Source: Sulfurovum sp. (lineage in GTDB: Bacteria; Campylobacterota; Campylobacteria; Campylobacterales; Sulfurovaceae). Taken from it: DNA of 64,000 nucleotides. Shown in pieces: positions 1-64,000 of this stretch. How positions within the stretch are numbered: the first letter of the stretch is position 1; every line of letters starts with the position of its first letter. Below the pieces are notes generated by a model. That model did not search any database. It saw only the letters and a list, made by a program, of their open reading frames with translations, and was not told the origin of the DNA. The stretch covers positions 1 to 64,000 of the forward strand of contig JALWLD010000079.1 of assembly GCA_027081115.1 (NCBI GenBank), in the 5' to 3' direction. The translations under genes were made by a program, and so were the position numbers.

Positions 1-238
1 CAGCCAGACCGATACCTGTATTGCCTGAGGTTGGTTCAATAATGATGGAATCTTTATTGATCTTACCTGAGTTCATAGCTTCATTGATCATGTTAAAAGC
101 AATACGATCTTTGACCGAGGAGGTTGGGTTCATAAATTCACACTTACCTAAAATGATGGCACCTGTTTCAGCAGAGAGCCCATTGATCTTAACTAGAGGG
201 GTGTTGCCTATAAGGTCATCAATACTTTGGGCTATCAT
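1..238 (-). CDS. cysK: Cysteine synthase (CysK/CysM family), N-terminal part, runs off window start
   Basis: Reverse-strand translation [79 protein letters not shown] contains the PLP-lysine SSVKDR motif and the [10 protein letters not shown] loop. Confidence 0.9.
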
Positions 239-906
239 TTGGCTTCTCCATTCTCTTCAGTACTTTTTTCTCCGAGTGGTTTAAACTCATAGTTCTCATC
301 ATCATAATATTCAATTTCGCCATTTTCTATGTCGTAATGCCATCCATGAAGATAGAGGGTCCCTTCTTCTACCCGCTGTTTTACAGCAGGGTAGCTAAGA
401 AGGTTATCTAGCTGATAGACAACAGAGATCTTCTCTGTATAACGAAGCATAACCGATTTGTCATCTTTTTTGTGTGCCAGTGTAGCTACTTTTTTTGCTT
501 CAGCACCCAGCTCAAGCCACTTGATAGTATGGATATTTTCCGGTGTCTCTTTAATATCTTTATAGAGTGCTTCAATGGCACCACAGTGAGAATGGCCACA
601 AACAATCACATCGGAAACTCCTAAGATACTGACAGCATACTCTATAGCAGAAGCTGTTGCATGGTAGTCTGCATCAGGTTTATAGGGTGCTACAAAGTTA
701 CCGATATTTCTGACAATAAAAAGGTCACCAGGTTTGGACCCTGTGATCATAGCTGGCATGACACGTGAGTCTGAACAGCCTATGAAGAGTGCTTTTGGGT
801 GTTGCCCTTCATCCACAAGCTTTTTAAAACGCTCTTTACCTTGATTAAATTTGATCTTTTGAAAGGCTAGGTGCCCTTTTTGGAATGCTTGTAGTCCACT
901 ATCCAT
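235..906 (-). CDS. Beta-class carbonic anhydrase
   Basis: CSDSRV, HSHCGAI zinc-site motifs; 223 aa. Confidence 0.93.
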
Positions 907-1930
907 GCGTGATCTCCTTAATGGAGTAGGCTATCTCTTCTTCTGCATACATAGGCACCACACCTTTGTAATCTGCAGGTACTTTAAATGCTTTTTTCTC
1001 CAAGAGAACTTTTTTATTGCCCGGGGTCACACCATAAATATTTTGTGCATTACCTGAGACAAAAGCTTGTAGGTTTTCAAGAGATGCATCGTTTTTTTCA
1101 AATAGTTCTACTAAAAGCTGCAAGGCAATAGGAGCAGTAAAGACACCTGCCGCACAGCCACATGCTTCTTTGGCATGTTTTGGGTGTGGCGCAGAGTCTG
1201 ACCCGAACATGACTTTGGGATGTCCCTCAAGGGCTATTTTGAGAAGTGCTTCTCTATCTTCAGGACGTTTGGCAATAGGTTTACAGAAAAGGTGAGGTTG
1301 CAGCATGCCACCTGCTACATCATCAAGTGTGATAAGTAGGTGATGTACTGTGATGGTTGCGTAGAGGTTTTCAAATTTCTCTAAAGCATCGACGGAAGCT
1401 TTTGTGGTAATGTGCTCCATAATGATCTTGAGTTTAGGAAATGCAGTTGCCAGTTTCTCATATATCGAGACAAATTCTGCTTCTCTATCCATAACAAATC
1501 CATTGGTTTCCCCATGTACACAAAGAGGAATATTCAACTCGGCCATTGCCTCCAGTGCAGGTCTAAGCTCTTCAACATCAAAACCACTGACTCCACCCTC
1601 TGAATTGGTTGTAATGCCTGCAGGGTAAAGTTTGATCGCTGTGATTTCATTTTGAACAGATTCTAAAAAGGCTTTGTCATAACTTGGTTTGAAAAAGAGG
1701 GTCATGTAGGGGGTAAAGTCTTCTTGACCAATGGCAGAAAGAATACGTTTTTTATAGGCGACTACCTCCTCTTTACTACTGACAGGGGGGACAAGGTTTG
1801 GCATGATGATCGCAGCTGAAAATGTTTTGGCAGAAGCAGAAGCTATATGGTTAAGCATCTCTCCGTCTCTGAGGTGCAAGTGCATGTCGAGTGGAGCATT
1901 AAGCGTCACTTGATGTGTTGATGGCATCAA
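899..1930 (-). CDS. pyrC: Dihydroorotase
   Basis: DMHLHLRDG N-terminus and MFGSDSAPHP motif. Confidence 0.95.
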   Translation of the reverse strand: MMPSTHQVTLNAPLDMHLHLRDGEMLNHIASASAKTFSAAIIMPNLVPPVSSKEEVVAYKKRILSAIGQEDFTPYMTLFFKPSYDKAFLESVQNEITAIKLYPAGITTNSEGGVSGFDVEELRPALEAMAELNIPLCVHGETNGFVMDREAEFVSIYEKLATAFPKLKIIMEHITTKASVDALEKFENLYATITVHHLLITLDDVAGGMLQPHLFCKPIAKRPEDREALLKIALEGHPKVMFGSDSAPHPKHAKEACGCAAGVFTAPIALQLLVELFEKNDASLENLQAFVSGNAQNIYGVTPGNKKVLLEKKAFKVPADYKGVVPMYAEEEIAYSIKEITHG

Positions 1931-2267
1931 AATCCTTTACTACATAATAGAGTGAATGGTCTCTGTCTTTAGGCACAAACCAATAAATAACTTTCATTTT
2001 GCCACAAAAATCATTAAGTTTCAGTGAAGGAAAGGTTTTTGGTACCTCAAAGAGGACTACGGGATAATCAATCCCGCCGTCAAAAAGTTGGTTACAGCGT
2101 AAAATACGTGTGGTACTTGCAAGTAGGGCTTTATGTGGAGCATTAAATTCAAATTGCCATTTGGCATACTCTGAACAGGTAGGGTAATAACGACAGTTTG
2201 CCGGTAACATCTTAGAAATATATTGGTACCCTTTGATGGGGATTGTCCAGAATTTTTTCGTATTGAT
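1899..2267 (-). CDS. yidD: Membrane protein insertion efficiency factor YidD; probable non-canonical ATC start
   Basis: CRYYPTCSEYA motif; frame extends 19 codons upstream of the first ATG (INTKKFWTIPIKGYQYISKMLPANCRYYP) to an ATC 7 nt after AAGGAG. Confidence 0.75.
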   Translation of the reverse strand: MNTKKFWTIPIKGYQYISKMLPANCRYYPTCSEYAKWQFEFNAPHKALLASTTRILRCNQLFDGGIDYPVVLFEVPKTFPSLKLNDFCGKMKVIYWFVPKDRDHSLYYVVKDFDAINTSSDA

Positions 2268-2401
2268 CTTAATTCTCCTTTTTGTGTTGTTATTGTAACA
2301 AGAATTGTTTCAAATATTAGGAAGTGCATCCAAAATTCCTTTTGGTGTTGACGTTGTACTCTATGAACTCAATAGATCTGTAAAGAAATAAAGTGATATA
2401 T

Positions 2402-3724
2402 TTAATTTGATGACGTGAAGATCTTTCCTTGAACTATAGTGTATGAAGGAGACATATTAATGGAATGGTACATTGTTGTTCCGTATTTTTTACTGTAATA
2501 TTGTAACAATAATCGTTGCAGTGTAGGTTCAATACTTGGTGTGAACCATCCGTTATTGCTTAAAATGATCATTCGTTCTGGGCGCTTGCCCTGTGCATTT
2601 TTCTCATATATCTTTTCCGAGGTGGCTTCAAAACAGATGGCATTTCTGTATATGATGCCATCTATCACATAATCTACTACATTTTCACTGGCTTTATAGT
2701 CTACTGCACCATCATAAAAGACTTTATTGACCCAATCTGAGAGAAAGTCCGGTAGAGGGTTACTCTCTCCAAAAGGGACAAGCAGGACTTTGTTTGCAAT
2801 GTTGATCTTGCCATCTGTAAAGATATAGGTGGAGTTGAGAGGGGTTTTCCCATCCCAGTAGAGTCCTCCTGCAACAATAGAGATCTTTTTTGCTTTTTTC
2901 TCTAAGATATCAATGGTGTTTGTTTCATAATTTAGAAAGATGGGGAAGACAGATTCGGGTAGAACAATGAGTCTTTTTTTAGCTTCAATAGCTTTGTCTA
3001 TACGTTGAAATATCTCATAAAACTGCTTTTTATGCAGTGATTTGTCCCATTTTTCTTCTACTGAGGTATGCATGCTAATCAAATCCATACTGTTGGGGAT
3101 GTTGGGTAGTTCTGAACTACTTGGCTGATAGGCAAAAATAACAAGAAAAAGAAAGAGTAACTGTTTTTTCCATTGGGCAAGAAGGATGGCAGTAAGTATA
3201 ATGGCAAACTGCCATTTTTCTATGCCAAGATAACTGTTGACAAAAACGAGTTCTGGTTTGAACCAGTCAAAACCAAAGGGGTGGATGTAGCTTAGCAGTA
3301 AAAGTCCTGCAGCTTTTATTGTTAAAGTGATGAGTGGTGAGTAGGGATTCATGTGTGAAGATATTTTTTTACTTAGCCATGCGATGATCCAAAAAAGTAA
3401 CCCATAGGTAAAAGAGATAAAAAAGATTGCAATAGGGATAGCCCAGAGCATCTCATAGTGTCTGAAACTAACCGTGATCCACCAGAACCAAAATAGCCCT
3501 GTAAAAGACCCTGTCCAAAACCATACTCTTTGATTCGCATCCAAGAGAAGGTAGAGAGAAAGAAGTCCCAAAAATGTGGTGATAATAGGATGTGAGAAGC
3601 CCCAATATTCTATATATATGAAGGTGGAAGCCAAAAGAGCGATGAAAAAGCCTCTTGTTAGTTCTAAAGTGCTAAAATATTGGCTAATTTTATTCAAAGG
3701 ATTCCTTATGGACGGTAACGGCAT
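2402..3724 (-). CDS. lnt: Apolipoprotein N-acyltransferase
   Basis: Multi-TM N-terminus followed by a nitrilase-fold domain (LIVLPESVFP, VPFGESNPLP, AICFEATSE). Confidence 0.88.
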   Translation of the reverse strand: MPLPSIRNPLNKISQYFSTLELTRGFFIALLASTFIYIEYWGFSHPIITTFLGLLSLYLLLDANQRVWFWTGSFTGLFWFWWITVSFRHYEMLWAIPIAIFFISFTYGLLFWIIAWLSKKISSHMNPYSPLITLTIKAAGLLLLSYIHPFGFDWFKPELVFVNSYLGIEKWQFAIILTAILLAQWKKQLLFLFLVIFAYQPSSSELPNIPNSMDLISMHTSVEEKWDKSLHKKQFYEIFQRIDKAIEAKKRLIVLPESVFPIFLNYETNTIDILEKKAKKISIVAGGLYWDGKTPLNSTYIFTDGKINIANKVLLVPFGESNPLPDFLSDWVNKVFYDGAVDYKASENVVDYVIDGIIYRNAICFEATSEKIYEKNAQGKRPERMIILSNNGWFTPSIEPTLQRLLLQYYSKKYGTTMYHSINMSPSYTIVQGKIFTSSN

Positions 3725-3989
3725 AGTTTCACTTCTCCCACTTATATTTTTGTTTGCGATTTTTTATTTTTTGATCATCAGACCGCAACAAAAACAACAA
3801 AAAGCACATGCAGCGATGATCGCTGGACTTGAAAAAGGTGATAAAATTGTCACATCTGGTGGTATTCACGCAGTTGTAATAAAGCCTGAAGAAGATTTTA
3901 TCAAAATCAAACTAAATGATGACACTATCGTTAAACTTGAAAAAACATTTGTTGCAAAAAAGGTTGAATTAGGTAATGAAAACGCTTAA
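3708..3989 (+). CDS. yajC: Preprotein translocase subunit YajC
   Basis: FLIIRPQQKQQKAH motif, single TM; ATG at 3708 preferred over the ORF-track start at 3576. Confidence 0.93.
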   Translation: MDGNGIVSLLPLIFLFAIFYFLIIRPQQKQQKAHAAMIAGLEKGDKIVTSGGIHAVVIKPEEDFIKIKLNDDTIVKLEKTFVAKKVELGNENA

Positions 3990-5556
3990 TTTTAGAATTA
4001 TACTTTTTGCTTTTGCATTGATTTTCGGAATAGTCTTTTCTATTCCTTCCTTGACGCAAAGCGATAGTGGAAAAAAGATCACGTTGGGGCTTGACCTGCA
4101 AGGTGGACTTCATATGTTGCTCGGCGTGAAGAGTGAGATCGCTATTGAGTCACGTATCAAGTCTATGGCAGCAACCATCAAATATGTGTTTGATGATGAA
4201 GAGATCATTTTTGATGAGTTGGGTATTGTTGATGGGAAAGAGATCAACTTTGAACTTCTTGATCAAGATGATGTGGCTAAAGCCAAAGAGCTTCTCAAAA
4301 AAGAGCTCAAAGGAACTGTCCTTACAGAAAATGGTTTGAAATTCAATGTTCAAATGACAGAAGAAGAGGTCGTTCGTACACAAAAAGATGCCATCTCTCA
4401 AGCGGTCGATACGATCCGAAACAGATTGAATGAATTTGGTCTGGCAGAGCCAACTGTTGCCAAGCAGGGAGAAGACAAGATCCTTGTTGAGGTTCCTGGT
4501 ATTAAGACACAGGCAGATGAACAGCGTATACGTGAGCTTATTGCCCGTGCTGCACACTTGCAGCTGATGGCTGTCGATGAAGACAGACAGGCAAGAGTAG
4601 CTACGATGAATGAGAATGAGGCAAGAAGCTTTGGGGATATCATCCTTCCGGATGTCAATACCAATGAACGTTACCTGCTTAAGCAAATCCCCGTACTCGA
4701 TGGTTCAATGTTGACCGATGCCAAAGTAGGGTTTGACCAAAACAACCAGCCGGTGATCAACTTCTCATTAAATGGTCAGGGTGCTAAAATATTTGGTGAT
4801 TTCACAGCGAAATCTGTAGGAAAACGAATGGCAGTTGTTCTAGATAACAAAGTCTACTCTGCACCAAATATTCGTGAAAGAATAGGTGGTGGACATGTGC
4901 AGATCTCAGGTAGTTTCAAGATAGAAGAGGCAGCTGACCTTGCCATTGCTTTACGTTCGGGTGCTCTGCTTGCACCAGTCTTTATCATGGAAAAAAGATC
5001 TGTAGGACCTAGTCTTGGAGCAGACAGTATCCGTTCAAGTTCTTTGGCATTGGTACTTGGTTTCATTATGGTTGTTGTATTTATGATTCTTTACTATGGT
5101 ATGGCCGGAGTGGTTGCAGATGTAGCACTTATAGGAAACCTTTTCCTTATCTTGGCCATCATGTCACTCTTTGGAGCGACATTGACACTGCCAGGTATGG
5201 CAGGTATTGTTCTGACGGTCGGTATGGCCGTAGATGCCAATGTTATTATTACAGAGCGTATTCGAGAGTTGTTGTATGAAGGAAAGTCGGTACCTAAAGC
5301 GATTGAAGATGGATACAATAATGCTTTTACAGCTATTTTAGATGCCAACGTAACGACACTGATCGCTGCTGTTGTCTTGTATGTTTATGGTACGGGTGCT
5401 ATCAAAGGGTTTGCTTTGACGATGAGTATCGGTATCTTGGCGTCAATGCTTACTGCAATTGTGGGAACCCATGGTATCTACCAGTGGTTGTTACCGAAGA
5501 TCGATAAGAAAAAACTCAAATTCTGGTTTGGGATTAAAGTAGAGGGAGCGAAATAA
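3976..5556 (+). CDS. secD: Protein translocase subunit SecD
   Basis: LGLDLQGGLHMLL and VGMAVDANVIITERIRE motifs. Confidence 0.97.
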   Translation: MKTLNFRIILFAFALIFGIVFSIPSLTQSDSGKKITLGLDLQGGLHMLLGVKSEIAIESRIKSMAATIKYVFDDEEIIFDELGIVDGKEINFELLDQDDVAKAKELLKKELKGTVLTENGLKFNVQMTEEEVVRTQKDAISQAVDTIRNRLNEFGLAEPTVAKQGEDKILVEVPGIKTQADEQRIRELIARAAHLQLMAVDEDRQARVATMNENEARSFGDIILPDVNTNERYLLKQIPVLDGSMLTDAKVGFDQNNQPVINFSLNGQGAKIFGDFTAKSVGKRMAVVLDNKVYSAPNIRERIGGGHVQISGSFKIEEAADLAIALRSGALLAPVFIMEKRSVGPSLGADSIRSSSLALVLGFIMVVVFMILYYGMAGVVADVALIGNLFLILAIMSLFGATLTLPGMAGIVLTVGMAVDANVIITERIRELLYEGKSVPKAIEDGYNNAFTAILDANVTTLIAAVVLYVYGTGAIKGFALTMSIGILASMLTAIVGTHGIYQWLLPKIDKKKLKFWFGIKVEGAK

Positions 5557-6527
5557 TGGAAGTTTTCAGATATAAAAAACCTCTCTCTTTAATGAGTAAG
5601 AGTAAACGTTTTGGGATTGTCTCTATTGTATTGCTTATAATCTCCATAGGGCTAATTCTGACTAAAGGGTTCAATTATGGTATTGACTTTGCCGGCGGTA
5701 CTTTGGTTCAGGTTCAATATGAAGGTAAAGCACCTATTCAAAAGATTAGAGAAGCGATTGCAAAAGACAAACATTATGAGTCTGCAACGGTCACCTTCTT
5801 TGGTTCTGAAGAAGAGGTAGTTATCCGTACAAAGACTTCATCACAGGCTTTGGGTGAAGATGTCTCTGACACAGTACATAATCTTTTAAAAGATACAGGT
5901 AAGTTTGAGATACGTAGGGTTGACATGGTTGGTGCAAAAGTAGGTTCTGAACTAAGAGAAAAAGGACTCATGTCTCTGCTTCTTGCCATTATCGGTATCT
6001 TAGTGTATGTTTCGTTTAGATTTGAGTGGCGTTTTGCTGTAGCATCAGTCATGGCATTGGTGCATGATGTGACCATTGCTATGGGTGCGGTGGTACTCTT
6101 CAATATTGAAGTAAACCTTGATACCCTGGCAGCTTTATTGACCATTCTTGGGTATTCACTGAATGATACGATCATTGTATTTGACCGTATTCGTGAAGGT
6201 ATTAGAACTATTAAAAACCCTGATTTGGCTGGGATCATTGATGAGTCTGTCACAAGAACACTCTCAAGAACAACATTGACATCGCTTACAACCTTCTTTG
6301 TGGTCTTTACTTTATGGATGTTTGGTGGAGAGATTATTCATGGATTTGGATTTACTCTTTTGGTAGGTATTATTGTAGGTACTTACTCTTCGATTTTTGT
6401 AGCTTCTCCAGTTTTGATGTGGCTTGGTTTCTCAGTTTCTGACTTTAGAGAAAAAGAGGCAGCAAAACTCAAAAGGGAGAAAGAGAAAGAAAAAATGAGA
6501 GCCATGTATGAAAATGGTACAATATAA
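5556..6527 (+). CDS. secF: Protein translocase subunit SecF
   Basis: FNYGIDFAGGTLVQV and GYSLNDTIIVFDRIREG motifs. Confidence 0.97.
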   Translation: MEVFRYKKPLSLMSKSKRFGIVSIVLLIISIGLILTKGFNYGIDFAGGTLVQVQYEGKAPIQKIREAIAKDKHYESATVTFFGSEEEVVIRTKTSSQALGEDVSDTVHNLLKDTGKFEIRRVDMVGAKVGSELREKGLMSLLLAIIGILVYVSFRFEWRFAVASVMALVHDVTIAMGAVVLFNIEVNLDTLAALLTILGYSLNDTIIVFDRIREGIRTIKNPDLAGIIDESVTRTLSRTTLTSLTTFFVVFTLWMFGGEIIHGFGFTLLVGIIVGTYSSIFVASPVLMWLGFSVSDFREKEAAKLKREKEKEKMRAMYENGTI

Positions 6528-6544
6528 CTTTAAGGAGTTGATTT

Positions 6545-6883
6545 ATGCAATGGGGTAAAGTTTTTTATATCTTTTTTACGCTGATGTCTTTAACGACATC
6601 AGCAGCGTTTTTATATGATGAGGCACTGGTCGCACTCTTTGTAGCGGGTTCAGTTAATGTTATTTCAACCATTTTGAAGATCGGTGTACGCAATACACTC
6701 TCTGCGGAACTGCTTGCAGGTTCTCTGGTTGCTGACTTACACTTGATTCCGGCATTTTTTGCTATGAAGTTTTATGACAACCATACATTGGCGGTAGGTC
6801 TTGTTATTGGGGCTGTGGTTGCCAATGTTTACACGATCATCATCTCTATGATAGAGAGTGGTAAAGAGAAGGCCGATTTTTAA
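6545..6883 (+). CDS. Small conserved integral membrane protein next to secF
   Basis: 112 aa hydrophobic protein directly after secF with AAGGAG RBS. Confidence 0.7.
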   Translation: MQWGKVFYIFFTLMSLTTSAAFLYDEALVALFVAGSVNVISTILKIGVRNTLSAELLAGSLVADLHLIPAFFAMKFYDNHTLAVGLVIGAVVANVYTIIISMIESGKEKADF

Positions 6884-6886
6884 AAG

Positions 6887-7342
6887 ATGAAAAATTTGGA
6901 TTATCATTTTATAAAAAAAAATACAATTAATAATATTAAACAAGGGTATATTGCTCCTAGTGAAATTGATGGATTTGGATTATTTGCAAAAGTAAATATT
7001 GATTGTGGTGATATTTTATGTATACTTGATGGTCAGGTTATCACATGGGATATGTATCATGAAATACAAAGAAATTTGACACTCCATATGGATTCTCCTT
7101 ATGAAAAATATATTTTTATGGAGTGGAATGCATTGGATGAAAATACTTTATTGGTTAGATCTTTAAGAACAAAATATAGCTATATTAATCATTCACGAAA
7201 ACCTAATGTTGAAATTTTACATCATCCTCTTAGAGTTGTGGCAATAAAAGATATTAATATTGATCAAGAACTCACTATTGATTACAGAAAAGAGTCTCTT
7301 AACTACGAATACATACAAAACCATGGTTCTACATATCTATGA
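6887..7342 (+). CDS. SET-domain lysine methyltransferase-like protein
   Basis: SET signatures IDGFGLFA, YINHSRKPNVE, QELTIDYRKE in a 151 aa protein; AT-rich. Confidence 0.85.
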   Translation: MKNLDYHFIKKNTINNIKQGYIAPSEIDGFGLFAKVNIDCGDILCILDGQVITWDMYHEIQRNLTLHMDSPYEKYIFMEWNALDENTLLVRSLRTKYSYINHSRKPNVEILHHPLRVVAIKDINIDQELTIDYRKESLNYEYIQNHGSTYL

Positions 7343-8733
7343 AGATAGATATCTCTTTTTTATGTGTACAACCTATAGATATTGAAAGTGATGTTTATAC
7401 AAATCTTTTATTAAAAAAAATTCCTTTTCCTGTTATTGATAGATATTGTAAATCAACTATTGATGATAGTTCTCTCGAATGGATGAATAAATATAAAAAT
7501 ATTTATTCCGTTTATGAACAATTAAAAGAAGTAGATATTGACTATATAGATATAAAATATTTAGTACGTGATTTATCACAGGATAGACATGTAGTTAGAA
7601 ATAATTCTGGCGAAACCTTACAATTAGATAAATATTTAAATATTGATAAAACAAAATATATACTTTATTTTGATCCAAGATTTTCATATTTTGTTTTAGT
7701 TTATGAAATAGCTTTTACTTTTCCATCTAATTTATTGTCTAGTTTTTTAGATTATTCAGGAATGGAAAATAATCATGAAAAAAGAGACTTGTATAATACT
7801 ATACGTGATTTAATTGTTATTGAAAATGATGAATCAGTTCTTAGTTCATGGGGTCAATATATACAAAGTAGTATAGTTGATCAGATAGAAATTTATATTC
7901 AAAAGATATATAAATTAAAAGTTTTAGATACAAGTATCACAATCCCTACAAATAGTTGTAATATATCAGCTTTTATTTTTGACAATAGTGCACATGATAA
8001 TGATTATATTGCTAAGTTTAATGAATTAAATAAATATGCAGAACGTATTACCTCCAACACTAAAATGGAATCTTTATATGATAATACAGTTTTTTATTCT
8101 TTTAATGGCCGGTTTCATACAATTATTTTGAAAAATGAACAAGATTATATTCGTTTCCAACCTTTACAATTTCATATTCAATATATGTGGTTTTTGGTTG
8201 AAAGATACAATAAGTTAATGAATAATATTAATTTAGATTTGATGCAAGAGGATTCACTTAAAAAGTTACAAAAATATACAAAGATTATACATACTCTAAT
8301 AAATAAAATAGAATTATTAAGTTTACATGATAGTGATTTTAAACACTCCATAGAAGTAGATTATCAAACAATATATAAAAAAAATGAAGAACGATGGTCA
8401 ATTCAAGCTTTATTGCAATCTTCTAAACAATATATTAATTTTTTTAAAGATTATTTAGACAGATTATTTAGTCAAAAAAATGAACTATTTCAAAAAAAAC
8501 AAAATTATATTTTGTTGTTTATATCCCTTGTTCAGATTTTAGCATTGATAAGTGTTTGGACAGATTACTTATCTATTGTTAATAAAGAAAATATAAAAAA
8601 CATTGATACTAGGGTAATAGATGTTTTTAATACATCATCAACATTATTATCAGTTAATATCTATTTGCCTTTTATACTTTTAGGTAGTGTAGGTATTTTA
8701 ATTATCTATCTATTTATGCGAAATAATAAATAG
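7339..8733 (+). CDS. Uncharacterised protein with large soluble domain and two C-terminal TM helices
   Basis: 464 aa ORF overlapping the SET gene by ATGA; hydrophobic stretches YILLFISLVQILALISVW and IYLPFILLGSVGILIIYLFM at the C-terminus. Confidence 0.75.
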   Translation: MKIDISFLCVQPIDIESDVYTNLLLKKIPFPVIDRYCKSTIDDSSLEWMNKYKNIYSVYEQLKEVDIDYIDIKYLVRDLSQDRHVVRNNSGETLQLDKYLNIDKTKYILYFDPRFSYFVLVYEIAFTFPSNLLSSFLDYSGMENNHEKRDLYNTIRDLIVIENDESVLSSWGQYIQSSIVDQIEIYIQKIYKLKVLDTSITIPTNSCNISAFIFDNSAHDNDYIAKFNELNKYAERITSNTKMESLYDNTVFYSFNGRFHTIILKNEQDYIRFQPLQFHIQYMWFLVERYNKLMNNINLDLMQEDSLKKLQKYTKIIHTLINKIELLSLHDSDFKHSIEVDYQTIYKKNEERWSIQALLQSSKQYINFFKDYLDRLFSQKNELFQKKQNYILLFISLVQILALISVWTDYLSIVNKENIKNIDTRVIDVFNTSSTLLSVNIYLPFILLGSVGILIIYLFMRNNK

Positions 8734-8735
8734 TA

Positions 8736-9899
8736 ATGCAAAAGTTGTTCCAAAGTATTAATCGTCAAGGAACTTACACGACAAAATATGATGATGCCAT
8801 AAAGAAGTTCGGTACTAATGACCTGATGCCTTTATGGGTAGCAGATATGGACATAGCTTCTCCGGAGTGTGTACAGGATGCTATGAGAAATAGAGCAGCA
8901 CATCCGGTATATGGATATACCGTCTATCCACCTCGTTATTATGATGCTATACAGGGGTGGATGAAAAGACGTTTTGACTGGGAGGTCAAAGAGGAGTGGA
9001 TTGTACCGTGCTATGGTGTGGTCCCCTCTATGAACTTTGCTATAGAGGCTTATTCCAGCAAAGGAGATGGAGTGGTTATACAGAGTCCTATATACCCACC
9101 TTTTGCTTCTTCTGTGAAACGTAAAAAAAGAAAATTGTATGACAATACATTGGTCTATAAAAATGGTCGGTATGAGATTGATTTTGAAGATTTTGAAAAG
9201 AAGATCAAAGTTTCTAAAATATTTTTGCTCTGTTCTCCTCATAACCCTACAGGAAGAGTATGGGATGAAAAGGAGTTGGACAAAATGATTGATATCTGTC
9301 TGATTCATGGTGTTGTGATAGTTTCTGATGAAATACATGGAGATATGGTGTATAAAAAAACACACTATATTTTAGGTTCTGTAGAGAAGGCACAAAACCA
9401 CTGTGTCATACTCAATGCTCCGTCTAAAACCTTTAATGTAGCAGGACTAAATACATCTTATGCCATAATACCTGACGATAGATTACGCAGACGTTTTCAT
9501 GTCAAACAGGACAAGTCCGGTATTACCAATGGAAATCCGTTTGGCATTGAAGCTTTAATGGCTGCATATGAAGAGGGCGATCTCTGGCTTGATGATTTAA
9601 AACATTATTTGGCGGGAAATATTTCGTTTATTAAAGATTTTATAGTACAACATAAATTGCCTATTACTCCTATAAATGTAGAGGCAACTTTTTTGGTTTG
9701 GCTTGATTGCCGTAAAATGGGCTTGAGTCATGAGGCATTGGCCGATTTTTTTATACATCATGCAAAGTTGGGTCTCAATGACGGAAAGAGTTTTGGTAAG
9801 ACAGGAGAGGGATTTATGCGATTGAATGTAGGAACTTCAAGAGAGCTGCTTGAAGAGGCAATGCAGAGACTTTTACATGCGTACAGGGAGATAAAGTGA
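8736..9899 (+). CDS. MalY/PatB-family PLP aminotransferase / C-S lyase
   Basis: LMPLWVADMD, CSPHNPTGRVW, VSDEIHGDM, NAPSKTFNVAGL motifs. Confidence 0.92.
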   Translation: MQKLFQSINRQGTYTTKYDDAIKKFGTNDLMPLWVADMDIASPECVQDAMRNRAAHPVYGYTVYPPRYYDAIQGWMKRRFDWEVKEEWIVPCYGVVPSMNFAIEAYSSKGDGVVIQSPIYPPFASSVKRKKRKLYDNTLVYKNGRYEIDFEDFEKKIKVSKIFLLCSPHNPTGRVWDEKELDKMIDICLIHGVVIVSDEIHGDMVYKKTHYILGSVEKAQNHCVILNAPSKTFNVAGLNTSYAIIPDDRLRRRFHVKQDKSGITNGNPFGIEALMAAYEEGDLWLDDLKHYLAGNISFIKDFIVQHKLPITPINVEATFLVWLDCRKMGLSHEALADFFIHHAKLGLNDGKSFGKTGEGFMRLNVGTSRELLEEAMQRLLHAYREIK

Positions 9900-11599
9900 A
9901 AAAGGTTATTGTAGCAGTAATGCTACTTTCAACATGGATCTATGCTTTACCTGCAGAGCTCAATACAATTGTCAGTAAATCAGGTATACCCCCAAAAGAT
10001 ATCAGTATATACATTAAAGAAGCAGGAGACAGTAACAGAGTGGTAGCTGCCTTAAACACAGGTGTAACACGTACACCTGCTTCGGTTATTAAGGTTTTTA
10101 GTACCTATGCAGCACTTTTGAAACTGGGTTTTAACTACCGCTGGCCTACAGAGTTTTATGCAATTGGAAAGATTAAAAAAGGTGTCTTAAAAGGAGATCT
10201 GCTTGTTAAAGGGTATGGAGACCCCACACTCTCTTCCAAAGATTTACCTTCTATAGTTGCAAGGATCAAAGCAAAAGGTATTCGTAGGATCACAGGTAAT
10301 ATTGTGATTGACAGATCCTTCTTTGCCGTGGGTACAAAAAATAATTCAGGTTTTGACAAACATACTTACAGTCCCTATAATGCCATGCCAGATGCGATGA
10401 TGTTCAATGAACGTGTCTCAACCATTTGTGTTGCACCCAATAAAAATGATGTACATAAAAAAGTACCGGATGGTTCTTATGTGATTGAAAATAATTTAAA
10501 ACGTGTAAACAAACCTTGTAAAGGCAGGTACTCCTGGCCAGGTTTGAAAGTAGATAACAGTTCAGGGACACCTACGGTCATACTTCGTGGTAAGATCTCT
10601 AAAAAATGTGGTAATCGTAACTTGTGCCAAGTCATTACTAAACCTTATAAATCATTCTATTATGCATTGCGCGCCGAGTTTAAAAAAGTTGGTATTTTTG
10701 TAGGTGCTGGTATGCGTATCAAGAAGTTACCTAGCAATGCACGTAAGCTTTTTACCCACTACTCAAGAACTTTGGAAAAGATTATCTCAAGAACTTCGAA
10801 AAAGTCCAATAACCTTTACGCTAGACATCTGCTACTCTATCTGGGAGCAAAGATGTACGGTGCACCGGCCACACTTAAAAAAGGCCGTCAAGCGGTAGAG
10901 TATATTTTAAAGAGCAGGGGTGCTTTGTCCAAAGGTACTTTAAGTATTGATAATGGTTGTGGACTTTCCCGTACAGCTAAACTCAATGCGAAACTCCTTG
11001 CAGAAGTATTGGACCATGGCTATAAACATTATGGTATGAGATGGATGAAAACACTCTCAATTGCAGGTGTTGATGGAACGATAAAAAGACGTTTTAGAGG
11101 TACGGTGGTACGTAACAGAGCCTGGATGAAAACGGGTACACTGAAACGTGTTAAAAACATCTCTGGGTATGTCAAAAGTAAAAAGGGCAGGGTCTATACT
11201 GTAGTTATACTTGTCAATTCAAAAGCAGGGAACTGGAAAGCATCACAACTGCAAAACAATGTCATGAAATGGTTGGTTGGCTATAAGGGAAGAGGTGTAG
11301 TTATACAGTCTAAAAGACAATCTAAACCTACTAAAACTACAAGTGCAAAGAAAGGGTATTACATTCAAACAGGTTCATTTTCACAAGCACCTACAAGAGC
11401 CTATATAAACAAGATAGAAAACCTGGGGCTGAATTACAAAACAGAACACAGGGATAACTATAAAGTATTGGTAGGCCCTTACTCTGCTGAATCTGATGCT
11501 AGAAAAACTCTGGAAAAAATCAGAAAAAATATCAATAAAGATGCTTTTCTTGTCGCTAAAACGGGCAAAGAAAAAGAGGAAACGGTTGTACTTTATTAA
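9896..11599 (+). CDS. dacB: D-alanyl-D-alanine carboxypeptidase/endopeptidase (PBP4/DacB family) with C-terminal SPOR domain
   Basis: TPASVIKVFSTYAAL (SxxK), SKKSNNLYARHL (SxN), KTGTL; C-terminal YYIQTGSFSQAPT...YKVLVGPYSAESDA SPOR-type sequence. Confidence 0.9.
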   Translation: MKKVIVAVMLLSTWIYALPAELNTIVSKSGIPPKDISIYIKEAGDSNRVVAALNTGVTRTPASVIKVFSTYAALLKLGFNYRWPTEFYAIGKIKKGVLKGDLLVKGYGDPTLSSKDLPSIVARIKAKGIRRITGNIVIDRSFFAVGTKNNSGFDKHTYSPYNAMPDAMMFNERVSTICVAPNKNDVHKKVPDGSYVIENNLKRVNKPCKGRYSWPGLKVDNSSGTPTVILRGKISKKCGNRNLCQVITKPYKSFYYALRAEFKKVGIFVGAGMRIKKLPSNARKLFTHYSRTLEKIISRTSKKSNNLYARHLLLYLGAKMYGAPATLKKGRQAVEYILKSRGALSKGTLSIDNGCGLSRTAKLNAKLLAEVLDHGYKHYGMRWMKTLSIAGVDGTIKRRFRGTVVRNRAWMKTGTLKRVKNISGYVKSKKGRVYTVVILVNSKAGNWKASQLQNNVMKWLVGYKGRGVVIQSKRQSKPTKTTSAKKGYYIQTGSFSQAPTRAYINKIENLGLNYKTEHRDNYKVLVGPYSAESDARKTLEKIRKNINKDAFLVAKTGKEKEETVVLY

Positions 11600-11628
11600 A
11601 ATCTTAAAATTGCAAGAAAAATACTGTT

Positions 11629-12474
11629 TTAGAACTTATAATTAAGTAGTACTCTTATATTTGAGATCTCTACATTTGCATTATTTGCAGGTAGCTCTTT
11701 TGCCCGTGAATAGATATATTGAAAGCGTAGAACAAAATCAGATATGTCTTTCCCTATACCCACGGCATAAGTTCTATCAAATTCCATGGCATGGTGTTGG
11801 ATTTTAAACCCGTTATCCATCACAGCAAAGGCTCTTTTTCCTAAAAAAACAGCAGAACCGAAATGATAATCACTGTAGTGTATATGGAGTTTCAATCCTG
11901 ATGTCAGGTAATCATCTTTCGCATTTTTTGTAAAACTATTGATATTTTTTTCCTCAATATGGATATATTTTAGAATAGATGAGAACTTTATCCTGAAACC
12001 ATTCATATTCATTTTATACTCTACCGTACCGTCACTCTGGTAGACATTGAAGTCATGATAGTGTGTATAATATTGTGTAAAATTTGTACAGATGTTTTTT
12101 TCTGGTTGGTAGGTAAGCCCAAGTCCATAGGCTTGTCCTCCATTAGTAATGGCAATATTGTCATACAGTATTTGAATATAGTTCATATTGAATTTAAGAT
12201 CATTTTGAAGATCATAGCTATATTGTAAAAAAAGTTTACTTGTTTGAAGATCTTCTTTTAATGGTGGCTGTTTTGTATTGGTATAACCATATTCATAGAT
12301 AAATTTATAGGCTGAATATCCGCTATGTATGTCGGTACCAAACCCGTAGATATCGCCTGCTTCTTTTTGTACAGAATTCTTAAACTCTTTATGTTCTATA
12401 TAGCTTAACAGGCTTGAATGTATCGTTTCTGCATAAAGTTGGCTCCAGAGTAATATAAGTAAAACAGACTTCAT
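11629..12474 (-). CDS. Putative outer-membrane beta-barrel protein
   Basis: Signal peptide, alternating amphipathic strands, C-terminal LLNYKF; 11 nt downstream of the cytochrome gene. Confidence 0.6.
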   Translation of the reverse strand: MKSVLLILLWSQLYAETIHSSLLSYIEHKEFKNSVQKEAGDIYGFGTDIHSGYSAYKFIYEYGYTNTKQPPLKEDLQTSKLFLQYSYDLQNDLKFNMNYIQILYDNIAITNGGQAYGLGLTYQPEKNICTNFTQYYTHYHDFNVYQSDGTVEYKMNMNGFRIKFSSILKYIHIEEKNINSFTKNAKDDYLTSGLKLHIHYSDYHFGSAVFLGKRAFAVMDNGFKIQHHAMEFDRTYAVGIGKDISDFVLRFQYIYSRAKELPANNANVEISNIRVLLNYKF

Positions 12475-12485
12475 GTTTTAAGTCC

Positions 12486-13595
12486 TTAAAAATTAAAACT
12501 CTGTTTTTTGAATTCATGGAACTCAGTTGCAGGTTTGTTGTGTTCTAATTGCAGGGGTTTCAATGCTTTAGGATTGACAAGAAACCAACCCAGAACAACG
12601 GTGACTTTATCGCCATTTTGGATTTTGAAATCGTAGAGAATGGCTCTTTTTTCATTTGCTTTTAACATACTGTCTTTCAGAGTTGTAGATGCTTTCCACG
12701 GCATGGCAGGTTTCCCATTATGGCCAATAACTCTCTCAAAAGTAATTTCTTTGAGTGTAATTCTCTTTCCTCCTCTTTCCACACTTACTTTTAATACGGC
12801 TTGACGCAGTGGGTGTAGAAGCAGTGCATGAGAGGTACGATTGTCTATATTGACTATAAAATTGTCTATTTGTCGAAGAAGAGAGATATCTACGTAGGGA
12901 GTAAGCATATTTGAGTGGAAATGGCTTCCTGCAAAACCATGAAATGTATGTTTGTCAGTCTTATGCATATTAGAGATGGAGCCGGAAACTTTTGGCATAT
13001 GACAAGAGACACAATTGGCACCATTGAGTTCATTGTCAATATTGGTAGAACATACATTTAGTCCATGTTTGTTCATTTTGTGAGAGTGACAACCTATGCA
13101 GACATTTCCATTCTTCATGTGTATATTGTTTTCTGTTTGGATACCGTGGTAGGGAGACTCTGTATGGTTCTTCAATGTACCAAAGTAGTTTTTCTCTTTA
13201 GCACTCATAATATTGGTATTGTGTTTTTTGTGCAGTGCTATACTTTCAATACGATGACAGTAGGCACAGCTTATGCCTGCTTGGTGTGTTTTGTTTTCTG
13301 CGAGAGGAAGTGCTTTCTCCCCTTTTGTTTTCATTTTGTCTAAATTGTTAGCTGCCGGGGTATGGCATTTCCCACATCCGTAGCGTGACTGTTTTATATT
13401 TTGAGGATGTTTTTCCCAGACGGATGCATGAATAGGATCTTTTTGAGGTGTTGCATTGGCATGCATAGATTCTGTAAACTCATTATATATATTACTGTGA
13501 CAGGCTTTACAGTCTTCACTGGGTGCATATGGGTATACTTTGTTATTTGCAAGTAGTGAGAAAAAAGATATAAGTAATGTTAAAAATAGTTTCAT
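12486..13595 (-). CDS. Multiheme c-type cytochrome (five CXXCH motifs)
   Basis: Signal peptide and CKACH, CGKCH, CAYCH, CIGCH, CVSCH. Confidence 0.9.
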   Translation of the reverse strand: MKLFLTLLISFFSLLANNKVYPYAPSEDCKACHSNIYNEFTESMHANATPQKDPIHASVWEKHPQNIKQSRYGCGKCHTPAANNLDKMKTKGEKALPLAENKTHQAGISCAYCHRIESIALHKKHNTNIMSAKEKNYFGTLKNHTESPYHGIQTENNIHMKNGNVCIGCHSHKMNKHGLNVCSTNIDNELNGANCVSCHMPKVSGSISNMHKTDKHTFHGFAGSHFHSNMLTPYVDISLLRQIDNFIVNIDNRTSHALLLHPLRQAVLKVSVERGGKRITLKEITFERVIGHNGKPAMPWKASTTLKDSMLKANEKRAILYDFKIQNGDKVTVVLGWFLVNPKALKPLQLEHNKPATEFHEFKKQSFNF

Positions 13596-13755
13596 GAAAA
13601 CCCCGGTTTATAAATTAGAAAGAATTATAACAAAAATAACTTACTCTAATGTATTTAGCTTTCATCCTTATGTAAGTAAAATAGAAAATATTGTCAAGTT
13701 TGGTATTTATACGATATACTTTTAACAGGTTTAGAATCTGATAGAAAGGGATAAA

Positions 13756-14403
13756 ATGAAACTTTTGAGTGTCATAGTATTGTTTACAGCATTGTTGTTT
13801 TCTGCTCCGGTAGATAGTCAAAAAGGAATATTTGTTGATTCATGGGAGATCAATAAAACTACAGGACCGCATAATCTCAAGATACGTGAATATAATATTT
13901 CCGCAGTTCCAGATACTTCAGCATTAAAAGAGGGCTGGAATTATCATAAAGTAGAGAGAAAAAAAATTGGTTTACAGTATTATATTTCAGGGGATAGAGT
14001 TTCTTTGGAATATTATATAGATGGTATAAAACGTTCTACTGCAGTATATAAAAATGGACTGCCTTATGGTTGGTTTTACAATTATGATAAAAATCGTAAA
14101 AAAGATGGTCTCCAACACTATTTTTCTCAGAAATACCAAAGTGTAGAGCTTTATGATCATGGAAGAAAAGTACAGACTTGGAGATATAATGATGGAAAAC
14201 CTGATGGTTGGTTTTACTTTTTCAACGAGAATAAAAAGAAAGAGGGTGTACAAAAGTATGTAGCCAAGAAGTATTGGTCTATCGAAACATATAAAAATGG
14301 TAAAAAAGATGGCTTGCAAGGTTCCTGGAATGGAAAGAAGAAAACAGGATGGCACTATATCTATAGTGAAGGAAAACAGGTAAAAAAAACCTATTATAAA
14401 TAG
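13756..14403 (+). CDS. Exported MORN-like repeat protein
   Basis: Signal peptide then three tandem (K)DGLQxY...SxExYxxGxK...YxxGxPxGWFYxY units. Confidence 0.65.
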   Translation: MKLLSVIVLFTALLFSAPVDSQKGIFVDSWEINKTTGPHNLKIREYNISAVPDTSALKEGWNYHKVERKKIGLQYYISGDRVSLEYYIDGIKRSTAVYKNGLPYGWFYNYDKNRKKDGLQHYFSQKYQSVELYDHGRKVQTWRYNDGKPDGWFYFFNENKKKEGVQKYVAKKYWSIETYKNGKKDGLQGSWNGKKKTGWHYIYSEGKQVKKTYYK

Positions 14404-14430
14404 AGTTATAATCTGTAGAATGTGATATCA

Positions 14431-14439
14431 GGGGGGGGG
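14431..14439. repeat. Homopolymeric G9 tract
   Basis: ggggggggg between the MORN-like gene and the GGDEF remnant. Confidence 0.9.
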
Positions 14440-14475
14440 ACGGTTCCTTTCAATGTTTTTTGTGTTACCTAATGA

Positions 14476-14661
14476 ATACTACAGGCCATTGAAGAGCTTT
14501 CTTTTAACAGTATTCCTAAAATTACAATAAGTATCGGTGTAACCCAAATCAAAGAAGGCGATGAACTACATGATGTGATAGCACGTGCTGATAAAGCACT
14601 CTATAGTGCCAAAATGTTAGGAAGAAATTGTGTAAAATCATTTAAAGATATTTCTGAGTAA
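14476..14661 (+). pseudogene. C-terminal remnant of a GGDEF-domain (diguanylate cyclase) gene
   Basis: Translation AIEELSFNSIPKITISIGVTQIKEGDELHDVIARADKALYSAKMLGRNCVKSFKDISE* matches the GGDEF C-terminal part (ITISIGV...ADKALYSAKxxGRN); in-frame TGA at 14473 and no N-terminal half. Confidence 0.85.
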
Positions 14662-14775
14662 AGTTCTTTTGTTTGGAGAAATAGCTATAACTCTGTTTTT
14701 AAAATCTATTTATATACGGCCTTTTCAAAGATTAACCCCAAGTTGGATATAATCCTTTAAAAATATAGGCCAGTA

Positions 14776-15903
14776 ATGAACTTTGAAATGTATCCTTTTG
14801 AGAAACTGAACAGACTTCTTGAAAATATAGTACCTAATACTGATTACACAGCACTCTCTTTAACCATTGGTGAGCCACAGTTTGCTACGCCGGCATTTAT
14901 ATTGGATGCGTTAAAACAGAATGCTTCTCTACTCAATAAATACCCAAAAACTACAGGAGAAGCATCGCTAAGAGTAGGGATGTTGACATATCTTGAAAAA
15001 CGATTCGGTCTTCAACTGGATAATACACAGATCATTCCTACTTTTGGTACAAGAGAGGTACTTTTTAATTTTCCACAGTTTTTACTGCATGATGTAGCTG
15101 ATCCTGTAATGGTCTTTCCCAATCCTTTTTATCAGATATATGAAGGTGCTGCAAAAGCGTGTAGAGCAGAAGTTATCTACTTGAATCTCAATGCTTCGAA
15201 TAGCTTTCAGCCTGAGGTAAATGAATCAGCATTGGCAAAAGCAGATTTTGTCATTTTAAACTCTCCAAACAATCCTACTTCCTCCGTGATGTGCATGGAA
15301 GATCTTAAAAAGTGGGTACAACTTGCTCTGAAACATGATTTTGTACTCATGAATGATGAGTGTTATGCAGATCTCTACTTGAATGATCCTCTACCTTCGT
15401 TACTCAACGCAAGTATAGAAGTGGGAAACAGTGATTTTAAAAATATTTTGGTTATTAACTCTATTTCAAAACGCTCTTCAGCTCCGGGATTACGTTCCGG
15501 TTTTATAGCAGGGGATTCCGAGATACTCAAGGCGTATATGATCTACAGAACCTATGTAGGCTGTGCCTCACCTTTGCCACTGCAAGAAGCAGCAGCAGCA
15601 GCCTGGGAAGACCAGGAACATGTAGCACTCTTTCGAGACAAATACAAAAAGAACTTTGCTGTTGCAAAAGAGATTTTAGGTCTTGAAGCACCTGAAGCAA
15701 CTTTTTATATTTGGTTAAAAGTAGAAGATGAGATTGCCTTTACCACAACACTCTATACAAATTACAATCTTAAAGTCATACCGGGTTCATTCCTTGGACG
15801 TAAAGGAGAAGGCAAAGGCTATGTCAGACTAGCCCTTGTCTATGAAGCAGAGATTACAAGAGAAGCCTTAGAAAGAATTAAATTAGCATTGGAGAACAAT
15901 TAG
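14776..15903 (+). CDS. PLP aminotransferase, probably succinyldiaminopimelate transaminase
   Basis: Class I/II aminotransferase motifs LNSPNNPTSSVM, NDECYADLY, SISKRSSAPGLRSGF. Confidence 0.82.
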   Translation: MNFEMYPFEKLNRLLENIVPNTDYTALSLTIGEPQFATPAFILDALKQNASLLNKYPKTTGEASLRVGMLTYLEKRFGLQLDNTQIIPTFGTREVLFNFPQFLLHDVADPVMVFPNPFYQIYEGAAKACRAEVIYLNLNASNSFQPEVNESALAKADFVILNSPNNPTSSVMCMEDLKKWVQLALKHDFVLMNDECYADLYLNDPLPSLLNASIEVGNSDFKNILVINSISKRSSAPGLRSGFIAGDSEILKAYMIYRTYVGCASPLPLQEAAAAAWEDQEHVALFRDKYKKNFAVAKEILGLEAPEATFYIWLKVEDEIAFTTTLYTNYNLKVIPGSFLGRKGEGKGYVRLALVYEAEITREALERIKLALENN

Positions 15904-16503
15904 ATGGAAATGCCTGAAATACATGTAGAAGAGTTAAAAAAAGACCCGGAGTTTTTAGCCAATATCAAACGTTTGGAAGAGGAGTGTAAAGCTGAAGAGT
16001 CCGTAGCAAAAGGATACCAGCTTTTAGATGCACAGTTGGTTATTGAAGCACCAGAAGATGAGATCAATGAGATCTTTACTTTTATCGTAAATACAGCTTT
16101 TGACAAACTCGCAGAGTACCTATCAACTCATAAAAACTTTGATGTTCAGAACGATATTGAAGAGAGAGCCGTGGCCAGAGCTATCTATGAACATGCGATT
16201 CAGCGTTATTCAGAAAATGATAAAAAGGGTGCCAAAGAGATGTTTTTGGTACTCCACCATACGATTGAGCATAAAGGGCTCAAGGATGCCATGATGATCC
16301 ATGCCTGTGCAGTAATGGCAGGAAACAGTTTTGAGGACTTTATTGAAAATATGGTAGATGTCTCGGGTATAGATGAACAAGATCCTTTGGCCTTTTTCAT
16401 ACAGACTTTTGTGCAACCCAATGATATTTTACTAACTATGTTTGCCAAATATGTAAAACAGGGAGAGGAAGAGCTAAAGGTACTTGATGAGAGTAAGGAG
16501 TAG
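15904..16503 (+). CDS. Conserved hypothetical protein
   Basis: 199 aa ORF lying tightly between aminotransferase and murC genes. Confidence 0.6.
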   Translation: MEMPEIHVEELKKDPEFLANIKRLEEECKAEESVAKGYQLLDAQLVIEAPEDEINEIFTFIVNTAFDKLAEYLSTHKNFDVQNDIEERAVARAIYEHAIQRYSENDKKGAKEMFLVLHHTIEHKGLKDAMMIHACAVMAGNSFEDFIENMVDVSGIDEQDPLAFFIQTFVQPNDILLTMFAKYVKQGEEELKVLDESKE

Positions 16504-16506
16504 TAG

Positions 16507-17820
16507 ATGAAAATTCATTTTATAGGTATTGGGGGGATTGGACTCTCTGCATTGGCAAAATTTTTGACCAATGATGAGCATAAGATTTCGGGTTCAGATA
16601 TTAAACAAACAGAGATCACCAATGACCTGGCAACCAATTTTGGTGCGAAGATCACGATCCCCCATCATCAAGATGCGGTAGAGGGTGTGGACCGAGTCAT
16701 CTATTCTGCTGCGGTACGTCCTACCAATCCTGAGTATCAAAAAGCCAAAGAATTGGGTATAGAACTGCTTTCACGTAAAGAGGCATTGGTATCCATACTT
16801 GAAGACAAAGAGGTCTATGCCGTGGGTGGTGCACATGGTAAGAGTACGACTTCAGCCATGTTGGCATCTATTATCCCGAAGTCTAATGCCCTTATAGGTG
16901 CGATCTCGAAAGAGTTTGGTTCTAACGTAAGAAACTTTGACAACAATAAAGTGGTATTTGAAGCAGATGAGAGTGATGAGAGTTTTTTAAACTCCAATCC
17001 TTACCTTGCCATTGTAACCAATGTCGAACCTGAACATATGGAGTATTATGAATATGATGAAGAGCGTTTTTATAATGCCTACAAAAATTTTCTCTCTTTG
17101 GCAAAAGTACGTGTCATCAATGCAGAAGATGAATTTTTGGCTTCACTTGAGATGAAAAGTATTAAACTCTACCCCTCAAAAGATATTCAAAATATAGAGT
17201 TCATTTTGCTAGAAGGTGAACCACATACACGTTTTGAGCTTTTGGATCTAGGGGTATTTGATGTCTTTGGGTTTGGAAACCATATTGCTTTGGATGCTGC
17301 TTTGGCTATTTTGGCGGCACTTGAATTAGGAGAAGAACTGGAAGATATTAGAAGTAATATGCTTCACTACAAAGGGATCAAAAAACGTTTTGATATTGTG
17401 CAAAACCAGGATTCTATGGTGGTCATAGATGACTATGGACACCATCCAACTGAGATCAAAGTAACTATGGAATCACTTGAAGCCTATAAAGCGCTTCGAG
17501 GGTTTAAGGCACTCAATGTCATTTGGCAACCACATAAATATACTCGTACTATTGACAACCTTCCAGCCTTTGTTGAGTGTTTTGAAGGTGTAGATGAGTT
17601 GGTTATTTTGCCTATCTGGTCAGCAGGAGAGTTACCCATAGAGATTGACCTAAAAGGGGCATTTTCTCGCTATAAACTACTGATAGCAGATACTGTAACC
17701 AAAGAAGATTGTATGGTCAAGGTGATTAAGGACGGTTCTGTTATCCGTGCGTATAAAGAGGGGCTTGTCACTTCATTTGGTGCGGGAGATATTACCTATC
17801 AGATACGTGGAGAAGCGTAA
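16507..17820 (+). CDS. murC: UDP-N-acetylmuramate--L-alanine ligase
   Basis: HFIGIGGIGLSALA, GGAHGKSTTSAML, DDYGHHPTEI motifs. Confidence 0.96.
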   Translation: MKIHFIGIGGIGLSALAKFLTNDEHKISGSDIKQTEITNDLATNFGAKITIPHHQDAVEGVDRVIYSAAVRPTNPEYQKAKELGIELLSRKEALVSILEDKEVYAVGGAHGKSTTSAMLASIIPKSNALIGAISKEFGSNVRNFDNNKVVFEADESDESFLNSNPYLAIVTNVEPEHMEYYEYDEERFYNAYKNFLSLAKVRVINAEDEFLASLEMKSIKLYPSKDIQNIEFILLEGEPHTRFELLDLGVFDVFGFGNHIALDAALAILAALELGEELEDIRSNMLHYKGIKKRFDIVQNQDSMVVIDDYGHHPTEIKVTMESLEAYKALRGFKALNVIWQPHKYTRTIDNLPAFVECFEGVDELVILPIWSAGELPIEIDLKGAFSRYKLLIADTVTKEDCMVKVIKDGSVIRAYKEGLVTSFGAGDITYQIRGEA

Positions 17821-17865
17821 ATATAGAAAAGAGAGCTCAAAAAAAGTTGGCTCCCTTACCTAGTG

Positions 17866-18441
17866 TTAGATACTTGTACAGACACCTGAAAGATAGGTAT
17901 CGATATCTGCGATGACCGCATCAAGATCTCTCTCCCCGTCAATCACTTTAAGTACATTTTTCTCATCATAGTGTGCTTCAATTTCAGCCAATGATCCTTT
18001 ATATGATTTTAACTCATTTTCAAAGATTGCTTCATCTCTTCCTGAGTCAATCCATCGTTTTCTCGCTACTTCATCACTTACTTTAATTTCAAGTACAGAG
18101 ATCACTTCAATTTTATTATTGTTAAAGATGTAGTCACAGAAGTACTGTAACTGCTTCTCTTTCCCCGGGAAACCATCTAAAAGTATAACAGAAGTTGGTG
18201 CTTTGTTAATAGCATCTACGATCATCTCTACAACTACTTGTGTGGGGACAAGCTCACCTTTTTCTACAAAACTTTTTGCGATGTTCCCAATGGCTGTACC
18301 TTTTTGTACTTCTGCTTTAATGAGCTCGCCTGTAGAGTAAGCGCTAATCTCTTTAGCATGTTTTTCGGCAATAAGTTTTGCATCTGTTGATTTTCCGGAA
18401 CCAGGTGCTCCAATAAGTAAAATGAGTTTTTTTGACATCAC
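17866..18441 (-). CDS. adk: Adenylate kinase
   Basis: LLIGAPGSGKSTDA P-loop, LLDGFPGKEKQ motif. Confidence 0.9.
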   Translation of the reverse strand: MMSKKLILLIGAPGSGKSTDAKLIAEKHAKEISAYSTGELIKAEVQKGTAIGNIAKSFVEKGELVPTQVVVEMIVDAINKAPTSVILLDGFPGKEKQLQYFCDYIFNNNKIEVISVLEIKVSDEVARKRWIDSGRDEAIFENELKSYKGSLAEIEAHYDEKNVLKVIDGERDLDAVIADIDTYLSGVCTSI

Positions 18442-18585
18442 TCTTCCCTTCGTAGTTAATATATGTATGATTATATCAAATTAAATCGTAAAAAATCTGT
18501 GAAAAAGTACTTCTTGTAAAAATAGCCCTTCTTTGTTGCTTGTTAGTTAAACTTTAGTTATAATTTGAACATCTAGTACAAAAGG

Positions 18586-19350
18586 ATGATCATGCCTCAA
18601 AAAGAGATTACTGTTGAACTTTTAACAGGCAAAGATAAGGTAGGTAAAAAGAGTAAATGGCCTGCAAGGCTGGACTATTTTCAGAGTGCGACAGGACTTT
18701 TCTTGGCTCTTTTTATTACATTTCATATTTTATTTGAGTCATCTATTTTGTTTGGTAAAGAGGCGATGTACAGGCTTACAAAAATGTTTGAAGGAGAACC
18801 TTTTATAGAGGGAGGAGAACCTTTGATCATAACAGCTTTGGCTTTTGTAATTTTCTCTATGTTTATTTTTCATGCTTTTCTTGCTATGCGTAAATTTCCT
18901 GCTTCCTACAAAGAGTATCAACGTTATAGAGCACATAGAAAACTTTTAAAACATGATGATACCAATCTTTGGTTTATCCAGATCACGACAGGGTTTGCTA
19001 TGTTCTTTCTTGGTTCCATCCATCTCTATATGATGATGACTTCACCAGAAAAGATAGGACCGTATGCATCAGCAGACAGGATCTACTCGGACTGGATGTG
19101 GCCAATGTATTTGCTTTTGCTCATTTCAGTGGTACTGCATGCCTGGGTAGGTGTTTACAGACTGATCATAAAATGGGGATGGTTTGATGGGAGAGATCCT
19201 CGTAGAAACCGTAAACGTTCCAAAGTGATTATCAAGACATTGATTGCTGTTTATCTTTTGCTTGGATTGGTATCACTTGCCAGTTATATGAAGATAGGGT
19301 ATGACCATAAAGATGACTATGGCAGCAGATATGTAATGGAGAAGAACTAA
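18586..19350 (+). CDS. frdC: Fumarate reductase cytochrome b subunit
   Basis: Five-TM di-heme cytochrome b with conserved His; upstream of frdA and frdB in Campylobacterota order. Confidence 0.94.
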
Positions 19351-21335
19351 TGAAAATAATCTATACAGATGCTCTTATAGTTGGGGGTGGTTTGGCAGGA
19401 CTCAGGTCAGCAATTGCTGCAAGAGATAAAGGGTTGGATACTATAGTTATCTCTATGGTACCAGTGAAACGTTCACATTCTGCAGCTGCACAAGGTGGTA
19501 TGCAAGCTAGTTTGGGAAATACCATTATGGGGGAAGGTGACAATGAAGATGTGCATTTCGCCGATACAGTAAAGGGGTCTGACTGGGGATGTGATCAGGA
19601 TGTGGCACGTATGTTTGTTACCACTGCACCCAAAGCCATTCGTGAGCTTGCTGCCTGGGGTGTGCCTTGGAACCGTATAGGCAAGGGTCCTCGAGAAGTG
19701 ATCATGAATGGACAAAAAGAGACCATTGTGGAAAAAGATGAAGCACACGGTCTTATTAATGCCCGGGACTTTGGCGGTACTAAAAAGTGGCGTACCTGTT
19801 ATACTTCTGATGCCACAGGACATACGATGCTGTATGCAGTTGCCAATGAAGCACTTAAACGTGAGGTAGAGATACACGATAAAAAAGAGGCGATTTCTAT
19901 CATTCACGAAGCAGGTGTCTGTGCAGGTGTGGTTGCAAGAGATTTGATCAATGGAGATTTGATTGCCTACGTGGCAAGAGGTACGATGATCGCTACGGGT
20001 GGATATGGCCGTATTTACAAACAGTCGACAAATGCCATTATCTGTAAAGGTATCGGGATAGCCATAGGTCTTGAGACGGGGATAGTGGAACTTGGCAATA
20101 TGGAAGCTGTACAGTTTCACCCTACACCTATAGTCCCTTCGGGAATTTTATTGACTGAAGGATGTCGTGGAGATGGTGGTGTTTTACGTGATAAAGACGG
20201 GTACCGATTTATGCCTGACTACGAACCTGAAAAGAAAGAGCTTGCTTCACGAGATGTGGTTTCGCGTCGTATGATTGAACATATTCGTAAGGGTAAAGGT
20301 GTCAAATCACCCAATGGAGACCATTTATGGCTGGATATCTCTATTTTGGGACGTGAACATATTGAGAAAAACCTGCATGATGTGCAAGATATTGCCAAGA
20401 CATTCAATGGTATAGACCCTGCTGATGAAGGTAAAAAGGGCTGGATGCCTGTACTGCCGATGCAGCACTACTCCATGGGTGGCATACGTGTTAAACCAAC
20501 AGGTGAAACAACCACACTTAAAGGCCTGTTCTGTGCGGGAGAAGCAGCATGTTGGGATCTGCACGGTTTTAACAGACTGGGTGGGAACTCGGTCTCTGAA
20601 GCAGTGGTAGCTGGGATGATTGTGGGAGAGTACTTTGCAGACTATTGTGCCAATACACATTTGAATACAAATACATTTACCATTGAAAAGTTTTTGGATG
20701 AGCAACTGGCATATCTCAAAGAGATACTCTCTTATGATGGTGGGAAAAATATCTTTGATATTAAAGACAGAATGCGTACGATCATGCAGGAACAAGTGGG
20801 TGTTTTCCGTAATGGAAAAGATCTTCAGGATGCTGTGATAGAACTTGAAGAACTTTTAATTATGGTGAAAGAGATCACAGTGACAGACAAGTCATTACTG
20901 AACAATCCAGAGTTGAATGAAGCATACAGGGTTACAAAAATGCTCAAACTGGCACTCTGTGTATCGAAAGGTGCACTGGATCGTACAGAGAGCCGTGGAG
21001 CGCATTATCGTGAGGATTATACAAAAAGAGATGATGAGAATTGGCTGAAGAGAACCATTGCAACCTGGCATAACCCTAATGATACTATGCCAACCATTAC
21101 GTATGAAGATATCGATATCTCCAAAATGGAGATGCCACCTGCATTTAGAGGGTATGGACGTAAAGGGGCGATCATTCTGAATGATATGAGTGCCAAAAGA
21201 GAAGAGGAGATCGCAAAGATTAAAGAGACTTTGGGAACGGTAGACCGCTTTACTTTACAAGAGGCTTTGATGGATTTTGATTTGCCAAAAGACTATAAGA
21301 GAAAAAATGAGAGAGTAGGAGTTGGATATGATTGA
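19350..21335 (+). CDS. frdA: Fumarate reductase flavoprotein subunit
   Basis: [56 protein letters not shown]. Confidence 0.97.
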
Positions 21336-22086
21336 TAAAAGTGCTCAAATAGATAAGAATCCTGAAGGATTCAGAGAGATTGAGATCACAGTATTTCGCT
21401 ACAACCCTCAAGATAAAGAGGATACCCCTGAGTATCAGACCTACAGACTGGTTGAGACGCCGGGAATGACACTCTATATCGCACTCATTAAGATATGGTC
21501 TACTATGGATCATCATCTCAGTTTTGACTTTGTCTGTCGTGCGGGTATCTGCGGATCTTGTTCTATGGTGGTTAACGGTAAACCCAGACTTGCCTGTAAA
21601 ACGCGTACCAATGAGTTTGAAGATGGGAAGATTACACTACTTCCCCTGCCTACCTTTAAACACATTAAAGATCTCTCCGTCGATACAGGGAACTGGATGA
21701 ATGAGATGTCAGTGAAGGTAGAGAGTTGGATTCACTCCAAAGAAGAGACGGATATTGCAGTACTTGAAAAGCGGGTTGAACCGGATGTTGCACAGGCAGT
21801 CTTTGACTTGGATCGCTGTATTGAATGCGGTATTTGTCTGGCTTCTTGTTCTACAAAGATCATGAGAGAAGATTTTGTCGGTGCAGTAGGACTGAACAGA
21901 TCTGCACGTTTTGCCATGGATCCACATGATGAGAGAACAGATGAGGAGTTTTATGAACTTATTGGTGATGACAATGGTGTTTTTGGATGTATGTCTCTTA
22001 TGGGATGTGAAGATCACTGTCCTAAAGACTTGCCGTTACAGACAAAAATTGCCTATATGCGACGTAAAATGGTCTCTCTGAAATAA
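21322..22086 (+). CDS. frdB: Fumarate reductase iron-sulfur subunit
   Basis: [11 protein letters not shown] 2Fe-2S and [28 protein letters not shown] cluster motifs. Confidence 0.97.
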
Positions 22087-22088
22087 GG

Positions 22089-22706
22089 TTACTGTGATAT
22101 TAAATGAAAATGTTCTTTTAGGCTTGCACTGATTTTTTGTGCCATCTTTTTATAGCCTGCAGCATTGGGGTGGATCTGGTCACTTTTCAGTGAAGGTTGT
22201 GAAAGTATGTCACAGAGCATTCCTGAGAGAAGTGGTACCTCTTCCTCATTGGCAAGTTCTTCGTAGAGATCAAGTGTTGAGAGACCAAAGAGTGTAATGT
22301 TCGGTACAGAGACAAGTAAGACCTCTATGTGCTTCTTTTTTGCCATCTGTATCATCGTTTTTAAATTGTTTTTTAGTGCACCCATCGGCTGTTTTTGCAT
22401 AACATCATTGCCTCCAAAGAAAAGGATTATTACTTTAATGGAGGGATTATTTAAAAGTGGAGCCAAACGTCTAAGTCCCTCTTCTGAAGTATTACCATTG
22501 ATACCGGCATTGATCACTTTTATGTTTAAATCTTTTGAGAGCAGTGTGGGGTAACTCTCTTCTGGTTTCGCACCAAATCCGTAGGTCAGGCTATCGCCAA
22601 ATGCTAAAATAGTATCGTTAGATGTTAGTGTCACAGGTTTTTTCTCTTTTTTTGTGAAGGTTGCTATGACCAAAACAAGGATGATGGCAAGCAGTATATA
22701 TTTCAT
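22089..22706 (-). CDS. GDSL/SGNH arylesterase (TesA-like)
   Basis: AFGDSLTYGFGA, GGNDVM, DQIHPNAAGY. Confidence 0.9.
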   Translation of the reverse strand: MKYILLAIILVLVIATFTKKEKKPVTLTSNDTILAFGDSLTYGFGAKPEESYPTLLSKDLNIKVINAGINGNTSEEGLRRLAPLLNNPSIKVIILFFGGNDVMQKQPMGALKNNLKTMIQMAKKKHIEVLLVSVPNITLFGLSTLDLYEELANEEEVPLLSGMLCDILSQPSLKSDQIHPNAAGYKKMAQKISASLKEHFHLISQ

Positions 22707-22786
22707 AAGATTTCCTTAGTATAGAGACTATTATAGTATAATTTCAGTAATGAAAATCACAGATCTTGAAATAGAGGAACGTTTTA

Positions 22787-25015
22787 GTGTCAGAGCAACA
22801 GACCCATGAAAAATCTATCATACAAAAACTAGACCTTGATGGTTATATAGAACAGTTTAAATACTTTTTAGCCAGAGAAAAATCAGTAGCTATGATGGGT
22901 GATATCAATCAGCATTACCGTTATTTGCAGGCACTCTCTTTGGTTCAGTTTCCTCAGCCTAAAGAGGTACCCAATCTAGATAGAGAACTCAATTATATTA
23001 AAAAGCAGGCAGTACTCTCTTTGGATGAGATCTATGCATTTGTCACAATGTTTTCTTATTTCAATACGCTAAAAGCAGTAGGTTTTGCAGAACCATTGCG
23101 TAGTTGGATACATGGTGTGGAGATACCTGATGAGATTGTCGAGATCATAGGATACTTTACAGAAGAAGGAGAGATCAACCCGGAACGGGACCCGGAACTC
23201 TATAAGCTTGAACGTGCGATCAAGCAAAACAAAATAGATATTAAAGAGACACTTTACAAATTGGCCCATTCAAGTAGGTTACGTGACTATTTGGTGGATA
23301 CTCAGATACACTTTAACGGCGGAGAGGAGACCCTGCTGGTACGTGGAGGGTTTAACAATGCTATTAAGGCGACGGTGGTTGCCAGGTCTCCGGGAGGGTT
23401 TTTTTATATTATTCCACAAAGTATTTCTCATCTTAAAGAGAAAGAGTCAGCACTGCTTAGCAATAAAGAGGAGTTGATCTACTGCTACTGTAAAGAGATA
23501 TCCGCAGTCTTTTTTAGATGGGAACGTTTTTTAGCCTATATTAACAAAGAGTATGATCGTTTTGACCATTATCAGGCACGGGTTAGTTTTGCCAGAGCCA
23601 AAGAGTATGAGTTTATTCTGCCAACGAAGAGCAAACGCATTAAATTACAGGATTTTGCACATCCTGCTATAGAAAACCCTGTACCGGTCACTATGGATAT
23701 GAACAAGCAGATCATGTTGGTCACGGGAGTCAATGCTGGTGGTAAAACGATGTTACTCAAGTCTATGCTCTCCGCAGTCTATATGAGTAAATACCTTTTA
23801 CCTTTCAAGTGTGATGCTTCCAAAACAGAAGTGGGACACTATAAGAGTATTGAAGCGGTCATTGATGACCCTCAGTCAGTTAAAAATGATATTTCTACTT
23901 TTGCCGGACGTATGCAGGAGTTTGCCAAACTTTTTGCTAAAGAAGATGCCATCGTGGGTGTAGATGAGATAGAACTGGGAACAGACTCTGACGAAGCGGC
24001 ATCACTCTTTAGAGTTATGCTGGACGAACTTCGTAAAAAAGGGATAACCTTTATTGTAACGACCCACCATAAGCGTTTGGCATCATTGATGGCTTCTGAT
24101 GATGAGGTAGAATTGATCGCTGCACTTTATGATGAAGAGCGACGGGTACCAACCTATACTTTCTTACAGGGAAGCATTGGAAAATCCTATGCCTTTGAGA
24201 CTGCACAGCGTTATGGTGTACCTGTAGCTATTGTGAATAAAGCCAAAGAGGTCTATGGAGAAGACAAAGAGAATCTCAATGAACTCATAGAACGCTCAAC
24301 TACACTTGAACGTGAAATGAGACTCAAAATTGCCAAGGTGGATGAGGAACTTAAAGTTGTAGAGAAGCAGAAGCAAAAGTTGCTTGATGAAGAGCATACA
24401 CTCAAAGAGAGTCATAGAAAAGCCATTGCCACACTGGAGAACCGTTACAACGCAGCAACCAAAAAAGCACGTGAAGCTTTGAAAGCCAAAGAGTCTACAG
24501 AAGGAAGAAGATTGCTCAATGTGGCACATCAGCGTAAAGACTTTAAACAAAAAGAGATGGTAAAGGTAGCAGAAGAGCCTTTAAAGGAGGGCGATAAAGT
24601 CAAGTACCGTTCTCATAAAGGAGAACTGATCTCTTTAAGAGGTAAAGATGCAACTATCATTGTAGATGGACTTAAAATGCGTGTACCGCTCTCTCAACTG
24701 AAACGCAGAGGTGATACACCCAATGTAAAACTAAAGCCCAAAGCAAGAGACCCCAAATCCAATGTCTCTGTGGAAAGATCAGGTGCCTCTGTCTCCGTGA
24801 AGCTACTGGGTATGTATGCTGATGAAGCGATAGATACAGTAGACAAATTCCTCTCCGATGCACTGGTCAACAACCTTTCAGAAGTACAGATCATTCATGG
24901 AACAGGTGGGGGTGTACTCTCCAAAATTGTGGGGGAGTATTTGAAAAAGCATCCAAAGATCCAAAAATTCTACAGAATGCCGGGTAATCTTGGTATTACC
25001 GTTGTTGAGTTGTAG
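22787..25015 (+). CDS. mutS2: Endonuclease MutS2 with C-terminal Smr domain
   Basis: VTGVNAGGKTMLLKS Walker A, VDEIELGTDSDE; C-terminal VQIIHGTGGGVLSKIVGEYLK Smr sequence. Confidence 0.93.
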   Translation: MSEQQTHEKSIIQKLDLDGYIEQFKYFLAREKSVAMMGDINQHYRYLQALSLVQFPQPKEVPNLDRELNYIKKQAVLSLDEIYAFVTMFSYFNTLKAVGFAEPLRSWIHGVEIPDEIVEIIGYFTEEGEINPERDPELYKLERAIKQNKIDIKETLYKLAHSSRLRDYLVDTQIHFNGGEETLLVRGGFNNAIKATVVARSPGGFFYIIPQSISHLKEKESALLSNKEELIYCYCKEISAVFFRWERFLAYINKEYDRFDHYQARVSFARAKEYEFILPTKSKRIKLQDFAHPAIENPVPVTMDMNKQIMLVTGVNAGGKTMLLKSMLSAVYMSKYLLPFKCDASKTEVGHYKSIEAVIDDPQSVKNDISTFAGRMQEFAKLFAKEDAIVGVDEIELGTDSDEAASLFRVMLDELRKKGITFIVTTHHKRLASLMASDDEVELIAALYDEERRVPTYTFLQGSIGKSYAFETAQRYGVPVAIVNKAKEVYGEDKENLNELIERSTTLEREMRLKIAKVDEELKVVEKQKQKLLDEEHTLKESHRKAIATLENRYNAATKKAREALKAKESTEGRRLLNVAHQRKDFKQKEMVKVAEEPLKEGDKVKYRSHKGELISLRGKDATIIVDGLKMRVPLSQLKRRGDTPNVKLKPKARDPKSNVSVERSGASVSVKLLGMYADEAIDTVDKFLSDALVNNLSEVQIIHGTGGGVLSKIVGEYLKKHPKIQKFYRMPGNLGITVVEL

Positions 25016-25074
25016 GCAAATTTTTAACTCTAAAGGGTATAATATAGGAATTATTAAAATCGTGGGAGATATTT

Positions 25075-25641
25075 GTGAATATTCAAGATGTGAAAACAGA
25101 ATTAAGTGGTGATGAAAAAGTACTTGAGAGTGCCTTTAAACTTGAAACACTTTATAAAAAATATAAATATATTATTTGGGGTGTATCCGCTGCGATCGTA
25201 TTTTTTTTCCTTTCTCAAACCATTATGCAGAGTATGAAAGAGGCAAAACTTGAAGAGGCGAATAAAGCTTTTTTAACCTTACAAAAGTCTCCTGACAATG
25301 CAGAAGCATTGGCAACACTTAAAACAAAAAACCCTGCATTGTTTGAACTCTACAGTTTTTCAAAAGCAGCACATAGCAGTGATGCCAAAACTCTACAGTC
25401 ATTGGCTTCAAGTAAAAATGAGATTATTGCAGATGCCAGTAAATATACAGTAGCAGTTATTGATAAAAAACCTGTTGACTCCAAACTCTATGCAGAATTG
25501 GCACTCTTTGAAGAGGCATACCTCGCCATTAAATCAGGAGACACAGCAAGTGCAAAAGCGAAGTTGGAACTCATAGATGACCGTTCAGCACTTCAAATGT
25601 TAACACAGCTTCTTGAACACTCAATGATAAAGGCAAAATAA
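25075..25641 (+). CDS. Conserved hypothetical membrane-anchored protein
   Basis: 188 aa, one N-terminal TM, alpha-helical remainder. Confidence 0.55.
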   Translation: MNIQDVKTELSGDEKVLESAFKLETLYKKYKYIIWGVSAAIVFFFLSQTIMQSMKEAKLEEANKAFLTLQKSPDNAEALATLKTKNPALFELYSFSKAAHSSDAKTLQSLASSKNEIIADASKYTVAVIDKKPVDSKLYAELALFEEAYLAIKSGDTASAKAKLELIDDRSALQMLTQLLEHSMIKAK

Positions 25642-26666
25642 TGAGATTTTTACGCTCTGAAATATCGCTTGTTGTATTTGCTGCTGCATCGTTGATTTTT
25701 TCGGGATGTAGTTCAAAGAAATATTTTGAACCTGCCCAGGTTTTTTCTGCCAGTGGTGCTGCTAGTTCTTATGGTGGAGAGATTATTGACCAGAGTCGTG
25801 ACGGTGCAACACTTAAAAGTGGACATTACATTTCGAAAAAAGGGATATCTTCTATTAATCTGGGAGAAGGGTATAGATTTTTATCTGAAAATGGTAACTA
25901 TGTTTTAGCAAGTAACCCTAAAGGATCGCTCAAGATCATTAAGAAGAGTACGGGAAAAACGTTAAGAACAGTACCTATGACCGTACCTATTGTGGCAGCA
26001 TCTATCAAAAATGGTATTATCGCATATATTTTAAATGACAATACCTTTGGGATTTACTCTGTGGTAAGCGATAAAAAGTTATTTGAAAACAAATCTGAAA
26101 TTACCTATGCTATAGATACAAGAGCAGCAACGCCAATGTATATTGATAATCTGGTTGTTTTACCTATGCTCGATGGCAAGCTGATCGTAGTAGACAAGAA
26201 TGATCCTGAGAATGCAACCATTATCTATTTGAGTTCAGAACCGGCATTTAATAATGTTATCTATCTTTCTCGTTTAGGTGATACTATGGTGGCAGCTACA
26301 CCTAGAAAGCTTATCACTATTGGTACAGAAGGACAGAATGAATTACGTGCCAATATTTCGGATGTGGCACTCTTAAACGGATATATTTATCTCTTTACAA
26401 AAGAGGGAGAGATAATAAAATTAGATACAGCACTCAATGAAAAAGCCAAAAAGAAATTTAAATTTGCACACTTCTCTGCTTCTACTGCAGTGAATGGAAA
26501 AGTGTATGGTTTAGATCAGCAGGGTTCACTTATTGTGCTGAACAGCACATTGACCAAGTACAAGATCTATGATATTGGTGAAGTGAAAACACCGGTCTAC
26601 ATTAGCGGAGACAAACTTTACAAAGATGGAAAGATAATCCACCTTTCAAAACTAGGTTATGAATAA
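25641..26666 (+). CDS. Putative lipoprotein with beta-propeller-like repeats
   Basis: Lipobox LIFSGC; repeated NGxIxY/DGKLIVVDK blades. Confidence 0.6.
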   Translation: MRFLRSEISLVVFAAASLIFSGCSSKKYFEPAQVFSASGAASSYGGEIIDQSRDGATLKSGHYISKKGISSINLGEGYRFLSENGNYVLASNPKGSLKIIKKSTGKTLRTVPMTVPIVAASIKNGIIAYILNDNTFGIYSVVSDKKLFENKSEITYAIDTRAATPMYIDNLVVLPMLDGKLIVVDKNDPENATIIYLSSEPAFNNVIYLSRLGDTMVAATPRKLITIGTEGQNELRANISDVALLNGYIYLFTKEGEIIKLDTALNEKAKKKFKFAHFSASTAVNGKVYGLDQQGSLIVLNSTLTKYKIYDIGEVKTPVYISGDKLYKDGKIIHLSKLGYE

Positions 26667-27477
26667 CGATATACTACTCGCTTTTGAAGAGTATCTGAGT
26701 GTTACAAAAGCACTGGATACTCAGACCATCTCTTCGTATCTAGGCGATCTGAATCAGCTTGAAACATTTACCCAAAAATCCCTTACAAAACTGGATACAA
26801 CAGATGTCTTGCAATTCCTGTCCAGCTTTGACAATAAACGCACACTTAACCGAAAACTCTCTTCTATCAATACATTTTTTCATTTTTGTCATATAAAGAA
26901 TTTTTCTTATGAAAAGATCAAGATCCCTATGGCAAAAGTACCGAAAAACCTGCCAAAATACCTCTCACCCGAAGAGATTTTGCAGGGTCTGGAACTGATA
27001 GACCGAAGTAGTGTGGCAGGGTTGCGTGACTATGCACTTATTTTGTTTCTCTATGCCAGTGGCTGTCGTATCTCGGAAGCATTGTCAGTACAGCGTTCTG
27101 ACATTTTAGAGGGGTGGCTCAAGATCCGTTTTGCAAAAGGGGAGAAGGAGAGGGTGGTACCATTGGCACCCGTGGCAACAGAAGCTCTGGAGCAGTACCT
27201 TGAAGCTCAAGATATGTCCAGTTCCTACATCTGGCTCAATTATAAAGGAGATCCGTTGAGTCGTATCTCTGCCTATAAGATCGTGAAAAAGTATTTAGGT
27301 GTCTCCCCCCATGTGTTGCGTCACTCTTTTGCCTCGTCACTCATTATTGGTGGTGCAGACCTTCGTGTGGTACAGGAGTTACTTGGACATGCCTCTTTAG
27401 AGACTACACAGATCTATACACATATCCAAAAACAAAATTTGGAAGAGACAATGACACGCTATCATCCTTTGGGTTGA
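26659..27477 (+). CDS. Tyrosine recombinase (Xer family)
   Basis: SGCRISEAL, SPHVLRHSFASSLIIGGADLRVVQELLGHASLETTQIYTH catalytic R-H-R-H-Y block. Confidence 0.92.
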   Translation: MNNDILLAFEEYLSVTKALDTQTISSYLGDLNQLETFTQKSLTKLDTTDVLQFLSSFDNKRTLNRKLSSINTFFHFCHIKNFSYEKIKIPMAKVPKNLPKYLSPEEILQGLELIDRSSVAGLRDYALILFLYASGCRISEALSVQRSDILEGWLKIRFAKGEKERVVPLAPVATEALEQYLEAQDMSSSYIWLNYKGDPLSRISAYKIVKKYLGVSPHVLRHSFASSLIIGGADLRVVQELLGHASLETTQIYTHIQKQNLEETMTRYHPLG

Positions 27478-27489
27478 TTTAGGTATGAT

Positions 27490-27828
27490 ATGGGCATGAA
27501 AAAGATCGTAGAATACTTACACAGTAAAAAGCTTATTTTTAAGTCTCTAAAAGAGATAAGCCCAAAAGAACTAGGCTCAAGAAAGAAGGTACAGCTCTAT
27601 TTGGGAGTTGATCTAAAAGAGTATTATACTTTAGTAATGGTTGTAGAAAAGAAAAGTAGGATTTTACGTAAAGAAGCAGAGACTTTCATGCAGTTACATG
27701 AAGATTTGGAAAAATATCTGGATTCTAGAATCACTAAGAAATATATCATCATCAGAGCACCTTTGTGTTCTAAAGCCAAATCATTATTGGAAGAGCATGG
27801 GTGGACAGTCTATCATGAGTCTGTATAG
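27490..27828 (+). CDS. Conserved hypothetical protein
   Basis: 112 aa ORF co-directional with xer and coaX. Confidence 0.55.
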   Translation: MGMKKIVEYLHSKKLIFKSLKEISPKELGSRKKVQLYLGVDLKEYYTLVMVVEKKSRILRKEAETFMQLHEDLEKYLDSRITKKYIIIRAPLCSKAKSLLEEHGWTVYHESV

Positions 27829-27834
27829 GGGTGC

Positions 27835-28461
27835 ATGATGTTATTGGCAGATATTGGTAATACCCATTTTCACATCTATCATGGAGATTCAGTAGAACAT
27901 CTCTCTTATGCTAAGGCCATTGAAAAGTACAAAGAACAAAAGCTTTGCTATATCTCTGTAAAACATCAACTCTCTAAAGTAATAGAGCAAATCAGCCAAT
28001 GGAAGAACATCTCTTCTATGGTACATATAGACGGAGAGTATGAAACTATGGGTGTAGACAGACGGGCACTTTGTTTAAGTTATGAAAACGGTGTATTTGT
28101 AGATGCCGGTTCTGCCATTACTGTAGATGTTGTAGAAGAGGGAAGATACCTTGGCGGGTATATCTTTCCTGGTTTAAAAACCATGATAAAAAGTTATGAA
28201 GATATCTCTCCATTATTAAAAACAGAGCTAAACAGAACAATATCATTGGCTCAGCTTCCTTCTACAACAAAAGAGCAGATAAGCTATGGTATAATCGCGT
28301 CAATAAAAGCACTCATAGACAAACACAGCAAAGAAAAACCCCTCTATTTTACCGGTGGAGACGGCAAGTTTTTGTCTACCTTTTTCGAAACATCTCTTTA
28401 TGATGAAGCGTTGGTTTTTCAAGGGTTGAGACATGCGTTAAAGGAGTATGAATTATGTTAA
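27835..28461 (+). CDS. coaX: Type III pantothenate kinase
   Basis: LLADIGNTHFHI, VDAGSAITVDVV, GGYIFPGLKTM. Confidence 0.92.
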   Translation: MMLLADIGNTHFHIYHGDSVEHLSYAKAIEKYKEQKLCYISVKHQLSKVIEQISQWKNISSMVHIDGEYETMGVDRRALCLSYENGVFVDAGSAITVDVVEEGRYLGGYIFPGLKTMIKSYEDISPLLKTELNRTISLAQLPSTTKEQISYGIIASIKALIDKHSKEKPLYFTGGDGKFLSTFFETSLYDEALVFQGLRHALKEYELC

Positions 28462-29075
28462 CAGTAGCACTTCCGAAAGGAAGAATTGCAGAGCAGACTT
28501 TAGAGATATTTGCTGAAATCTTTGGTGGAGAGTTTAAATTTGAGGGTAGAGAACTCATTTTGGATATGGGAGATTTTCGTTTTCTAAATGTACGTAATCA
28601 AGATGTACCAACCTATGTAGAACACGGTGCAGCTGATATTGGTGTGGTTGGTCTTGATGTAATTACAGAAAAAGAGCTCGACATCATCCAATTGCTCGAT
28701 ATGCAGCTTGGAAAATGTAAAGTGGCTATTGGTATTAAAAATGAAGATGAACTGGACTGGTCCCGTCCCAACATTAAAGTAGCTACAAAAATGGTAAACA
28801 TCACGAAGAACTATTTTGCGCAAAAAGCAGTGGGTGTAGAAGTGGTAAAGCTATATGGTTCTATTGAGCTGGCACCTTTGGTCGGTTTGGCAGATGCTAT
28901 TGTAGATATTGTAGAGACAGGCAATACTATGCGTGAGAATGGCCTGAAAGTTGCAGAAGATATTATGGATTCTTCTGCGCACCTCATTGCCAATAAAAAC
29001 AGTTTCTATGCTAAAAAAGGTGAGATCCTTTCTCTTTATGAAAAAATAAAAACTGTTGTAGAAAGAAATGCCTAA
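28455..29075 (+). CDS. hisG: ATP phosphoribosyltransferase, short form
   Basis: VALPKGRIAEQTL, GLADAIVDIVETGNTMRENGL; 206 aa, no C-terminal regulatory domain. Confidence 0.95.
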   Translation: MLTVALPKGRIAEQTLEIFAEIFGGEFKFEGRELILDMGDFRFLNVRNQDVPTYVEHGAADIGVVGLDVITEKELDIIQLLDMQLGKCKVAIGIKNEDELDWSRPNIKVATKMVNITKNYFAQKAVGVEVVKLYGSIELAPLVGLADAIVDIVETGNTMRENGLKVAEDIMDSSAHLIANKNSFYAKKGEILSLYEKIKTVVERNA

Positions 29076-29772
29076 CAGTTCTGATTCACTTGACCTCTAC
29101 GCGAAAGTAGAAGATCTTTTAGGTGTAAAAGAGGCTGCTCCAGGTCTCTATGCCCATTACCTTCTTTTTTTAAATACTCAAGACTTTGATAGCTTACTGG
29201 ATGTGGGTTGTGGCTCTGGAGATTTCTTACGCCAGATACAGGGCGCATTGGGGATTTCTCAAGTCAAAGGGATCGACCTCAGTCCATTTATGGTGGCACA
29301 AACCCTTGAACAAGGCTATGATGCGGAGTGCATAGACTTATGCGATTTAGACGGTACGTATGACGTGATAACAGCAGTCTTTGATATGGTCAACTATCTG
29401 AACAAAGAGCAGTTGGCTTCTTTTCTCTCCTGCGTGAAAGATCACTTAAATGAAGGTGGTGTTTTTTTGTGCGATATCAACACCCTATTTGGTTTTGAAA
29501 ATGTAGCAGTGGGCTCTTTCATTGTAGATGACGAAGATCGGTTTTTAGCAGTTGACAGTGATTTTGAAAATGGAGAATATATTTCAGAATTTACTCTGTT
29601 TGAAAAAGGGGAACACTGCTTTAAAAAGTCACAAGAGACGATCCGACAGTATTATCATACAGTTGATGAAATTGTGAAGTTGAGTGGTTTTTCTTTATTG
29701 CAACATGACCAAGTCCATCTCTATGAGCTGGAAGAATCAGATAAGAGGTTTATGGTACTACAGAAAATATAA
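29068..29772 (+). CDS. Class I SAM-dependent methyltransferase
   Basis: LLDVGCGSGDFLRQI SAM-binding motif. Confidence 0.88.
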   Translation: MPNSSDSLDLYAKVEDLLGVKEAAPGLYAHYLLFLNTQDFDSLLDVGCGSGDFLRQIQGALGISQVKGIDLSPFMVAQTLEQGYDAECIDLCDLDGTYDVITAVFDMVNYLNKEQLASFLSCVKDHLNEGGVFLCDINTLFGFENVAVGSFIVDDEDRFLAVDSDFENGEYISEFTLFEKGEHCFKKSQETIRQYYHTVDEIVKLSGFSLLQHDQVHLYELEESDKRFMVLQKI

Positions 29773-29794
29773 AGAAATGTACTTTCTAGTAGAT

Positions 29795-30259
29795 TTAATT
29801 TTTTCCAGGCTCTAAACTTTTAATAAGTTCATACTTCGAGTAGTCACCACTTTTTTTTGCTTCTTTATATGCAGCATTTAATGACTTTCTCCATTCAACT
29901 CTGGCTTTACGATAACGATTTCGTTCTTGTATCTGCTGTTTATGTTGCTCTAAACGAAGCAAACGCTTCGACACTATCTCTTGGTTCTTTTGGAACTTAA
30001 TGTTTCCTTGATCTTTTTTAGTGTCGACTAAAACAGTTTTTTTGGGTACATTATTGCCATTTACGACAAGAGGTTCTTTTTCTTTTAGAAGAGAAGATCC
30101 CCCTTGTGGACCCTTTCCCTTTTCTCTATTTACGGTTGCTTCTCGATTTTCAATAATATTCTCTTTTGACTGCATAGTGTATGCAGTCCAGCCCATCAGA
30201 ATTATAAGAAAAGCTCCGCCTGTCAAAAGTTCTTTTTTCATTTTAGAGTATTTATACAA
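29795..30259 (-). CDS. Hypothetical membrane-anchored protein
   Basis: 154 aa, N-terminal TM; immediately follows the lipoprotein gene on the same strand. Confidence 0.5.
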   Translation of the reverse strand: MYKYSKMKKELLTGGAFLIILMGWTAYTMQSKENIIENREATVNREKGKGPQGGSSLLKEKEPLVVNGNNVPKKTVLVDTKKDQGNIKFQKNQEIVSKRLLRLEQHKQQIQERNRYRKARVEWRKSLNAAYKEAKKSGDYSKYELIKSLEPGKN

Positions 30260-31762
30260 TTAAGAACGATAGTCTGAGTTGATCCCATCCATACCATCAC
30301 AGTTCTGGTCTATACCATCACCTACAGTATCACTTTCATTTGGATTTATTGACGCATTTGCATCATCACAATCTACTGACCATCCAGAAGTCCAGAACCC
30401 ATCACCGTCACGGTCCTCACCTATTTTGACAAGAGCCGGTACATACCATCCAATATCTGAGCCGTTACTTCTAATTTCAACATGATATGTTTTTCCTGTA
30501 TCTGTATTATTTGAGAGTATTTGATATATTCTCCCATTTCCATTACTCATTTCTGTTCCGTTTTCATCATATGCATACCAGTCATAATCGGTAATTGCAC
30601 CACTATTTCCCCCGTCATCTGAATCCTCTATAAAGAAAGCGGACGAGTAGGCAGGAAGGCTTATACTGTAAAAATCTGTATCGCTTGTATCATGTAGAGT
30701 CCTCATCTGACTGTATATATCTTTACGATGTTGGATTTCTTCATATGCACCCAAAGTTTCAGGTGTCGGTTTGGCACTTGCTATATCATTATCCATTTCA
30801 AAAAGATCTACCGTTCCATCTGCAATCGCATCGACTCCGGAACAATCCTGATCGATACCATCACCTCCTATTTCAGTAGCATACGGATAGATCGTATCAT
30901 TATTATCGTTACAGTCGTAAGTTGGCGTATAATTATCAGCATCACTATCCATATATTCTCGAATACCCAACTGATAGCTCGTAGTCTCGACTACACTGTA
31001 TGAACGTACTTTCAGATAGTAGGTACCTGTATATGCTGCAGTATATATGATATGGCTGTCATAATCTATATAGTCGTCATCAGACTCTATGTGATTACCA
31101 GCACTTTGATCAGTATTATCGTACAGATACAGATAGGTGTCTCCAACTTCATTCAGGTTGATAGCAAAAAATTCATATTTTTTGCCCATCTCAAGCTCAA
31201 CTTTCACCCAGTCGTAATCACCCTGAGGATATATACTGTGTGGCTGGAGAGTAGCACCGACTTCAATGGTCCCTGCCGTTGATACATTGTTGTCTCCCGT
31301 AGAACCTTCGTAGCTATCTTTTACCTTTGGACTACTTGGTTTATATGTTGCAATGACGGTGATTGCATCTGGAGCGCTGTTATCTGTCCCATCATTCACA
31401 ATAAGTTGTAAAGTATAATTACCCTCAACATCAGTTTTAAAGGTAGGATTTACCACATTGGCATCAGACAATACAGCCATGCTTCCTTGAGGAGATATGA
31501 GAGTCCAACTATAGCTTAGCGTATTAGCATCTACATCAGAGCTTGCAGAACCATCCAGTGTTACTTCTGACCATAATGAAACATTTTGATCATCTCCTGC
31601 ATTGGCTACAGGAGGAGTGTTCCCTTCTGCTACTGGTGCTGCTACGGGTGTTCCACTAAGTCCTCTTTCAGAAGGAATTCCTTCTGAACCGCATCCTGAG
31701 AAAGCTAAGATTGCTGCTGTTGAAAGTAGCAGGGTTGTTATTTTTCTATTTATAAGTTTCAT
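30260..31762 (-). CDS. Lipoprotein with PKD-like and MopE-type metal-binding motifs
   Basis: Lipobox AFSGC; two units DSDADNYTPTYDCNDNNDTIYPYATEIGGDGIDQDCSGVD and DRDGDGFWTSGWSVDCDDANASINPNESDTVGDGIDQNCDGMD. Confidence 0.8.
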   Translation of the reverse strand: MKLINRKITTLLLSTAAILAFSGCGSEGIPSERGLSGTPVAAPVAEGNTPPVANAGDDQNVSLWSEVTLDGSASSDVDANTLSYSWTLISPQGSMAVLSDANVVNPTFKTDVEGNYTLQLIVNDGTDNSAPDAITVIATYKPSSPKVKDSYEGSTGDNNVSTAGTIEVGATLQPHSIYPQGDYDWVKVELEMGKKYEFFAINLNEVGDTYLYLYDNTDQSAGNHIESDDDYIDYDSHIIYTAAYTGTYYLKVRSYSVVETTSYQLGIREYMDSDADNYTPTYDCNDNNDTIYPYATEIGGDGIDQDCSGVDAIADGTVDLFEMDNDIASAKPTPETLGAYEEIQHRKDIYSQMRTLHDTSDTDFYSISLPAYSSAFFIEDSDDGGNSGAITDYDWYAYDENGTEMSNGNGRIYQILSNNTDTGKTYHVEIRSNGSDIGWYVPALVKIGEDRDGDGFWTSGWSVDCDDANASINPNESDTVGDGIDQNCDGMDGINSDYRS

Positions 31763-31771
31763 TATTTATCC

Positions 31772-32377
31772 TTAAAATTTATAAGAGACACCAAGTGTCC
31801 ATGTATCTGAGTCTACATCATCTAGTTGTGCTGTGTAGTCAAAACCTGTATCATTATACAAAGAGACATAATCTGCAAATATCAAAATATTTTCTGTAAC
31901 CGTGTATTGTGCTCCAAGTCCCCATTGGAATCCACTCTCATAGGCATCACCACCTGAAAGATCAGTAAGCATTACACCTCCGTAACCAAGAAGTGCATAA
32001 ACAGAAAAGTCTCCAATCGGGTACATAGGTTTCACATAGATACCCCAACTTGAGAAGTCACCATTGTAGTTATCTGCCAAACCTGTCAGATCTCCTGCAT
32101 TATAATCTGTACTGAACCCGAAAGTATAACGACCTTCAAGCGCTATATATTCGTTGTACTGATACCCTGCCTGAAGCATCATTGTATTTGCAGAGATCTC
32201 TTCAGAAGTAAAATCATCATTTACCGTTGCATTTCCAAAACCAAGACCTATGTAAAATACTGAGTTGTCAATTACAGGTATTACAACCGGTTCCTCTATA
32301 GGTGCAACATCTCCCCCCGCTATTAAACAACTACTGAGTGCCAGTACGGACACCAATGATAAAATGCTCTTTTTCAT
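31772..32377 (-). CDS. Outer-membrane beta-barrel protein
   Basis: Signal peptide, beta-barrel pattern, terminal WTLGVSYKF. Confidence 0.75.
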   Translation of the reverse strand: MKKSILSLVSVLALSSCLIAGGDVAPIEEPVVIPVIDNSVFYIGLGFGNATVNDDFTSEEISANTMMLQAGYQYNEYIALEGRYTFGFSTDYNAGDLTGLADNYNGDFSSWGIYVKPMYPIGDFSVYALLGYGGVMLTDLSGGDAYESGFQWGLGAQYTVTENILIFADYVSLYNDTGFDYTAQLDDVDSDTWTLGVSYKF

Positions 32378-32429
32378 TTAATCTTCCTCCCCTTATGTAT
32401 ATCTTGAAATTTACTGATAAATAATGATT

Positions 32430-32512
32430 TGCTGAGTAGCCTGGCGATCTGCGAGAGACCCATAGCTTTCCGTACTATCTTCGCAGACAGGTTGGCTTTG
32501 TGCAGAATGTTT
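32430..32512 (-). ncRNA. GEMM-I class cyclic-dinucleotide (c-di-GMP-I) riboswitch
   Basis: Minus strand CACAAAGCCAACCTGTCTGCGAAGATAGTACGGAAAGCTATGGGTCTCTCGCAGATCGCCAGGCTACTCAGC: CTGTCT-GCGA-AGATAG hairpin with GNRA loop, ACGGAAAGC joining segment, GGTCT/AGATC stem, GCCAGGCT receptor-like strand; ~54 nt upstream of the OMP start codon. Confidence 0.8.
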
Positions 32513-32594
32513 AACTTTATTATACAGATATTTATATTCGCTAATTATAGTAACTGTATGCTTATAATTAAATTATATAATAAAAAGTCGATAC

Positions 32595-32820
32595 AGTGTT
32601 TTCCTTGGTGATATCAATACACTCCACGGTTTTGAAAATGGAGAATATATTTCAGAATTTACTCTGCTTTAAAAAGTTACAAGAGAAGATCCGACAGTAT
32701 TGTTATATTGTTAAAGATATTGTTACATTCAGTGGTTTAGAGTTGTTAGTCGATGATGAGGTCAATCTCTACGGATTGGAAAGTGCTGATAAAAAGTTTT
32801 TGGTGCTAAAAAAAGTAGGG
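32595..32820 (+). pseudogene. Decayed partial copy of the methyltransferase at 29068-29772
   Basis: VFLGDINTLHGFENGEYISEFTLL* then (frameshift) FKKLQEKIRQYCYIVKDIVTFSGLELLVDDEVNLYGLESADKKFLVLKK matches the intact gene C-terminus with two internal deletions. Confidence 0.88.
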
Positions 32821-32838
32821 GTATGGGGAGATAGTATT

Positions 32839-32879
32839 TTGGTAGGCAAGGTGCCTACCAAGATAGTCTAGGACTATCT
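32839..32879. terminator. Two adjacent perfect hairpins downstream of rpsR
   Basis: TTGGTAGGCA-AGG-TGCCTACCAA followed by AGATAGTC-TAG-GACTATCT; no clear T-tract. Confidence 0.45.
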
Positions 32880-33137
32880 CAAGTTCTCAAATGGGGATTC
32901 AACAACATTCTTTCTATCTACGATATACGGAATAAGTGCTGTTTGTCTTGCTCTTTTGATTGCGACAGTTACAAGCTCCTGGTGACGCTTACAGTTACCT
33001 GTCAATCTTCTTGGCATGATTTTAAATCTTTCGCTCAAACTGAATTTGAGTGAATTTAAATCTTTATAGTCGATAAAATCAACTTTCTGCTCACAATATT
33101 TACAAAATCTCTTTTTAAATTTTCTTCTTTCTGCCAT
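32874..33137 (-). CDS. rpsR: 30S ribosomal protein bS18
   Basis: [26 protein letters not shown]...[28 protein letters not shown]. Confidence 0.96.
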
Positions 33138-33148
33138 GGTCTGTTCTC

Positions 33149-33646
33149 CTAAAACGGTATTTCATCTTCGTTGATGTCAATTTCTGGGATGTTAGTTGGT
33201 GCTGCTTGTTGTGGTGCAGGCTGAGGAGCACTTTGAGATGGTGCAGAGTAACCTTGCTGTTGTGGTGCAGGCTGAGAATATGTATCTCCAGCCGGTGCAG
33301 CATTGTAACCCTGTGAGTCATCTTTACTTCCAAGCATCTGCAGGTTTTCTACTGTTACAGAGTGCTTTGATCTTTTGCTTCCATCTTGTGCTGTCCACTG
33401 GTCAAGCTTCAATCTACCATCTACCAAAACTTTGCTACCCTTACGTAAATACTGATTTGCAATTTCAGCAGTTCTTCCAAAGAAAGTAATGTCTACAAAC
33501 AGTACTTCTTCTTTCTGTTCACCGGTTGCAGATTTGAATTTACGTGAAGTTGCGATTGCCGTGTTTCCAATGGCACTCCCACCTTGTGTGTATCTTACTT
33601 CTACATCTCTGGTTAGGTTTCCTGCTAAAATAATCTTATTGTACAT
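33149..33646 (-). CDS. ssb: Single-stranded DNA-binding protein
   Basis: [23 protein letters not shown]; acidic tail DINEDEIPF. Confidence 0.96.
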
Positions 33647-33673
33647 AGGGTTGCTCCTGTTGGTCGCGTTTAA

Positions 33674-34084
33674 TTATGCTTCTGTTGTTTCAGATGCTGC
33701 TTCTGGAGCAGGTGTTGCTTCAGGTGCTTTTTCTACAGGTGCTTCAGCTTTTTTAGTAGCTGTTGCAACAAGTTTGTCAAATTGTGCGATCTCTTTATTT
33801 TTAACATATTTTACAGTTAAAAACTTAATGACGTCTTCATTGATCTTAAGATTTCTCTCAAGCTCGTTGATCACAGTTCCTTCAGCTTTGAAGAATAATA
33901 CTGTGTAGTATCCTCTGTCATTTTTCTGTACAGGATAAGCAAGTTTTCTCATACCCATATCGTCAGTTGCAACGAGTTCTGCACCTTCTTTAGCAAGTAC
34001 ATCTTTGATCTTAGCGATCTGTGCTGCAGTCTCTTCGTCTGTTAGTGTAGCTTTTACTACAAACAGTGTTTCATAACAAGTCAT
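33674..34084 (-). CDS. rpsF: 30S ribosomal protein bS6
   Basis: YETLFVVKATLTDEE...MGMRKLAYPVQKNDRGYYTVLFF. Confidence 0.96.
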   Translation of the reverse strand: MTCYETLFVVKATLTDEETAAQIAKIKDVLAKEGAELVATDDMGMRKLAYPVQKNDRGYYTVLFFKAEGTVINELERNLKINEDVIKFLTVKYVKNKEIAQFDKLVATATKKAEAPVEKAPEATPAPEAASETTEA

Positions 34085-34220
34085 ATTGTTTCCTTTTGGT
34101 TTAATAGCCCATATAAATGCAGATATTTACTATCTGTCCAAAAATGAGCAAGAATTTTGGAAGCGATATTCTACCCTAAGATGTCTTTGCTTTTACTGAG
34201 TCAGGATTCTAAATATATTC

Positions 34221-35414
34221 TTAATGAAAAGGAAGAAGGAGGGAAAATTCTGCACCATTTTCAATGTTTTGTGCAGTCAAACTACCCTGCATATTTTCAA
34301 TCATATTTTTGGCTATATTCAGTCCCAACCCTGACCCCTCTTTTTTACTTGTGACATAAAGATCGAACAGTGTATTGAGCATATCGGCAGGAATACCTCC
34401 TGCATTGTCTTTGATCCGTACACAGGCATGTTCATTATCTGTGGAGATAGCAATAGTGATCTGCATATTTTCATGAGGGTTTTCTTCAAATGCATCTTTT
34501 GCATTTTTCAAGAGGGAAAGAAGTATTTGTTTGAATTCATTGGGGTAACCATATGCCAAGACATTCCTGTCCCCTTCTACTATAATATCAATATACTTAT
34601 ATTGGTATTCGGATTCAATTAGTCTCAGTACACTCTGTATATGCTCAAAGAGGTTAAATTGCACCCTTTCTTTCATAGGATTGAAGAAATTCTGAAAATC
34701 CACCACGGTTTGATTTAAATGTTCGACTTGCATTACTACTTTATCGAGTGTTTCATAAAACATATTTGTATCAATAGGACCTTTTTTCAGTTTTATTTTT
34801 AGTACACTCACGATCAGGTTGATCGAATTGAGCGGCTGTTTCCACTGATGGGTGACCATTCCTATCATTTCGCCAATTTGGGCATGGCGTGACTGTATCT
34901 CCATTATTTTCTGATTCTCACGACTTTTCTTTATGGCGCTGTCTACCATTACCTGCATCTCTTCGTTAAAGCGTTTTAGTTGCATATTTTTTTCAGAGAT
35001 CTCTTTTAAAAGTAGGGATTTCTCATTACGTTCCTGAATCAGTTTTTGCTGTGTATTTGCCTGTTGGGTGATATTTTCAAACAGTATGATCAATGTTTCG
35101 AAGTAACCTTCCTTTTCATTGCACGTTCGTCCGGGATGGACATGAATATGCACATATTGATCGGTATTTTTAACGATATAGGGAAGTGTGAGTACTTCTT
35201 TCTCTTTTTTAAATATTTTTTCTATTTCAGCTTCCATACCGTAGAGCTCAGGAACGACTTGAATAAGATTCATATTATCATAATTCATACTACTGGCCTC
35301 ACATAAACGAAAGACCATATCTGAATATTCAATGATCTGTAAGTTTTTATCTATGACCATGTATTCATAGAGATGATTTGCATTGATCGCATTTAAAATT
35401 TCTTGTATATGCAT
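34221..35414 (-). CDS. PAS-type sensor histidine kinase
   Basis: MVTHQWKQPLNSI H-box; DNAGGIP, GSGLGLNIAKNMIE ATPase motifs. Confidence 0.88.
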   Translation of the reverse strand: MHIQEILNAINANHLYEYMVIDKNLQIIEYSDMVFRLCEASSMNYDNMNLIQVVPELYGMEAEIEKIFKKEKEVLTLPYIVKNTDQYVHIHVHPGRTCNEKEGYFETLIILFENITQQANTQQKLIQERNEKSLLLKEISEKNMQLKRFNEEMQVMVDSAIKKSRENQKIMEIQSRHAQIGEMIGMVTHQWKQPLNSINLIVSVLKIKLKKGPIDTNMFYETLDKVVMQVEHLNQTVVDFQNFFNPMKERVQFNLFEHIQSVLRLIESEYQYKYIDIIVEGDRNVLAYGYPNEFKQILLSLLKNAKDAFEENPHENMQITIAISTDNEHACVRIKDNAGGIPADMLNTLFDLYVTSKKEGSGLGLNIAKNMIENMQGSLTAQNIENGAEFSLLLPFH

Positions 35415-35425
35415 ACCATTCCTTT

Positions 35426-35929
35426 TTAAGTAAGCATAGAGTGTGCTAAAGCATAGAATACCTCTTCAACACCGCTACCACTTTTTGCTGAACCCAGATA
35501 AATATCGTTTACCTTTTGTCCATATTGTTGTTTAATCTCTTCAAGAATATTTTTTGCAGTAATATTATCAAGCATGTCACATTTGTTCAGTACAAGCATC
35601 ACAGGTGATGAAGGTATGATACCTTCAATAGTTTTTAGATAGGTTGCAATATGTTCAATGGTCTCTTCTCTTGTGAGATCTGAAACAATTATACACCCGT
35701 GTGCCCCTGTCAAATAAGTAGTATTGACTGCTTTTAGCTCTGTACCACCTTCTATATCCCAGATCAGTCCCTGAACAGTTTCATTTTCCAGTGCAATATT
35801 TTTTCTTGATATCTTTACACCGATTGTGCTCAAGTAGGTATCACTGAATTGGTTGTCTACATAGCGACGGATAAAACTTGTTTTCCCTGTCGCAAAATCT
35901 CCGATCAAAATTATTTTTTTTGATATCAT
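35426..35929 (-). CDS. Rab/Ras-like small GTPase
   Basis: LIGDFATGKTSFIRRY P-loop, STIGV switch I, WDIEGG at G3, NKCD G4, GSAKSG G5. Confidence 0.88.
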   Translation of the reverse strand: MISKKIILIGDFATGKTSFIRRYVDNQFSDTYLSTIGVKISRKNIALENETVQGLIWDIEGGTELKAVNTTYLTGAHGCIIVSDLTREETIEHIATYLKTIEGIIPSSPVMLVLNKCDMLDNITAKNILEEIKQQYGQKVNDIYLGSAKSGSGVEEVFYALAHSMLT

Positions 35930-36014
35930 TATTTATTATATCCTTTTTGGTACTGTAGATTTTCTTGTACAAATATTTTTGAGAGGATTGTATTCAGTAT
36001 CAATTGTATCTGTT

Positions 36015-37961
36015 TCATAGTTCTTTCTTGCTGCCGTTTCTATTGATTATACCATTTTTGTGTTGGATATTAAACACTTTTTGCATAGTTTCATACACCA
36101 TATCCCGATCAAGTTCAAACCGTATGATAATCCTTCTTGATGCGTTATGATCCTCTTGGTCATTCACCAGTATAATCTCTTTGCTGGCTTTTCCTACGGA
36201 TTCAAGCAGGTTTTCTATATGTGCTTTTTGAACGAACGGTTGTTTTAAAAGGTATGTTTTGACTACATCCGCTCTCTTCTGGGTAAGCATCATATTGTTT
36301 GCAACAGTACCACTGCTGTCACTGTGACCTTCGATAATGATCTTTTTCAGATAGGCTCTATATGGCAGTAATACTGACAGATAGTGTTCAAAGGTTTTTT
36401 TCACAGTATTGATCTCTTTGGGATTATACTCAACCTGCTGTACTGAAAAAAGGTGTAGTTTGGCAAAGTCCAATGTCTGGTTTTGCCTGTTGTAAAAAGG
36501 ATTGTTTTTCATGGCGGTAAAGAGTTTTGATGTAATTTCGTCTTTAAGATGCAAAATATGGTGAATCTCTTTTTCTTTTGCTTCAAGCAAGATGATCTTC
36601 TTCTGTAGCTCTGCTACAGATTCCAGTACCGGTTTTGTAGTCTGTAAAAATTGTTTTTGCAGCAATGTTAGATTCTGTTCGTAGCTCTGGATATTTTTTT
36701 GTTGTCTTTTGAACAAATACTCCTGAGCTTTGGTACTGAGTATTAGATGGTTAATAACGGACTTTCCTGTTTTTTCTCCAATTAGATCAATCATTTCGGG
36801 GACATGCTTCAGTGTATCAATATATCCGTTAAGTTCAATTATCTTACCATGATCATGTAGTGTGATTTCTTGTGCCATTTTTTGTTTTATCTGGGTTTCA
36901 AGTATATGGATCTTGTACCATTCATTTGCAATATAACCTCCATATCCCAGTATCAGTAGGCCTATTGCAAGAAAAATCAGTTTTGCAGGATTATGTTTTT
37001 GAACAGATGTATCTGATCTGTCAAAATTTTTCTGTGAAAGAAGATGATTTTGCATTTTTTCAGAAAGCTCTGCAATTTCAGGAGCACTGTCATCCCCATT
37101 AAAATTTTGGAAATATAAAGCATATTGCTTGACGATCGATGCAAAAAATTGGTTGATCTCTGAGCGAAGTTCATAGTCAGGCTCACTGTCAAGAAAAGCA
37201 ATGACATAGACTGAACCAGCACTTTCAATATAGAGTGTCGCATTTCCATAACTGAGTATCTGTATCTCTTCTTTGTTCTCCTGATATTTATTGATCCAGT
37301 CATTGATGAAGTCCTTAATAGCACTTGCCATGGAAGCAACCATTTGAGGATCATCAATTTCACGTTTTTCTATACTTGCCGAAGAGATAAGCAGTCCTGT
37401 ATCTTTATGGATCACGAACAGTGCTGAGATCAATGCATCGCCGCTCTCTTCCATAAGCAGTTCTGTTTCACTGACACCGGTAAATTTAGCTTTCAGTTTG
37501 CGTTTGAAGCGTTCTGTGGAAAGACCATTTTCAATTTTCTGGTTAATCTGTTCCATCAGCTCTTTGATGGACTGTGTGACATATTTTGAAATCATCCCGC
37601 CCATAATAGGGTAAAGTGCATCGATCATCACGTCTTGATTGTTTGCGATCTCTTTGGAGATAGCCGGAGCAATCACCTTTTGTAGAGAACCACTGAGTTC
37701 AGGCAAGTGTATTTGGGATGCATGTTCTATGATCTGGGCAAGATGCTCTGCCAGTATTTCTACCGTCTGGCCATTTTTCTTTTCAAGGTTTTGAAGCAGG
37801 ATCGTATCTAAAAGAGGGGTGATCCTTCTTATAATATCCTCCTGGTCTTCAAAACGTAGATCAAGTTTTTCTAATGCTGATGAGAGTTTTTTTAGCTGTT
37901 CAAGCTCAGGCTCAAGAAGAAGTCTTTTAAGCTCTTCAAGCTGTGAATTACTTTTCTTCAG
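36015..37961 (-). CDS. OmpA C-terminal-domain protein with N-terminal cytoplasmic domain, probable CTG start
   Basis: C-terminal OmpA-like IIIEGHSDSSGTVANNMMLTQKRADVVKTYL; TM LIFLAIGLLILGYGGY; reading frame open to CTG at 37961, preceded by in-frame TAA and by AAGG 8 nt upstream; ORF track starts at TTG 37706. Confidence 0.78.
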   Translation of the reverse strand: MKKSNSQLEELKRLLLEPELEQLKKLSSALEKLDLRFEDQEDIIRRITPLLDTILLQNLEKKNGQTVEILAEHLAQIIEHASQIHLPELSGSLQKVIAPAISKEIANNQDVMIDALYPIMGGMISKYVTQSIKELMEQINQKIENGLSTERFKRKLKAKFTGVSETELLMEESGDALISALFVIHKDTGLLISSASIEKREIDDPQMVASMASAIKDFINDWINKYQENKEEIQILSYGNATLYIESAGSVYVIAFLDSEPDYELRSEINQFFASIVKQYALYFQNFNGDDSAPEIAELSEKMQNHLLSQKNFDRSDTSVQKHNPAKLIFLAIGLLILGYGGYIANEWYKIHILETQIKQKMAQEITLHDHGKIIELNGYIDTLKHVPEMIDLIGEKTGKSVINHLILSTKAQEYLFKRQQKNIQSYEQNLTLLQKQFLQTTKPVLESVAELQKKIILLEAKEKEIHHILHLKDEITSKLFTAMKNNPFYNRQNQTLDFAKLHLFSVQQVEYNPKEINTVKKTFEHYLSVLLPYRAYLKKIIIEGHSDSSGTVANNMMLTQKRADVVKTYLLKQPFVQKAHIENLLESVGKASKEIILVNDQEDHNASRRIIIRFELDRDMVYETMQKVFNIQHKNGIINRNGSKKEL

Positions 37962-38508
37962 TGCTTATGCCTTGGGATAATACGGTATTGATATCGGTTC
38001 CTTGCATCTTCATAGCAACATCTAAAAGCATCTGTGCCATTGCATCTCTGGAAAGTTTGTCATCACCAAGTGTATTGAGACCTTCATTCAGTGCGGCTTC
38101 AATTTCGGATTTCATTACGTTAACCTGTGCAAGTACTTTTTTGTTTTCATCTGAAACATTTTCTTTGAGTACCCTCATCTTTGTAGAGAATTCGTCTTTT
38201 TGGCTGTGTAGCTGTGCTTGAATTGATTCATCTGTTGTATCGATCAGTTCTTTTAGCTTAGTACGTTCTTTTTGTGTGGCAAGTTCAAGATTGTCTATTT
38301 TTTTCTCTAGAATTTCCAATGCACGTTCAGTCTCTTTACTGAGTTTCTCATATGATTCATTCATCTTGCTGTTCAGAGTTTCTTCCATACTACTCATTGT
38401 TTTGTTGATCTGATTGAATCTCTCTTCAAAATCCTTGATTTGCGAACCGAAAATGAGATCTCTTATTTGATCTACATTGTTTAGATTATTTACATTTTTT
38501 GTTGCCAT
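37948..38508 (-). CDS. Coiled-coil protein upstream of the OmpA-domain gene
   Basis: 186 aa, heptad-rich; stop overlaps the start of the OmpA-domain frame. Confidence 0.65.
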   Translation of the reverse strand: MATKNVNNLNNVDQIRDLIFGSQIKDFEERFNQINKTMSSMEETLNSKMNESYEKLSKETERALEILEKKIDNLELATQKERTKLKELIDTTDESIQAQLHSQKDEFSTKMRVLKENVSDENKKVLAQVNVMKSEIEAALNEGLNTLGDDKLSRDAMAQMLLDVAMKMQGTDINTVLSQGISTEEK

Positions 38509-38609
38509 TATGTATTTCCCTTACTTAAAATTGTATTTATTTTATCGAATATAGCCTTAATTTACATTCAATGAGCTGACAGTTTTCAATTAATGTAAAC
38601 TCTATATGT

Positions 38610-39587
38610 TTACAGGTAAGACTGTATCTTAATCAGCATACTGTATAACAGTACTTCCCTCTGTGTTGGGGGTGCTTTTTTCATTTCCAATTCACCTTCC
38701 AAAAGATGTTCAAAAATCTTCAATAGGGAAGTAGATTTTACTTTCAATGCAAGTTGCGCTTTTTGATCTTCTATCTGCTTGGGTAATTTATAACCCAGGA
38801 TCGCGGCTGAGTCTACATGGCCGTGTAGTTTAATGTATGCATGGAACACAAAGACCTGGTTGATGAAGTATTGAGTAGAACGCAACAGGTCAAACTCATC
38901 TTCTCCCAAATCTAAAAGTTTGGTAATGGTGTCTGTAATGGGCTTTTTGTTAAAAAGATCAATGAGCAGTTGCTCTGTTGCCAGAGGTGCAGTGGAGTAG
39001 ACTAGTCTGTCAATATCTTTGGAGGTCACCTTCATACCAAGTATGGCCAATTTCTCCAGTTCATTGGCACAGAGCGCAAGGTTGTTGTTTAGAAGTAACA
39101 TAAGATGTTGCAGGGCATAGTGGTCAATGTCCAGACCGATCTGTATAGCTTTTTGTTGTAATACAGACATACCGTCACGAATGTTTGGTTCAAAGAAACG
39201 TACCCAGACCCCCCCTTTTTTTTCTGTAAATGAAGAGGTTAATGTTTTTGCAGGTGTTTTACTTTCGTCAAAACCATAGAGAAAATAGTTGTCTGTATTT
39301 TTGTTGGCAAGGAGTATGAGTTGGTCAAGCTCTTTTTTAGGGATCTTTTTATCACTCTTGACAATGAGAAGATTGGTACCGCCAAACAGTGAAGTTTGTG
39401 AAAGATAGCTTTTTGCCTGTTCAAAGTTCCACTCATCAAAATAGAGGGAGAGCATACTCTCTTTAGCATCCAGTTTCGTTTTATAGAGATCTATATAGTG
39501 GTCAATCATATATTCATTGGCACCGTAAAAAAGTACAGCTTTGGGAAACGCCTGTTTGAGTCGTTGGTCAAAATCTCTTTGATACAT
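38610..39587 (-). CDS. holA: DNA polymerase III subunit delta
   Basis: AVLFYGANEYMIDHYI, LLIVKSDKKIPKKEL and overall delta-family layout; adjacent to rnr. Confidence 0.82.
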   Translation of the reverse strand: MYQRDFDQRLKQAFPKAVLFYGANEYMIDHYIDLYKTKLDAKESMLSLYFDEWNFEQAKSYLSQTSLFGGTNLLIVKSDKKIPKKELDQLILLANKNTDNYFLYGFDESKTPAKTLTSSFTEKKGGVWVRFFEPNIRDGMSVLQQKAIQIGLDIDHYALQHLMLLLNNNLALCANELEKLAILGMKVTSKDIDRLVYSTAPLATEQLLIDLFNKKPITDTITKLLDLGEDEFDLLRSTQYFINQVFVFHAYIKLHGHVDSAAILGYKLPKQIEDQKAQLALKVKSTSLLKIFEHLLEGELEMKKAPPTQREVLLYSMLIKIQSYL

Positions 39588-41554
39588 TAAAGTTCCATCT
39601 CCTCTTTACTCAATTTGTTGACCAGCTCTGCCATGATGACTGCTTGTGCGATATTGACTTCTGTGATCATGACACGTACTTTGTCAAAGAGCATCACGTC
39701 ATCTCCTTTAAGATGTACGACCACACCTTTGATATCCCCTTTTAGAACTGCTTTGGCACTCTCTTTGGCTTCAATGATCTCTGCTTCGAAGAAGAGACCT
39801 TTTTGTGTCTGGGCCCAGCGAGCGAACTTCCTGTCTCTGAAGTCCCATTCTGCTTTGGTCGCTTCACGTTCCAAATCTGAGACTCGGGCACAAAGTGGTT
39901 CTATGTTTCTTAGCAGGTATTCCATCTCCTCTTTATCATCATTGAGTTGTGTTTTGATGAGACGGTGCAGTATGAGGTCAGCATATCTTCTAATAGGTGA
40001 GGTAAAATGGCTGTAGTTGCTAAAGCCCAATCCAAAGTGTCCTACATTATATGCAGCGTAGTTTGCCTGACGCAGTGATTTGATGATCATCGAGTCTACT
40101 TCTGCGGCCAGTCCCATTTTCTGGGCTTCTTTCTGTATAGCACGTATGAGTGACGGAGAGTCTTCGTACTCTTCTACAAAGAGTCCTACAGCGGCCAGTT
40201 CAGAGAGAAGTTGTTCCGTACGTGAGAGTTGCGGTGGTTGGTGGATACGAAAAATACTGTCTCCTTCTCCCGTAAAACGTTTAGCAGAAGCTTGGTTTGC
40301 CAAGAGCATACACTCCTCAATGAGTGAGTGGGAAGGTGTTCCTGTTTCTATCTGTGTGGCAGTAAGAAGATGATCTGCATTGATGGTCAGTTTTGTCTCT
40401 TCACTTCTAAAATCAAAACCATGTTTGAGTCTTTCATGGTGCAAACGCTCAGTAATTTTTTGTAGTGGCAGTAACCAGGTTAAAATCTCTGCAACGGTAC
40501 CATCTACACCAGCAGATCCGTATTCAAGTATGGTATCAATATTTTCATAGTTGAAACGGTGTTTGGAGTGAATGATCGCTTCAAAGAACTCCTCTTTGAG
40601 AGGTTTGAGTGTTGCTTTGTCCAGTTCAATCTTAGCAACAAAAGCCAGTCTGTCTACTTTAGGTTTGAGTGAACAGATATTTTCACTTAACTCTCTTGGC
40701 AGCATGGGGAATGATTTATGTGGCAGGTAGGTTGTAAAGCCTCTTTTCTTTGCTTCTTTGTCAATGTTGGAGAAGTAGGTCACATAGTGGGATACATCGG
40801 CAATAGCTACATAGAGTGTAGTGTTTTCAAGGTCAAAATAGATGGCATCATCAAAATCTTTTGCAGTAACAGGGTCAATAGTACAAAAGTTTAGATGGGT
40901 TAGATCTATACGGTCTGGATGTTCGTTTCTATCTACCTCTTTCTCTACTTTCAGAGCATCAGTCAAACACTCTGGAGGAAAAGCATCTTCTCTATGGTAG
41001 AGCGCCAGAGAGATCTTCTCATCTACCTTTGGATCTGCAAGATGCCCGAAAACTTCCAGGACTTTGTCATCATCGACATCTACTTTGAGGACAGTTCCCA
41101 GTTTAAAGGCTTTAAGATCCATCCCCTCCATAACGGCATGAGTGGGCTCTCCCGTACGGATGTTGAGTACGGAAAAATTGCCTTGTTCATCTCTATGGGT
41201 GTAAGCAATGGTAAACATATGGGCTTTGGTAATGACCTGTACTATTTTCCCGCTGGCACGTCCACGTTTGGCGATGATACGTTTGGCAACAACTACATCT
41301 CCATGTTTGGCATCACCCAAATGGTCAGGCTCGATGAGCAGATCTTTTTGATCTTTAAACTCTGCCTCTACATACCCTTTCCCATCTTTACCTACATAGA
41401 GACGTCCTGCACGGTAGAGAGAGTTAAGGGTCCAGAGTCCATTGACTTCTTCAATAGCACCTAGCTGTTTTAGGGCTTGAAAAGTATTCTGGTCTTCAAG
41501 TTCAATGTCTGATTCAAGGCATCCGTTGATGAGCTGTATAGAAAATGCACTCAT
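39587..41554 (-). CDS. rnr: Ribonuclease R family 3'-5' exoribonuclease
   Basis: CTIDPVTAKDFDDAIYF, ADVSHYV, FTSPIRRYADLILHRLI. Confidence 0.94.
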   Translation of the reverse strand: MSAFSIQLINGCLESDIELEDQNTFQALKQLGAIEEVNGLWTLNSLYRAGRLYVGKDGKGYVEAEFKDQKDLLIEPDHLGDAKHGDVVVAKRIIAKRGRASGKIVQVITKAHMFTIAYTHRDEQGNFSVLNIRTGEPTHAVMEGMDLKAFKLGTVLKVDVDDDKVLEVFGHLADPKVDEKISLALYHREDAFPPECLTDALKVEKEVDRNEHPDRIDLTHLNFCTIDPVTAKDFDDAIYFDLENTTLYVAIADVSHYVTYFSNIDKEAKKRGFTTYLPHKSFPMLPRELSENICSLKPKVDRLAFVAKIELDKATLKPLKEEFFEAIIHSKHRFNYENIDTILEYGSAGVDGTVAEILTWLLPLQKITERLHHERLKHGFDFRSEETKLTINADHLLTATQIETGTPSHSLIEECMLLANQASAKRFTGEGDSIFRIHQPPQLSRTEQLLSELAAVGLFVEEYEDSPSLIRAIQKEAQKMGLAAEVDSMIIKSLRQANYAAYNVGHFGLGFSNYSHFTSPIRRYADLILHRLIKTQLNDDKEEMEYLLRNIEPLCARVSDLEREATKAEWDFRDRKFARWAQTQKGLFFEAEIIEAKESAKAVLKGDIKGVVVHLKGDDVMLFDKVRVMITEVNIAQAVIMAELVNKLSKEEMEL

Positions 41555-43078
41555 TTACATAGACCAGTGATCACGTTTATTTCTCCATGGAGAGTAGGGC
41601 TTGTCCCAGTAGCTTGGAAGCTCTTGACCCTCATTTGGGTTCTGGAAATACTTCTCTTCATGTGCATGGATCTCTGCTCTGATTGCAGAGACATATTTGG
41701 CTTGAAGTTTTTGATTGATCTGACTTTGTGTCAAGTTCTTTTCCACCAGTTCATGTTCAAATTTCTCTCGGTCAAATGTTTTCCCCAGGTAGCTACAAAG
41801 GTTAATGACATCACGTTTTGCATTTCCCAGACAACTTGTCGCACCGGGAGAGGGTGTCATGTTAAAGATCACCCCCTCTCCTGTGTTGATGGAGGCTTCG
41901 CCTAACATGAGTTTACGCTCTTTTTTGTTCAGAACTTGAGGACGTACTCCACCAAAACCTTTGGCATAGTGAATGTCATCAACCAAAAGAGAAGGTACGA
42001 TCTTACGAGCATCTTTTACAAAGAGTTTTTTGTTGAAATAGGGTACTTCAAAGAGGAAATTCCTAAAGATGTAATTTCGAATATCAGAGTCTTTGAGAAG
42101 ATCCCAGAAAATTGTTATAATATTGGCATCAAAATTTAATGTTTTCCAAAAGTCAAGATAGGTTCCTGGTTTAAATCTTTCAAGTTTAGGCATGACCAGT
42201 GCGGTAGGTCCAAAGCGTGTCAATCCATGTTCCAAAATATCAGGATCTCCATGCAGTGCTGCAAATGGAAGCTTAGGGTTTTGTACCATATAGACTTTCC
42301 CGTTGAGCATGGTTTGGTTGGTCATATAGAAAGAACCTGCCATGGGTAAAGTGGCATAGTCCAGACCATAACCCATACGGTGTGCAAGAAACAGAGAGTG
42401 AGCTCCGGCATTGACCACTACTGAATCTGCAGTAAAAGTCTCCCCTTTGGTCTGTACCTCATAACCTCCCTCATCCTGTTTTGTAATGTCAGTGACTTGG
42501 GTATTTAGAAAGAGGTCTACTTGTGTATCAGGTTCTTTTTTTGCATTTTCTATAAGGTTTGCTGTCATTTTCCCATAATCAACCGTGGTCCATTCGCCAA
42601 TAGAACCAATACCGACAATGGTCTCTTCTCTCTCCTTGCCCTCTTCGTCAAAAACCAGTTTGGGTTCTATGCTTTTAAGGTGTTCTTTGTCCCAGACCTG
42701 TAGGTTGGGAAACAGTTCTTTAAACTCTTCATAACGCTCAAGCAGGAACTCTACCTCTCTGTCACCTACACCCAATGCCATTTTCTGGTGAGAGAAGATC
42801 ACTTCATTTTCAAGTTTATGTTGTAGGCAGTATTTTTCAACCATTTTAGCTGTTTGTTTGGTGATGGAAGCTTTGGAAACCGTATAGTTGGTCTCTATAT
42901 CTCCAAAGTGAATGGTTTGTGAATTTGCTTTCCCCTGTGTATTGAGAGGTGCTACTTTTTCATACTTTTCTAAAATAGCAATGCTTTTGACATCTGTATA
43001 TCGTGCCAGTTCATATGCCAATGCAGCGCCTGAGATACCTGCACCAACGATCAGTACTTCATAATGATTATTTTTCAT
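41555..43078 (-). CDS. mqo: Malate:quinone oxidoreductase-like FAD enzyme
   Basis: VLIVGAGISGAALAYELARYTDVKSIAILEKYEKVAPLNTQGKANSQTIHFGDIETNYT. Confidence 0.85.
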   Translation of the reverse strand: MKNNHYEVLIVGAGISGAALAYELARYTDVKSIAILEKYEKVAPLNTQGKANSQTIHFGDIETNYTVSKASITKQTAKMVEKYCLQHKLENEVIFSHQKMALGVGDREVEFLLERYEEFKELFPNLQVWDKEHLKSIEPKLVFDEEGKEREETIVGIGSIGEWTTVDYGKMTANLIENAKKEPDTQVDLFLNTQVTDITKQDEGGYEVQTKGETFTADSVVVNAGAHSLFLAHRMGYGLDYATLPMAGSFYMTNQTMLNGKVYMVQNPKLPFAALHGDPDILEHGLTRFGPTALVMPKLERFKPGTYLDFWKTLNFDANIITIFWDLLKDSDIRNYIFRNFLFEVPYFNKKLFVKDARKIVPSLLVDDIHYAKGFGGVRPQVLNKKERKLMLGEASINTGEGVIFNMTPSPGATSCLGNAKRDVINLCSYLGKTFDREKFEHELVEKNLTQSQINQKLQAKYVSAIRAEIHAHEEKYFQNPNEGQELPSYWDKPYSPWRNKRDHWSM

Positions 43079-43177
43079 ATGTTGCCTATAAAAAGCTCAA
43101 AAAGAGCCTTGTGATAATAGACAAATCATAACATATTAAACATTTATTCTATGCCGATTCACCTTATTCTCTGAAGA

Positions 43178-44005
43178 TTATTTTAAAGCTTCCAATCGTG
43201 CAATTCTCTGCTCAGTACTTGGGTGTGTCGAGAAGAGTTGCTGCATCGAAAAATCATGACCTGTAAAAGGGTTGACAATGAACATATGTGCGGTTTGCGG
43301 GTCTGCTTCTGGCATTGCTATACCTCTTGCATAATTGTCCAATTTTTGAAGTCCTGACTGTAACCATTCGGGATGTCCTGTCATTTTGGCGGCTCCTTCA
43401 TCTGCCATGAACTCACGGTTACGACTCACCGTCATCTGTATGATCGTAGCTGCCATGGGCATAATGAACATAAGTGCCAATGTGACGATAATATTGGGTC
43501 TGTCTCTTCCTCCGCCAAAGAACATACCAAACTGTGCCAACATCGCAATAGCTCCGGCTATGGTAGCAGCAACTGTACCAATGAGCATATCATAGTGTTT
43601 AATGTGACTCAACTCATGGGCGATGACTGCTTCGATCTCTTCTTCTGTGAGAAGCTCCAGTAGTCCATCTGTGACAGCAACAGCTGCATGTTCATAATCT
43701 CTTCCTGTTGCAAAGGCATTGGGTTGTGCCTCATGCACAATATACAGTGCAGGCATAGGCAGATTGGCACGTTGTGTCAGTCTGTGTACGATTGCATAAA
43801 GTTCTGGTTTGGAATGTGCATCTACGGGTTGGGCATCATAATGTTTGAGTACTTGTTGATCACTGTAGTAGTAGGCATAAAAGTTCATACCAGCTGCCGC
43901 AATGAAAGCAATAATCATCCCGGATTGTCCGGCAATCATACCACCAAACCAGATAAACAGCAGGGTCAACCCTGTCATGAGTGCATAGGTTTTAAATTGT
44001 TCCAT
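43178..44005 (-). CDS. htpX: Zinc metalloprotease HtpX
   Basis: [13 protein letters not shown] HExxH motif, [17 protein letters not shown]. Confidence 0.93.
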
Positions 44006-44109
44006 CTATATTATCCTTCAAAACTTCTTTAGTTTAGTATGCTATTATGATAATAAAAGAGTGTAAATCAAAGGTAAATATTGGATATAGATTACGTTAT
44101 AATGGCAGC

Positions 44110-44748
44110 ATGAAACATAAACTTTTAGTAATAGTATTATTTATGACGACAGTGCTTTTTGCGGAGTATCAGGCAGATATTTCATCGATTACGCCAAAGA
44201 TCAAACATCGAATGCTTAAGGGAAACTCTTGGAGAAAAGGATGTCCTGTTTCTTTGCAAAATCTGCGATATCTTCAAGTAACACATAGGAATTTCTCAGG
44301 GAAAGATCAAAGAGGAGAGATTATTGTGCATAAAGATGTAGCTTCTGAAGTAAAACAGATTTTTGCAGAGTTGTATGCTATAGGGTATCCTATACGGAAA
44401 ATGAAATTGGTTTCTGACTATAAAGGCTCTGACTGGCAGTCTATAGAAGCAGACAATACCTCAGCATTTAATTGCCGAAAAGCAACAGGATCTAAAAACT
44501 GGTCAAAACACTCTTACGGTAAAGCCATTGATCTCAATTCCATAGAAAATCCTTATATTTCACGATCGGGACATATCTTACATAAAGCATCCCAACAGTA
44601 CAGAAAACGGATACATCAAAAGCACACAGCAGCAGATAAAGCTGTACTGTTGAAACATGACAGAGCAGTGCATATCTTCAAAAAATATGGCTGGAAATGG
44701 GGTGGAGACTGGTCTGGAGTAAAAGATTATCAGCACTTTTCAAAGTAA
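44110..44748 (+). CDS. Exported M15-family (VanY/DacY-like) peptidase
   Basis: Signal peptide MKHKLLVIVLFMTTVLFA; SKHSYGKAIDLN motif; WKWGGDWSGVKDYQHF. Confidence 0.82.
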   Translation: MKHKLLVIVLFMTTVLFAEYQADISSITPKIKHRMLKGNSWRKGCPVSLQNLRYLQVTHRNFSGKDQRGEIIVHKDVASEVKQIFAELYAIGYPIRKMKLVSDYKGSDWQSIEADNTSAFNCRKATGSKNWSKHSYGKAIDLNSIENPYISRSGHILHKASQQYRKRIHQKHTAADKAVLLKHDRAVHIFKKYGWKWGGDWSGVKDYQHFSK

Positions 44749-44841
44749 ATAGTTTACTTTATTATATTTCAAAAATTAATTATATATTTTACTATAATCT
44801 AATATAATATAAATTCTAAATTTAAAATTAATAGGAAATAT

Positions 44842-45441
44842 ATGGCAACTATTTATGACCTTAAGCCGAAATTTCAAGACTTGTTAAGACCTGTTGTACG
44901 TAGTTTACACCACAGAGGGATCACTCCAAACCAGGTAACCTGGGCAGCACTCTTCCTCTCTGTTGCTATGGGTATTTTACTGGTGTACACAGAGGGTGCT
45001 GCATGGGTACTTCTTCTTGTGCCTTTTGTGATGTTTGTAAGAATGGCTATGAATGCCATCGATGGTATATTGGCAAAAGAGTTTGATATGAAGACAAAAA
45101 AAGGAGCACTTCTCAATGAGATGAGTGATGTGCTTGCCGATACGGCACTCTATCTGCCTTTAGCCTTTGTCAGTGGGGTTTCTGTGCCCTTGGTTGTTTT
45201 GTTTGCGATGGTAGGTGTTTTTACTGAAATGGCAGGTGTCTTGGCACAGACGGTGTCAGCTCAACGAAGATATGATGGACCTATGGGAAAAAGTGACAGG
45301 GCCTTTGTTTTTGGTTTTATCTGTCTAATGTTGGGTCTAGGTGTGGCACCGGGGATCTGGTTAAGTGTAGTATTGTTTGTCTCTGTACTCTTAGGCTTCA
45401 TAACCACACTCAATAGAATAAAAAAGGCTTTAGATGAGTGA
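44842..45441 (+). CDS. CDP-alcohol phosphatidyltransferase (YnbA-like)
   Basis: Aligns to E. coli YnbA from memory (IYDLKPKFQDLLRP, NAIDGILAKEF, GPMGKSDRAFVFG). Confidence 0.87.
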   Translation: MATIYDLKPKFQDLLRPVVRSLHHRGITPNQVTWAALFLSVAMGILLVYTEGAAWVLLLVPFVMFVRMAMNAIDGILAKEFDMKTKKGALLNEMSDVLADTALYLPLAFVSGVSVPLVVLFAMVGVFTEMAGVLAQTVSAQRRYDGPMGKSDRAFVFGFICLMLGLGVAPGIWLSVVLFVSVLLGFITTLNRIKKALDE

Positions 45442-46366
45442 TATGTTTGTCAATTTGTTTACAGGACATAGAGGCTTGGTTTTGGGGATTATTTTAGCAC
45501 TTTTGGTACTTTCTACTCTGGTTATCGTTGTTTTTTTCAAAAAAGACCAGGAGTTGATAGACCGTATCTACTCATGGTGGATCATTATTGGATTTTTTAT
45601 TTTTGGTGCTATGTTAGATACGACTATGGCTATGTTCTTCTTTGCTTTTTTAAGTTACTTGGCGCTCAAAGAGTACTTTACGCTCATCCCTACACGAAAA
45701 GCGGACAGAAGAGTGATCTTTTATGCCTATCTTTCTATTATCCCCCAGTTTTATTTTGCTGAGCAGCAGTGGTATGGGATGTTCATCATTTGGATACCGG
45801 TCTTTTTATTTCTGCTTCTTCCTTTCAGACAGGTACTGACTGGAGAAAATGAGGGATTTTTAGAAAATACGAGTCGTGTACAATGGGGTTTGATGATGTT
45901 TGTTTTTGGCTTAAGCCATTTAGCTTACATGACGACCTTACCTCCTGTTGAAGGTGCTTCTGTCGGAGGAAAAGAGTTGGTACTGTACCTGGTCTTGCTC
46001 ACAGAGCTCAATGATATACTGCAATACCTATGGGGGAAGAGTATAGGGAAAAGAAAGATCGTGCCAAAAGTAAGCCCCAATAAAACAGTAGAAGGATTTT
46101 TAGGGGCCTTTTTCACTGTCACGATCTTAGCGATTCTATTTTCATTTTTAACACCATTTACGTGGGTAGAAGCTCTGTTTGCCGGTATGCTCATCTCTAT
46201 TGCCGGCTTTATTGGAGATGTGGTTATCTCAATGGTTAAACGGGATATTGGTGTGAAGGATTCTGGCAATATGTTGCCGGGGCATGGTGGTATTTTAGAC
46301 AGAGTGGACAGTCTTACCTATACCACTCCACTCTTTTTCCATTATGTTTATTATCTCTATTATTAA
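45434..46366 (+). CDS. Phosphatidate cytidylyltransferase (CdsA/YnbB-like)
   Basis: KVSPNKTVEGFLGAF and KRDIGVKDSGNMLPGHGGILDRVDS. Confidence 0.92.
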   Translation: MSDMFVNLFTGHRGLVLGIILALLVLSTLVIVVFFKKDQELIDRIYSWWIIIGFFIFGAMLDTTMAMFFFAFLSYLALKEYFTLIPTRKADRRVIFYAYLSIIPQFYFAEQQWYGMFIIWIPVFLFLLLPFRQVLTGENEGFLENTSRVQWGLMMFVFGLSHLAYMTTLPPVEGASVGGKELVLYLVLLTELNDILQYLWGKSIGKRKIVPKVSPNKTVEGFLGAFFTVTILAILFSFLTPFTWVEALFAGMLISIAGFIGDVVISMVKRDIGVKDSGNMLPGHGGILDRVDSLTYTTPLFFHYVYYLYY

Positions 46367-46375
46367 GGTGTTGAT

Positions 46376-46996
46376 ATGTTAAAAAAGATATTTTTTCTTC
46401 TGCTCATCAGACCTTTCTTACTTATTGTTGCGGGTGTATATGTCAAAGGGAAAGAGAATTTACCCAAAAATGGGCCTTGTATCATTGCTGCGAACCATAA
46501 CAGTCATATAGATACTATGGTGCTTATGTCTATCTTTCCTCTTGCTCAGATCAATAAAGTCAGACCGGTTGCTGCTGCGGACTATTTTTTAAGCAATAAA
46601 TACCTTGCCTGGTTTTCTCTCAACATGATAGGGATCATCCCTTTAAGTCGTAAACCAAAGAAGAGTGAAGGACACCCTTTTGCAAAGGTTGATGAGGCGT
46701 TACATAATAAGGATATTGTCATTCTCTTTCCTGAAGGTACACGTGGTGACTCCGAAGAGATACAGCCTTTCAAAACAGGGGTTGCACACTTGGCATCCTC
46801 TTTTAAAGATATCCCTGTTGTGCCCATCTATATGAATGGTGCAGGAAAATGTCTGCCAAAAGGAGAAGCTCTTTTTGTTCCGTTTACTATAGGGGTTAAT
46901 GTTGCAGAGCCTATCTATTTTAAAGATGATGATAAGAAAGCATTTACAGCAACACTCGAAGCAAGCATAAAAAAATTAGAAAGTGAGATTACATGA
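46376..46996 (+). CDS. 1-acylglycerol-3-phosphate acyltransferase (PlsC family)
   Basis: NHNSHIDTMV (HX4D) and FPEGTRG motifs. Confidence 0.9.
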   Translation: MLKKIFFLLLIRPFLLIVAGVYVKGKENLPKNGPCIIAANHNSHIDTMVLMSIFPLAQINKVRPVAAADYFLSNKYLAWFSLNMIGIIPLSRKPKKSEGHPFAKVDEALHNKDIVILFPEGTRGDSEEIQPFKTGVAHLASSFKDIPVVPIYMNGAGKCLPKGEALFVPFTIGVNVAEPIYFKDDDKKAFTATLEASIKKLESEIT

Positions 46997-48708
46997 AACG
47001 TTTAAGTGGTACATTTAGTACATTTGATAATGAGGCACTCTTTTATAGAGAGTGGGAACATGATGCGAAAGCCAATGGCAAAGTACTTATTTTACTACAC
47101 AGAGGGCATGAACACTCGGGACGATTGGAATCTATTGCGGCTAAAAAGGAGTTTGAAGGGTATAAGATCTACTCTTATGACAACAGAGGGCATGGAAAGA
47201 CAGAGGCTGAAGCGACTTTTGAATTTATGAATCTTGTACGTGACCTGAATGCTTTTGTTAATTTTGTATGTGAAAAAGAGTCGATTTCCCAGGAGAAAGT
47301 TTTTGTGATTGCCAACTCAGTGGCAGGTGTGGTTGCGAGTACATGGGTGCATGACTATGCCCCAAATATTAGAGGTCTTGCGCTAATTGCACCGGCATTC
47401 AAAATAAAGCTTTATGCCCCTTATGCTGCAGAAGTATTAAAGTTAGCAATTTATTTCAAACCTGAACTCAACATCAAATCTTATGTTAAATCAAAGTTCC
47501 TGACACATGATGTATCGGAGCAAAAAAAATATGACAATGACATATTGATCACTCCGAATATACCGGCTAGACAGCTTACAACGCTTTTAGATACGGCTTC
47601 AAGAGTGGTTGCAGATGCAGCAGTCATTGCAACACCTACATTGGTTTTATCTGCAACAAAAGATTATGTTGTTGATACCGGTATTCAGGGAGATTTTTTT
47701 GCAAATCTTGGTTCAGCAAATAAAAAATTTGTAAAGCTGGATGGCTTTTTCCATGGTGTTTTATATGAGACTGAGAATCAAAAAGCTATCGATGAGATTG
47801 CAAACTTCATGAAAAAATGTTTTTCACGAAAATCTAAACGTATTGATGAACAAGTGATCAGGTTTACACAAAATGAGCATGACAGAATTTCGTTTGGGAG
47901 TTTGGGTGTTGTGCAAAAAGTGAACTATGCGATACAAAGAAGCAGTATGAAGGCTTTTGGTAAAATGAGTGACGGTATGAAAATAGGCCTTCAGTACGGG
48001 TTTGACTCGGGAGTTACACTTGATTATGTTTATAAAAATGAGCCAAGTGGATCAAACTTTTTTGGGAAGATGGTTGATAAGAACTATCTCAAGAGCATTG
48101 GTTGGAGAGGAATACGAGAGAGAAAATCCAATATTATCCAAACTATACAGGATAAGATAAAGATACTGCATGACAGAGGAGAAAAAGTTCGTATATTGGA
48201 TATTGCAGGTGGTCCGGCACGATATCTCATTGAGATTGCAGACCAAAACAGGGATGTTGAGGTACATGTGCGTGACTATCAGGAGCAAAATGTACAAGAA
48301 GGTAAAACATTGGCCAAAGAGCGGGGACTTGACAATATCACATATACACAGAGTGATGCCTTTGATAAAAGTAACTATAATAAAGAAGAGTATGCACCCA
48401 ATATTGTTATTATCTCCGGTGTGTTTGAACTTTTTTCTGATAACAGTTTGATTCAAAATGCTATAGAAGGTGTGGCTTCCATTATGCAAAATGAGAGTTT
48501 CTTGGTCTATACCGGTCAGCCATGGCACCCACAGCTTGAACAGATTGCCAATGTCTTGGGAAATCACCAGGATGAGAAGTGGATCATGAGACGGCGTTCA
48601 CAGTATGAGTTGGACCATCTCTTTGATATTTCCGGTTTCAAAAAAGAGGGAATGCTGGTAGATGACTGGGGTATATTTACCGTCTCCTCTGCCACTTTTA
48701 CAGGTTAA
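46993..48708 (+). CDS. Alpha/beta-hydrolase + SAM methyltransferase fusion (YnbC-like)
   Basis: YDNRGHGKT and IANSVAG hydrolase motifs; C-terminal VRILDIAGGPARYLIE methyltransferase motif. Confidence 0.86.
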   Translation: MKRLSGTFSTFDNEALFYREWEHDAKANGKVLILLHRGHEHSGRLESIAAKKEFEGYKIYSYDNRGHGKTEAEATFEFMNLVRDLNAFVNFVCEKESISQEKVFVIANSVAGVVASTWVHDYAPNIRGLALIAPAFKIKLYAPYAAEVLKLAIYFKPELNIKSYVKSKFLTHDVSEQKKYDNDILITPNIPARQLTTLLDTASRVVADAAVIATPTLVLSATKDYVVDTGIQGDFFANLGSANKKFVKLDGFFHGVLYETENQKAIDEIANFMKKCFSRKSKRIDEQVIRFTQNEHDRISFGSLGVVQKVNYAIQRSSMKAFGKMSDGMKIGLQYGFDSGVTLDYVYKNEPSGSNFFGKMVDKNYLKSIGWRGIRERKSNIIQTIQDKIKILHDRGEKVRILDIAGGPARYLIEIADQNRDVEVHVRDYQEQNVQEGKTLAKERGLDNITYTQSDAFDKSNYNKEEYAPNIVIISGVFELFSDNSLIQNAIEGVASIMQNESFLVYTGQPWHPQLEQIANVLGNHQDEKWIMRRRSQYELDHLFDISGFKKEGMLVDDWGIFTVSSATFTG

Positions 48709-48709
48709 A

Positions 48710-50041
48710 ATGTATACCTTTGACCCTGCACTTCAATCTATCACTGCAAAAAAAGAGAGAGTAGTCTGGCTCATTTTTATGGGTATTGTGTTTTTTTTAC
48801 TTTACGGTGCAGCAAATCAGGTAGCAGGTGTGACATCTCCACATCCCTCTTTTTATATGGAGTGGGAGAAGAAGATACCGTTTATTGAGGCATTTATTAT
48901 TCCTTATATGTCTTCAGATCTTATGTTTGTTGTGGCTTTTTTGCTTCCCTATACACGTTTGGAATTGAGGGTTTTGGTTGCACGAGTACTTTTTATTGTG
49001 TTTTTTTCCTCTCTTATATTTGTTTTGTTTCCTCTTCAGTTTGCTTTTGAAAAACCGGAAATAGAGAGTTTTCATCTTTTATTTGGACTGCTAGAAGCAG
49101 ACCTTCCTTTTAATCAGTTACCCTCTTTACATATTAGCTTTGCTGTTGTCTTGTGGGTCAGTATGAAGAAGTATCTTCACCATACTTTTCTCAAGGCTTT
49201 GACACTCTTTTGGTTTTTTCTTATTGCTCTCTCCACCCTCTTTGTCTATCAACATCATTTTATTGATATCCCTACAGGATTGCTTATGGGTATTATTGCA
49301 GTCAATGTTATTAAAGTGGATGAAGATCACTTTTTTGTATCGCAGTTTATGACACCAAGAAGCCTGAAAATGGGTCTCTATTTTTTGTTGGGTGCAGTTG
49401 TGTTTATGGTACTTGCATTAAAAAGTTCTGGGTTTTTAGCTGCTTTTTTTTTGTGGATCTTTTTATCTCTTTTTAGTGTAAGTCTTGTTTATGCTTTTGG
49501 TTTAAATACCTTGTTGGCGGGGAAAGATGTCAAGGCCTCTTTTTGGCAATGGATGCTATTTTCTCCTTATTTTCTGGGTTCTTACCTCTCCTGGTACTAC
49601 TATAAAAGAAAACTTTCACTTATGGCACATGTGAAAGAGAATATCTATCTGGGCAGATACCCAAGTCAGGATGAATATGAGATCTTAAAAGCAGAAGGTA
49701 TTAAACGGTGTATCAATCTTGCAACAGAACAACAGTGTCATACTTCTAAAATGGTGCAAACAAGATTTAGTTTTTTAGACCAAACCATCCAGTCTCCAGA
49801 AGCACTACATTGTGCCGTACTACAAATAGAAAAAGATAAAGAAGAGGGTGTCTATGTACATTGTGCTTTAGGTTTGTCAAGAAGTGTCCTGTTGATTTGG
49901 GCATGGATGCTCTATAAACAGTACAGTCTAGAAGAGATTGAAGTATGTATAGAAGAGGTAAGACCAGCCTATGTCAAGTCTCCCTATATGGGGATTACTT
50001 TGGACATATATAAAGAGTATTTGGAGGAGTTATCAGAGTAA
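48710..50041 (+). CDS. PAP2-superfamily + dual-specificity phosphatase fusion (YnbD-like)
   Basis: Multi-TM with LPSLHISFAVVLW and HHFIDIPTGLLMG; C-terminal VHCALGLSRSVLL (CX5R). Confidence 0.87.
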   Translation: MYTFDPALQSITAKKERVVWLIFMGIVFFLLYGAANQVAGVTSPHPSFYMEWEKKIPFIEAFIIPYMSSDLMFVVAFLLPYTRLELRVLVARVLFIVFFSSLIFVLFPLQFAFEKPEIESFHLLFGLLEADLPFNQLPSLHISFAVVLWVSMKKYLHHTFLKALTLFWFFLIALSTLFVYQHHFIDIPTGLLMGIIAVNVIKVDEDHFFVSQFMTPRSLKMGLYFLLGAVVFMVLALKSSGFLAAFFLWIFLSLFSVSLVYAFGLNTLLAGKDVKASFWQWMLFSPYFLGSYLSWYYYKRKLSLMAHVKENIYLGRYPSQDEYEILKAEGIKRCINLATEQQCHTSKMVQTRFSFLDQTIQSPEALHCAVLQIEKDKEEGVYVHCALGLSRSVLLIWAWMLYKQYSLEEIEVCIEEVRPAYVKSPYMGITLDIYKEYLEELSE

Positions 50042-50111
50042 TATGTGTCGATAGTATTATTTTATCTGTTTTTAAAATAATACTATTGAATTATATGTTG
50101 ACATTTTTTGT

Positions 50112-50972
50112 CTATTTTTTAAACACGTTCCCCAACATACCTTTAACAGCTGCCTGCAAATCAGCAGGATAGATGACGAATTTAGAGTTTTGACTTTTTG
50201 AGATTTGCTCAAGTGATGTGATGTATCTGTCTCCAAGGAGGAACATCGCAGGTAACTCTTTGTCCTGAATGTTATCGGAGATGAGTCTGATGGCTTCTGC
50301 AGAGGCGTTTGCAAGAGCAACTTGTGCTTGAGCTTCTCTTTTGGCAGCTTCGAGTTTTCCGTCTGCTTCCAGAATGGCTGCATTTTTGTTACCCTCTGCG
50401 GTGGTTTCGATGGCACGTCTTTCTCTCTCTGCTGCGGCTTGTCTTTCCATAGAGTCTTGCATAGATGCAGAAGGGGAGATATCTTGAATCTCTACAGACT
50501 TGACGGTAACACCCCAGTCAGCTACATCATCAATGATGGCATCTTTGAGTTTTGTTTTAATGTGTTCACGATTTGAAAGAGCTTCATCGAGTGACATCTC
50601 TCCCAAAATGGAACGCAGCGTGGTCATTACAAGTTGCTGGATGGCCAAATGGAAATCTTCAACACCATAGATGGCATCTTGTGGTTTGGTTACACGTAAA
50701 AAAGTAACAGCATTGGTCAAAATGACAGCATTGTCTCTGGTAATTACCTCTTGTTGAGGAATATCCAGAATGATATCTCTTGTGGAGATTTTCTCTCTTA
50801 CTGCATCAAGGTAAGGGATGATAATGTTAAGCCCGGGTTTGAGTGTTCGGCTGAATTTCCCCAGTCTCTCAACGACCCACTCCTCTCCTTGCGGTACAAT
50901 ATTAATACCCTTATAGATAGTTATAATGACGCCGGCAGCCAGTAGTAGCATGATGAGAAGTGTTTCTTGCAT
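50112..50972 (-). CDS. SPFH/Band-7 stomatin-like protein (QmcA-like)
   Basis: IVPQGEEWVVERLGKFSRTLKPGLNIIIPYLDAVREKI. Confidence 0.92.
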   Translation of the reverse strand: MQETLLIMLLLAAGVIITIYKGINIVPQGEEWVVERLGKFSRTLKPGLNIIIPYLDAVREKISTRDIILDIPQQEVITRDNAVILTNAVTFLRVTKPQDAIYGVEDFHLAIQQLVMTTLRSILGEMSLDEALSNREHIKTKLKDAIIDDVADWGVTVKSVEIQDISPSASMQDSMERQAAAERERRAIETTAEGNKNAAILEADGKLEAAKREAQAQVALANASAEAIRLISDNIQDKELPAMFLLGDRYITSLEQISKSQNSKFVIYPADLQAAVKGMLGNVFKK

Positions 50973-50975
50973 ATT

Positions 50976-51455
50976 TTATCCTTTACTTGTATTTGATGTC
51001 GGAACGGGTGTTACTTTCAAGTATTGTCCATTCACCTCTTCGATGGTTACTCTATCACCTATATTCAATGTTTGATCTGCAGAAGCGTGCCAAATAGTAT
51101 TGCCCAGTACAGGATTGTCAAATTTGACTCTTCCTTTTGTTTGTGTATTTATGGCTTGGGTAACTGTACCCAGTGTATCAAAGCCATGGTTGGATTGCCC
51201 GGAACTTGATACTGTAGGCTGATCTTTAAAATATTTGAACGATACTGCAATAATGGTGATGGAACAAAGGATCCATAGTGTTACTTGTGCCAGAAAATTG
51301 AGGCCAAAGATAAGGTCCAGTAAACCCACGAGAACTGCGGCAATACCAAAACCTAAAACAATGAATGTACCCGTAGCCATTTCTAAGATAATGAAGAGTA
51401 TGCCAAGAACTACCCAGTGCCACCATGTGATGTATTGTGTGAAAAATTCAACCAC
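50976..51455 (-). CDS. NfeD-family membrane protein
   Basis: TM helices followed by OB-fold-like GTVTQAINTQTKGRVKFDNPVLG...GDRVTIEEVNGQYLKV; paired with SPFH gene. Confidence 0.87.
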   Translation of the reverse strand: MVEFFTQYITWWHWVVLGILFIILEMATGTFIVLGFGIAAVLVGLLDLIFGLNFLAQVTLWILCSITIIAVSFKYFKDQPTVSSSGQSNHGFDTLGTVTQAINTQTKGRVKFDNPVLGNTIWHASADQTLNIGDRVTIEEVNGQYLKVTPVPTSNTSKG

Positions 51456-51512
51456 AAAAACTCCTTATCTGTATATTAAAATTAATTATAGCATAAAATA
51501 AATAGTATAAAA

Positions 51513-51545
51513 AACAATAATTATTAAATAAGAATAATTATTGTT
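51513..51545. promoter_or_regulatory. 13-bp perfect inverted repeat, PerR/Fur-type operator candidate
   Basis: AACAATAATTATT-aaataag-AATAATTATTGTT upstream of desulforubrerythrin. Confidence 0.55.
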
Positions 51546-51607
51546 TAATAATTAAATAGCTATAATTACTAAAGGATAAAAATTATCTTTTAAGAAAGGA
51601 TTAAAGA

Positions 51608-52267
51608 ATGAGACAATACGAAACGTATAAATGTAACAAATGCGGTAGTGAGATAGAGGTACAAGAAGTGGGAAGAGGAACACTTATATGTTGTGGAACA
51701 GAGATGGAGTGTATGACTGGGAATTTAACAGCAGTAAATCTTATGAAAGCATTTGCAGGTGAGTCACAGGCACGCAATAAGTATGAATTTTTTGCAGATG
51801 TGGCATACGCTGAAGGCTTACATAGAATTGCACGACATTTCCAAGAGGCTGCAGATAATGAGAAATACCATGCGATGGCAGAATTTAAAGCTTACAATAA
51901 ATTAGTAAATGACATAGAGTTAGATACTACCAGGAAGAACCTTGTCTATGCAGCGGATGGTGAACGCTATGAGCATGAAGAGATGTATCCTAACTTTGTA
52001 GCCATAGCAAAAGAAGAGGGCCTGAGTGATATCGCTAGACTGTTTAGAGCTATCGGTAAAGTGGAAGTAGAACATGAGAGAGAGTACTTAGCACTTAAAT
52101 CAGCACTTGAAGCAGAAGGTTTCTTCGATAGTGAAAATAACGAAGAGTATATTTGTGAAGTGTGTGGACATGTACATAGAGGTAAAAAAGCACCTAAAGC
52201 CTGTCCATTATGTAAGGCAGGTCAAGAGTACTTTAAAAAGGCATCTGAAGATATCACTGTAGGATAA
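51608..52267 (+). CDS. Desulforubrerythrin (desulforedoxin-like + rubrerythrin + rubredoxin-like domains)
   Basis: N-terminal YKCNKCGSEIEV...CCGTEMECM; GESQARNKYEFFA/EADNEKYHA-type diiron region; C-terminal CEVCGHVHRGKKAPKACPLC. Confidence 0.9.
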   Translation: MRQYETYKCNKCGSEIEVQEVGRGTLICCGTEMECMTGNLTAVNLMKAFAGESQARNKYEFFADVAYAEGLHRIARHFQEAADNEKYHAMAEFKAYNKLVNDIELDTTRKNLVYAADGERYEHEEMYPNFVAIAKEEGLSDIARLFRAIGKVEVEHEREYLALKSALEAEGFFDSENNEEYICEVCGHVHRGKKAPKACPLCKAGQEYFKKASEDITVG

Positions 52268-52369
52268 ATTATGTATTTGTGAGGTGGATCAACTTTAGAA
52301 AAACTTTTACTTCAACGAAAGATGTGACTCCATAAAGGAGTTTAAATTTTAAATAAAAAGAGGACTAAT

Positions 52370-52960
52370 ATGAAAAATATATTTATTGCACTATGTGTAA
52401 GCAGCACTTTTTCACTTGCTGATACAGAGTGTATAGCAGTGGATAAAAAAACAGTAGAAGTAAGCTGGAAAGCTTATAAAACACCGGCCAAACTAGGAGT
52501 TGGCGGTATCTTTGATGATGTTGTTTACCGTGCAGAAACCAAAGAAGCAAGAGGTGTCAGTACATTACTTCTTGATGCTTCTGTAACGATAGATACTCAA
52601 AAAGTAAATTCTAAAAATGAAGGACGTGATTTAAAGCTGGTAAATAATTTTTTTAAAATGATGCGTGATGAAAAAATCACCGCCAAAGTCATAAGTGTTA
52701 AAGAAGTTAATGAAAAAGAAGGAACGATGATCCTTGATATATCTATGAACGGTATCATTAAACATATTCCAATGAATTATACTTATAAAAAAGGTTTAGT
52801 AAAGGCAGTTGGGTATATTGATATTTTTGATTTTCAAGCGTCAAAAGCATTGAGTAGTATTAACAAAGCGTGTTTCGATTTACATGCCGGTAAAACGTGG
52901 AATGATGTTACTATCGGCTTTGAACTTAATGTGAACAAGATAGCGTGTCAATCTAAATAA
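52370..52960 (+). CDS. YceI-family periplasmic protein
   Basis: Signal peptide; VSWKAYKTPAKLGVGGIFDDV YceI-type sequence. Confidence 0.8.
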   Translation: MKNIFIALCVSSTFSLADTECIAVDKKTVEVSWKAYKTPAKLGVGGIFDDVVYRAETKEARGVSTLLLDASVTIDTQKVNSKNEGRDLKLVNNFFKMMRDEKITAKVISVKEVNEKEGTMILDISMNGIIKHIPMNYTYKKGLVKAVGYIDIFDFQASKALSSINKACFDLHAGKTWNDVTIGFELNVNKIACQSK

Positions 52961-52983
52961 AAAATAAACAAAAAGGATAAAAA

Positions 52984-53853
52984 ATGAAAATATTATGGAT
53001 ATTGTTAGTTGCTTCGATTTCACTGTTTGCAATGGAACCGCTTGTGAGTGTCAATTGGCTGAAGGAGCATCAAAATGACAAAGATCTTGTTATCATCGAT
53101 GTTTCTGATGCCAAATTATTTAAACAGGAACACATACCTGGTAGTCAGAACTCCCCCATCTCAAAATGGAGAAAAAAATATGAGAACTACCTGCTTGTCA
53201 AAGATACAGATGTTATTCAAAAAGAGTTTATCTCTCTAGGTATTAAAGCCGATAGTAAAGTCGTTGTTTATTCTCATCATGATAATGCCAAAGACATACT
53301 CAAAGCATCTTATATTATATGGGCGATGGAGTATTACGGATTTGCCAATACGGCTATGCTTGATGGTGGGCTAATCACATGGAAAGAATACAAAGGACCC
53401 CTCAGTACAAAAGTCATTACACCGGTAAAAGGTAGCTTCAAAGTAGCTAAAAATGACGCACTTATAGCAGATTTGGCATTGGTGAAAAGGCAGATTGGAA
53501 AATCCAATATGGTGGATGCAAGACCATCAATATATTATTTTGGTGCCCAAAAGCAGACGGTACTGACAAAAGCCGGACATATACCAAAAGCTAAAAGCTA
53601 TTTTTGGAAATACAGTTTTGAGGGTAACTATCTTAAAAACAGAGATGTTTTAAAAGAAATGCTCATTGATGGAATGGGATTTGATCCCCAGAAACCAATG
53701 ATTACTTACTGTACAGGGGGTTTAGAAACGTCTATGAACTTTTTTGTACTGCATCGTATTTTAGGTTTTAGCAATATCCGACTTTATGACGCCTCCATGA
53801 AAGAGTGGGTAAACACAGATAACACACCTATGTTCACATATACCTGGGAGTAA
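52984..53853 (+). CDS. Exported rhodanese-domain sulfurtransferase
   Basis: Two rhodanese domains; VIIDVSDAKLFKQEHIPGSQ; active loop ITYCTGGLETS. Confidence 0.88.
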   Translation: MKILWILLVASISLFAMEPLVSVNWLKEHQNDKDLVIIDVSDAKLFKQEHIPGSQNSPISKWRKKYENYLLVKDTDVIQKEFISLGIKADSKVVVYSHHDNAKDILKASYIIWAMEYYGFANTAMLDGGLITWKEYKGPLSTKVITPVKGSFKVAKNDALIADLALVKRQIGKSNMVDARPSIYYFGAQKQTVLTKAGHIPKAKSYFWKYSFEGNYLKNRDVLKEMLIDGMGFDPQKPMITYCTGGLETSMNFFVLHRILGFSNIRLYDASMKEWVNTDNTPMFTYTWE

Positions 53854-53956
53854 TATCTACGAGTGAAATCTCGTAAAACTATGGTTCAATAGTGATGTCA
53901 TATTATTGGTAGTAAATTGACATCTTAATAAAAAGTATATTATATAAGGAGAAAGA

Positions 53957-55120
53957 ATGAAAATTATACAATTGAAATGCATCTTGTTATGCTTGGCTAC
54001 CGGGCTTTATGCCGCACCTTTGGGCTTACCGGATGTACCGATTCCTGAAGACAATCCTCAGACAGAAGAAAAGATTAAACTGGGAGATACCCTGTTTCAC
54101 GATCCTCGATTCAGTGCTGATGGTAAAGTAAGCTGTGCTACCTGCCATGGAAAGGAAAAGGCATTTACAGATCATTTACCTGTGTCAAAAGGATTCACAG
54201 ATAAAAAAGGAACACGTATGGGGACAAGGAATGCTCCGACAGTCATTAACTCTGCCTATTATACTTCTCAGTTTTGGGACGGGCGTGTATCTAGTTTGGA
54301 AGAGCAGTCAAAACTTCCACCCATTAACCCGGTAGAAGGTGGTTTACATTCATGGGACCATTTGGTGGATATGCTTAAAAAAGATGAATTTTACAAAAAA
54401 AAGATTTCTATGGTCTTTGGAATTAAACCCTCGGAAATTACGATAGAACACTTTGCCAAGGCGATAGGAAGTTTTGAGAGAACCATTATTTCAGGAAACT
54501 CCAAATTTGACCGTTATATGTATGCTGGAGAGAAGGAGGCACTCAATGAGCAGGAAAGAAGAGGACTGAAAGTCTATCTTGGACAGGGACGATGTGTTTC
54601 CTGTCATACGATCAACCAGACACATGCCCTTTTTACCGATAACAAGTTTCATAATCTTGGCATAGGGGCTAAAGCACTAAAAGGAAAATCCCATGAAGTT
54701 GCTAGTGAATATATTGCTATGTTGGCAAAGCAAAAAGAAAAAGTAAAAGGCAAAGCCGGCAAAGAAGTGACGAACGAACTTGCAGCAGATGAATTGGTTC
54801 TGGCTGAAAAAAGATTTTCTGAACTTGGGCGTCTGGCAATCACGCATGAAGCAGATGATATGGGTGCCTTTAAAACAGTAACCCTCAGAAATATTGCCAA
54901 AACAGGACCTTATATGCATGATGGAAGTCTTGCAACACTTGAAGAAGTAGTGGTATGGTATAACTTTGGAGGTAAACTCAACTCTGACGCTCCGGATACA
55001 CCATTTCTAGATGGTGGAATCAGACCGCTTAACTTAAGCGCAGAACAGGTAATGGACTTAGTTGCTTTTTTGAAAACGCTTACAAGTCCGGAATTTGAAA
55101 ATGTAAAGGAATCGAAATGA
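53957..55120 (+). CDS. Di-heme cytochrome c peroxidase family protein
   Basis: CATCH and CVSCH heme motifs; PFxDGG...GPYMHDGSLATLEEVVVWYNFGG. Confidence 0.93.
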   Translation: MKIIQLKCILLCLATGLYAAPLGLPDVPIPEDNPQTEEKIKLGDTLFHDPRFSADGKVSCATCHGKEKAFTDHLPVSKGFTDKKGTRMGTRNAPTVINSAYYTSQFWDGRVSSLEEQSKLPPINPVEGGLHSWDHLVDMLKKDEFYKKKISMVFGIKPSEITIEHFAKAIGSFERTIISGNSKFDRYMYAGEKEALNEQERRGLKVYLGQGRCVSCHTINQTHALFTDNKFHNLGIGAKALKGKSHEVASEYIAMLAKQKEKVKGKAGKEVTNELAADELVLAEKRFSELGRLAITHEADDMGAFKTVTLRNIAKTGPYMHDGSLATLEEVVVWYNFGGKLNSDAPDTPFLDGGIRPLNLSAEQVMDLVAFLKTLTSPEFENVKESK

Positions 55121-56187
55121 AAAGAAGAGATTTTATTAAAAAAGCAAGTATCGTTGCAGCGGGTACTATTTTACCTATGAGTGTGATAGAAGTAGCTTTT
55201 GCTGATGAACCTGATGGAAGTAAATCAGGAGAGAATTTTACCTTTGCGGTGATTTCCGATGCCCACCTGCAGCAAATAAAAGGTGCCAAGTTTGTTCGAA
55301 ACTGGGATATGGGGCTTAAAAAAGCGGTTGCCGAATGTAATCTAATGAATCCAAAACCGGACTTTATTTTATTTGGCGGGGACTTGGGTCAACTTGGAAA
55401 AGCAGCAGAAATCGATCATGGTGCTGAAATACTTTCAGCTTTAAGATCTCCAGTAAAAATGATGCTGGGAGAACATGACTACTATCTTGATCTGGGGGAA
55501 CACTGGATGAACCGTTTTGGTGACCCATACTATAGTTTTGACCATAAAGGTACACATATTGTTGTACTGAATTCCATTCTTGTAGATGAAAGATGGACAA
55601 ACAAATGGAAAGACCCTATGGAAAGAATGCAAACCATGGCTGGACTGGATGATCCCAACGGTTCACCTTTTATGGTAGGACTAAAGCAGAGAGAATGGCT
55701 GAAAAAAGATTTGGAAAATATTCCAAAAGATACGCCTATTATTGTTTTTTCACACTCTCCTTTACAAAAACTGTTTAAAGGATGGAATTTCTGGACAGAT
55801 GATGCTGAGTTGGTACAGGAAATTTTAAAACCTTTTCAAAAGGTCAATGTGATCTATGCCCATGTACATCAAATTCAATACAATAAAATCGGGAACATCG
55901 CTTTTAACTCAGTCATGTCCACGGCATGGCCATGGCCATATCCTCAGACTTACGCACAAGGTACAAACTATATGCCAAAACTCACCATTGAAATGAATCG
56001 TGCTGATCCATTTTTTGAACGTGATGCAACAGGATGGCAAATGATAGATGTACATACAGGCAGGGTTGATTTTAATTTTCAACTTCCTCACAATAAAAAC
56101 AGAACGGTTGCCTACAATGAAAAAACAGAGCAGCCGGAAGATGTGGAATACCAAAAGAATCAAATTCCATCTCAAAAACACTATTAA
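55117..56187 (+). CDS. Tat-exported metallophosphoesterase
   Basis: KRRDFIKKASIVAAG twin-arginine signal; AVISDAHLQQ, FGGDLGQ, GEHDYY, HSPLQK metallophosphoesterase motifs. Confidence 0.87.
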   Translation: MKRRDFIKKASIVAAGTILPMSVIEVAFADEPDGSKSGENFTFAVISDAHLQQIKGAKFVRNWDMGLKKAVAECNLMNPKPDFILFGGDLGQLGKAAEIDHGAEILSALRSPVKMMLGEHDYYLDLGEHWMNRFGDPYYSFDHKGTHIVVLNSILVDERWTNKWKDPMERMQTMAGLDDPNGSPFMVGLKQREWLKKDLENIPKDTPIIVFSHSPLQKLFKGWNFWTDDAELVQEILKPFQKVNVIYAHVHQIQYNKIGNIAFNSVMSTAWPWPYPQTYAQGTNYMPKLTIEMNRADPFFERDATGWQMIDVHTGRVDFNFQLPHNKNRTVAYNEKTEQPEDVEYQKNQIPSQKHY

Positions 56188-56194
56188 GGAGTGC

Positions 56195-56593
56195 ATGATG
56201 AAAAATACTATTATGGCATCAATGATCGGTTTACTGATAGTTAGTACGATAAATGCAGATGAATTTATGCAAAAAGACTTGGATCTTTGGACGGCTGAAT
56301 ATCAGAGTGTTGTAAAAAAGGGAAGAAAAGTATTTACCGACCCAAAACTCGGTACCAATACAGTAACCTGTAATGAGTGTCATCCAAATGCCACCAATAC
56401 ACACCCTGAAACGTATCCGAAGTTTCAAAAACAGTTAGGAAAAGTAGCGACCATGTCTGAGATGATCAACTGGTGTATTGCCAACCCATTAGAAGGGAAA
56501 AAGATGGCACTTGATGATCCAAGAATGACAGCATTGATAGCTTATATTACGTGGGAAAGAAGAGGAGTAAAACTAGAGCCAGGTAAACATTAA
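56195..56593 (+). CDS. Monoheme c-type cytochrome (SoxX-like size)
   Basis: Signal peptide MKNTIMASMIGLLIVSTINA; CNECH; start at 56195/56198 rather than 56048. Confidence 0.82.
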   Translation: MMKNTIMASMIGLLIVSTINADEFMQKDLDLWTAEYQSVVKKGRKVFTDPKLGTNTVTCNECHPNATNTHPETYPKFQKQLGKVATMSEMINWCIANPLEGKKMALDDPRMTALIAYITWERRGVKLEPGKH

Positions 56594-56710
56594 AGATAAA
56601 TCCTACTCTGTTTGTGTTCTTATGTTTTACGTGGGAATTACAGACAAGAGTTTTTTATGAAAAAACACTGTTAAATATAGAGAATATCAATTATGAAATC
56701 CAGACAATAA

Positions 56711-57784
<1,074 letters not shown>

Positions 57785-57811
57785 TTTTTTAGTTATTTCA
57801 CAGTATCTTTG

Positions 57812-57855
57812 GGCGAGGGGGACTTAATTAGCTACAAATTGTAGCCTCCTTCGCC
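57812..57855. terminator. Nested inverted repeat downstream of ilvC, possible terminator
   Basis: GGCGAGGGGG...GCTACAAATTGTAGC...CCTCCTTCGCC; no T-tract after the stem. Confidence 0.5.
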
Positions 57856-57958
57856 AAAATACCAAAATATAGTGCAAACTAACTCAAAATCTTCAGTTAG
57901 TTAAATTTCCTACCTTTTTTATTTATTTTTTTGATACAATAATCCAAATTTAACATTA

Positions 57959-58993
57959 GTGAATCGTATGGCACCTCAGTCTAAAAAAAACTCTAAATCT
58001 TCTCCTGTGAAAAAGCCTGTAAAACGGAAAACATCGTCTAAAAAAACACCTGTGAAAAAGAAAAGCAAAAAAAAGTTTGCCAAGGGCTCTTCATTTGTAA
58101 AAAATATTGCGATTGTAGCAGGACTTGTTTTTATTGTTTCGTTGATCTCTTTTGCTTACTTTCTAGGGAAGGATGAGATAAACAGAGAAACAGGAAAAGT
58201 GACTAAATCTGCTGTGAAAACACCTAAAAAAGAGACAAAAGTCAAGAAGGTCGTAAAGAAGAAACCAAGACAAGAAGTTAAAAAGGTTGAAGTTAAAGTC
58301 TCATCCAACGTAGAAAACGTCACCTTTGTACCTTATGAAAATACCAAGCCAAAACTAGTCATCATCATAGATGATGTTCATACTAAAGCACAGATAAATG
58401 CTATAAAAGCATTGCCTATCAAAGTAACCCCCTCTGTTTTTCCACCTTATAAGATTTCTCCTGACAGTCATCTTCTTGTGAGAGGTTTAGACCACTATAT
58501 GATCCACCTTCCTATGGAGTCTGGTAATAAAAAGCTAAACACTCAGTACAAAACACTTAAAGTTGCGTTTTCTAATAGAAAGATAGAGAATAGAGTGAAA
58601 GAACTCAGGCTCCTTTTCCCTAAAGCAAAGTTTATAAATAACCATACAGGATCAGTTTTTACCTCAGACTACCCCTCTATGCATCTGGCCTACAAGATCA
58701 TGAGAGAGAATGGTTTTATCTTCCTTGATTCTAAAACTATTGGCAGCAGTAAAGTAAAAGAGATCGCTCATGCTTATGGAGATGTTTATGTGGTCAGAGA
58801 TATTTTTATAGATAATACACATAATGTACCGTACATTCATCAGCAATTGCAAAAAGCTGTGAAGTTGGCAAAGAAAAAAGGGTATGCTATTGCTATAGGA
58901 CATCCCCACAAGATCACTATGCTGGCGCTAGCATCTGCAAAAGAGATATTTAAAGATGTAGAACTTATTTATATTGATGAGTTGTATCGATAA
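57959..58993 (+). CDS. Divergent polysaccharide deacetylase family protein
   Basis: KLVIIIDDVHTKAQ, HLPMESGN, INNHTGSVFTSD, AIGHPH. Confidence 0.82.
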   Translation: MNRMAPQSKKNSKSSPVKKPVKRKTSSKKTPVKKKSKKKFAKGSSFVKNIAIVAGLVFIVSLISFAYFLGKDEINRETGKVTKSAVKTPKKETKVKKVVKKKPRQEVKKVEVKVSSNVENVTFVPYENTKPKLVIIIDDVHTKAQINAIKALPIKVTPSVFPPYKISPDSHLLVRGLDHYMIHLPMESGNKKLNTQYKTLKVAFSNRKIENRVKELRLLFPKAKFINNHTGSVFTSDYPSMHLAYKIMRENGFIFLDSKTIGSSKVKEIAHAYGDVYVVRDIFIDNTHNVPYIHQQLQKAVKLAKKKGYAIAIGHPHKITMLALASAKEIFKDVELIYIDELYR

Positions 58994-59065
58994 AATAATC
59001 TGACAATTTGACATATTTTTAATCTCTTGTTTCTTCTTTTGTTACTATAAACAAAAAAGCAGCAG

Positions 59066-59842
59066 ATGAGTGAAATTGTTACTACACACATTTCAGAATT
59101 GGATGTCATGAAAAAGTATCCACCTGAACTCTTTTACAAGGGTAATCTTGCCCTTCTTCAGCGTCCCAAAGTCTCCATTGTGGGAACACGCAGACCTTCT
59201 GCTTATACGCGACAGTTTACCTATACACTTGCCAAAGCTTTAGCTAAACGAGGGGTTTGTGTGGTGAGTGGTGCAGCAATGGGTGTCGATACTATAGTAC
59301 ATGAAGGTGGAGGGGTGGACAATACCATTGCCGTGGTTGCCAATGGATTGGATATACGTTACCCGGTTATCAACAGAGTACTGATAGAATCTATTGAAAA
59401 AAGAGGGTTGATACTCAGTCAGTTCAATGATGGATTTAGAGCAACGGGTTGGTCTTTTGTAGTACGTAATGAACTTGTGGTCGCATTGGGAGATATACTC
59501 ATCGTTACAGAGGCGGACCTCAAAAGTGGTTCTATGCGTTCTGTGGAATATGCTCTAAAGATGGGGAAAGAGATATTTGTACTCTCTCATAGACTGGACG
59601 AAAGTTTGGGAACTAATCAGCTTTTACTTGAGGGTAAGGCAAAAGTGATACAAGATGTAGAAACATTTGTTTCACGTTTTGGTCAAGCTGTAGAGTCAGA
59701 AATGCTAAAAGATGATTTTTTCTACTTTTGTCAACGCTCTCCTACTTTTGATGAGACAGTGAAGAAATTTGGAGACAGAGTATATGAAGCAGAGTTGGAA
59801 GGAGTGGTTACGATACACAATGGCATCGTAACATTACAGTAA
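59066..59842 (+). CDS. dprA: DNA-processing protein DprA
   Basis: VSIVGTRRPSAYTRQ, VVSGAAMGVDTIVHEGG, EADLKSGSM. Confidence 0.92.
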   Translation: MSEIVTTHISELDVMKKYPPELFYKGNLALLQRPKVSIVGTRRPSAYTRQFTYTLAKALAKRGVCVVSGAAMGVDTIVHEGGGVDNTIAVVANGLDIRYPVINRVLIESIEKRGLILSQFNDGFRATGWSFVVRNELVVALGDILIVTEADLKSGSMRSVEYALKMGKEIFVLSHRLDESLGTNQLLLEGKAKVIQDVETFVSRFGQAVESEMLKDDFFYFCQRSPTFDETVKKFGDRVYEAELEGVVTIHNGIVTLQ

Positions 59843-59847
59843 CTTAT

Positions 59848-60366
59848 CTACTTGATGGCATCCAACTGTTTAATGAGCTCTTCAAGTGAAGACTCAGGAA
59901 GCATACCGGCTTGTACAAACTGTACATCGCCTTTTTTGTCCATAGCTACCAAGAAAGGAATACTCCCTTGCCATTGTGCTCTTGCCGAGATATAGTTAAC
60001 GATCCCATTGGTTTTCTCTTCTGAAACTACGATGTAGTTCATCCCTTTTTTCTTTGCAAAATCTTGAAGTTGTACATTGCTGTAGCCCTGTACTTCTACT
60101 GCGACTATAGCCAATTTGTTTTTATATTTCTTTTGAAGTTTAATGAGGTGCGGGATGGATGCCAAACAAGGCGGACATTTATGACCAAAAAATTCTAGAA
60201 AGACGATCTTTCCTTCAAGACCTTGGATATTGAGTCCCTGCTCTGTACCTGTTACCTGATAGGTTTTCCCTTTGATGTCTGTCATTGACATTTTCATATC
60301 GTTTGCAGCCTGTGTTGATGTAAGTAATGTAAGTAGCAGTGCAATAGATGCAAGTAGTTTTTTCAT
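59848..60366 (-). CDS. TlpA-like thiol-disulfide oxidoreductase
   Basis: FLEFFGHKCPPCLASIPHL CxxC motif; signal peptide. Confidence 0.9.
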   Translation of the reverse strand: MKKLLASIALLLTLLTSTQAANDMKMSMTDIKGKTYQVTGTEQGLNIQGLEGKIVFLEFFGHKCPPCLASIPHLIKLQKKYKNKLAIVAVEVQGYSNVQLQDFAKKKGMNYIVVSEEKTNGIVNYISARAQWQGSIPFLVAMDKKGDVQFVQAGMLPESSLEELIKQLDAIK

Positions 60367-60528
60367 TGTTAACCTTTTTAATGTTTAAAATTGTTCTCTT
60401 ATTTGTATTATAGTTAGTATACATTAATGATAATGTAATAATTGTGTAATTTTATAAATTTCTTTTGATGTTTTTTGAAAAAAGTTTAAAGAGCATCTAG
60501 ATATTTAAAAGGAGGAGGAAAAAATCTA

Positions 60529-60591
60529 TTGAAAAAAAGGAAAACCATAATATCGGGGAAGAAAGTATGGGCCTTTAGATGCTCTTTATAG
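60529..60591 (+). CDS. Candidate 20-aa basic peptide (type I toxin-like), unit 1
   Basis: TTG start 10 nt after GGAGGAGG; (M)KKRKTIISGKKVWAFRCSL*. Confidence 0.4.
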   Translation: MKKRKTIISGKKVWAFRCSL

Positions 60592-60604
60592 GAAAATTAT
60601 AGTG
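60590..60604 (-). promoter_or_regulatory. Candidate antisense promoter -10 box, unit 1
   Basis: Minus strand ACGGTTAAACTTCCTTCACTATAATTTTCC; same arrangement ACGGTTAACCTAAGATGACTATACTTCTC in unit 2. Confidence 0.4.
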
Positions 60605-60736
60605 AAGGAAGTTTAACCGTTTGTTAATACTATAGATTATAATAATTATAACCTGTATTAATTATGTAGATATTTGTTTTTAGTGGGAAAGATTCAGAAG
60701 AGCATCAAGAAGTTTAAAAGGAGGAGGAAAAAATCT

Positions 60737-60769
60737 ATGAAAGTAAAACCAAGTATTTCAAGGGGATGA
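60737..60769 (+). pseudogene. Candidate frameshifted peptide ORF, unit 2
   Basis: ATG 9 nt after GGAGGAGG; MKVKPSISRG*; restoring one G gives ...ISRGMKWLSLMLL, colinear with the unit 1 peptide. Confidence 0.35.
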
Positions 60770-60874
60770 AATGGTTATCACTGATGCTCTTATGTGAGAA
60801 GTATAGTCATCTTAGGTTAACCGTACACTAATATGATAGAATTAGAAATCAATAATAAAAACAGGAATGCAGAG

Positions 60875-61957
60875 ATGATAAAAAAAATACTTTTAGGGTT
60901 GGGTTTGGCCATAGCTCCATTGTGGGCAGTATCACTCGAACAGCAGATAGGACAGATGCTCATGGTTGGGTTTCATGGTACCTCTGCACCCAAAAATAGC
61001 CAGATATGTAAAGATATCAGACAATACAATATAGGTGCAGTTATTTTGTTTGACTACAATCCTGTCAACAAGAACAAGCCCAAAAATATAGCCAGCAGGA
61101 GACAGCTTAAAAATCTTACTTCTGAACTTCAGGCATGTTCGCATGATGGTAAACTACTGATAGCTGTCGATCAGGAAGGTGGCAAAGTACAGAGGCTTAA
61201 AAGCAAATATGGTTTTTTTGGAAAATTCCCTAAAGCATCTTCTGTCATCCACATGGATCAACGTCATATCCGTAGTACTTACTTGAAGATGGCAAAAGAG
61301 TTGAAGTCTGTAGGTATCAACTATGACCTTGCACCCGTAGTGGACCTTGATATCAATATGAAGAATCATGTTATTCATGGACTTGGACGTTCTTATGGTA
61401 AAGACCCAAAAGTTGTTGCAAAGTACGCCAGTACATTCATTGATGCGATGAACCATTATGGTGTATTGACTTCTCTTAAACATTTTCCGGGACATGGCTC
61501 TTCTGTAGGTGATACACATAAAGGGTATGTGGATGTAACAAAGTTATGGAAAGAGGTCGAGCTTGAGCCCTATAGACTTTTAAAGAACAAAGCAGATACG
61601 GTCATGGTTGCACATGTGTTTAATAAACGTATAGATACAAAGTATCCTGCGACACTTTCTGCAAAAACAGTGAATGGACTACTTAGAAAGAAATTGGGAT
61701 ATAAGGGTGTGGTAATAACCGATGACCTCCAGATGGGAGCTATTTCTCAAAAGTATGGTTTAAAAAATACACTGCAGTTGGCAATTAATGCAGGGGATGA
61801 TATTTTACTTTTTGGAAATCAACTTGATCCTAAAAAAGTTGTAAGTTCAAAGAGGTTGGTCGATACGATCAAGAGTCTTGTAAAAAGTGGAAAAGTAAGT
61901 AAGCAACGAATCACAAATTCATATAACAGAATTCAAAGACTGAAGAGAAAACTCTAA
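60875..61957 (+). CDS. nagZ: Beta-N-acetylhexosaminidase (GH3, NagZ-like), exported
   Basis: LIAVDQEGGKVQRL, SLKHFPGHGSSVGDTH, VVITDDLQMGAI; start at MIKKILLGLGLAIAPLWA signal peptide. Confidence 0.9.
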   Translation: MIKKILLGLGLAIAPLWAVSLEQQIGQMLMVGFHGTSAPKNSQICKDIRQYNIGAVILFDYNPVNKNKPKNIASRRQLKNLTSELQACSHDGKLLIAVDQEGGKVQRLKSKYGFFGKFPKASSVIHMDQRHIRSTYLKMAKELKSVGINYDLAPVVDLDINMKNHVIHGLGRSYGKDPKVVAKYASTFIDAMNHYGVLTSLKHFPGHGSSVGDTHKGYVDVTKLWKEVELEPYRLLKNKADTVMVAHVFNKRIDTKYPATLSAKTVNGLLRKKLGYKGVVITDDLQMGAISQKYGLKNTLQLAINAGDDILLFGNQLDPKKVVSSKRLVDTIKSLVKSGKVSKQRITNSYNRIQRLKRKL

Positions 61958-61998
61958 AAAAAGGAAGAAGTACAGGGTTGCAATGACTCTGCATTGGA

Positions 61999-62457
61999 TT
62001 AATCCAAAAATGTTAAAAAAGTATCCTGCCCAAACTTCATAGCCAGCATCTTTGCATTGGCACCTCTTTGGTTTGCTATACTCTGATCTGCCCCTTTTTC
62101 AACAAGAATTTTTCCAAATTCAGGTTTGGAATCGATGATCGCTTCCATGAGTGGTGTCCAGCCAACAGCATCTACAAAGTCAATGTTTGCTCCATTGTCT
62201 AGAAGGTATCTAAAGATCTCCATCTGTCCGTAACGAATGGCATTGTGCAAAAGTGAAGAACCAAAGTCTCCTGTCTCTGAAGCGTTGACATCAACCCCCG
62301 CATCTAAAAAAGCTTTGACCATCTCAAGTTCGCCATGTTTGACAAAGTGTGAGACCACTTTAAAAAGGTCAATATCCTTGGAGAGACCGGCTTTTTTTAA
62401 AGATTCATTTTTATTTTTGATAAAAGGGTATTGCGTGTTAAGTTCTTCTAATGTCAT
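61999..62457 (-). CDS. Ankyrin-repeat protein
   Basis: FGSSLLHNAIRYGQMEIFRYLLDNGANIDFVDAVGWTPLMEAI. Confidence 0.88.
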   Translation of the reverse strand: MTLEELNTQYPFIKNKNESLKKAGLSKDIDLFKVVSHFVKHGELEMVKAFLDAGVDVNASETGDFGSSLLHNAIRYGQMEIFRYLLDNGANIDFVDAVGWTPLMEAIIDSKPEFGKILVEKGADQSIANQRGANAKMLAMKFGQDTFLTFLD

Positions 62458-62578
62458 TAAAATCCTTTGATTACTAGTTATATATACGATTATAACGCAT
62501 TTGGATTAATAATAATAAAATAGTTCTGATCTCCTTTCTTTGAATAGTTTTTAAGATAGATAGAGTATAATTTTATAT

Positions 62579-62591
62579 TGACCGATGGTCA
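62579..62591. promoter_or_regulatory. Candidate TetR operator overlapping the promoter of the TetR/TolC operon
   Basis: TGACC-GAT-GGTCA, 7 nt after TATAAT at 62566-62571. Confidence 0.55.
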
Positions 62592-62615
62592 GTCATTAAT
62601 TTTAAAGGGTTTATA

Positions 62616-63212
62616 TTGGCAATTATAGTTGATAAAGAAGCAAAACGGAACACCATCGCTTGTTCATGTAAAGAGATTTTGCTTCAGCATGGGATCAATA
62701 ACCTAACCATCTCTAAGATTGCACAGACTGCGGGAGTAGGCAAAGGGACGATCTATGAATATTTTGAAAATAAAGAAGATATTGTTTTTGAAATCATCAC
62801 TGTTTTTATTGCAGAGTATGAACAGATACTGCAGGAGCTTATTGCCCAAAATATAAGTACAAAAGAGAAAGTCTTTCATTTTCTGTGTCAAATACATGAT
62901 GATGAAGAGGGGAAACGCCAACTCAAGATATACAGAGAGTTTCTGGCTATTTCATTATCTAATGGTACAGAAGGTATGATCGCATTTAATACAAAGTGTC
63001 GTATGCAATTTTCAACTATATTGGAAAAGATTTTGCAAGAGGGTGTTGAAAAAAAAGAGATTAAAACTGAAGCCTTGGAGTTTGTTTCTGCTTTGCTTGT
63101 TTATAAACTGGGGCTGGTAGTGGAAGCCCAGACGGCAGATCTGGATGTAAAAAAAGATGCAGAGGCGTATTTAAATGCCTTGTTTGCACTTATAGAGATA
63201 AAGGAAAAATAG
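62616..63212 (+). CDS. TetR-family transcriptional regulator
   Basis: NLTISKIAQTAGVGKGTIYEYFENKEDIVFEI helix-turn-helix. Confidence 0.92.
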   Translation: MAIIVDKEAKRNTIACSCKEILLQHGINNLTISKIAQTAGVGKGTIYEYFENKEDIVFEIITVFIAEYEQILQELIAQNISTKEKVFHFLCQIHDDEEGKRQLKIYREFLAISLSNGTEGMIAFNTKCRMQFSTILEKILQEGVEKKEIKTEALEFVSALLVYKLGLVVEAQTADLDVKKDAEAYLNALFALIEIKEK

Positions 63213-64000
63213 ATGAAGATATTACTGTTCATTGTACTGCCACTGTTTCTTTTTGGACAAAGCTACGGGTTGAAGACATTTATACGTAATGCTTCTAAAA
63301 CCAATGGTTTACTCAAAGCAAAAGAGATCAATATCAAAGCAAGTAAGGAGAAGATAGAGGCGGCAAAAAGTGCTTATTGGCCTACAGTAGATGTAGGTGC
63401 CGACTATAACCTGAATACACCGAATTATGTGGTAAGTCCCGGACAGGAGGGAAATCTCTATGCGGTTGTCTCAGTAGATCTTTATGATGGAGGACGCAAA
63501 GATGCGATCTTGCGTGGTAAAGGGTTTGAACATGAAGCTTCATTTTTTGAAAAATCGGCATTTGAGAAGAGTATTACATTGGAAATAGTACGACACTATT
63601 ATGGAATACAGACGATTAAAGCCACACTTAAGGCTTTGGAAAAACGTGCAGAAGAGTTAAAAGCTCAGATCTTGCGTGTTAAAAAGTTTCGTGGTGCAGG
63701 GCTCTCTACCCAGGAAGATATTGATAAGTTGGTTTCTGTTTATGAGAACAATAACTTTACGATAGAAAATACCAAACTCTCTTTGGAGAGAGCAGAGGAG
63801 AATTTAAAGTTGATTTCAGGACTTAGTGCAAAACAGTTGCACAGAAACTATTTTGTGGAGCCAAGAGGTATACATTTTGAAACATTTGAAACTATTAAAA
63901 TGTTACAGGCAAAGGCCAATGCAGTAGGAGAAAATGCGAATGCATTGGATGCAGGCTATAAGCCGCAGGTTAATCTTTCTGATACGTACTATACTACCCA
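63213..64000 (+). CDS. TolC-family outer-membrane efflux protein, truncated by window end
   Basis: MKILLFIVLPLFLFGQSYG signal peptide; AAKSAYWPTVDVGADYNLNTPN...VSVDLYDGG. Confidence 0.87.
   Translation, partial: MKILLFIVLPLFLFGQSYGLKTFIRNASKTNGLLKAKEINIKASKEKIEAAKSAYWPTVDVGADYNLNTPNYVVSPGQEGNLYAVVSVDLYDGGRKDAILRGKGFEHEASFFEKSAFEKSITLEIVRHYYGIQTIKATLKALEKRAEELKAQILRVKKFRGAGLSTQEDIDKLVSVYENNNFTIENTKLSLERAEENLKLISGLSAKQLHRNYFVEPRGIHFETFETIKMLQAKANAVGENANALDAGYKPQVNLSDTYYTT

Follow-up and report, generated by a model that had tools for sequence, protein, structure and literature searches.

The described RNAs closest to the one considered here are the Vc2 and Vc1 riboswitches of Vibrio cholerae (RF01051), which share its fold, its GNRA loop and receptor, and its G20/A47/C92 pocket. 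Vc1 sits upstream of a surface-protein gene, as does the aptamer described below, and it positively regulates that gene, the surface-attachment gene gbpA (PMC4744006). The GEMM-Ib riboswitches of Geobacter, which respond to cGAMP, have the same fold and occur in many copies per genome ahead of surface genes, some of them arranged in tandem; 17 GEMM-I copies are found in Geobacter sulfurreducens, and the characteristic GGDEF residue of the cGAMP-making Hypr enzymes is S347 (PMC6456294). The c-di-GMP-I-GGC riboswitches (RF03167) belong to the same clan, and three other copies from the host genome of the present RNA pass the RF03167 cut-off. GEMM-Ib cGAMP riboswitches are recognised by variation in the pocket, such as A at position 20, and S347 of the Hypr enzymes takes the place of Asp in the GHxxGD motif.

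The aptamer and the operon that it precedes

The window, a 64,000-nucleotide stretch of DNA from an uncultured, sulfur-oxidising Sulfurovum sp. (Campylobacterota), was searched in full with Infernal at the curated Rfam thresholds. The only RNA found was a match to RF01051 (c-di-GMP-I/GEMM-I) on the minus strand at 32506-32432, with 43.5 bits and an E-value of 3.4e-5, compared to a gathering score of 35 bits. The first-pass annotation had assigned this RNA to GEMM-I and had proposed a search against the Rfam GEMM model as the check, and the significant covariance-model match bears out the assignment. The landmarks that it had read on the minus strand are all present, namely the CTGTCT-GCGA-AGATAG hairpin, the ACGGAAAGC joining region, GGTCT/AGATC and GCCAGGCT, and its spacing of about 54 nt is correct, with the aptamer ending at 32432, 54 nt from the ATG of the outer-membrane protein (OMP) gene at 32377. 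Rfam matches to SCARNA7 and to the OppA thermometer fell far under the cut-off and were taken as chance. The features of the locus are as follows:

32432-32506, minus strand: c-di-GMP-I (GEMM-I) riboswitch aptamer, scored with RF01051 and with a lineage model; its parts are a 2-bp P2 base (C21-G46/C22-G45), a GCGA-capped hairpin, P3 with its receptor, and the C92 strand
32430-32506, minus strand: short P1 closing stem of 3 bp, CUG/CAG, carrying a C14/U93 mismatch beside the pocket (leader alignment)
32378-32431, minus strand: expression platform, a 54-nt AU-rich spacer with the Shine-Dalgarno sequence AAGGGGAGGAAG (from the sequence and terminator scans)
31772-32377, minus strand: OmpA-type outer-membrane beta-barrel protein, 201 aa (Pfam OMP_b-brl 3e-18, OmpA_membrane 9e-6)
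30260-31762, minus strand: lipoprotein, 500 aa, with lipobox LSGC, PKD, PPC and two MopE metal-binding motifs (Pfam; lipobox position)
29795-30259, minus strand: 154-aa protein with an N-terminal membrane anchor (in G033 and G140 a homolog comes after the MopE gene)
32596-32817, plus strand: second, decayed copy of the methyltransferase 3' end, upstream of the riboswitch (blastn/tblastn; empty site in relatives)

With a model made from family relatives the aptamer scores 73.1 bits (E 4.5e-17), a value that is partly by construction because the 37 rows of that model include the window copy. The GNRA tetraloop on P2 is GCGA, P3 with its receptor aligns to the consensus, G20, A47 and C92 are present, and the RNA lies in a 5' leader on the sense strand. 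Single-sequence thermodynamic folding of the window aptamer gave no signal (z = +0.38), as one would expect where tertiary contacts hold the aptamer together. Judged from its sequence, the RNA is a genuine, orthologously conserved c-di-GMP-I riboswitch aptamer of the known class, with a canonical pocket.

The aptamer precedes orthologs of the OMP gene in eight other Sulfurovum genomes, and in two of these (G033 and G140) the whole unit of riboswitch, OMP, MopE/PPC lipoprotein and small anchored protein is kept. The co-directional gene order that had been read at this locus is confirmed, and the unit recurs in other Sulfurovum species. Ten or more OMP homologs have no riboswitch; therefore, the OMP gene does not require it. 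All close relatives of the OMP come from Sulfurovum or other Campylobacterota records, save one labelled Caldiserica, which is probably a mislabelled bin. The start ATG of the 154-aa protein is probably at 30241, and the MopE match is best read as a putative metal-binding motif rather than as a demonstration of copper binding.

In 18 aligned Sulfurovum loci, including 30260-32377 of the window, a lipoprotein gene lies 9-24 nt behind a barrel gene. Across these loci the barrel has a mean pairwise identity of 54.5%, against 36.6% for the N-terminus of the lipoprotein and 26.9% for its body; the barrel with its variable partner is perhaps a surface-display pair. A riboswitch-free genome of the genus (G003) encodes several proteins that match the MopE lipoprotein in its PPC part (C1:43992-49686; 1427905-1428507). 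Elsewhere in the window, the minus strand at 34221-37706 has a gene for a small Ras/Roc-like GTPase (35426-35929) that is flanked by one for a histidine kinase and one for an OmpA-C-terminal protein.

The riboswitch and its operon lie between a methyltransferase gene (29068-29772) and rpsR (32874-33137), and within 29068-32871 they are bracketed by the intact gene and the decayed copy of its 3' end. A 37-nt stretch of the decayed methyltransferase copy is identical to the intact gene by blastn/tblastn, and in five relatives the methyltransferase gene directly adjoins rpsR-ssb. No matches to the methyltransferase, hisG, rpsR or ssb were found near the operon within the stretches examined in G033 or G140. 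Taken together, the decayed copy, the empty site and the different neighbours make it most likely that the unit arrived as one piece, aptamer included. A doubtful extension, offered tentatively, is that a surface-display cassette with the riboswitch as its own control element moves about and inserts at different Sulfurovum chromosomal sites. Such a cassette would pair a conserved small barrel with a lipoprotein whose N-terminus is partly shared and whose body varies freely, and would carry its own c-di-GMP sensor. If so, newly gained surface proteins would be wired at once to the decision between sessile and motile life.

Expression platform and direction of control

This three-gene surface operon is likely controlled by the RNA in its 5' leader, acting as a class I riboswitch for c-di-GMP. 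At high c-di-GMP, the ligand would sit between G20 and C92 while A47 stacks between the guanines of the ligand, and binding would lock P1 and the docked P2 and P3 helices. The locked aptamer would then change how readily ribosomes reach the start site of the OMP gene, and the outcome would be display of the barrel protein and of the lipoprotein with its metal-binding motifs in the sessile state.

A scan of the window leader found no terminator-like hairpin, and by a simple scan intrinsic terminators are absent from 126 of 131 family leaders and present in five. In the family leaders the start codon lies at a median distance of 74 nt, counted from the point where the aptamer model ends, about 8 nt beyond P1. 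Given the lack of a terminator, control is probably exerted at translation initiation, or else it could be Rho-dependent. A pairing of loop and Shine-Dalgarno sequence (UCUC with GAGG) was spotted by eye and rejected, as it is not kept in orthologs.

By analogy with Vc1 and gbpA only, an ON switch is somewhat more likely than an OFF switch. The converse, in which bound c-di-GMP would mask the ribosome site of the OMP gene, concerns the direction and not the identity of the RNA, and it is the less probable of the two while still a serious contender. When the bound fold was forced on leaders of 36-140 nt, Shine-Dalgarno exposure fell slightly, with means of -0.06 (Wilcoxon p 0.008) and -0.07 (p 0.02), and swapped leaders gave values near 0, which favors OFF. 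The effect is small, however; exposure of the Shine-Dalgarno sequence and start codon is unchanged in the window leader, and in leaders no longer than 35 nt the sign is opposite (mean +0.10, p 0.01), part of which was reproduced by the leader swap. Given the sign that changes with leader length, the null result for the window leader and the small swap-controlled effects, the constrained-fold test as a whole speaks for neither direction.

Conservation across the family and the state of the window copy

In the host genome, 2.45 Mb in 133 contigs, eight RF01051 matches pass the cut-off, which sets a minimum of eight aptamers. Matches occur in most genomes of the genus (72 of 78, with up to 21 in one genome), in 50 of 101 genomes of the family sample, and in 25 of 299 genomes and nine of 58 genera of the phylum sample, all of which are lower bounds given the strict filters. 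The 5 to 20 copies in many Sulfurovum species are comparable with the number in Geobacter sulfurreducens. By a crude signal/lipobox test, the gene after the aptamer codes for an exported protein in 86 of 123 family copies, and by eye in more. Pfam examples downstream of other copies include Big_9/cadherin/PKD giants (large Ig-type), DUF4382 lipoproteins, an OEP channel, and PilJ-type and NlpC/P60-LysM proteins. In some Sulfurovaceae, two c-di-GMP-I aptamers occur together in a leader; they are in tandem in three loci (L133, L125, L152) and divergent, back to back, in L103/L018 and L111.

A literature search that was short on subscription journals returned no paper linking c-di-GMP riboswitches with Sulfurovum, Sulfurimonas or Epsilonproteobacteria. 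The riboswitch type is well known; its heavy use in this bacterial branch seems little described. The predicted regulon would tie c-di-GMP, via RNA, to surface-protein display in a genus abundant in vents and sediments. It also provides 133 natural variants for testing, including an inverted 21-46 pair beside the ligand.

Among 37 family copies, 90.5% of helix cells are paired and 17 of 22 pairs are altered on both sides, which exceeds all 500 shuffles and all slid controls. Over 133 distinct copies, the ligand contacts are nearly invariant (G20 in 133, A47 in 133 and C92 in 132), and all three are kept in the window copy.

The strongest rival to a working switch, itself improbable, is that the aptamer is real by descent but is being lost in the window copy, which would have stopped switching. 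The window copy has the lowest score of the eight in its genome, its P1 is only about 3 bp long and mismatched, and the constrained-fold test was neutral for its leader. It alone among the 133 copies has C25/U42 in place of A25/G42, at positions listed as highly conserved (PMC3764141); A25/G42 are commonly conserved internal-loop residues that the Rfam model does not require, so that keeping them is not a strict criterion of membership. Low score and C25/U42 together suggest that the affinity of the window copy may be reduced. Against decay, the window copy keeps the three ligand contacts, the two pairs at the base of P2, and intact P2 and P3 helices, and the P1 form UCUG...CUCAG, with its C14/U93 mismatch and flanks, is common to the window copy and the closest OMP orthologs. 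Elsewhere in the family, P2 internal-loop residues A24 and A43 are jointly changed in three aptamers (C24 with U43 or C43 in L055, L057 and L170), two of which sit upstream of OMP homologs.

The ligand and comparison with known systems

For a functional riboswitch at this locus, the expected ligand is c-di-GMP. The host genome encodes about 15 GGDEF domains (17 matches, two of which are short fragments) and 11 EAL domains. All 12 GGDEF domains with intact motifs have the canonical Asp, and none has the Hypr signature of Ser for Asp; three further GGDEFs are degenerate. The first-pass annotation had allowed for cGAMP as the ligand of a GEMM variant, and this now looks very unlikely: the fold is identical and many Geobacter GEMM-I RNAs bind cGAMP (PMC6456294), but G20 is present in every one of the 133 copies and the enzymes point to c-di-GMP. 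The window RNA therefore differs from the Geobacter GEMM-Ib riboswitches in the pocket position by which they are recognised, and its host differs in the intact GGDEFs.

Least probable of all is a recognised variant class with an altered pocket, c-di-GMP-I-GGC or -UAU, given that the raw RF03167 score of 47.2 bits, obtained in a search at permissive thresholds and slightly above the RF01051 score, falls below the RF03167 gathering score of 59, and that the window has A47 where the GGC consensus has G and G20 where the UAU consensus has U; both RF03167 and RF03168 were rejected as identities on these grounds.

Compared to the RF01051 consensus, in which base pair 21-46 is G-C, the Sulfurovum family has the inverse, C-G, in 129 of 133 copies. 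In 20 aptamers from other Campylobacterota families, read from their sequences, the pair is mostly inverted likewise, with G-C in two. Positions 21 and 46 are absent from the list of highly conserved positions (PMC3764141), so the inverted pair is a signature of the lineage and not of a new class. Compared to Vc2 and Vc1 themselves, the window copy is set apart by C25/U42 and by the C14/U93 mismatch at the apex of P1.
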